IMG/VR virus record: IMGVR_UViG_3300010392_000795
Coordinates: 1 to 31,635 of that record
Source: a virus
Direction: 5' to 3' (one strand)
Length of the DNA: 31,635 bases
A program made the translations under genes and the position numbers. The notes below the pieces were generated by a model. The model worked only from the letters and a program-made list of their open reading frames with translations. It was not told the origin of the DNA and ran no database searches. Below, piece after piece: positions 1 to 31,635 of this stretch; the first letter of the stretch is position 1, and every line of letters begins with the position of its first letter.

Positions 1-1618
1 CGCTGTGAGTATGTCCTGTGTTCAACTTGAACCCTAGCTTAGAATACTGTAGCGGAGATCCACGAGAACCGTTGCATCCATCATGTCCATGGATACCAAG
101 TTCAATACCTCCGCCGTAGTCAGGGCATATGACATAGCTCTCAGTATTCGTGAGGACTGCTACATGACGGTACAGTTCTTTGCTACTTTTAGTGAGCGCT
201 TCTTGCATGAGTGCCCAGTACAGCGATCCGCCAGTACCAAGACGATGCTTCAATAGGTTCCACTTATGCCATGCAATAACATTCATAGGGTCTTTGGCAT
301 TGTTCACATCAGAAATCCAACGCATAAGCTGGATATCTTGATGGTTGCTATCTGGGTTAACAATCTGACTATCAGGTACGGTAGCATGCATTAACGTAAG
401 TTGATCCATAGCACTATCAAACGCATACTCTACACGTGCATGTCGCTGTTCACGCATATGGAATCGATCATTAATATTATGACTATTTCGCGCAGTGAAG
501 TCAATAAGATCATGTACCACTTGTTGTCGTGGCTGGAGTTGTCCTGCTAAGCTATCATGATTAGCCCACGACGCATTAGCTACCTGAAGGTCTAGCTTCT
601 CTACATGAATATCCCCATAGTTAATAGCCTCAACACGATGTCCTGCATCAATGAAACCATCCGAGCTATAGTGTTTATCCATGAAGTAGAAGTTGCCATC
701 CTTATCAGCCACAAGCTGGAAGGCAAACCATACCCCATCATCACCTACCTCTACATATAGTGCAGCGTACGTATGATGGAAGCTGGCTTTCTGGCCTGTC
801 TTCTTCTGAATATAGTTTCGCTGAGTTACACAACCTGTTGTATATAGGAAGCGTGGTTCCTCTTGGTAGCGCGACGCTAGCGAACGCATAGCCACCTTAG
901 CATGTGGTATAACACCACTAGCATTACGTGTATAGCTATCCATACCAGACAACGGATCAGCAGCGGTTGGAATGATGTCTAGCTCACCGCACCACACGAG
1001 AGTGTCAGCTAGATTAATACTGCTATCACTGAACTCTTCAGGTGCAATCGCCTTATCATACCACAAACCATCCTCCGCCGATGTACCTTCCTCTTTACTC
1101 ACACCACCACGCTGACGCCAACCAGCCTTGTTGTATGTGAACTTGCTGACCATGAGCTGTGCGTCCTGATCCTTACAGAACGAGCGGAGAGCAGCGAGGA
1201 AGCCCTTATGCACAACGGTGTTATTCTGTGCCGCAGTCAGGACAAAGCGCTTTCCCTGAGCCGCTGTACGCTGCTCGTCGGGTGCTGGGATTGTACCGCC
1301 AGCTAATGGCTTGAGTTTCGGAGCGCTCTTGTCGATAGCACGTATGCACTCAGCAGCACGCGCCCAGAAATAAGCCCACTGTACACGACCCGCCTTAGCA
1401 GAATGCACCATTGCCTTACAACGTTCACGCAGATGTTCTGTATCAGTCTCTTGTGCATACCGGATGAGCATTACACGAAGAACTTCAATAGACAACTCAG
1501 ACTTAGCTGTCTTGCATAGGCGTTTCTTGAACCGGCTGATACGATCTGTACCTGTTGCATTAAACGTATCACGAATACAACTCCGCCAACGTATCCAGTT
1601 AGGAGATATCTCAGTCAT
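1..1618 (-). CDS. Calcineurin-like metallophosphoesterase, C-terminus cut by window edge
   Basis: An uninterrupted frame of 539 codons starts at the ATG at 1618 and runs out of the window at position 1. The ATG overlaps the helicase stop as ATGA, implying translational coupling. Calcineurin-fold metal-binding motifs appear in family order in the C-terminal half: GDIH at residues 335-338, HDLID at 369-373 followed by RNSHN, SNH at 424-426 (the usual GNH position) with RW at 433-434, HGHDG at 510-514, and GHTH at 535-538 just before the edge. The first 330 residues carry no motif I can name. The family hydrolyses phosphoesters or nucleic acid with two metal ions; the place after primase and helicase suggests a DNA metabolism role (repair or recombination nuclease), which is inference. 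The last part of the protein lies outside the window. Confidence 0.85.
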   Translation of the reverse strand, partial: MTEISPNWIRWRSCIRDTFNATGTDRISRFKKRLCKTAKSELSIEVLRVMLIRYAQETDTEHLRERCKAMVHSAKAGRVQWAYFWARAAECIRAIDKSAPKLKPLAGGTIPAPDEQRTAAQGKRFVLTAAQNNTVVHKGFLAALRSFCKDQDAQLMVSKFTYNKAGWRQRGGVSKEEGTSAEDGLWYDKAIAPEEFSDSSINLADTLVWCGELDIIPTAADPLSGMDSYTRNASGVIPHAKVAMRSLASRYQEEPRFLYTTGCVTQRNYIQKKTGQKASFHHTYAALYVEVGDDGVWFAFQLVADKDGNFYFMDKHYSSDGFIDAGHRVEAINYGDIHVEKLDLQVANASWANHDSLAGQLQPRQQVVHDLIDFTARNSHNINDRFHMREQRHARVEYAFDSAMDQLTLMHATVPDSQIVNPDSNHQDIQLMRWISDVNNAKDPMNVIAWHKWNLLKHRLGTGGSLYWALMQEALTKSSKELYRHVAVLTNTESYVICPDYGGGIELGIHGHDGCNGSRGSPLQYSKLGFKLNTGHTHS

Positions 1619-2898
1619 ACCAGATCCTCGTCGTTAATAATGTCATCACCTGCTACGTCCTCAACGCGAGCACGCATAGGACGGAACGTTACTTGTTGTC
1701 GTGGATCTTTAACTTTACCGATCCTTTGTAGTTTGTTCTTGGGTATATTAATCCAGCGGGCACTCTCATACTCTGGTGCATCAATCTTACCAATCGTGAT
1801 AATGAAATCGCAAGCGCCTTGCTTTCCGGTCTTGCTATCCTTAAGTTGATCTTGTCTTGGATAACGCTCTCCTTCTGCATCAGCGGATAGCTGTGACGTC
1901 GCTAATCCTACACTGTCAAACTTAACAGCAAGCTCACGCGCACGACTATACAGCTCTTCTAGTACAAGATCTTTACGTGCTGCACTACTAAAGCTACGTA
2001 CATTATCAATCATGTCGTAGATACATAGAGCACCATCATGCTGTTCAATGTATCGTTCAATCTGTGACATTGATTTACCATGAATATCCAGAATACGAAT
2101 ACGATCTGTACGTCCTACAGCTTCTTCATATTTCTCTAACAGAGTACCATTCTTCTTGTACTCTATCAGCTCTGGCACAGTACAGCCAAGTGCAGCTTGG
2201 TATATACGAGGTATGATCCTACGTCCCGGTCCCTCGTTATTGAACCAGATTACGTTACGTTCTTTGGGTAGCTGTGGTGCTAAGTAGGTTATCTCAGATG
2301 CGATAGTTGTAGTCTTACCTACATCAGGTCTAGCCGCTAGGATACCAAAGTCACCGGGACGCAGGCCTCTCATGTAATCCCTGAGCGCACCTAGTCTCCA
2401 ATCGTATCCGCTTTCATCTTGATCTTTATCTAGGATACTTCCTATATCTTCCTGTACCCAAGCTTCTTGGTCTTGCTTGGCCGCTATTTTGTAGCGGTCC
2501 AACTCGACGGATACAAGACCCGCTAAGTCTGGTGTCTCACCCTCTTCGAATTGATCGATAGCATGTAGCAACGCTTGCGACATACCGAACTGACGGAAGT
2601 TATCTACGATTTGCTGCTCATCTTCCGCTGTAACAGAAGCCTTAACAGCTACCTTGATAATCTTTTCCTGTCGTTGAATTTCTTCTTTGTCCCACTTAGG
2701 ATACCATCTCTGCACAGCAGGTAGTATCATACGTGGGGAGATGACCTCAGCTTTAGGGAACTCTTCATAGTACCGGTCGAATAGCTTAAGAGCTTTGATA
2801 CTGCCTTCGCTGAGTTGCTTCTCGTTAATTGCCTGCCTGTATTCCTGCCAAGCGGAGCGCTTAGTCAGTATGTGTAGCAGGTTGACATCAAGCGCCAT
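1615..2898 (-). CDS. Replicative DNA helicase, DnaB/T7 gp4 helicase-domain type
   Basis: 427 aa protein with a DnaB-type RecA-fold C-terminal half. Walker A is RPDVGKT at residues 190-196; the Walker B region is LCIYDMID at 291-298; the TSQLS segment at 334-338 gives the sensor glutamine typical of hexameric helicases. The first 150 residues are helical and charged, matching a DnaB-like N-terminal/linker region. It would unwind DNA at the fork as a ring. The primase is a separate gene directly upstream; in T7 the two activities are fused in gp4. The start at 2898 has an AGAGG site and overlaps the primase stop by 11 bases; the stop overlaps the phosphoesterase start. Confidence 0.93.
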   Translation of the reverse strand: MALDVNLLHILTKRSAWQEYRQAINEKQLSEGSIKALKLFDRYYEEFPKAEVISPRMILPAVQRWYPKWDKEEIQRQEKIIKVAVKASVTAEDEQQIVDNFRQFGMSQALLHAIDQFEEGETPDLAGLVSVELDRYKIAAKQDQEAWVQEDIGSILDKDQDESGYDWRLGALRDYMRGLRPGDFGILAARPDVGKTTTIASEITYLAPQLPKERNVIWFNNEGPGRRIIPRIYQAALGCTVPELIEYKKNGTLLEKYEEAVGRTDRIRILDIHGKSMSQIERYIEQHDGALCIYDMIDNVRSFSSAARKDLVLEELYSRARELAVKFDSVGLATSQLSADAEGERYPRQDQLKDSKTGKQGACDFIITIGKIDAPEYESARWINIPKNKLQRIGKVKDPRQQVTFRPMRARVEDVAGDDIINDEDLV

Positions 2899-3733
2899 TT
2901 AGCACCTCTTGTATCTCCCTTTTGCTGTAATATTTCGGATCTTTGCTGGTCTGTATCAAACGCGGGGTCATCGAAGAGTATGTACTGAACAGGTTGACCA
3001 ATCGCCTTGCGCCTTTCCTCCCGCCATAATCTCCGTCGAACCATATGTTGATAGATGTAGTCCTGTGCATCAGTTGCGTGGTTATACGGTACGCCAGTCT
3101 CTCTGAAATATTTGTACCAAGCGTACACAAGGCTCTTTCCCCAGCTCTTGCTAGGATGAGTGCGGATATGTAATCTTCGACGATCGTTAGAGAGCAACGC
3201 TTCGAGGAAACGCTCTTGATACTCGTTAAAGGCGAAACCATACCCACAGGCATAGACCAATCGTTTATACATTTGTACCACCGAGGGCGCACATCGTCCC
3301 GCAGCGCTCTCCCGACCCAACAAGTCGGTTGCCCGTCCATATACACTGGGAATACCAGACGTTTGTATGTAGGGTTCAGTCGTATCCCATACTGATCTGC
3401 TGCGATAGGACTGATTGAACGTTTCGCTAGGTATACTCTCGATACCGAAAGTAATTGCTCCTCCTTCCAACCCCGACCGACCGAAGTCATCTTTAGCCCC
3501 GTAGGGATTGAGAAAGGCCCCGTTTGTTCCGGTATCACCGGAGTACGGAAGTCCTTGGACGATAGGACTAACTGCTCGTCTATCGATACTTTGCAACGAA
3601 AGCACCAACTGTGAACTCGTGTCTTCTCTCTGGTTACCAGACGGGAGCTGTCGTTCTTGCAACATCTAATTCTCCTACGTTCTCCGACACGTAACTCGTT
3701 AGCTAGTGCTTTAAGTTTAGCCTGCACGTCCAT
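2888..3733 (-). CDS. DNA primase with TOPRIM domain
   Basis: 281 aa. The N-terminus holds a cysteine cluster that looks like a phage primase zinc motif: C24-C25, then C44 and C47 (WCFRC), with H41 nearby; this is less regular than the four-cysteine ribbon of T7 gp4. A TOPRIM-like fold follows: VEDYISA with E186 and WFDGD with D233 and D235 as metal-binding acidic residues. It would make RNA primers for the helicase encoded immediately downstream. The ATG at 3733 is preceded by TAGGATAG. A second long open frame of 266 codons (2865-3665) overlaps almost the whole gene in another frame; I chose this one because it carries the primase motifs. Confidence 0.88.
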   Translation of the reverse strand: MDVQAKLKALANELRVGERRRIRCCKNDSSRLVTREKTRVHSWCFRCKVSIDEQLVLSSKDFRTPVIPEQTGPFSIPTGLKMTSVGRGWKEEQLLSVSRVYLAKRSISPIAADQYGIRLNPTYKRLVFPVYMDGQPTCWVGRALRDDVRPRWYKCINDWSMPVGMVSPLTSIKSVSSKRCSLTIVEDYISALILARAGERALCTLGTNISERLAYRITTQLMHRTTSINIWFDGDYGGRKGARRLVNLFSTYSSMTPRLIQTSKDPKYYSKREIQEVLNGA

Positions 3734-3742
3734 TATACTATC

Positions 3743-3883
3743 CTAGTCGTGCGCGTTATCTTGTTCCTCTGCGTTGATACGCTTACCGCATTCGGTATTA
3801 TCAAATACAGGAGTGTCTTCGGTCTTCTTATGGCGAGCAGCCGGGATGTAATCACCCCGGCTCTCAAAGTTCAGATACTTCAT
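3743..3883 (-). CDS. Small hypothetical protein, 46 aa
   Basis: An open frame of 46 codons fills the space between the 143-aa gene (stop at 3890) and primase (start at 3733). The product begins MKYLNFESRG and is mixed-charge with no membrane segment and one cysteine (E31-C32-G33). I do not recognise it. The ribosome site is poor: no clear purine run sits within ten bases of the ATG, so expression may depend on coupling to the gene six bases upstream. Tight packing between two real genes and a protein-like composition support it. Confidence 0.5.
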   Translation of the reverse strand: MKYLNFESRGDYIPAARHKKTEDTPVFDNTECGKRINAEEQDNAHD

Positions 3884-3889
3884 GGAAGA

Positions 3890-4321
3890 TTATACTTCAG
3901 ACAGAAGTGCTTCTTCTTCGTCAAAGTCCTTGTCAACTGCTTCCTGTGCTTCAGCGGGTGCTTCTTCAGCTTCTGCCTTTTCAGGAGCAGCGGTTTCAAC
4001 GTTCAGACCAGCGTACTTCTTGTCGGAAGGCTTCTTGATCAGGTTAGCAGATACCGCATCATTCAGACATACGCGGACAGAAGCAGCTTTGATACCTTCA
4101 CCGACTGCACCAGCAACAGCACCTTCAATGCCAGCCTTGACAGCGCGAGAGTTCGCAGCAACGATTTCATTGATGTTCAGCTCACGGCCAGCAGATGTTA
4201 CCAGCTTTGCAAACCAAGCAGCTTTATCTTGCTTCTCAACAGATGGAGACAGGGCCTTCTGCAGGTCTTCGGTCAGGTCAGAGACATCAGAGAAATCAAA
4301 TAGTGCATTAAGATCAGACAT
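3890..4321 (-). CDS. Hypothetical acidic-tailed protein, 143 aa
   Basis: 143 aa. The middle third is rich in alanine and glycine (around VAGAVGEG); the last 35 residues are a low-complexity Ala/Glu segment ending in an acidic tail (DFDEEEALLSEV). Acidic C-terminal tails occur on phage single-strand binding proteins, where they contact replication partners, but I see no OB-fold motif and do not call it one. It is the first gene after the promoter candidate at 4360-4386, with a 45-base leader, an AAAAGG ribosome site, and a run of replication genes behind it. A replication accessory role is inference from position only. Confidence 0.8.
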   Translation of the reverse strand: MSDLNALFDFSDVSDLTEDLQKALSPSVEKQDKAAWFAKLVTSAGRELNINEIVAANSRAVKAGIEGAVAGAVGEGIKAASVRVCLNDAVSANLIKKPSDKKYAGLNVETAAPEKAEAEEAPAEAQEAVDKDFDEEEALLSEV

Positions 4322-4352
4322 GGATTTACCTTTTCATGATAGGTTGATTGAT

Positions 4353-4366
4353 GGAAGACTTCTTCC
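4353..4366 (-). promoter_or_regulatory. Hairpin at the predicted 5' end of the replication transcript
   Basis: On the minus strand GGAAG-AAGT-CTTCC forms a 5-bp stem with a 4-base loop. Its first base is the predicted start base of the promoter candidate at 4360-4386, so the transcript would begin with a hairpin. This fits a 5' stabilising structure, which is inference. Confidence 0.45.
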
Positions 4367-4386
4367 GTTCAAGTAGGGGCAGGATA
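4360..4386 (-). promoter_or_regulatory. Phage-type promoter candidate, copy 1
   Basis: The minus strand reads TATCCTGCCCCTACTTGAAC followed by GGAAGAA. It matches the copy at 10390-10416 at 22 of 27 bases and lies in the only sizeable gap between the 79-aa gene and the 143-aa gene. Initiation would be expected at the GG (4366), as in T7-like promoters, where +1 is G. It would drive the 143-aa gene, primase, helicase and phosphoesterase. Confidence 0.6.
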
Positions 4387-4390
4387 CCCT

Positions 4391-4630
4391 TTACTTAGCG
4401 TTAAAGATGCCACGTGCAATGGCACCAATCTGTGATCGGTTCGGTTGACCGAGCATAATGAACTGCTCAGCACGCTGATACGCTGCCTGCTGCGCTTCTG
4501 TCCCCGGCTCACCCTTAAGCCATTTAAGCACACGCTTCATAACTTGGCGCATGATTGACTTGCGGGTCTTGTAGAGAAGACGGTTTGTCGCTGGGTTAGC
4601 CTTAGAGCTACGATAACGCGGATGTGACAT
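4391..4630 (-). CDS. Hypothetical basic protein, 79 aa
   Basis: 79 aa starting MSHPRYRSSK. The start at 4630 is chosen because a strong GGAGG lies nine bases upstream, inside the end of the preceding gene; the longer frame back to 4747 overlaps that gene and has no such site. The first 40 residues are very basic (many Lys/Arg, no acidic residue), the rest is neutral and helical. Nucleic-acid binding is possible from charge alone. I recognise no family. It is separated by one base from the 47-aa gene upstream, so the two are probably co-translated. Confidence 0.72.
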   Translation of the reverse strand: MSHPRYRSSKANPATNRLLYKTRKSIMRQVMKRVLKWLKGEPGTEAQQAAYQRAEQFIMLGQPNRSQIGAIARGIFNAK

Positions 4631-4631
4631 G

Positions 4632-4775
4632 TTATGCAGCCTCCGTGAATGCACGCTCGAATGCCACAGCCAATGCACCGCCCTTGCGGATAGCATGTTG
4701 GCCTGACTTACTCTTGCGGTAAGAAGCGTAGAACTTGCGGATATCACGGATAGGGCTATTTGATTTCTTAGACAT
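4632..4775 (-). CDS. Hypothetical basic protein, 47 aa
   Basis: An open frame of 47 codons from the ATG at 4775, with AGAGGA about seven bases before it. The product begins MSKKSNSPIRD and is strongly basic in its first 30 residues (KSKSGQHAIRKGG), ending in a short acidic-amphipathic tail. I recognise no family. Its leader carries the repeated 50-base element at 4788-4837, shared only with the 151-aa gene at 6892-7347. It ends one base before the next start. Confidence 0.7.
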   Translation of the reverse strand: MSKKSNSPIRDIRKFYASYRKSKSGQHAIRKGGALAVAFERAFTEAA

Positions 4776-4787
4776 GTTATGTCCTCT

Positions 4788-4837
4788 CGAATTTCTGATA
4801 GAAAAGTTGAAAGCCGTAGTGCTAGGAGTACGAAACC
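4788..4837 (-). promoter_or_regulatory. Repeated leader element, copy B
   Basis: On the minus strand this 50-base segment begins GGTTTCGTACTCCTAGCACT, continues ACGGCTTT, and ends AGAAATTCG. Compared with copy A (7360-7410), the first 28 bases agree at 25 positions and the last 9 at all positions, with a variable middle. It begins directly after the stop of the secreted protein gene and ends exactly 12 bases before an ATG, as in copy A. The conserved CCTAG could pair with the downstream ribosome site; this is inference. Confidence 0.6.
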
Positions 4838-5071
4838 TTACGTCTTAATACCCGGTGCACGTACAGTCTGACAGGCTGCTGCGATCACAACCTTGTCTTT
4901 TGGGTTATCTTCTAGATGTTCCAGTAGATCATCTGAGTTCGGATACAGACGCTGTGTCTGCTCCACCTGTGCTTTAGCTTCAGCGTTACAATCCTTTACG
5001 GACATAATGCCAGCATTTACTGCCTCCTGACCATTGACGGAAAGCAGTAACAGAATAAGAATAGCTTTCAT
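4838..5071 (-). CDS. Small secreted (periplasmic) protein of the lysis cassette
   Basis: 77 aa with a short hydrophobic N-terminus (KAILILLLLSV) and a likely signal-peptidase site near AVNAG around residue 21. The mature part has two cysteines (one in VKDCNAE, one in AACQTV) that could form a disulfide in the periplasm. No lipobox cysteine follows the signal, so a spanin lipoprotein is not supported. The AAGGA ribosome site is clear and the gene begins one base after the holin stop. Position after endolysin and holin suggests a lysis accessory role (inference). Confidence 0.72.
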   Translation of the reverse strand: MKAILILLLLSVNGQEAVNAGIMSVKDCNAEAKAQVEQTQRLYPNSDDLLEHLEDNPKDKVVIAAACQTVRAPGIKT

Positions 5072-5072
5072 G

Positions 5073-5462
5073 TTACTTCCTTATAGCCTTGATGATTGCA
5101 AGGACAGTACCAGTTGCAGCACCGCCTCCGAATAACGCATACACAGCGGGTTTGATAAACAACTCAACAGTCTGAGGTGGTAGCTTCTCAATGGTCCATA
5201 GATCTGGGTTCATTGATGCCAACACAACTGCTGCAGTGTATACCGAGATGCTAGTATACGTGATGAATAGTGGCCACTGTAATAGCGGAGACATACTGAA
5301 CTGTTCAAGCAGCTTAGCACGTTGCTTCCGTTCTTCTGACAGTGACTTCATAGCCTCGGCAGCTACAGCTACCCGGCCTGTGCTCTCAGTAAGCAGACGA
5401 TCCTCACGCTTAGTTATGAATGAGAAAGCTAACTTACCGAGATCAATGATAGTGGATATCAC
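5073..5462 (-). CDS. Holin-like membrane protein
   Basis: 129 aa with a GTG start overlapping the endolysin stop as GTGA. An N-terminal charged helical half (through SEERKQRAKLL) is followed by two hydrophobic segments, about residues 60-84 (LFITYTSISVYTAAVVLA) and 104-125 (VYALFGGGAATGTVLAIIK), and a short basic end. This layout is common in phage holins that sit next to a muramidase. It would form inner-membrane lesions that release or activate the endolysin. A second, different holin-like gene is at 14356-14583. Confidence 0.72.
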   Translation of the reverse strand: MISTIIDLGKLAFSFITKREDRLLTESTGRVAVAAEAMKSLSEERKQRAKLLEQFSMSPLLQWPLFITYTSISVYTAAVVLASMNPDLWTIEKLPPQTVELFIKPAVYALFGGGAATGTVLAIIKAIRK

Positions 5463-6607
5463 ACCGCTACCTGTGCAGTATACTCCATACGGAGCTTACG
5501 TGCATGTCGTTGATATAGCTTGTAGCCAGCAAAGCAGATAGCGATAGCCAGCAAGGCACCACCAACTGACAAGCCCACAGCAGCAAGGTCCGCCTTGATA
5601 TCGATAACATCAGATGCTACCTCGCTTAGTGCTTGCGGTAGATCAGACGACACTGACACTGCTACTGCACTGATACCACCAAGCACACTACCAGCCTGAC
5701 CAGACACCCGCGCCTTCTCGTTGCGCTTGCTCTCGATCACAGCATTGATACCTGCTTCCGTCATTGGACCCCACAGTCCATCGACTTCAAGCTTCTGATA
5801 CACGCCGAGACTGTTGATCTGTGTCTGCCATTTCCTGATGTTCGTCACAACATTCTTGTTGTCATCATATACCAGACCAGCCTTGGCACCGACTGTCTTG
5901 TAATGTTCCTTGTTGAACTCAACTTGTACCTGGATACGGTTGATCGCATTCGGCTTGTCCATCCAAGCGTACTTACGCTGCATACGTGCCATCTTGGTAT
6001 CATATGCATACTTCTTGTATCGCTTACCGTTATAGCCCAGAGCTACAGCGGCCCAGCGTCCATCACGAAGTGCCTTCATAAGACCATTATTCTGGCAGTA
6101 CCGCATGATACCGTCAATCTGGTTACCGGCGTTCATACTGTACGCATGTACCATATCATAAGCAGAACGATAGTCCAATGATACAGCATTGAAGCCCATA
6201 GTCTGTCCGAGGCCGAATGATGCACACTGCAAAGCAAAGCTAACCGCCTTGACTTCTGACCATCCCTCGTTATTCACGAGCTTGTTGACCAGCAGATCAA
6301 TCTGCCGCCAGCGACTTTGTTGACGACCCTGCTCGATCTGGTTCATATTACGTGATGCAAGACCAGCTTTCACGTACGCATCTGGGCGGATACCTTGTCG
6401 TACTAGCCGGCGGAATACAACATGACCTTCAAGACGGACGATCACATTGGATACTTCCTTGATACGCTCCGACCAGAAGCCAGAGGAATCAATAGTACAG
6501 AATGGATTGCCTGCACTCTCAACAGCCACCAACGCAGCAATATGCGAGACAGGGATCTTGTGCTGTAGAGCTACGTTAAAGCAAGCTCGAATGATGTTAT
6601 TTCGCAC
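5459..6607 (-). CDS. Endolysin: N-acetylmuramidase + peptidoglycan-binding domain + C-terminal membrane anchor
   Basis: 382 aa from a GTG at 6607, chosen because AAGGAG lies seven bases before it and because homologous domains begin just there; the frame extends upstream but without a ribosome site. Residues 1-190 match the DUF3380-type N-acetylmuramidase: VESAGNPF (E30), LEGH (E60, H62), and the FGLGQTMGFN and ALGYNGKRYKKYAYDTK blocks. A peptidoglycan-binding helix set follows at about 250-285 (IRKWQ, VDGLWGPMTE). The tail has a hydrophobic helix at about 340-362 (LSVGGALLAIAICFAG) and a basic end, so the enzyme may be membrane-tethered. It overlaps the 97-aa gene by 11 bases. Confidence 0.88.
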   Translation of the reverse strand: MRNNIIRACFNVALQHKIPVSHIAALVAVESAGNPFCTIDSSGFWSERIKEVSNVIVRLEGHVVFRRLVRQGIRPDAYVKAGLASRNMNQIEQGRQQSRWRQIDLLVNKLVNNEGWSEVKAVSFALQCASFGLGQTMGFNAVSLDYRSAYDMVHAYSMNAGNQIDGIMRYCQNNGLMKALRDGRWAAVALGYNGKRYKKYAYDTKMARMQRKYAWMDKPNAINRIQVQVEFNKEHYKTVGAKAGLVYDDNKNVVTNIRKWQTQINSLGVYQKLEVDGLWGPMTEAGINAVIESKRNEKARVSGQAGSVLGGISAVAVSVSSDLPQALSEVASDVIDIKADLAAVGLSVGGALLAIAICFAGYKLYQRHARKLRMEYTAQVAV

Positions 6608-6890
6608 TGGATTTCTCCTTTGGAGCCAGTTCAGGGTGGGTTGGTGGCGTTGCACCAGACAAAGACAAGAGCATACTACGTGCGTTACCTGCACGGTCGT
6701 TCTCTAGTCGAGTTCCTTTAGCTGTGAGTTCTAACGCATTCGCTTGAGCACGCAGAGCACCAGCTTGTAGTTCCATAGACTGAGCTACCTGCTCATTATT
6801 GTCCATGGCTTTGTCCAGCTCGTCAGCTAGGGATTTGAACTGTCCGAGAATGGCACCGACAGAGCGGGCCTGTTTGAATGGGTTCTTCAT
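6597..6890 (-). CDS. Hypothetical coiled-coil protein upstream of endolysin, 97 aa
   Basis: 97 aa from the ATG at 6890, chosen for its near-perfect GGAGG site; an in-frame ATG at 6944 lies inside the previous gene without one. Residues 10-75 are helical with heptad-like spacing (FKSLADELDKAMDNNEQVAQSM, alanine- and glutamine-rich), and the end is proline/lysine-rich. No membrane segment or signal is seen, so it is not an obvious spanin. It directly precedes the muramidase, one base after the 151-aa gene. No family recognised. Confidence 0.72.
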   Translation of the reverse strand: MKNPFKQARSVGAILGQFKSLADELDKAMDNNEQVAQSMELQAGALRAQANALELTAKGTRLENDRAGNARSMLLSLSGATPPTHPELAPKEKSSAK

Positions 6891-6891
6891 G

Positions 6892-7347
6892 TTACCTCCG
6901 TTTAGGATACTGCGGTAGCTTCTCGCAGATATAGTATGCGTCACTGGCTAGGTCATACGTATAGTCTGTATTACCCTCTCCACGTGCTATCTCAGCCGTG
7001 GTCGATTGGAACTTACCGAGATGTGTCATCTGAAAGTCCTCATGAATGAGCGTAGCATCTCGTCGATCTCGTGCGTCGCACGGACCAAGATGCAGGACAC
7101 TCTCCTGATCATCTGTGATATCAGTACGTAGCTCGATCACAGGCATATCACGTGCTTTGACTAGCAAGCACTGCTCATGCTGACCCTTGTAGAATCCAAG
7201 GAGAGACTTGTACCACGTTACACCAGCATCCTTTAGCTGTTCAATAATGTGATCATAATCTCCTGTTGTAGCAAAGATGACCAACTGCTCGTTGCCCATA
7301 TCACTACTATGGCCGGTTACACCGCCGGTTACCTGATTAATCTTCAT
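6892..7347 (-). CDS. Hypothetical protein, 151 aa
   Basis: 151 aa starting MKINQVTGGV. The ATG at 7347 has a strong GGAGGG site; the frame open back to 7443 runs through the conserved leader element and is rejected. The centre (SLLGFYKGQHEQCLLV, then DDQESVLHLG) resembles small phage proteins with a YKG...E...V pattern near the N-terminus and a QES motif, but I cannot assign a function. No membrane segment. Its leader carries repeat element A, so its expression may be controlled like that of the 47-aa gene. It leads the muramidase-holin group. Confidence 0.78.
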   Translation of the reverse strand: MKINQVTGGVTGHSSDMGNEQLVIFATTGDYDHIIEQLKDAGVTWYKSLLGFYKGQHEQCLLVKARDMPVIELRTDITDDQESVLHLGPCDARDRRDATLIHEDFQMTHLGKFQSTTAEIARGEGNTDYTYDLASDAYYICEKLPQYPKRR

Positions 7348-7359
7348 GTGAAATCCCTC

Positions 7360-7410
7360 CGAATTTCTAGCGCAAAATCGCCAAAGCCGTAATGCTAGGC
7401 GGACGAAACC
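7360..7410 (-). promoter_or_regulatory. Repeated leader element, copy A
   Basis: On the minus strand the segment begins GGTTTCGTCCGCCTAGCATT, continues ACGGCTTT, and ends AGAAATTCG, followed after 12 bases by the ATG at 7347. See copy B for the comparison. CGCC and GGCG flank the conserved core in this copy and could form a stem; copy B lacks that pairing, so the fold is uncertain. Confidence 0.6.
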
Positions 7411-7454
7411 ATAGCAGCTATTACCACTACCCACAGTAGACACATGAGTAGCAT
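7395..7454 (-). CDS. Possible 19-aa hydrophobic peptide
   Basis: An open frame of 19 codons starts at the ATG at 7454 and gives an almost wholly hydrophobic peptide (MLLMCLLWVVVIAAMVSSA). It stops at a TAG inside leader element A. The only ribosome-site candidate is TAGG about twelve bases before the ATG, which is weak. It could be a tiny membrane peptide, a leader peptide for the downstream gene, or chance. Confidence 0.3.
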   Translation of the reverse strand: MLLMCLLWVVVIAAMVSSA

Positions 7455-7470
7455 TGCTGCACGACCTAGA

Positions 7471-7686
7471 TCAAAGTTGAAAGCAGGTGGTACATCGGTT
7501 GAGATGCTGTTGCCTTGCCTTGTTATGTGCCTTTATGCTATGCACTTGGTACATTGCACGCTTGACACCATGGTATCCTGCATTAGGATACATACAATCC
7601 ATACAGTAATGCACAGCAGGACCGGCGCGGTTACCACATGCACGACACCGCATTACGCGGGTCGTTGTATCAGGCTCTTGTCCCAT
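7471..7686 (-). CDS. Zinc-ribbon-like small protein, 71 aa
   Basis: 71 aa with two CxxC pairs, CRAC at residues 14-17 and CMDC at 28-31, spaced as in a small treble-clef or zinc-ribbon fold, plus a third CxxC (CTTC) near the end. Basic overall and rich in His. Phage proteins of this kind often bind nucleic acid or host polymerase, but nothing here proves that. The ribosome site is AAAGG ten bases before the ATG. It overlaps the end of the 148-aa gene by 34 bases. Confidence 0.68.
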   Translation of the reverse strand: MGQEPDTTTRVMRCRACGNRAGPAVHYCMDCMYPNAGYHGVKRAMYQVHSIKAHNKARQQHLNRCTTCFQL

Positions 7687-8099
7687 GCCTTGTTACCTTT
7701 CATGTATGATGCGAGTAACCTATCAATACGCACAGGACACTTGCCTTCAGGGTTACTAACGACATGATGGCCGGATAGCCATGCATCACTAGTATCGTGA
7801 TAACATGCAGGCTTATGTGTAAATGCATACGCTTTGTCGTCCCTGTCACGGGCTATCCACTTGAAGTCAGGATGCAGGTGTGACCATATCACATAATCAT
7901 CCCACTCCTTCACTAGCTCGCATTCACTAGGGAATAAGTACATACCAAAGTGAACCTTAGCATATACATCACCAAAGCTAGCTGATGGACACAGCATCTC
8001 AACCGTGTGCCAATGCAGCGTTGCATGATCGGCACTGACTACACGTACGACACCATTAGGCGACAATACGGTATCATCTTTCTTAAAACCAGTAGACAT
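7653..8099 (-). CDS. Hypothetical protein, 148 aa
   Basis: 148 aa with a good AGGAG site before the ATG at 8099. The N-terminus (KKDDTVLSPNGVVRVVSAD) looks like a small beta-barrel of the kind that starts many small phage proteins; the rest is rich in His, Trp and Tyr. No recognised motif or membrane segment. It lies in the early block of small genes, one base after the 84-aa membrane protein. Confidence 0.72.
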   Translation of the reverse strand: MSTGFKKDDTVLSPNGVVRVVSADHATLHWHTVEMLCPSASFGDVYAKVHFGMYLFPSECELVKEWDDYVIWSHLHPDFKWIARDRDDKAYAFTHKPACYHDTSDAWLSGHHVVSNPEGKCPVRIDRLLASYMKGNKAWDKSLIQRPA

Positions 8100-8100
8100 A

Positions 8101-8355
8101 TCAGTCTCCTATACATACAGCCTTGACATTGACATCCGCCAATGCAAGACGATTACGTTGGCATGCACTAGCATCCATACGATTAACGTGACGCATACCA
8201 TCATGCTCTACCACATATAATGTGTGATGTGTCTGCTTCTCCTGCATGTACAGTATGACACTAAGTATAGCAGCTAACGCAACAGACATAGCGAAACCTA
8301 GAAAGAAGCCCCATGTCATATCGGATGCTGTATGCATAGCATGCATGAACATCAT
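8101..8355 (-). CDS. Small membrane protein, 84 aa
   Basis: 84 aa with one hydrophobic helix at about residues 14-37 (MTWGFFLGFAMSVALAAILSVILYM) and a 47-residue polar tail with two cysteines. The ATG at 8355 overlaps the preceding stop as ATGA. The topology cannot be fixed from sequence. Possible roles include an inner-membrane early protein or part of the lysis apparatus; neither is supported beyond the membrane segment. Function unknown. Confidence 0.68.
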   Translation of the reverse strand: MMFMHAMHTASDMTWGFFLGFAMSVALAAILSVILYMQEKQTHHTLYVVEHDGMRHVNRMDASACQRNRLALADVNVKAVCIGD

Positions 8356-8555
8356 TCCATATCCTTTGTGTACTTAAGGATCATGTCAAGCTGTTCCTCT
8401 ACCTTCATGACATAAGGCATGATCAACTCACCATCCTCTGTCATATCAAGCTCAGGAAATGCACGTTCACCGTGCGCTAACTCAGCATGATCCTCAAGCT
8501 GTTTCATTATCTTGTCTAGCTTTACAACTACTAGACCACGAGCAGCATCACTCAC
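8352..8555 (-). CDS. Hypothetical acidic protein, 67 aa, GTG start
   Basis: 67 aa from a GTG at 8555, with AAGGA nine bases upstream inside the preceding gene. Helical and acidic (MKQLEDHAELAHGERAFPELDMTEDGEL). No known family. It overlaps the 54-aa gene by 8 bases and the 84-aa gene by 4, the spacing expected of a translationally coupled early operon. Confidence 0.65.
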   Translation of the reverse strand: MSDAARGLVVVKLDKIMKQLEDHAELAHGERAFPELDMTEDGELIMPYVMKVEEQLDMILKYTKDME

Positions 8556-8712
8556 CGTACCCGTCCTTCATAATAGGAGGAAGACCATACCGTTTACGTA
8601 CCTTATCTTCCTCACGGGCAACAGCACGTAAACGGTCTGCCTCCTTAGAGGACACGATTATAGCAGTGTCAAGATCCTTTACATCATGACCGTACACTGT
8701 CTTTAGTGTCAC
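8548..8712 (-). CDS. Hypothetical protein, 54 aa, GTG start
   Basis: An open frame of 54 codons fills the space between the 166-aa and 67-aa genes. It has no usable ATG near its start; a GTG at 8712 overlaps the previous stop as GTGA (a second GTG lies five codons in). The product is charged and helical, with SSKEADRLRAVAREEDKVRKRYG as its middle (split here: SSKEADRLRAVAREEDK, then VRKRYG). Charge pattern, exact fit in the gap and overlaps on both sides support a real gene. No family recognised. Confidence 0.65.
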   Translation of the reverse strand: MTLKTVYGHDVKDLDTAIIVSSKEADRLRAVAREEDKVRKRYGLPPIMKDGYGE

Positions 8713-9209
8713 TGCACTGTATCCGTAGCTTGCCCACCCATCTTGGCACGCATTGCCACCAACTCAGCCAACTTATCCATCGGGATGTCATCTAGCTCGT
8801 TAGCATTCTGTGCCTGCTTGGTAGCACGCTCAATCAGCTTGTCAATCTCAGCAAGCAGGTCAAGCGGACGATACGGAGGCTCAGGCTTGAAGTTATACCA
8901 TGGGTTCTCAGCACCCAGCTCAAGCTTGGTATTGCCATTCTTCTTGAACTTGAAAACCTTGGCCTTCTCATCCCAACGTACCTTAGCATGAGCTTCGAAC
9001 CATGCCTTGAGTGCATTGGTACGTGCGCCCTTGTTCAACGCTTCAACCAGCATAGTAGCTTTGGTTGCATCACCATGCTCATGCACATGATGTGCAATAG
9101 ACAGGGCAACACGTTGCACCGCGTCATCAAACTTCTTACCTGCACGCTTGATCACACCAATGTGATGGTCAAGGTTCTTGGCACCTTTGATAAGATTAAG
9201 CTTTGTCAT
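8709..9209 (-). CDS. Hypothetical early phage protein, 166 aa
   Basis: 166 aa. I place the start at 9209 because GGAG lies six bases upstream; an in-frame ATG at 9221 has no site. The protein is helical and His-rich in its first third (SIAHHVHEHGD), then NALKAWFEAHAKVRWDEK with an aromatic core, and a helical Ala-rich end. This NALKAWFE...V pattern resembles a conserved phage early protein of unknown function, from memory. It overlaps the 85-aa gene by 14 bases. Confidence 0.78.
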   Translation of the reverse strand: MTKLNLIKGAKNLDHHIGVIKRAGKKFDDAVQRVALSIAHHVHEHGDATKATMLVEALNKGARTNALKAWFEAHAKVRWDEKAKVFKFKKNGNTKLELGAENPWYNFKPEPPYRPLDLLAEIDKLIERATKQAQNANELDDIPMDKLAELVAMRAKMGGQATDTVQ

Positions 9210-9453
9210 TGTCTTCTCCATTGATCTGCTCTTGAGTTACACGGATACGACCCATGAACTCTTCCACGATAATCTTTGCGTGGCGTAATGACAACGGTTC
9301 ATCCGATGCACTACGCTTATGCTCAACATCAGCGCGGAGCTCTTTAATTGCGTTGATCTTGTTACCTTTGAATGCTTCACGCACCCATACTGGTGCACGG
9401 TCAAGATCCATCTCACGTGTAATCTCTACCGTCTTACGTTCCACGCTCTCCAT
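9196..9453 (-). CDS. Hypothetical protein, first gene of the early block, 85 aa
   Basis: 85 aa, highly charged and helical (DLDRAPVWVREAFKGNKINAIKEL), no Cys and no membrane segment. AGGAG sits seven bases before the ATG at 9453. It is the first gene after the 1.2 kb non-coding gap, so it is probably among the first phage genes transcribed on infection. Small first genes in T7-like phages often act on host machinery; no evidence here shows which target. Confidence 0.75.
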   Translation of the reverse strand: MESVERKTVEITREMDLDRAPVWVREAFKGNKINAIKELRADVEHKRSASDEPLSLRHAKIIVEEFMGRIRVTQEQINGEDNDKA

Positions 9454-9609
9454 GGTACTCTCCTATTGTTTCATGAGTAGACTGACAGGATTGGTACGCT
9501 GTGCTATACTGTTGCAGCAGACATAACGACGCATACAATGCACGGACTGCAATACATGCATGACCTGCTCTTGCCTCACCACTGAGGCCGTGCTACTTGA
9601 CACTACAGT

Positions 9610-9962
9610 CTACACAAAAAACAATAGATACTTGTGTATAGCGTATGGCATAGTGAACTCACCGTAGACCACGCCACCGCTTACACTTAGAGAGTGTACA
9701 TTGCATGTTGATACATGCTGTCCATTTGATAGGGCCTAGCTTGCTTGCCACTGTCACTAACCACATGTTACTGCTTTATGTACTCACCTGCTCATGTTCG
9801 CGTATCTTCATTTATCACATGCAAGATACGGACGTTTCATGAGAGCTAATACAAGACTGACAAGCCTAGGATAACCACACTCTCTAACCGGCGCTCTAAT
9901 TACATCCACCGTCCGCACTTATTGAATAGCTGTGCGTTGCGTTGCCGTGCTGACATACACGG
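9610..9962. repeat. Cluster of short inverted repeats (hairpins)
   Basis: Perfect stems: TACACAA/TTGTGTA (9611-9617 with 9632-9638), TACACT/AGTGTA (9682-9687 with 9693-9698), GCATGT/ACATGC (9703-9708 with 9713-9718), CGTATCTT/AAGATACG (9801-9808 with 9823-9830), CCGTG/CACGG (9945-9949 with 9958-9962). None has a run of T on the minus strand, so they are not obvious terminators. They would form hairpins in the early leader RNA. Confidence 0.5.
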
Positions 9963-10182
9963 TCTGGACCCTCGGCCCTAACTAGCTGGCTCTATCAAGG
10001 TGCTAATATGCACTCGCCTACATGTCAGTGTCATAGATATCAGGTGTTACCTGTTGCTAGTTTCGTACCTTCAGCTCTAGGCTATGGTATACCCGCTAGT
10101 GATCCTATCTATGGTCCGTATCGCAGGACTGCGTTAGTGTCTTGAGTGACTTGACTGTCTGTCTTGTCTCTCAGTGACTACG

Positions 10183-10211
10183 GTTATCTCATATCTTAAT
10201 TCATCCGTCAA
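10183..10211 (-). promoter_or_regulatory. Weak host sigma70-like promoter candidate for early genes
   Basis: On the minus strand TTGACG (10211-10206) is followed after 17 bases by GATAAC (10188-10183). The -35 matches five of six consensus bases, the -10 four of six. It is correctly oriented for the early block but 730 bases from its first gene. Confidence 0.28.
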
Positions 10212-10320
10212 CACTCTTATCTAATAAATGTGTATTTATTTATGTATATCTATCTAACTCATTGATATGTATATCTAATAATATGTATATTAATCCATCT
10301 GATAGCTTATCCTTTATAGA
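10201..10320. other. AT-rich island, possible replication origin
   Basis: Counting by eye gives 29 G/C in these 120 bases, far below the flanking coding DNA. It lies just downstream (minus-strand sense) of the phage-type promoter candidate at 10390-10416. In T7 the primary origin is a phage promoter followed by an AT-rich segment, so the arrangement suggests an origin; this is inference. Confidence 0.4.
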
Positions 10321-10389
10321 TATGTCTGCTATCGCATCCAATCTAACAGGGCTATCTATGATGGTTGATACGGATACGACCCTAAAGTT

Positions 10390-10416
10390 TTCTCCCTTTC
10401 ATTTAGGGGAAGGATA
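10390..10416 (-). promoter_or_regulatory. Phage-type promoter candidate, copy 2
   Basis: The minus strand reads TATCCTTCCCCTAAATGAAA followed by GGGAGAA. The end GAAAGGGAGA closely resembles the start region of T7/T3 promoters (+1 GGGAGA). Sixteen consecutive bases (TCCCCTAAATGAAAGG) are identical to copy 3. It lies in non-coding DNA near the probable genome end, like the origin-linked promoters of T7. Confidence 0.65.
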
Positions 10417-10530
10417 CAAAGAGCTACACAAGAGCCTATATATAAAGAACGGGTACTATCTATTGCTCATAATCAGAATGAACGTTATCAACAAGGCAAA
10501 AAGAAACAAAACAGATAGCGAGAGAACGTA

Positions 10531-10558
10531 TTGACTTACAACTGCGATGATATATACT
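10531..10558 (+). promoter_or_regulatory. Sigma70-like promoter on the plus strand
   Basis: TTGACT at 10531-10536, a 16-base spacer, and TATACT at 10553-10558. Each box matches five of six consensus bases. It would transcribe away from the early genes and antisense to the late genes; no plus-strand gene follows. Confidence 0.4.
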
Positions 10559-10585
10559 GCCCGTCAAGAGCTAAGTAAAGCGACT

Positions 10586-10615
10586 ACTCCGTCACAATTC
10601 AGTTGTTAAACGGAG
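10586..10615. repeat. Inverted repeat (hairpin) in the non-coding region
   Basis: CTCCGT and ACGGAG form a 6-bp stem around an inner ACAA/TTGT stem. No T-tract follows on either strand. It lies about 25 bases downstream of the plus-strand promoter candidate, so it would be near the 5' end of any RNA made there. Confidence 0.4.
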
Positions 10616-10717
10616 CAGCACTAAGATCGTTCTATTCGCCATTATAGCGATGGGGGACAAAGCGGCGACATATCTTCAGATACCCTCTCACAATTTTGTA
10701 GCAAATTTTGATCGAGC

Positions 10718-10789
10718 CTATGTATAGGCAAAAGCTAGTACAACAAGTACTACCACTATAATTCCGAGAACTACAACACCTGCAATCAT
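10718..10789 (-). CDS. Tiny membrane peptide, 23 aa
   Basis: An open frame of 23 codons whose ATG at 10789 overlaps the stop of the 82-aa gene as ATGA. The product is one continuous hydrophobic helix (MIAGVVVLGIIVVVLVVLAF) and a short polar end, ideal for a single membrane span. GAAGG sits almost against the ATG, too close for an independent site, so coupling is needed. It is the last late gene before the non-coding gap. A small holin, antiholin or membrane regulator is possible; nothing decides between these. A GCCTA/TAGGC hairpin overlaps its stop. Confidence 0.5.
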   Translation of the reverse strand: MIAGVVVLGIIVVVLVVLAFAYT

Positions 10790-11034
10790 ACCTTCTGATA
10801 CTTTGCTTCGAATACAGCTTTAGGACAGTGATACGTATCTTCCTTAGATAGAGTAATTACGTAATCGCCTTCGTTTACATCCTGAGTGGCTGTGAACTTG
10901 CATATAGGTGTACCATTCAGGTCGTGCAGTGTACGTTCAGCGGAGAAGAGGTCTTCGGTGATACCCATATCTTTCTCGATACGAATAGCCTGTACGGTGC
11001 TTGGTCGAGTGCGGAATTGTTGGAACTTGGACAT
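10786..11034 (-). CDS. Conserved phage protein with GDYV motif, 82 aa
   Basis: 82 aa from the ATG at 11034 with AGGAG upstream; an earlier in-frame TTG at 11073 is not needed. The pattern TVQAIRIEK ... EGDYVITL ... YHCPKAVFEAKYQ matches a common small phage protein family that ends GDY/W-(V/I)...(Y/H)xC-(K/P)...FEATY, from memory. Function unknown; such genes often sit near structural or end modules. Confidence 0.75.
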   Translation of the reverse strand: MSKFQQFRTRPSTVQAIRIEKDMGITEDLFSAERTLHDLNGTPICKFTATQDVNEGDYVITLSKEDTYHCPKAVFEAKYQKV

Positions 11035-11069
11035 GGAAACTCCTAGAATTATCCCAGACGAGGCGAGGA

Positions 11070-11204
11070 TCAACAGATAAGCCGATCCGGCCCTGTCCGG
11101 TGTACTGGGTTATAAAATCTCTGGAACGCTCTGACAGCGGATCCTAGAGGGTTGAGTATTTTCGGATTGTGCATCCTTGAAGTTGTATTACGCCTCCACG
11201 GCAT
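11070..11204 (-). CDS. Possible 44-aa protein or gene remnant
   Basis: An open frame from the ATG at 11204 gives a basic 44-residue product (starts MPWRRNTTSR, then NPLGSAVRAFQRFYN). The frame stays open 18 more codons upstream without a start codon. The site before the ATG (TAGG) is weak, and a good GGAGG lies just inside the frame instead. It may be a small gene, a decayed one, or chance. Confidence 0.28.
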   Translation of the reverse strand: MPWRRNTTSRMHNPKILNPLGSAVRAFQRFYNPVHRTGPDRLIC

Positions 11205-11509
11205 ACGATAGCCTACAGCTACGTCCTCAGCTCCGGATACACTTGTAATCTAAATGTCGAGCTCTGCTCTAGCGATGAACGCCTGATTAACAATAGGTAC
11301 ATTATGTACACGCTTAGTCGTATTGGCAGTCACCTATTGGGTGAAAGCTTCTCTAGAAAAGATTGCCACGGTGTCTTCTTACGTATCTCAGTCATGACTG
11401 AGATGCGCAGGAACTGGATGTAATGTTGATCCAGCACTAGGGAAGACTTGATCTAAGTGCATAACCATTGGTACGACTATCCCAAAGTCCAAGTCTTCCT
11501 TTGCAGGGC
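11205..11509. other. Late intergenic region rich in inverted repeats
   Basis: No convincing gene. Perfect stems: CAATAGGT (11291-11298) with ACCTATTG (11332-11339); a 20-base perfect palindrome ATCTCAGTCATGACTGAGAT (11385-11404); CTGGAT (11414-11419) with ATCCAG (11429-11434); GGAAGACTTG (11441-11450) with CAAGTCTTCC (11490-11499). The last stem begins ten bases after the 104-aa gene stop in minus-strand sense. No T-tracts follow, so simple termination is not indicated; a structured RNA or protein-binding region is possible. Confidence 0.5.
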
Positions 11510-11824
11510 CTACGCGGTCACCCATGCCTGTACCCGCGTAGGATCTCCATTCTCATCGACTACGTTGTTGGCTACACGCGCCTGTAGTACGAGCGGAGCT
11601 TTCATAGTAATGAAGTAGCCATTACGGCCAGGGTCTCGGAAGTACCCACCACGGATAACTTCGAAGGGTGCAGCATTGTCCGCCTTGCCATACAGAGTAA
11701 CACTCCGCTTATCAGTACCACTTACCTCTGGCATAGCTACTTGTACAACTACGTCTGCACCCGGTGTAAGCGTTACACCTACACCATTAGCAGCCACGGC
11801 TGTGGTATCTATAAGGACAGCCAC
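11510..11824 (-). CDS. Hypothetical late protein, 104 aa, GTG start
   Basis: 104 aa from a GTG at 11824 that overlaps the previous stop (TAGTG). It looks all-beta: GVGVTLTPGADVVVQV, SVTLYGKADNAAPF, and NGYFITMKAPLVLQARV. This composition fits a small virion decoration or fibre-associated protein, but there is no recognised motif. It lies downstream of the terminase and coiled-coil genes, in the late message. Confidence 0.68.
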   Translation of the reverse strand: MAVLIDTTAVAANGVGVTLTPGADVVVQVAMPEVSGTDKRSVTLYGKADNAAPFEVIRGGYFRDPGRNGYFITMKAPLVLQARVANNVVDENGDPTRVQAWVTA

Positions 11825-12219
11825 TATTCTTTACCCTTAATAGCTTCAGCCATCTTAGCTACTTGCTTAGCCTGTTCTTCTAGAGCAGCCTCTGCGAGTT
11901 CTAGCTGTAGCTCTGCCTCTTTAAGGCGGCGCTCCTTAGCTTCCTCTTCACGCTTGACACCCTCTTCATACTTACGTGCCAGCTTCTTCTTATCGTCAAT
12001 GAACTTAGCCTTAAACATACCGAGGCCAATGCTCAGTGTTTCAAGAACCAGTTTAAGACGAGCAGCGTCTCCATTGATCTGCTGCGCAGTAGACCGGAGG
12101 GTCTTACGTAGGTCAGTGGTAACACCGCGTACATCAGTAGGCCAATCTACAACGGCAACGTTAGCTGTGACACCAGCCTTTGGCTTGATGTCGAATGAAA
12201 TCTTCTTCTTCTCTGTCAT
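11824..12219 (-). CDS. Hypothetical coiled-coil late protein, 131 aa
   Basis: 131 aa from the ATG at 12219, chosen for AAGGAG eight bases upstream; an in-frame ATG at 12237 has none. The N-terminus is beta-like (ISFDIKPKAG). Residues 70-131 form a long, highly charged Glu/Lys/Ala helix with heptad character (YEEGVKREEEAKERRLKEAE). No family recognised. It overlaps the terminase tail by only a few bases and is coupled to the 104-aa gene after it; a late accessory role is likely by position. Confidence 0.72.
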   Translation of the reverse strand: MTEKKKISFDIKPKAGVTANVAVVDWPTDVRGVTTDLRKTLRSTAQQINGDAARLKLVLETLSIGLGMFKAKFIDDKKKLARKYEEGVKREEEAKERRLKEAELQLELAEAALEEQAKQVAKMAEAIKGKE

Positions 12220-12223
12220 GAAT

Positions 12224-13990
12224 TTATCTCCTTGCAAATTTAGTCAGGATACTCAAGCCCTGCTTCATAGCTCCATGTAGCGGATGAGGTCTCCCGTTCC
12301 CTAGAGGATCACGCAGTGTCTCCTCGTATGCTTTCTTCTGTGCCTTGACTTTCTCTTTCTCTTCATCAACTTCGAGCTGTTGGATCCAATGGCGTGCTGT
12401 GCCAGCTAATGCCTCAAGCTTATCATCATGGATTAGTGCACCCCGGTCACGCGTAATGCGTACAAGCTGGTGTACTAAGCTGTAGACGATACGATCCTTA
12501 GCAGGATAGGTTTTACAACGTTCCCAGTCTTCTTGGATTAACCGCTCATCTAGAATTAGAGATCCTCTACCCATGATAGGTTCAAGAGTATCAATTACGC
12601 GTAGCTCTTTCTGCCCTGCCTCGTACACACCCTCAATAGTACAAGCGTGCTTACGGGCAATCAGTGGTCGGATAGCTGCCTCTAGAGCACCGTTACCGTA
12701 GTTCTTCTCAATAGAGATAGTCTCTGGTTTCCAACGCACAACTTGCTTAATGATCCAATTATAGACCTCATCAGTGTAACCACCCGGTCTACCAATAACC
12801 TCACGGATCCAAATCTTAGACGCAGCCATGCTAGATACAGCAATGGCCAACTCGTCACCATTCGCACCACCACCAGTAGGATCGATATACATATGCGTAC
12901 CGATGTACGGTGTCTGTTCTTTAGATGTACTATTCACTCTATAGAACGAGGCCTTAGTACTCATGTCCTTTGGTGTAAGAACGAGATTGTCAGTGCTCTT
13001 AACGATATCAATAGTGACTGGGGCCTTACGACCATCCAGCAGCATAACAGGCAGGTTCTCAGCCTTAAGTGGATACTTCAAGGCATCCGTCATCTCGGTA
13101 TCGAGCATATGCTGTAGCTGGAAGTAAGCCTGACCCTGATCAAGCTCAGTGTCGATCAAGAATGCCTCAGACTTCAGCTCAGGATCAGTAGGCTGTCCAC
13201 GGTCTCCTTTAATACCACCACCGGTCTGCAATGCAGGATATCTCTCGATATGCTCCCGGATTATTGGCGCTAGGAAGTCACCGTAGTTATTCAGCTCACT
13301 ATTCATAGGATATCGGCCCGGCCAGATACGGACGGTATATCCACGACCCGGCAGAGTATTGTATACACTATCTACCGTCTGTGGTGTGCCTAGGAAGGTG
13401 ATCTCACCCGTAACGCAAATGGAACTAAAGTCCTTCGTCAGGTGGTTCAGCTTCTCGCGCTGTGTAGGTGTCTCGGAGTTCTTCTGCGTCTCAACATCAT
13501 CAGCAATCAGGAGGTCAGCACGGACACCCTGCATATTGGCTGTGATACCCATGGACGCAAGAGATGGGGATTTATCAATACCCTTAAAGTGGTAATGCAG
13601 ATCGTATGCTTCAACTGAAGTACGCTGTGTAGCCTTTGACTTATCTGGTAACAGACAAGCAAGTTCAGGCATACCCTCAAGGATCTGAATACACATACTA
13701 GAAATCTGTGTAGCCAGAGTACCACCACCAGAGACAATAAGTACACGCATGGACGGATTATGCAACAGCCGGTAGACAGCGTAGGCACCCGTGATTGTGG
13801 TCTTAGCCTCACCACGCTGCGCCTGCACCATCTTTTTATCCGGTCCGTCTGCAAGGAACTCCGCAATATCATGCTGCAACCATGTAGTGCTAAAGCCTAG
13901 CAACTCCATAACTGCATCAAGAAAAGAGATAAAGTCAGGCCAGAGCTCTTGCGCTAATTCCAGTCGCTCTAGCCGTTCCTTAATTTGCAT
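12224..13990 (-). CDS. terL: Terminase large subunit (T7 gp19 type)
   Basis: 588 aa, about the length of T7 gp19 (586). The ATPase half has a Walker A-like QRGEAKTT at about residues 58-65 and a Walker B-like LLIADDVE at 160-167, the same ADDVE as in T7. The nuclease half has acidic metal sites at DPTGGGANGDE (about 370), IEKNYGNGAL (about 428) and HDDKLEALAG (about 525). It drives DNA into the procapsid through the portal and cuts the concatemer. It is one of the last genes before the non-coding end region, as in T7. Confidence 0.95.
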   Translation of the reverse strand: MQIKERLERLELAQELWPDFISFLDAVMELLGFSTTWLQHDIAEFLADGPDKKMVQAQRGEAKTTITGAYAVYRLLHNPSMRVLIVSGGGTLATQISSMCIQILEGMPELACLLPDKSKATQRTSVEAYDLHYHFKGIDKSPSLASMGITANMQGVRADLLIADDVETQKNSETPTQREKLNHLTKDFSSICVTGEITFLGTPQTVDSVYNTLPGRGYTVRIWPGRYPMNSELNNYGDFLAPIIREHIERYPALQTGGGIKGDRGQPTDPELKSEAFLIDTELDQGQAYFQLQHMLDTEMTDALKYPLKAENLPVMLLDGRKAPVTIDIVKSTDNLVLTPKDMSTKASFYRVNSTSKEQTPYIGTHMYIDPTGGGANGDELAIAVSSMAASKIWIREVIGRPGGYTDEVYNWIIKQVVRWKPETISIEKNYGNGALEAAIRPLIARKHACTIEGVYEAGQKELRVIDTLEPIMGRGSLILDERLIQEDWERCKTYPAKDRIVYSLVHQLVRITRDRGALIHDDKLEALAGTARHWIQQLEVDEEKEKVKAQKKAYEETLRDPLGNGRPHPLHGAMKQGLSILTKFARR

Positions 13991-14372
13991 CTTCTATAAG
14001 CCTTTCATCAGTTGGGCTTGGTAGATGCGTAGGTCGTTTCTTGTTCATGGAGACCACATTACTGCCTTTGTTGTGCTCGCTCTTGACGCGCTCACGTAGT
14101 GCCTTGAGGTCTTCATTATCTCCAATATCAGCGGAGATGTCATTGTTGTCTAAGAACTTGATAGCAGCATTCAGTAGAGCAGGCGGCACAGGCTCATGCA
14201 GGTTTTCAACCTCTTCCTCTACCGTCTCACCAGTATCTTCATCGAACGTCTTCTCTATAATAGTTTCTGGCTGATCTGCATAGTGCTCAAGCTGCTGCTT
14301 CATAACCTTAGCCACAAGCTGATGCAGACCATTCAACTCACCCTGTGGTGTAGATTTAGTTTGCTTTGTCAT
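13980..14372 (-). CDS. Terminase small subunit (T7 gp18 type)
   Basis: 130 aa from the ATG at 14372, which overlaps the end of the holin-like gene; an in-frame ATG at 14414 is less likely because it lies deep inside that gene. The first 35 residues are helical (LNGLHQLVAKVMKQQLEHY), the middle is acidic (DEDTGETVEEEVEN), then PVPPALLNAAIKFLDNNDIS, the pattern of T7-like DNA maturase A proteins, and a basic end. It would recognise the packaging site and recruit the large subunit encoded directly downstream with an 11-base overlap. Confidence 0.85.
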   Translation of the reverse strand: MTKQTKSTPQGELNGLHQLVAKVMKQQLEHYADQPETIIEKTFDEDTGETVEEEVENLHEPVPPALLNAAIKFLDNNDISADIGDNEDLKALRERVKSEHNKGSNVVSMNKKRPTHLPSPTDERLIEDAN

Positions 14373-14583
14373 TGTCTTTCTCTCGCCAGTATCTCCATAG
14401 ACGAGTACCGTCATGAAGGATACGAATGATTAGTAGAATAACACCACCCATCGCCATCAACTCTGTATAGTTGACGTCGGTCAGTATTGTTCCAACGCTA
14501 AGCGCACCTCCACCAATCCCGTAGGAGGTAGCTGCACTTCCAAGTGTGTCAGGCAAGTTACCTCCTGTTGTATGGATTGTCAT
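14356..14583 (-). CDS. Holin-like small membrane protein (T7 gp17.5 position)
   Basis: 75 aa with one clear hydrophobic segment (ELMAMGGVILLIIRIL, about residues 41-56), a polar glycine-rich N-terminus and a charged C-terminus (WRYWREKDNDK). Position between fibre genes and small terminase is the place of the class II holin gp17.5 in T7. It overlaps the upstream gene by one base. Since another holin-like gene lies beside the endolysin, the true holin could be either. Confidence 0.62.
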   Translation of the reverse strand: MTIHTTGGNLPDTLGSAATSYGIGGGALSVGTILTDVNYTELMAMGGVILLIIRILHDGTRLWRYWREKDNDKAN

Positions 14584-14960
14584 TATAGGATCTTCAGAGC
14601 CTCAAGCTCTTCTGGCGTAGTACAAGCTTCGATCTGTGGATCTTTAGTTACATCACGTAACCGCTGTTGATCAACCAAGATTTCTGCTGCAATTTCTTTA
14701 TCTTTGGCATCAGGTTCCATGAACTCCTTCTTACGCATCAAGAGCATAAGCTGAAGGTCATTATCTTCCATAGGCTTCTTACGCGCTTCACGCAGTTCGT
14801 CCCGGACTTGATCCTTGGCCTTATCCATATCCACGTCAATCACTGGACCATCTAGTACCCAGTTATCGCGGAACTTACGGCTAGTAGGAACATCTGTCAT
14901 GTCTGCATCTACTAGCGTGCCATTGATGTTATAGTATGTCTTATGCTGCGATTTGGGCAT
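14583..14960 (-). CDS. FRxxW-motif protein downstream of fibres, 125 aa
   Basis: 125 aa from the ATG at 14960, chosen for GGAGG eight bases upstream. It contains PTSRKFRDNWVLDGPVIDVD followed by a long charged helix, a pattern seen in small proteins encoded after phage tail fibres, where SR/DRxFRxAW precedes a helical arm. A fibre accessory or assembly function is inference from place and motif. The 139-aa gene just upstream ends in the same motif. Confidence 0.68.
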   Translation of the reverse strand: MPKSQHKTYYNINGTLVDADMTDVPTSRKFRDNWVLDGPVIDVDMDKAKDQVRDELREARKKPMEDNDLQLMLLMRKKEFMEPDAKDKEIAAEILVDQQRLRDVTKDPQIEACTTPEELEALKIL

Positions 14961-15360
14961 CTGCCAGCCTCCATGCATTTCTGAATTGACGGGATTGCGG
15001 TAGTTGCTCTTTACGCACTACCATGAACTTGATGCGGTTGTCTTGTGTACCGGACCACACATGTGCAGGAATATCCTTCTGTATCAAGTACTCGATAGCC
15101 TCTTCTTCAGTCATAGGACCAACAGGCTCAACATGCAACACATGCCCGTTGAGTACACGGCCCTCGTCATCTATCTTAAGTTGATGAAACACCTCCACTG
15201 GCGGTAGCACACCGCCCGCCATAGCCGCTGCCATAAAGTTGGGGTCGGGAATCATAACCTTTGCGGGTGAATCCATGTCATCTTCGAAAACAACACGATA
15301 GTCTGTTTGAAAAGGCTTGAGTTGCTTCTTAGCTACTACCAGTTTCTCAATCAATGTCAT
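14941..15360 (-). CDS. FRxxW-motif protein downstream of fibres, 139 aa
   Basis: 139 aa; its ATG overlaps the last fibre module's stop as ATGA, and GGAG lies seven bases upstream. Residues 1-115 are mixed alpha/beta (YRVVFEDDMDSPAKVMIPDP, then MTEEEAIEYLIQKDIPAHVW). It ends with LPQSRQFRNAW, the motif that opens the C-terminal helix region of the following protein, which suggests the two genes arose from one ancestral protein or share a domain. Role in fibre assembly is plausible but unproven. Confidence 0.7.
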   Translation of the reverse strand: MTLIEKLVVAKKQLKPFQTDYRVVFEDDMDSPAKVMIPDPNFMAAAMAGGVLPPVEVFHQLKIDDEGRVLNGHVLHVEPVGPMTEEEAIEYLIQKDIPAHVWSGTQDNRIKFMVVRKEQLPQSRQFRNAWRLADAQIAA

Positions 15361-15716
15361 ACTAAATCTCCAAAAATAGCCAGACTCACTGTATCAGAGT
15401 CAGTAATAGTACCTGTGTGTGTGATACAAGATACCCTAATATCTCCTGTAGTAGGAGCTTGCCTAGAAGGTGCCTCTAGTGTGAAACCTGATGCAGTTGT
15501 ACGAGAACCCGCAGCACCTGAAACACTGTAATCAGCTGCTGAAAAACTGTCCGTAAAATTAACAGAGTATTCACCTGTTGTTATATCCACTAAAGAGCTA
15601 ATATTAAAACTATCTCTAGTAGAGATGCTACCTGTTCCATTAAAATTACACCAAGCTTTCGTTCTACCTTCTAAATCTACCTGCCCATTTACATTAGTTA
15701 CAGTTAAGTTACTCAT
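15357..15716 (-). CDS. Fibre-associated module, paralog 3, 119 aa
   Basis: 119 aa. Core segment AWCNFNGTGSISTRDSFNIS then TGEYSVNFTDSFS matches the two upstream paralogs; the rest diverges (a different loop and end, SLAIFGDLV). The ATG overlaps the preceding stop as ATGA with AGGGGAG upstream. This core occurs at the ends of phage tail proteins (from memory) and is all beta. It may form a separate tip attached to the fibre and take part in receptor contact; that is inference. Confidence 0.72.
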   Translation of the reverse strand: MSNLTVTNVNGQVDLEGRTKAWCNFNGTGSISTRDSFNISSLVDITTGEYSVNFTDSFSAADYSVSGAAGSRTTASGFTLEAPSRQAPTTGDIRVSCITHTGTITDSDTVSLAIFGDLV

Positions 15717-16102
15717 GTCAACTCCCCTAGGATTTTCATATTAACGCTAACCATATCAGAAGCCGCGTTAGAGTTGATACCATTCATAGTGTAGTGGATG
15801 CCAGTTCTGGATACTGTACGATTGGTCAACTCGTCGCTAGTAGAAATACCAAAGTTAGATATACCTGCTACAGATGAACCAGTAAAACAATAATCGCTAT
15901 TAGCAAAACTATTTGTGAAGTTCTCGTGGTATTGGCCTGTTCCGTTATCGACAAGGGACGAAATATTAAATGAATCTCGAATGGCAATAGTTCCTGTGCC
16001 GTTGAAATTACACCAAGCCTTTTCAGAACCTTCGATAACAGTATCTACTGCTACACCTTTCGACCCATCTTGGTTCTCAAGTCTGTCTGTTTTTACAGTC
16101 AT
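15713..16102 (-). CDS. Fibre-associated module, paralog 2, 129 aa
   Basis: 129 aa with the core AWCNFNGTGTIAIRDSFNIS, then NGTGQYHENFTNSF, nearly identical to paralog 3 in the first part. The variable C-terminal half (GISNFGISTSDELTNR and on) differs, as expected of a receptor-facing region. Ribosome site AGGAG; ATGA overlap with paralog 1. The N-terminal 30 residues differ among the three proteins and may be attachment sequences. Confidence 0.72.
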   Translation of the reverse strand: MTVKTDRLENQDGSKGVAVDTVIEGSEKAWCNFNGTGTIAIRDSFNISSLVDNGTGQYHENFTNSFANSDYCFTGSSVAGISNFGISTSDELTNRTVSRTGIHYTMNGINSNAASDMVSVNMKILGELT

Positions 16103-16476
16103 GTTGCTAGATCTCCTGTGAACATGGGGTACCCTCTGGCATCGGTACGAGAACCGGCTGCGTTATAGATGTAGTATCTACAGCTTCCTGCTAGTTGGTG
16201 TGTAGGTGTATTACCAATACCTATAAATCTGTTACCACCACCAGATGTTTCTCCAGCGTTACCTGCACAGATATATAGGGCATCCTCGAAGATATTAGTA
16301 AAACTTACGGTGTAGTCTCCAGTACCGTTATCCGTTAGTGAGCTCACGTTAAAGCTTTTATCAATAGAGACGGTACCCAATCCCTCAATATTAGCGTGAG
16401 CTTTAGGCGTAGCCTGTTTAGTAAGCCTTACCGGTGCACCACTTGGTGCTTCAATTACATCTGTTACTACAGTCAT
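16099..16476 (-). CDS. Fibre-associated module, paralog 1, 125 aa
   Basis: 125 aa. I place the start at the ATG at 16476 because it overlaps the fibre stop as ATGA; the frame is open to a TTG at 16488 that sits too close to the AGGAG site. The core AHANIEGLGTVSIDKSFNVS, then NGTGDYTVSFTNIF, is related to paralogs 2 and 3 but more distant. The C-terminal part (GGGNRFIGIGNTPTHQ) is unique. It directly follows the T7-type fibre. Confidence 0.7.
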   Translation of the reverse strand: MTVVTDVIEAPSGAPVRLTKQATPKAHANIEGLGTVSIDKSFNVSSLTDNGTGDYTVSFTNIFEDALYICAGNAGETSGGGNRFIGIGNTPTHQLAGSCRYYIYNAAGSRTDARGYPMFTGDLAT

Positions 16477-17396
16477 ACGATTGTCCAATCTCCTAATACA
16501 GTAACGGTAGAGCCGGGTGCGATAGTAATCGGACCAGCACTCATACCATTAGTGTCAGCAGGAATAGTAATATCCTCTGAGATGGTCTTACCATTAGTAC
16601 GAATGATAGCATCTGTACCCAATGATGGGCCACCAGCAGCCGGCAGGTTCAACAACTGTGAACCATCTACAGCAGGAAGACCAGCAGTACCACCACCTAC
16701 GTCTTCAAGACCAACGGCATCACCAACACCAGTACCAATACTAGGTACAGATGCAGCAGAGTTAGCAGCGGCTGTAGCACTACCAGCAGCAGCAGTTGCA
16801 CTATTACCAGCATTAGTCTCCGCAGTCTCTGCACCAGTACGCGCTGTATTAGCAGCATCCCGTGCAGTCTCCGCTTGGTTCTTGAAACCTTCAGCTTCAT
16901 CACGGAAACCTTCGGCAGCATCTCGTGCGGCCTCAGCTTGTGTAGCAAATCCACCGCCTGCTACATCATCAACATAACGCTTATTTGTTACATCCTGATC
17001 CGCAGTAGGGTCGGCTGCATTAACGCCTTTGAAGTTATTAAAGTCTGTGTCCTGTGCGGGAGCTGCAACCCGGTTATCCAGAGCCTCGTGTGTAGCCATA
17101 AGAGCTTGCTTATGACTTCGATCAAGTGCTTCCTCCGTAAGGGTTTCTGCATCTTGGAAGTCGTTCTCCAGTGCAGTCTTACTTACTGTACGGCTGAATA
17201 CTACAGGTACATTATTACCCGGAGCCGCACCTGCAATTTGAAATTGTGTGGGCGTTAAGAATGTAATGGCACGGTCGGTTGGCTCTGAACCAACACGACA
17301 CGTCACATCATCTTCTCTTAGAAAGCCCAAAGCAAACTCAACTGTGAAGGTAGTAGTAGTACCATCTCCTAGTCGAGTAACGCGACTAAGTGCCAT
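16473..17396 (-). CDS. Tail fibre, T7 gp17-type N-terminal domain
   Basis: 307 aa. Residues 1-115 match the virion-attachment domain of T7-like fibres (TRLGDGTTTTFTVEFALGFL, then VSKTALENDFQDAETLTEEA), followed by LMATHEALDNR and an Ala/Glu-rich coiled-coil stretch (about 145-210) of repeated RDAAEGFRDEAEG type. The C-terminal end is short and Gly/Thr-rich. At 307 aa it is well under the 553 of T7 gp17, so it lacks a full receptor-binding part; the three modules that follow may supply it. Promoter candidate copy 3 lies directly upstream, and AAAGGA is the ribosome site. Confidence 0.88.
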   Translation of the reverse strand: MALSRVTRLGDGTTTTFTVEFALGFLREDDVTCRVGSEPTDRAITFLTPTQFQIAGAAPGNNVPVVFSRTVSKTALENDFQDAETLTEEALDRSHKQALMATHEALDNRVAAPAQDTDFNNFKGVNAADPTADQDVTNKRYVDDVAGGGFATQAEAARDAAEGFRDEAEGFKNQAETARDAANTARTGAETAETNAGNSATAAAGSATAAANSAASVPSIGTGVGDAVGLEDVGGGTAGLPAVDGSQLLNLPAAGGPSLGTDAIIRTNGKTISEDITIPADTNGMSAGPITIAPGSTVTVLGDWTIV

Positions 17397-17399
17397 ATG

Positions 17400-17426
17400 T
17401 ATTTCCTTTCATTTAGGGGATGGATA
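17400..17426 (-). promoter_or_regulatory. Phage-type promoter candidate, copy 3
   Basis: The minus strand reads TATCCATCCCCTAAATGAAA followed by GGAAATA. It fits exactly in the gap between the stop of the 1057-aa ejection protein (17427) and the fibre ATG (17396). With initiation at GG (17406) the leader would be only 10 bases, ending in the fibre start codon. It would boost fibre and terminase expression. Confidence 0.6.
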
Positions 17427-20400
17427 TTATTCCTTCCACGAATTGAACAATGCAGATAATCCATAAGCGTTACCAATAATCGGAATAGCTTTCAGAGCAT
17501 GGAGTTTGTCGTTGTTCCATTCTGTTGGTACAAGTAATGACGGGACTTCTAGTAGTCTATTCATTACTGTCATAGTAGGAAGTGGAGATACCACATCAGC
17601 TCTAGGTCCATAGTTCTGGAACCGTAGGTCATCAAGTCCTAGCATAGCTGCAATAGGATCTACCCACAATGGTATCCAGCCTGTCATATTCGATAGTCCG
17701 AACGCACCATTCATAACGTTCACAGGGTCACTCAACTGTTCAGCACGGTTGTTGATGATCTGTCTTGCAGACCACACTGTACCGGCTGTAACTAGACCGT
17801 ACAGAAGACCCATCATAGCCTCGCTGTCGCGAAGCTGTGCATTACGTAGGAACTGCTTGCGCATAGCTAGGATAGGGAACGTCTTAAGGTCTGTAAGCAA
17901 TGCACCGAAGTCTCTATGCATCCAACCTGTAGTTTCACCAGCTAGTGATTTCTGTACCACTTGATGTGTGAACCGGTTCATAGCAATCGAGAAGTCCTCA
18001 GCGACAGCACGATCCCATTGATCCATATTAAGACGGTCGATATGTCCATCTTTAAACTCCACAAGACCATTATCAACATATTGTTGAATACGATCAATGG
18101 TAGGTTCCGTAAGTCCGATATCCTCCAGACGAGCATCGTTTAGTTTCTTATGCCCAGCCAGATCACGCATGAACCGGTTGGTCATAGTAGTAACAGCTAG
18201 TCTCTGCTGGAATTGACGTACCTTGAAGAAACCAGATGTGTAGCCTTGCAAACGTTGACCCGCATTAAGTACCCGGTCCATATGACTAAAGAAGTCTGAT
18301 GCTACTGACGGATCTGCTCTGTCCATGTCGAGACTAAGCTCATCACGGAATAGAATATGATCATCACCAACACGACCTAAGAACGGACGGAACTCGTCAA
18401 CTAGCTCTGTGTTCTTACCAGACAGCATAGATTTGAACTCAGGGCCAACCTGTGATCTGAAAGCCTTCCAGCCTGTGGCACCAATGATAGCGCCTGTCTC
18501 TGCAAGCTGTGTAAGCCCTAGCTGATTTAGAAGAGATAAACGAGTAAGCTTCCGAATACGGCTGACAGCAGGAGATACACCACCAGAGATAGGACCAGCC
18601 CTGAAGTATGAGAAGGCATCTTCCATGGTCTGACGAAGTGCGTCTGCCTGTTTGCTATCCCAATCCTTACGGACCTCTGCTGTCTCTCTAAGAACGTTCT
18701 CGATAAGTGTCTTCTCGTCGGCACGGCTAGTAATCCCTTTCCTTGCTAGAGCGGATGCACCTGCAATACGCCGAGCATAGCGCTGTGACGTACTGCTGAT
18801 ACGTGTATCAATCAAACTGATTAGAGGCACACCATTAACGTCTCCACGAAGATCTACGTCAACACGGTGCTTAGCAAATCCTTCACGACCACGCTCTTCA
18901 GCACGAGTACTCAGGGAGTTGAACACCTCATCGATCGTCTTAGTAGAGATACCATTGTCACGCAAGATCTCCGCTAGATATTCACGACCATCCTGCTGTA
19001 GAATACGAATAAGGCTAGTGTCTACAGCATCTGTTGAACTTACAGCACGGCGAATAACAGCACGCGCAACCGCAGTCTGTACATCCTTAGACATGTTGAC
19101 ATGCACCTTACCATACTGATCAGCTAGTGCTTTCTCTAACTGACGACGAGTTACCTTGCCTGATTTGATAGCAGCCTGAATAGCCTGACCATCCCAAGCA
19201 TGTGGATAGTACCCACTCTTAGGAACGAAGTTCTCAAAACCTGACAGGCTCTCTTCTCCGTCAAGACCGCGTGCAATACGGCCTCCTTCTTCAAACATAC
19301 GGTCTAATGCATCAGCAGCAGACTTAACGTGTGGGTTGTCTGTACCTGCACGACCTTCATGATAGCGATGCTCCATCTCCAGAGTAACCGCTCTATCGAA
19401 CTCTTGTCTCTTCACACCGTGTAGATAAGTATCCATACGGCTGACACCATTCTGTGCTGACCAGTTCTGCCAAGCACTCTCAATATCTGGTGTAGTATTC
19501 TGCATAACACGGCGTGTATACACATCCTCAAGCATAGCAGCGGATCGGTTATTTCGTACCTTACCCTCTGCACTCTCGAATAGGTCGTATGCTGCTACCT
19601 TAGCAATAGAACCACCACTCTCCCAGATACGGTCGAAGTCTGTCTTCAACTGGTTAGCAGGGAAAGTACCTAGAGCCTTAGCGAATGTTCCAGCAATACC
19701 TGTGAACTTCTTCTCTGTGATGCCCTCTGCTTTAATACGTCCTTCTGCATGAGTGACAGCAGCGGACAGCTTAGTATCTCCGAACCGTACAGCTTCAGGA
19801 CGTTGTGCAATAGTAGCTCCCGGTACAGCAGGGTCTGGATCTATGCGCTGTTGGAAGCCAAAGCCTCCTGATGTATCAGCCTTGGACCAGTTAAGATCCC
19901 CTGTGTCGCCCCGGTCGATCCCAGCCCGGAACTCGTCAGACCCTTTTCTCCAGCTACGGAATGCAGCCCCAGCAGCGCCGCCAGCGGCCCCAAATGCCCC
20001 AGAATATAGGATAGCACCCGGAAGATCATGCCAGTCCTGAGCGTCCCGTGAGAGGACATTCGCGCCCTCAATCAGCGCCCCGGTTGCAGCAGCAGCGGCT
20101 GTGCCCTTAGCGATCCTACCAATACGAGATGCTGTAGCAGCTACCTTACCACCAGCGCCTAGCATACCTGTACCTACTGTAAGTGGTAGGTCAATATCTA
20201 CCAGACCTGCAATCATAGCAGCAGCAAAGCCACTCTCTGCATTAGCTCCAATAGTCTGTAAATTCGTTAGGTCGCGCTTAGCAAGGGCCAACCTTTGGTT
20301 AGCCTCTGCCTCGCTACGAATATCATTAAATCTCTGACCGAAGTCGGCGGGGAGCTGTTTACTCCCCACCCTGTCCCACCAATCACGCGGGATGAAACCC

Positions 20401-20600
20401 GGCGTAGGTTCGAACTTCTCTGCGGTCTTCATACGCTCCCAAATACCATAGGCAGCATTCGTACTAACGAACGACTTACCTAATAGATCGCCGAAGCTAG
20501 TCTGTAGCTCCTGATCCCGTTGCGCTCTTACTGAGGACGGGATAGGACCAATCTTATCGCCTTCTGGTAGAGGGATTAAACCTGCTACTTCTTCAGCCAT
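17427..20600 (-). CDS. Internal virion / DNA ejection protein (T7 gp16-like position), 1057 aa
   Basis: Large late protein before the fibre gene, where T7 has gp16. Residues about 120-210 form an Ala/Gly-rich hydrophobic stretch (GMLGAGGKVAATASRIGRIA; later GAFGAAGGAAGAAFR) that could enter membranes. The middle is helical and charged. The C-terminal 200 residues (DFGALLTDLKTFPILAMRKQ, then LLYGLVTAGTVWSARQ) resemble the end of gp16-type proteins of podoviruses, from memory. No muramidase motif is seen here; the wall hydrolase is in the neighbouring protein. It likely forms part of the channel through the host envelope. The AAGGA ribosome site is clear. Confidence 0.78.
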   Translation of the reverse strand: MAEEVAGLIPLPEGDKIGPIPSSVRAQRDQELQTSFGDLLGKSFVSTNAAYGIWERMKTAEKFEPTPGFIPRDWWDRVGSKQLPADFGQRFNDIRSEAEANQRLALAKRDLTNLQTIGANAESGFAAAMIAGLVDIDLPLTVGTGMLGAGGKVAATASRIGRIAKGTAAAAATGALIEGANVLSRDAQDWHDLPGAILYSGAFGAAGGAAGAAFRSWRKGSDEFRAGIDRGDTGDLNWSKADTSGGFGFQQRIDPDPAVPGATIAQRPEAVRFGDTKLSAAVTHAEGRIKAEGITEKKFTGIAGTFAKALGTFPANQLKTDFDRIWESGGSIAKVAAYDLFESAEGKVRNNRSAAMLEDVYTRRVMQNTTPDIESAWQNWSAQNGVSRMDTYLHGVKRQEFDRAVTLEMEHRYHEGRAGTDNPHVKSAADALDRMFEEGGRIARGLDGEESLSGFENFVPKSGYYPHAWDGQAIQAAIKSGKVTRRQLEKALADQYGKVHVNMSKDVQTAVARAVIRRAVSSTDAVDTSLIRILQQDGREYLAEILRDNGISTKTIDEVFNSLSTRAEERGREGFAKHRVDVDLRGDVNGVPLISLIDTRISSTSQRYARRIAGASALARKGITSRADEKTLIENVLRETAEVRKDWDSKQADALRQTMEDAFSYFRAGPISGGVSPAVSRIRKLTRLSLLNQLGLTQLAETGAIIGATGWKAFRSQVGPEFKSMLSGKNTELVDEFRPFLGRVGDDHILFRDELSLDMDRADPSVASDFFSHMDRVLNAGQRLQGYTSGFFKVRQFQQRLAVTTMTNRFMRDLAGHKKLNDARLEDIGLTEPTIDRIQQYVDNGLVEFKDGHIDRLNMDQWDRAVAEDFSIAMNRFTHQVVQKSLAGETTGWMHRDFGALLTDLKTFPILAMRKQFLRNAQLRDSEAMMGLLYGLVTAGTVWSARQIINNRAEQLSDPVNVMNGAFGLSNMTGWIPLWVDPIAAMLGLDDLRFQNYGPRADVVSPLPTMTVMNRLLEVPSLLVPTEWNNDKLHALKAIPIIGNAYGLSALFNSWKE

Positions 20601-20614
20601 ATCTATATTCCTTC

Positions 20615-23600
20615 TTAAGGTGCGATGATTTGTGTTAGATCTGGTAGATCCGCTGGTACTGGATTAGCTGTAGGTGCCAGTGCATCAAGGAAGTGATCCC
20701 CAATTGCCTGTGCATCAATACGCTTGGGTTGTCCTAATGGTTTAGTACGATCCTTATCAGCGTACAGATCTATAGTTACGACGTTTGTCAGGTTATTGTA
20801 AGAGATGATAAGCTCTGGCGCTCCGCGATACTTGTCCGCCATACTGTCGAACGGATCAAGTAAACCAAACTCATTGAACTTATCTCCCCATAGCTCCTGC
20901 CCTTTATCAGCTACAAAGCCTAGGATAGCAGCAGACGCACCGTCACGCTTGGTCAGGTTCTTAATACCCATGCCTTGCTCCATGGTGCGTTGACCCGGAG
21001 GAGTGTGGATGTAATTACCGAGCACAACTGTACCTTCTTCTTGGAGATCCTGCTGAGCCATAGAAGCAGCTACATCAACACCAGCATTAGGATACTGTAG
21101 CATGTAGTCTACGATCTTACGCTCTGCGGCCCAACGGAGTACATCACTGTTCTGAAGCTTCTCAACCTCATTATCGAACATATCAGTTCCGCCTAGGAAT
21201 GTCTCTCCGAACAGCCAGCTAAAGAAGCCCGGCTCGTTATCAGAAGCAATCTTCTCAGTAAGCTCGTCAATCTTAGTAGCTGTTACAGTAGACATGCGCT
21301 GTTCTAGTTCTGTTGGAGTAAGTCCTTTAGACAACAACTCATTCGCCTTAACGAGTGCCTGTGCTGTATTGAGGTTCCCTGCATCCATACGCTCAGCTAA
21401 GCCTAACATACTACGAATACGATCATCTGGGAACATCTTCTTCATGAAGCTTCCTGATAGACCCGGAGTACCGCGCATATCTAGATAGGAGCTATACGCT
21501 TGTAGTGCTTCAGGACGTACCTGACCTGTCTTTGCATCAATAGGATCTGTAAGAGCAGCCCGGTTCTGTGCTGCAATCTCAGTATCTGCTATACCGTTAT
21601 TACTCAACCAACGATGGTACTGCTGCATAACAGTATTGCTGACCTGCTCCTGATCACCACCTTCAGCTATCTGATCCTGACCAGCCTGTACTAGACGGTC
21701 ACGTGCTGTCTTAGCAGCTTCCTGTTGTTCAGATGCTTTGAGTAGACTTACCTGATTGTTAGCAATCGCGTTCTCAATACGAGAAGTCTTCTCTTGCGCC
21801 TTAGCATGTACCTTAGCAGTCTTAGCCATCTCCGCTTTATTATGAGCATCCCATGCAGATGCAGCATTAGCGATCTTGGAGGACCACTTCATAATGACAC
21901 CCGGTGATACGCCGAGGCCTTCAGCAATACTGTTCATCTGCTGCAAAGCATCCTTCATGGAGACTTCACCATTCTTAACATCAATAGCAAGGCCTGTCAT
22001 GAACTGTACGGCCTGCGGATCAGACTGTACTTTCTCGTCTAGCTGTTTCTGCTGTCTCGCTGCTTCGGCTCTAGCTGCGGCTGGTTCTCCCTGCTTGAAC
22101 GTGTCTTCTGCGGAGAACAGTTCCCCGATAGATGTAGATACAACTGAAGGACTAAGGCCAGCCTTTTCCATGGCTTCAGCAACTTCTGTAGCAGCATCAA
22201 GGGCGCTACGCTTGCCATTACGCACATCTCGTTTAATCTGTGTGTAATGGTCTTGTAACTGTGGATTAGTCTTGAAAGCATCGTCAATCTTCTTTTGCTC
22301 TTGTTTCTGAATATTGCTCTGCGCCTCGATAGAAGCGGTGCGAGCTTTGTTTGCCTGTGCGATGAGCCACTTGTCACTCTTGCTATAGCGTTCCTTCAGG
22401 CCTTCGTATTTCTCTAATGCAGAGTCGAAGTCACCGTCGTTCTTTAGTGCACTCTGAATATCGTGTAGTTCTTTCTCAAGCTCTGCATCATATGTGTTCT
22501 GGTCGGCACGCTGCCACTTAGAGTAAGCGGACTGTACTGAGCGTACTTGTGCAGGAGTAGCACCAAGATCAATGAGAGCAGAGATACCACCACCACGCTC
22601 GTACACAGAGTTATCACCATTAAGCAGACTAATAGTCATAGCCTCGGATACAGCCTGCGCATGCATCTTAGGTGGAAGTCCCGGATTTGCAAAGACATGT
22701 GTACGTACACGGTTAGTCTCACCTTGTATGCCTGTCTGTCCTGCTGGATCTTGTGCTTGTGTAGTAGTTCCTGGAGGATCATGCGGAGGCTGTACGTCAC
22801 CAACTAGATCGATAGGTGCCACCTGTACATCAGGTTGTAATGGATCTGACTGTGCTTCTTGTACAGGTTGCTCTGGCAGAGCGGCGCTAATAGGAGTTCC
22901 TAGACGAGGCTGTGGACGCGGCATGTTCTCTGATACTGCCGTAGGTGCAGGAGCAGCCTGACCACCACGAGAACGACCGGCGAATAGATGACCGCCAATC
23001 TTGATAGATGAACCACCACCCTGACGGAGTACATTACCCCACCAGCCCGGTACTAGATTACTCTGCGCACCCTGCTTTACTAGAGCTTTCATACCCGCTG
23101 GGCTGTAATAGTGTGTAGCACCACCTACATCGGATGCAACAGATCCGTCAAGAACTTGTTTAGCAATACCGTGTGCCATCTTGTAGATAGAACTGGTAGG
23201 CTTAGCATTGCGTGCTAGACTGTTTCCACCCGCTCCGGTATTCCACGTACTAAACTGTTTCTCAGCTAGTGCAACAGACGTTATAGTATTGCCCCAACGA
23301 GGATCTTCTACACGATTACGTAGTACCTGACCAACAGCACGCATACCCGCTGGGCCTTCACCCGCAGCCTCGCCAATCATCGTACGAGCCATAACGTCTA
23401 CATCACGCTCTGTGTAGTTCATAGCGACCTGAGATGTACCGGCGCGACTTGGTGTATTGTTAATCTCACCTTCTACCGTAGGAGTACTAGCACCTTGAAG
23501 AGACGCTTCTTCTGCCTGACCGGTAGTCATGAGCATATCTACATAGCCACGATAAGTCTGCTGTTGTGAGAACGCATTACGCGCTTTGACATGTTGACCC

Positions 23601-24115
23601 ATAAGTTGTGGGAAATACTTCCGCGCACCAGCAGTTAGGATATTACGACTGTAGCTATCACTACCACCGACTGTCTTGAGCATGTCACGGAAACTCTGTC
23701 CGAGATATCCTCGGTACTCTGAGCTGTCAGATGCGTACTTACCGTTAGCAATATTCTGACTTTCGGAAGTGTACCACTCATTTAGGGAGCTAGCGACTGA
23801 CATATTCTGATAGCCTGCCATGGTATATCGGTTACCTGAAGCAGCAATATCTGCCTCGGTCTTACCTTCCATGAATGCCACTTCACCATCAATCTGCGAG
23901 CGCTCAATATGTTCTTCCTGTGCTGCCTGTAACGCTGGGCCGATAGATCCTAGTGCCCTAGCGAGACTTGCCTCTTGTGCTCCTACCTGTGATAGGTCAG
24001 GCTTGCGTGGAGCACGTACACGATCAACTTGAAGCGGACGGGCTTCTGCAATGGTAGGACCATCGATCTCTACTTCCTGTCTGCGACCTAAGCCTACTTC
24101 ACCTTGAATTGCCAT
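20615..24115 (-). CDS. Internal virion protein with SleB-type cell wall hydrolase domain, 1166 aa
   Basis: Residues about 235-350 match the SleB/hydrolase_2 fold: DVMARTMIGEAAGEGPAG with a candidate catalytic Glu in MIGEA, AVGQVLRNRV, QFSTWN, and GGATHYYSP. A Pro/Gln-rich linker (about 385-470) follows, then a long helical, Lys/Gln/Ala-rich body (KQEQKKIDDAF and on) typical of core proteins. The first 200 residues are helical. It sits between gp14- and gp16-like genes, so corresponds to T7 gp15 by order, but carries the wall-degrading activity that T7 has in gp16. It would locally open peptidoglycan during DNA entry. AGAGG ribosome site. Confidence 0.85.
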   Translation of the reverse strand: MAIQGEVGLGRRQEVEIDGPTIAEARPLQVDRVRAPRKPDLSQVGAQEASLARALGSIGPALQAAQEEHIERSQIDGEVAFMEGKTEADIAASGNRYTMAGYQNMSVASSLNEWYTSESQNIANGKYASDSSEYRGYLGQSFRDMLKTVGGSDSYSRNILTAGARKYFPQLMGQHVKARNAFSQQQTYRGYVDMLMTTGQAEEASLQGASTPTVEGEINNTPSRAGTSQVAMNYTERDVDVMARTMIGEAAGEGPAGMRAVGQVLRNRVEDPRWGNTITSVALAEKQFSTWNTGAGGNSLARNAKPTSSIYKMAHGIAKQVLDGSVASDVGGATHYYSPAGMKALVKQGAQSNLVPGWWGNVLRQGGGSSIKIGGHLFAGRSRGGQAAPAPTAVSENMPRPQPRLGTPISAALPEQPVQEAQSDPLQPDVQVAPIDLVGDVQPPHDPPGTTTQAQDPAGQTGIQGETNRVRTHVFANPGLPPKMHAQAVSEAMTISLLNGDNSVYERGGGISALIDLGATPAQVRSVQSAYSKWQRADQNTYDAELEKELHDIQSALKNDGDFDSALEKYEGLKERYSKSDKWLIAQANKARTASIEAQSNIQKQEQKKIDDAFKTNPQLQDHYTQIKRDVRNGKRSALDAATEVAEAMEKAGLSPSVVSTSIGELFSAEDTFKQGEPAAARAEAARQQKQLDEKVQSDPQAVQFMTGLAIDVKNGEVSMKDALQQMNSIAEGLGVSPGVIMKWSSKIANAASAWDAHNKAEMAKTAKVHAKAQEKTSRIENAIANNQVSLLKASEQQEAAKTARDRLVQAGQDQIAEGGDQEQVSNTVMQQYHRWLSNNGIADTEIAAQNRAALTDPIDAKTGQVRPEALQAYSSYLDMRGTPGLSGSFMKKMFPDDRIRSMLGLAERMDAGNLNTAQALVKANELLSKGLTPTELEQRMSTVTATKIDELTEKIASDNEPGFFSWLFGETFLGGTDMFDNEVEKLQNSDVLRWAAERKIVDYMLQYPNAGVDVAASMAQQDLQEEGTVVLGNYIHTPPGQRTMEQGMGIKNLTKRDGASAAILGFVADKGQELWGDKFNEFGLLDPFDSMADKYRGAPELIISYNNLTNVVTIDLYADKDRTKPLGQPKRIDAQAIGDHFLDALAPTANPVPADLPDLTQIIAP

Positions 24116-24124
24116 GATTACCTC

Positions 24125-24712
24125 TTATAGTCCAAATTGAAAGCCTGCTCCAGCAGTCGGGGCTAAGAAGCCTGACGGCCCACTGGAAGCCTGTGTACGT
24201 TCAACCTCCTGCGCACGCGTGAACAGGTTAAGTCCCTGTCCTGCTAGACCTACTAATGAAGCAATAGGACTTGGCGGAGCATTGTATGAATGATCTTGCG
24301 CCTGTACGGCTTGTAGGGAAGATATACGGCGCTTATGTCGGATATCATTAAGCCCTGTTCTAAATTCTTCTGTTCTCTGGAAGTCAGCTTGTGCAACACT
24401 GCGCCGCGATGCTAGTAACACGTCGTCAACTGATCTACCCTTTACACCTGCTGCGGCTGCACTCACGTTAGCGTTAGCAGCAGTACTCATTCCTTTGACA
24501 CGAAGCACTAATGCTTTCATGTCGTTCTGAGCCTTAACCTGAATTGCATTCTCCGTCAAGGCGTTCTGGTTCTGCGCATCCGCAATCCGTGTCATCTTGT
24601 TGCGCCATTCTCTCCAGCGCTCTTCAGCTTCGTAGCGCTTCTGGGCTGCCGAATACGACAACCCAGCTTGCACTGCCTTAAGACCGAATTGCAGAGCCAT
24701 GTTAAACCACAT
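24125..24712 (-). CDS. Internal virion protein (T7 gp14-like position), 195 aa
   Basis: 195 aa beginning MWFNMALQFG, with a helical, Ala/Gln-rich body (AEERWREWRNKMTRIADAQN; ALTENAIQVKAQNDMKAL) and a glycine/Pro-rich end. Composition, size (T7 gp14 is 196 aa) and position right after tail tubular B match internal virion protein B, an ejected protein thought to insert into the outer membrane. AAGGA precedes the ATG at 24712; a second ATG lies four codons in. It ends nine bases before the hydrolase-bearing core protein. Confidence 0.8.
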   Translation of the reverse strand: MWFNMALQFGLKAVQAGLSYSAAQKRYEAEERWREWRNKMTRIADAQNQNALTENAIQVKAQNDMKALVLRVKGMSTAANANVSAAAAGVKGRSVDDVLLASRRSVAQADFQRTEEFRTGLNDIRHKRRISSLQAVQAQDHSYNAPPSPIASLVGLAGQGLNLFTRAQEVERTQASSGPSGFLAPTAGAGFQFGL

Positions 24713-24724
24713 GCTCTGTTCCTT

Positions 24725-27103
24725 CTATTGTGTGATCCTTCGACCACGTTTACGGTAACTACCATTCCACTCAATCTCTGTCAGAGTAAGTGGTAGATAG
24801 CTATCAGATGATACTTCAACCTCGACTTGAGCAGGATCATCAATGACAGGTACAGTGAATACGCCATCAATAATGACCGGCCTACCGATCTGGTTGTTTA
24901 CATCGTTGAGGATACGGTTCGACTGTTCAATTATAGTGTCGTCATAGTAAGGGCTTTCGATTAACGCATCCATAGGTCCGCTGTCAATAAAGATAAAGTT
25001 CATATCCTTGACACGGAATTGCGCTGCTTCAATCTCTTGTCCTTGTTCATCCTTAACGATAGGCATTGTGGGTCGGTATCTCGCTTTATACCTACGTCCT
25101 ACAAATACTGTACCACTATTCATACTGTCTCGTAGTACGATTTGAGTACTACCAACACTCTCTACGAATGCAGGTAATCCGGGATTAGGACACCCTGCTC
25201 CCTGTACAACGATATGTGTGTTCTCACTATAACCTGCATCACCAATACTAAGAGTGCGGTCTACACCTGTGTGTACACGCTTATCATCCAGATGTACGTG
25301 AAAGTCAAGTCCAGTGTCGTTCACACTATCAATAGGTCGCTTCAGTAAGTGCCACCCGTCAGGTCTACGCTGAATAACGTATAGTGTATCGTTGATGAAG
25401 AACATATGTTCTACTGGATGTGCATATTCTTCCTGTGACCATGATGACTGCCTCTTCTGATTGTTCTGCCAGAAGTACTCATACAAGTACAACTGGTTAG
25501 CATCATCCTGAGACCGCCCTAGTAGTACGTTGAAGTTATCTGCTGAAGCAAATAGATTTAGTGTCCCTGTAATATACCGGGGCACATGATCATTAACATC
25601 ACGGCTATCGTTAACGTCCGCTGCACCTTCTGCATAGAACTCACGCACACCTGAGAAAGGCCCACGATCAATACTATAGAAGATATTACGACCTGATGGA
25701 ACAGGTCTGGCAGTTAGGTCGGCCACGAAACTAGTAGTACGTACCAGTGCAGCATTGCCCGGAGTGATAGCATCTCTACCTAAGATCAAGTACTGACTAG
25801 AATCTGAGAATACTACAAGGTCTCTGTTGAACGGGATAGCCTTCCGCATAACGGGGCTTTGCTCTGCTGTACTCTCCATACCAATAGGATCATCAGCATT
25901 GAGGGCTGTTGCACTCTGCTTAAACCACTCCCTTGGTTTACGAGTTCTAGACATGCTCACAGTAGGCCCAGAGAGGATTGTCAGGCGTCCTTGAAAGGCG
26001 CTGAGATCTTCGATAGTCCGACCTACGAAATCGGGCGGTGCGTTGCTCTCATCGTCTCCCGCAGTACGGTTAGCCCACTCTACCTGTGAAAAGTTATAGC
26101 GGGTGTTGTCTCCATCATACACCAACTTATGCGGCATAGTAGCAGGATCAATCTTGAACTTCTGTCCTGTAGCACTTGTCTCTAGCCAGAACCCGACTGT
26201 ACCAAATCCTGTACCGTCTGTCTCACCTTCAATGCTGTACATGAAGTACGTATCGTCTTCAGAGGCACTAGCCGCAGTAACCTTTGTGGTAAAACCATGC
26301 GGAGCATATCGTGGTAGGTTCGTAGTCTTTAGTGTAGTCTGTAGGGTACTCGCAACTAGCTTAGTGGACCCGTCACCGTCATCTACATCAAGCTCAATAG
26401 ACTGCTGTGTTACACCATCCTTCCACTTGATCCACAAGGTCTCATCTTTGATTTCAATCTCAAAGTTAGTAGAGAAACCACCTGCACTTTCAAGAGCAGA
26501 CTTAAGCTGGGATGCAATGTTATTCGATGAGATCTGTGGTGCATGAGAAGCAGCACTACCATCTGGTGTAGAGTGCGAACCAACGTACTCCGTACCGTCC
26601 GCTAGTCGTACTGTAATACGATACGTCCTTCCGTAGGCACCTCCAAGAACCTGTGCTAGTCCTTGGTTCTCCGTAGTAGTAGTGGGTATATCATTTAACA
26701 TACCGACTGTTCGGGACGGGTTACTTAGATATAGAGCGGATGTCTCGTCACTCTCATCAATCGTAATCTTACTCATATCCGCCGCCGTAAGATATGCATC
26801 TGCACCAGTTTCTACATTAACAGTTTGTGCTGCTGCATCTAAAGTCCAGACATTGATAGATCCGACATTAACTGCATACACGATATCTACACCACTGATA
26901 CGGGCATCACTAAATACAGGTGCAGGGTCAGCACTATCTAATAGCTTACCTACATACTCCAAGCCTGTGCGTTTTGTAGCACCATTAACAATGTCACTAG
27001 ACATGTTAACTTGTAGAGTACATTGTCCGGGAAGTCTGTCACGAGGAGGTTGTTGAGACACTCCTTGCACAAGCGTTCGAATACCACCATCAACCTTAGC
27101 CAT
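24725..27103 (-). CDS. Tail tubular protein B (nozzle, T7 gp12 type)
   Basis: 792 aa, near T7 gp12 (794). I use the ATG at 27103, since the family begins with VDGGIRTLVQGVSQQPPRDR right after the start; the frame extends to a TTG at 27121. The all-beta composition and blocks such as SGPTVSMSRTRKPREW, FNRDLVVFSDSSQYLI and LYEYFWQNNQKRQSSW are typical. It forms the lower tail tube through which DNA passes, bound to tail tubular A, whose gene it overlaps by 8 bases. Confidence 0.93.
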   Translation of the reverse strand: MAKVDGGIRTLVQGVSQQPPRDRLPGQCTLQVNMSSDIVNGATKRTGLEYVGKLLDSADPAPVFSDARISGVDIVYAVNVGSINVWTLDAAAQTVNVETGADAYLTAADMSKITIDESDETSALYLSNPSRTVGMLNDIPTTTTENQGLAQVLGGAYGRTYRITVRLADGTEYVGSHSTPDGSAASHAPQISSNNIASQLKSALESAGGFSTNFEIEIKDETLWIKWKDGVTQQSIELDVDDGDGSTKLVASTLQTTLKTTNLPRYAPHGFTTKVTAASASEDDTYFMYSIEGETDGTGFGTVGFWLETSATGQKFKIDPATMPHKLVYDGDNTRYNFSQVEWANRTAGDDESNAPPDFVGRTIEDLSAFQGRLTILSGPTVSMSRTRKPREWFKQSATALNADDPIGMESTAEQSPVMRKAIPFNRDLVVFSDSSQYLILGRDAITPGNAALVRTTSFVADLTARPVPSGRNIFYSIDRGPFSGVREFYAEGAADVNDSRDVNDHVPRYITGTLNLFASADNFNVLLGRSQDDANQLYLYEYFWQNNQKRQSSWSQEEYAHPVEHMFFINDTLYVIQRRPDGWHLLKRPIDSVNDTGLDFHVHLDDKRVHTGVDRTLSIGDAGYSENTHIVVQGAGCPNPGLPAFVESVGSTQIVLRDSMNSGTVFVGRRYKARYRPTMPIVKDEQGQEIEAAQFRVKDMNFIFIDSGPMDALIESPYYDDTIIEQSNRILNDVNNQIGRPVIIDGVFTVPVIDDPAQVEVEVSSDSYLPLTLTEIEWNGSYRKRGRRITQ

Positions 27104-27740
27104 CGCTATTTGCCGATCCAATACCAGCGCTTGCTAACGCTAGGTTAGACGCTGTAGTAATAGGGTTAATCTTACTGTTACTGAACAGTCGTAACTGTTT
27201 AGGTGTTGTGTAGATATTAGCACGACTATTGCGTTCATGTACTTTCTTGCACAATAGCAGTGCACGTGCTGCGCGTCGCTCGTACTTCTGAGTATCAGAT
27301 TGTGTCCCTTCTTCAAGGTCTTCGTAGTACTCAAGAACTGCCGTAGACTTGACTAGCTCGAACAGAGCATTGGGCATTTCGTCTAGTGCAAGCTCACGTA
27401 CAATGTTAACGACTATGCTACTATCAAAGACATAACTATTTCGCACAGCATCGTACAAACGATCACCTCGTTCAACTACTTGAATACGAGGGTCATTCGC
27501 TCCTACAAACAACGTTTCATTTGGTAGGAAGATGTGTCCGTTTTGGTCACGTGTCATGGATAGTTTATAGTCCGTATTACACCACCACCCCTCCATCTGA
27601 ACGTCTGTTGATGCCTCAGCAATAACGTCTTTGGCAACGGCTACCTGTGGATGTGTGCTTGTAGAAGAACTAACAGGTCGATAACCGCCAGCACGCAAAC
27701 ATGCATTAATAGCATTCAATAGTTTATCTTGTGCTACCAT
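27096..27740 (-). CDS. Tail tubular protein A (adaptor, T7 gp11 type)
   Basis: 214 aa (T7 gp11 is 196). The start has a strong GGAGG site. Blocks LLNAINACLRAGGYRPV, DVQMEGWWCNTDYKLSM and YDAVRNSYVFDSSIVV are characteristic of the family; a helical middle (PNALFELVKSTAVLEYYEDL) follows. It would form a ring between portal and nozzle. It is the first gene after the capsid terminator, which would lower its level relative to capsid. Confidence 0.92.
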   Translation of the reverse strand: MVAQDKLLNAINACLRAGGYRPVSSSTSTHPQVAVAKDVIAEASTDVQMEGWWCNTDYKLSMTRDQNGHIFLPNETLFVGANDPRIQVVERGDRLYDAVRNSYVFDSSIVVNIVRELALDEMPNALFELVKSTAVLEYYEDLEEGTQSDTQKYERRAARALLLCKKVHERNSRANIYTTPKQLRLFSNSKINPITTASNLALASAGIGSANSDG

Positions 27741-27756
27741 TGTTTACCTCCTAACG

Positions 27757-27788
27757 AAAAAAGACAGGCACCACGAATGATGCCTGCC
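27757..27788 (-). terminator. Intrinsic terminator after the capsid gene
   Basis: The minus strand has GGCAGGCA / TGCCTGTC as an 8-bp stem (one G-U), extended by TCA/TGG pairs to a UUCG tetraloop, then six T. It begins 8 bases after the capsid stop. This is the place of the T7 late terminator Tphi (after gene 10). Confidence 0.85.
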
Positions 27789-27795
27789 GTATGGA

Positions 27796-28755
27796 TTAGT
27801 TCTTGAATACTGCGCCGCACAAGTCAGGGCGGTTAACAGTAACACCAAATGATAGGTAGCTGTCAATGAACCACTGCAATTCGCTCTTCATGTAGTACAC
27901 GTCGGAGGTCATTGGGATAGTCTCACCAGACAACAGAGAACGTGGATGCATGATAACAGCGACTGCCTTAGCGTGAGTAGCGTCTACATCGTAGAAGTTA
28001 CTGTTATCTGCGTTAGACAACAGGTGGTTTGTTACCTCGGTCTGCTGGATACGGTTAGTCTCAACGATAGGCACGCCTTCAATCATCTTGATAACGCGCT
28101 TAGCGAAATCACCGTTGCCCATGGAGAAGTCGGTGTCAAGGAGCTTGTTATTATCAAGCAGAGTACGGTACTCACGTGGAGCAACGAATACTACCAGCTC
28201 GTCAGCGTCAATGTCCTCTTCTTTGAACAGGGTAACGATTTCGGCAATACCGTCTGCCAGCTTGTCTGGATCAAGATGATCATTAGCGCCAGCAAGATCA
28301 ACGTTCTTACCAGCCTTGATAGCTCCACCGAGACCAGTTGGGGCAGACTGTCTAGCACCTTTAACGCAAGCAATGAGGAAGGCGTTATCGAAGAACTTAC
28401 CGATTTCCTTACCGTGGTCTTCTGCCAGCTCAGCGCGAACATCGAAATGCTCTTGGAAAGTATTCAGTAGTGCCTGATTAGAACGCGCCAGAACAATGGT
28501 ATCAACAGTAAGCTGTACCTTGCCGAAGGTGGTAGGAGTAGCATCAGGACGAACGCCCGGAGTAACCTTCTGCAACGAAGTCTTACCGACGCGGTTGTTA
28601 GTAATAGTATCAGTACCACGTACTGGACGGATGCTGACGAAAGCCCGCATCATGGACTTCTTGACGAACTGGCTTTCCACCATACCGCCGTATTGTTCAA
28701 TCAGCAACGCCTGATCAATATCCGATAGATGAGCACTGGTAGTTGGAAGTGGCAT
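27796..28755 (-). CDS. Major capsid protein (T7 gp10 type)
   Basis: 319 aa. The order portal, scaffold, this gene, terminator, tubular A is exactly that of T7. The sequence has the HK97-fold phage capsid look of this group: SHLSDIDQALLIEQYGG at the start, MMRAFVSIRPVRGTDTITN, the EHFDVRAELAEDHGKEIGKF helix, VVFAPREYRTLL-like core (VFVAPREYRTLLDN), and a conserved IMHPRSLLSGETIP near the end. It forms the icosahedral shell. AAAGGA lies about 11 bases before the ATG. No frameshift-extended minor form is evident. Confidence 0.94.
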   Translation of the reverse strand: MPLPTTSAHLSDIDQALLIEQYGGMVESQFVKKSMMRAFVSIRPVRGTDTITNNRVGKTSLQKVTPGVRPDATPTTFGKVQLTVDTIVLARSNQALLNTFQEHFDVRAELAEDHGKEIGKFFDNAFLIACVKGARQSAPTGLGGAIKAGKNVDLAGANDHLDPDKLADGIAEIVTLFKEEDIDADELVVFVAPREYRTLLDNNKLLDTDFSMGNGDFAKRVIKMIEGVPIVETNRIQQTEVTNHLLSNADNSNFYDVDATHAKAVAVIMHPRSLLSGETIPMTSDVYYMKSELQWFIDSYLSFGVTVNRPDLCGAVFKN

Positions 28756-28779
28756 ACTTCACTATTCCTTTCTAATGTA

Positions 28780-29724
28780 TTAGTTCAATTGCAATGTAGC
28801 CTGACCTTCAAGGCCAGTCTTGTTTGCCCACGCACGGTTCAACGCAGCATAGCGTGCATCATTACCAGAGTTGGCAGCTTTCTTTACTTCATCGGCCCAT
28901 TGCAGACGGGTCATAATATTTACTTCTTGTTGTACGCCTGCATCTGGTCCACCTTGGGACGGAGTATCACCTGTTAGCATATCCATAGATCCTTCATTTA
29001 GGCCAATGTTATTAGCATCAGCATTATAATAACCGAGTAGTTCCTTCGCAGCGTATGAAATGTTATCACCGCCTTGATTGATTGTATTACGCACAATCTC
29101 TAGTTTGAATGCAAACTGTGGATCCTCGGCTGCCTTAGCGTTAGCCCAAGTGGTTACTTGATCCCAATTTTCCTTGCCACCAGCTACGCCATGTACTGCA
29201 TCAAGAGCAGCAGTCTTCTGACTATGCGCCTGAGTGATGTAGTTACCTGCTAGTGTCTTTACGGCGTTAGCCTGTGCAGGACCGAGCTTCTCCGTCAAGA
29301 GATCTACATTGATCATAGCCGGATTAGCTTGATCGACAGCAGCACCGAACGCAGCCATAGCCTCAGCAGGAGACATAGCTGACTTAACAAGATCGAGTGC
29401 TGTATCGTAATTGGTATCACCAACGGGTTGCATAGTCCACTCTTGCGGCACCTGCTGCTGACTGAACTGAGGCTCGGTAGATACCGGTTGTGCAGGTTCT
29501 GGAATAGGCTCTTCTGTACGCGGTACTACAGGAACTGACGTAGGAGCAGGAACAGGATCAGGTTGAGGTACAGGTGGTACTGCTGGCGCTACAGGAGCCG
29601 GTGCGGCTGGAGCAGCGCCTCCCTCTACAGGTACTGCTGGTTCACCCGGAACTGGTGCAGTCTGTGCAGGAGGGATAGGATTTGTTGGTGATGGATTGAT
29701 AGTAGTTGGGATAGAACTTGGCAT
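28780..29724 (-). CDS. Capsid assembly scaffold (T7 gp9 type), Pro/Ala-rich
   Basis: 314 aa (T7 gp9 is 307). Residues 1-85 are almost wholly Pro, Ala, Val and Thr (PSPTNPIPPAQTAPVPGEP, then APAAPAPVAPAVPPVPQPDP), clearly disordered; the rest is helical and acidic (ALDLVKSAMSPAEAMAAFG). The C-terminal part near ALNRAWANKTGLEG is probably the capsid-binding end. It lies between portal and capsid, which is decisive. It would leave the procapsid before or during packaging. Start with AAGGA. Confidence 0.9.
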   Translation of the reverse strand: MPSSIPTTINPSPTNPIPPAQTAPVPGEPAVPVEGGAAPAAPAPVAPAVPPVPQPDPVPAPTSVPVVPRTEEPIPEPAQPVSTEPQFSQQQVPQEWTMQPVGDTNYDTALDLVKSAMSPAEAMAAFGAAVDQANPAMINVDLLTEKLGPAQANAVKTLAGNYITQAHSQKTAALDAVHGVAGGKENWDQVTTWANAKAAEDPQFAFKLEIVRNTINQGGDNISYAAKELLGYYNADANNIGLNEGSMDMLTGDTPSQGGPDAGVQQEVNIMTRLQWADEVKKAANSGNDARYAALNRAWANKTGLEGQATLQLN

Positions 29725-29732
29725 GGTCGTCC

Positions 29733-31316
29733 TTATACTGGTTGATCAGGTAAGCTCTGCGCTACTTGCAGCCCTACCTGTTGTTGAGTTTGAGCTTCTA
29801 GTAGCTGCTGTTGCTGTGCTTGTATAGCCTGTTGCTCTGTTGCCTTCTCACTCTCCGTCTTACGATACTTACTGAAGTCGATACTATGCATACGCCCTAC
29901 ATCTAGGACATATCGTTGTAAGGACATCTCTGCAAGCACAGGTTCTGGTACAGTATTAAGAAGTGATAGATCTTGAATAAACTCTCTGTTGTTCAGGATC
30001 TCTTGGTTCCGTGCAAGGCTATCTACACCCGTCGTGATATTAACGGATTGTGTGATACCTAGCTCAAAGCCTAGCTCATGCAACCGCAGACGTGCTGTCT
30101 TTAGCTGCCATGTCAGGGAGAAGCTGGCATACTCTTTACCGTACGTGCTCTCAAGTTCCCTTGCAAAGAGACGGATCTCTTCAGCGGTCACCCGCTCAGC
30201 ATTACGGATAGCATTACTTGTGAACAAGAACGCTTGTGATAGTACCTGAGTGATCGCTTGGATCTTAGCCTCAACGTACTGCATGTCGCCAATCTTCTTC
30301 AGATCGAGCGCCCAGATATCTCCGTCATTACCATAGTGATATGTCCCGCTCTCTGCATTGTTAAGCTCTGCAGCATCAACAACACTACCGGGACGAATGA
30401 ACAGCTTGATATCTGCTAGTGCAACTGCACCTGCTGTGGAAGCATTGCCCAAGATTTCGAGTGCAGCGAATGCACCACGGTATAACTCTACAAGACCTAC
30501 ACCATAGTCAGCACCACGACTACGCCGCCACACTAGTGGTGACCACGGTAGCAACTCTTTAGGCCACGTCTGACGTACACCATCAAGAGGCATATTGTCA
30601 ATCGCCTGTGTCACTACATACTTATCAAGCTTCATATCAAACTCGATATTAGTATATACTGTCACGTCTGATTCTTCAGTGTACTTGTTGCCACTAGGAT
30701 CACTCGACTGACTTAGCTTCTCGAATACTTCCTTCTTAAGCGTACCAGCACTCTTCTGCTCTCGCGTAATCATACGCATAACGTTGCCTGCCATATCACG
30801 CTTTACAACGTAATCTCGCAGACTGTATACATGTACTTCTGGCTCACCCGGTGGATCATACACCAAGGCATTGCCTGTCACGATCAAGTGCTCCATAGCC
30901 TCCGTACCACCTGCACGGAACTGCGTACGCTTCATGTTATCGTGGGCTTCACGAACAACACTCTGCTGCTGCGCATCGATCTGTGCTAGGAGTGGAGGAG
31001 CTTCATCACCGAACTGTGCACTAAGCTCTCGTTTCAAGGTCTCTCTGATGCTAACACCAAAGAAGAACTGACCGGGAGGGTACAACGTAGTGAATACACG
31101 GTTAGCCATGGACGTCACTAGGAACGCACCAAGGCTATCGTACTGTTGCTTTAGCTCACGGGCTGTAGCATACTTCTCAACAAACAGTGTTGGTACTGTC
31201 CAACCAGCAAATAGCTCTGCATCATTGAGTAGCGTCTGGCGGTTAGCTTGAGAATCCATATTGGACCAGACTGCTGCAATACCCTGCATTGTGTGTTTAG
31301 ATGTATGCTGTGGCAT
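29733..31316 (-). CDS. Portal / head-to-tail connector (T7 gp8 type)
   Basis: 527 aa (T7 gp8 is 536). Family blocks include SLGAFLVTSMANRVFTTLYPP near residue 60-80, EAMEHLIVTGNALVYDP at about 140, LRDYVVKRDMAGNV, and RNAERVTAEEIRLFARELE at about 370-390. The C-terminal 50 residues are Gln-rich (TEQQAIQAQQQQLLEAQTQQ), as in some relatives. It forms the dodecameric ring through which DNA is packaged and ejected. The ATG overlaps the preceding stop as TAATG. Confidence 0.95.
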   Translation of the reverse strand: MPQHTSKHTMQGIAAVWSNMDSQANRQTLLNDAELFAGWTVPTLFVEKYATARELKQQYDSLGAFLVTSMANRVFTTLYPPGQFFFGVSIRETLKRELSAQFGDEAPPLLAQIDAQQQSVVREAHDNMKRTQFRAGGTEAMEHLIVTGNALVYDPPGEPEVHVYSLRDYVVKRDMAGNVMRMITREQKSAGTLKKEVFEKLSQSSDPSGNKYTEESDVTVYTNIEFDMKLDKYVVTQAIDNMPLDGVRQTWPKELLPWSPLVWRRSRGADYGVGLVELYRGAFAALEILGNASTAGAVALADIKLFIRPGSVVDAAELNNAESGTYHYGNDGDIWALDLKKIGDMQYVEAKIQAITQVLSQAFLFTSNAIRNAERVTAEEIRLFARELESTYGKEYASFSLTWQLKTARLRLHELGFELGITQSVNITTGVDSLARNQEILNNREFIQDLSLLNTVPEPVLAEMSLQRYVLDVGRMHSIDFSKYRKTESEKATEQQAIQAQQQQLLEAQTQQQVGLQVAQSLPDQPV

Positions 31317-31609
31317 TATAGTCCCAATCCAGATGATAGGTTAGATGAACCACCACCAATTCCGCCTAGTACGTCAGACGTTCGTGTAGTGGCACCACCA
31401 GTAACTCGTCGCTGCGATCGCCGCTGCGTAGCCTGATCTCCAAGTAGTACCTGACTACCTGTGTCTAGACGTGCAGCAGGAGCAGCAGGAGCAGGAGGTT
31501 CAGGAGCCTCTGCTGCTGGTGGCTCAGGCGGCTTAGGAGCACTAGAAGCACCAAAGATAGCGCTACCAATGCCTAGCACGGCTGTAATAAGTGTTACGGG
31601 ATCACACAT
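31316..31609 (-). CDS. Small virion-like protein before portal (T7 gp7.3 position), 97 aa
   Basis: 97 aa starting MCDPVTLITAVLGIGSAIFG, a hydrophobic N-terminus often seen in small podovirus proteins that begin MCDP. A Pro/Ala/Glu-rich linker (PKPPEPPAAEAPEPPAPAAP) follows, then a basic GDQATQRRSQRR region and a Gly/Ser tail. T7 gp7.3, in this position, is a small tail-assembly virion protein with a Gly/Ser end; I infer a like role. TGGGAAAA precedes the ATG. The window ends 26 bases upstream. Confidence 0.7.
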   Translation of the reverse strand: MCDPVTLITAVLGIGSAIFGASSAPKPPEPPAAEAPEPPAPAAPAARLDTGSQVLLGDQATQRRSQRRVTGGATTRTSDVLGGIGGGSSNLSSGLGL

Positions 31610-31635
31610 TCATTTTCCCAAATGTTGAACCAAGC

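Follow-up and report, generated by a model that had tools for sequence, protein, structure and literature searches.

The early repeat of phage KP34 (Drulisvirus), AGCCTATAGCATCCTACGGGGTGCTATGTGAA, was once proposed to be either a phage promoter or a nick site (PMC4411677), and a KP34 fragment carrying the early repeat region gave no product with the KP34 polymerase in vitro (PMC6834552). This repeat is 32 nt long and occurs in two copies, at 1497-1528 and 2518-2549, each of which stops ahead of the ribosome site of the following gene. When the two copies were folded by the method used below for our own element, the consensus fold scored -23.3 compared with -4.8 +/- 2.3 for shuffles, and 0 of 300 shuffles were as good. 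Between the copies an A-U pair of the inner stem changes to G-C, and the outer stems differ in sequence and still pair. Comparison of the copies thus strongly supports an RNA stem-loop with compensatory changes, and the fold result also demonstrates that the method detects a stem when one is present. Matches to the KP34 stem were found in 239 phage records, and the stem has no Rfam family. Stem-loops followed by GTGA and resembling that of KP34 were also observed in phage LIMElight at 4096-4127 and 2910-2945; one has a CTACGG loop identical to that of KP34 on a stem of different sequence, and one lies directly before the LIMElight S-adenosylmethionine (SAM) lyase gene. The KP34 and LIMElight stem-loops possibly represent a wider class of early-leader RNA.

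Two further systems are relevant. In LKA1 (Stubburvirus) the repeat CCGTAACCGCTGCACTCGCAGC, annotated as an LKA1-specific promoter, occurs three times in the early region, each time a short distance upstream of a gene start, with no copy annotated before late genes. In LUZ19 and phiKMV the phage promoter is the nick motif CGACnnnnnCCTACTCCGG, which precedes the capsid gene in addition to early and middle genes. Each of the four phage-specific promoters annotated in LUZ19 (3130, 6753, 14413 and 24765) coincides with this motif, which suggests that nick sites and RNA polymerase promoters are one and the same. Nicks in phiKMV-like virion DNA have been located at CGACnnnnnCCTA/CTCCGG (PMC3517423).

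Genome setting

The sequence analyzed here (the window) is the whole of a 31,635 nt stretch, positions 1 to 31,635 of IMG/VR record IMGVR_UViG_3300010392_000795. It covers part of the genome of a phiKMV-like autographivirus, and the phage probably belongs to the group with alphaproteobacterial hosts. The best matches of the terminase, at approximately 50% identity, were to phages of Agrobacterium, Rhizobium, Paracoccus and Sphingomonas, and the top match of the helicase was to Paracoccus phage ParMal1 (45%). The likely genes of the window are on the minus strand. A near-identical contig overlaps the window and continues the genome upstream, where a gene for a single-subunit RNA polymerase is located shortly before the head genes.

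Between the late and early genes lies a long stretch without convincing genes (9454-10785), which contains one promoter of the main class described below, at 10416, and is probably the genome-end region. From 9453 downward come the early genes, and after them primase and helicase. Immediately ahead of the replication genes, the early region (4838-6619, minus strand) encodes a lysozyme-like protein with a C-terminal hydrophobic stretch, together with a possible holin and a small protein resembling a signal peptide; a lysozyme gene is found at the same place in related alphaproteobacterial phages. In one phage of this host group, Agrobacterium phage Alfirin, the left region (4297-4900) contains perfect repeats of 141-235 bp, which are either real or an assembly artefact.

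Layout and divergence of the two-copy element

The element is present twice on the minus strand. Copy A, read from 4837 to 4788, is GGTTTCGTACTCCTAGCACTACGGCTTT-CAACTTTTCTATC-AGAAATTCG, and copy B, read from 7410 to 7360, is GGTTTCGTCCGCCTAGCATTACGGCTTT-GGCGATTTTGCGCT-AGAAATTCG, in each case a first block, a spacer and a second block. Block 1 of copy A (28 nt, 4810..4837) directly follows the stop codon TAA of the gene before it and is identical at 25 of 28 positions to block 1 of copy B (28 nt, 7383..7410). Block 2, AGAAATTCG, is identical in all 9 positions (4788..4796 in A and 7360..7368 in B), and both copies end exactly 12 nt before an ATG, at 4775 for A and at 7347 for B. The spacers, of 13 nt in A (4797..4809) and 14 nt in B (7369..7382), have no sequence in common. 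Copy A is followed by a Shine-Dalgarno-like AGAGGA, identified in the sequence at 4782..4787, while copy B runs into the Shine-Dalgarno sequence GGAGGG at 7355..7360, of which the first G is the final base of block 2. A preliminary description of this DNA had given the coordinates and identity counts of both copies correctly, and these apply to the minus, or coding, strand. It had also called the genes after both copies early, rightly so given that the early genes from 9453 downward precede primase and helicase, and its view that the element adjoins the ribosome-binding site and is a shared cis element, as opposed to a duplicated gene, was borne out. The two downstream proteins do look unrelated, one being a probable SAM lyase and the other a 47-aa protein without relatives.

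The repeat is real. The element pattern matched twice in the window and not at all in 100 shuffles, and the pair was the only early-region repeat above background, with a score of 19 against a shuffle maximum of 14. When the upstream regions of 35 genes were compared, the copy pair scored 21 and the runner-up pair, which proved to be two sites of the main phage promoter, scored 11.5. The third-best place for the element in the window had 9 mismatches, and no third copy was found in the window or the overlapping contig, the only such contig found, which stops short of copy B; together the two are estimated to miss 8-10 kb of the genome. By inspection, block 1 has a dyad symmetry, CGT-N4-CTAG-N4-ACG, which is present but marginal. 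A conserved leader peptide with the TAG of CCTAG as its stop codon was considered and rejected, as by inspection the copy differences are not at third codon positions.

The repeat also looks functional. Divergence between the copies is uneven: the blocks differ at 3 of 37 positions and the spacer at 11 of 14 (Fisher P = 2e-6). Since similarity of the spacer has been lost while the blocks were kept, selection on two separate blocks is indicated and not a recent neutral copy. This bears on the possibility that the leader was copied along with gene cassettes during gene shuffling and kept without any shared function. In its favor, phages of this kind vary in their early genes, and close relatives are lacking for both downstream proteins; a plain copy, however, should diverge evenly, and we consider a left-over of this type unlikely.

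With respect to placement, the element and the KP34 repeat have much in common. Each is present in two copies restricted to the early region, no other early repeat of either genome is significant, and each begins at or near the preceding stop codon and ends shortly before the next gene start, while in sequence they are at best weakly similar (alignment P 0.04-0.9). The LKA1 repeat shares the position close upstream of gene starts and differs in sequence; its short stem, GCTGC-ACTC-GCAGC, was non-significant in the consensus-fold test. As in the element, CCTA and CGGC are present in the LUZ19/phiKMV promoter, which likewise precedes early genes but produced no significant alignment with the element. 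As sequence similarity is weak or absent, no membership in the KP34 or LUZ19 motifs is claimed. A looser kind, the repeated early-region cis element of phiKMV-like phages, can be defined by at least two copies, restriction to the early region and a position directly upstream of early gene starts, without forming a homologous family; the element has these properties in the part of the genome seen, some 8-10 kb being estimated to lie outside. It probably resembles repeats described before early genes in related viruses, and it is one of several lineage-specific early repeats that are alike in placement and different in make-up.

Searches for relatives of the element itself returned little. A pattern search of IMG/VR gave a single match, to the interior of a coding gene in an unrelated phage, and an IMG/VR search with the 16-base core of the element gave none. 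Two matches from a pattern search of a genome contig collection were taken as chance, blastn of the element against phage records yielded nothing convincing, and no IMG/VR relatives were retrieved through the SAM lyase candidate, the early lysozyme-like gene or the helicase.

RNA structure

The predicted folds of the copy A and copy B leaders differ, and the whole leaders folded no better than shuffles (z of -0.1 and -0.3). No fold shared by the two copies was detected, the consensus fold being equivalent to that of column shuffles (P 0.66-0.82), and with folding z near 0 a conserved RNA fold for the element was rejected. Accordingly, the copies failed the fold test for a KP34-type leader stem (a compensatory stem with a UACG-type loop and GUGA after it), and no stem followed by GTGA was present in the early region of the window. 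The KP34 copies have a supported RNA stem, whereas the copies in the window have no common stem. Rfam covariance models at the gathering score gave no match to the element, which corresponds to no known riboswitch or RNA family; the earlier description had likewise assigned it to no riboswitch class, and a SAM riboswitch ahead of the SAM lyase gene was likewise discarded for want of an Rfam match. The suggestion that CCTAG masks the ribosome site was not supported, as the folds differ, are at the level of shuffles and have no structure in common.

Control at the RNA level could nevertheless operate without a stable structure, the leader in both mRNAs binding a protein or a small RNA that raises or blocks translation. 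The element adjoins the ribosome site, and block 2 is fixed 12 nt from the ATG even though spacer length varies. Upstream promoters, such as the site at 10416, could transcribe the whole early region, so that no internal promoter would be required, and the KP34 twin repeat at a similar early site is an RNA element. Against this, the copies have no fold in common, Rfam gave no match, no complementary RNA emerged, and an unstructured site of 28 nt would be long for a protein operator. On balance we regard RNA-level binding without structure as a close rival, tentative in itself and almost as likely as the two-part expression module proposed below.

Promoter comparisons

The main promoter class of the phage, with consensus TATCCNNCCCCTAAATGAAAGG, is different from the element and was recognized by position and repetition. 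Its sites are on the minus strand before the replication genes (4365..4386), ahead of the early genes (10395..10416) and before the gene in the tail-fibre position (17405..17426); in the early region such sites are otherwise sparse (10416 and 4386). A variant form of the motif lies directly after the RNA polymerase gene in the near-identical contig. Comparable repeated motifs are present in the relatives RHEph02, X3_9, Paso, NMeng1 and Atu_ph03, that of RHEph02 being TTAGTCCTCACTATTAGGATAA. Like the element, the main class is found upstream of genes, and a CCTA-N7-GG register is common to both; unlike the element, it follows the RNA polymerase gene and precedes both the replication genes and the gene in the tail-fibre position.

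When the main-class profile was run over the window, the element copies ranked 412 and 942 of 63,222 places, and the element does not match the main-class consensus for promoters of the phage polymerase. If the element is a promoter, it is therefore not one of the main promoter motif. Sigma-70-type promoters (-35 and -10 hexamers with 16-18 nt spacing) were found at neither copy, and scan counts equalled chance. The pattern C.CCTA-N7-GG, which was picked after the fact, occurs 7 times in the window, always on the coding strand: at the 3 main promoter sites, at the 2 element copies and at 2 places within genes.

The presence of CCTA and CGG in the element also raises the question of a DNA processing site, that is, a site-specific nick or recombination site as in phiKMV-like phages that happens to precede two genes by chance. 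The full nick motif CGACnnnnnCCTACTCCGG is absent from both copies, with only CCTA and CGG in common, and such a site would account neither for block 2 nor for the fixed spacing from the ATG. In the KP34-like phage fHe-Kpn01, moreover, the inferred nick at 7873 is far from the KP34 early repeat positions (PMC7291057). We therefore consider this reading very improbable, and both it and the gene-shuffling left-over are less likely than the expression module and RNA-level control.

Genes downstream of the element

The gene after copy A (4632..4775, minus strand) encodes, as read from the sequence, a 47-aa basic protein with no match to a protein family or to a phage protein. The gene after copy B (6892..7347, minus strand) encodes a 151-aa protein that is a probable S-adenosylmethionine lyase with a predicted anti-restriction role. 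This assignment is drawn from a match to Pfam PF23780 (E 5.5e-6; 26.8 bits, just below the curated cut-off of 28) and from residues G51, Y53 and E58 (G-x-Y-x4-E), which are invariant among this protein and the family members in LIMElight and the Pseudomonas phage ErraM. Both of these phiKMV-like phages carry their PF23780-family members in their early regions, and the leaders of these genes do not resemble the element. The protein after copy B was not listed in a six-frame genome search with the PF23780 family. SAM pocket residues of Svi3-3 are Gly56, Tyr58 and Glu69 (PMC7877911); the Gly-x-Tyr of our candidate fits this pocket, while the match of Glu58 comes from the family alignment only, since the Gly-to-Glu distance differs. 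An AlphaFold model of the candidate had a mean pLDDT of 32 and was set aside. SAM lyases act against restriction-modification, and that of T3 is the first viral protein made (PMC8406200).

Discussion

The reading that we tentatively place first, at somewhat less than an even chance, is that the element is a compact, portable, two-part expression module. Block 1 would be a sequence-specific DNA site of 28 nt that starts or activates transcription locally, and block 2 together with the Shine-Dalgarno sequence would provide efficient ribosome docking, so that the same element before both genes would give both the same timing and level. The arrangement of block, free spacer and block beside a Shine-Dalgarno sequence, without a common fold, fits a DNA recognition site joined to a ribosome-docking block, and the sharp edges of block 1, together with the lack of a fold common to the copies, are more readily reconciled with a DNA site than with a structured RNA.

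The GG of TACGGCTTT is a candidate transcription start, because conservation would then extend from about -24 to +6, approximately the size of a promoter for a single-subunit polymerase, and because CCTA-N7-GG stands in the same register as in the main promoter class; this span and register, both noted post hoc, are suggestive of a promoter. A factor-activated host promoter would also be possible within the module. The annotated phage promoters of LUZ19 and LKA1, which lie in the early region near gene starts, and the sparseness of main-class sites in the early region of the window count in favor of a promoter, and the capsid gene leader of the window, AGAAAGGA, counts in favor of docking by block 2. 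The sequence AGAAA can base-pair with the terminus of the 16S rRNA of alphaproteobacteria.

Several observations argue against a promoter. The main-class profile does not recognize the copies, similarity to the LUZ19 promoters is not significant, and no host-type promoter was predicted at the element. A promoter would need no conservation of block 2. The inactivity of the KP34 early twin repeat as a template for its own polymerase in vitro (PMC6834552) also weighs against it. We regard as doubtful the broader proposition that an unstructured two-block leader ties the SAM lyase and a second early protein to one phage-encoded or host factor, as a class of control for early phage genes distinct from known promoter types and known RNA families.

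As judged from sequence and position, the element belongs to a known kind of early-region cis element, of which it represents a lineage-specific version. In several phiKMV-like phages, short early-gene repeats have been called promoters from sequence prediction alone. The KP34 repeat resembles an RNA stem and the element described here has no common stem, which offers a division, open to testing, of the early elements of one phage group into an RNA type and a DNA type. The element also lies beside a probable anti-restriction gene, and the timing of anti-restriction is critical early in infection; the probable SAM lyase encoded after copy B would destroy a cofactor used by bacterial defences.
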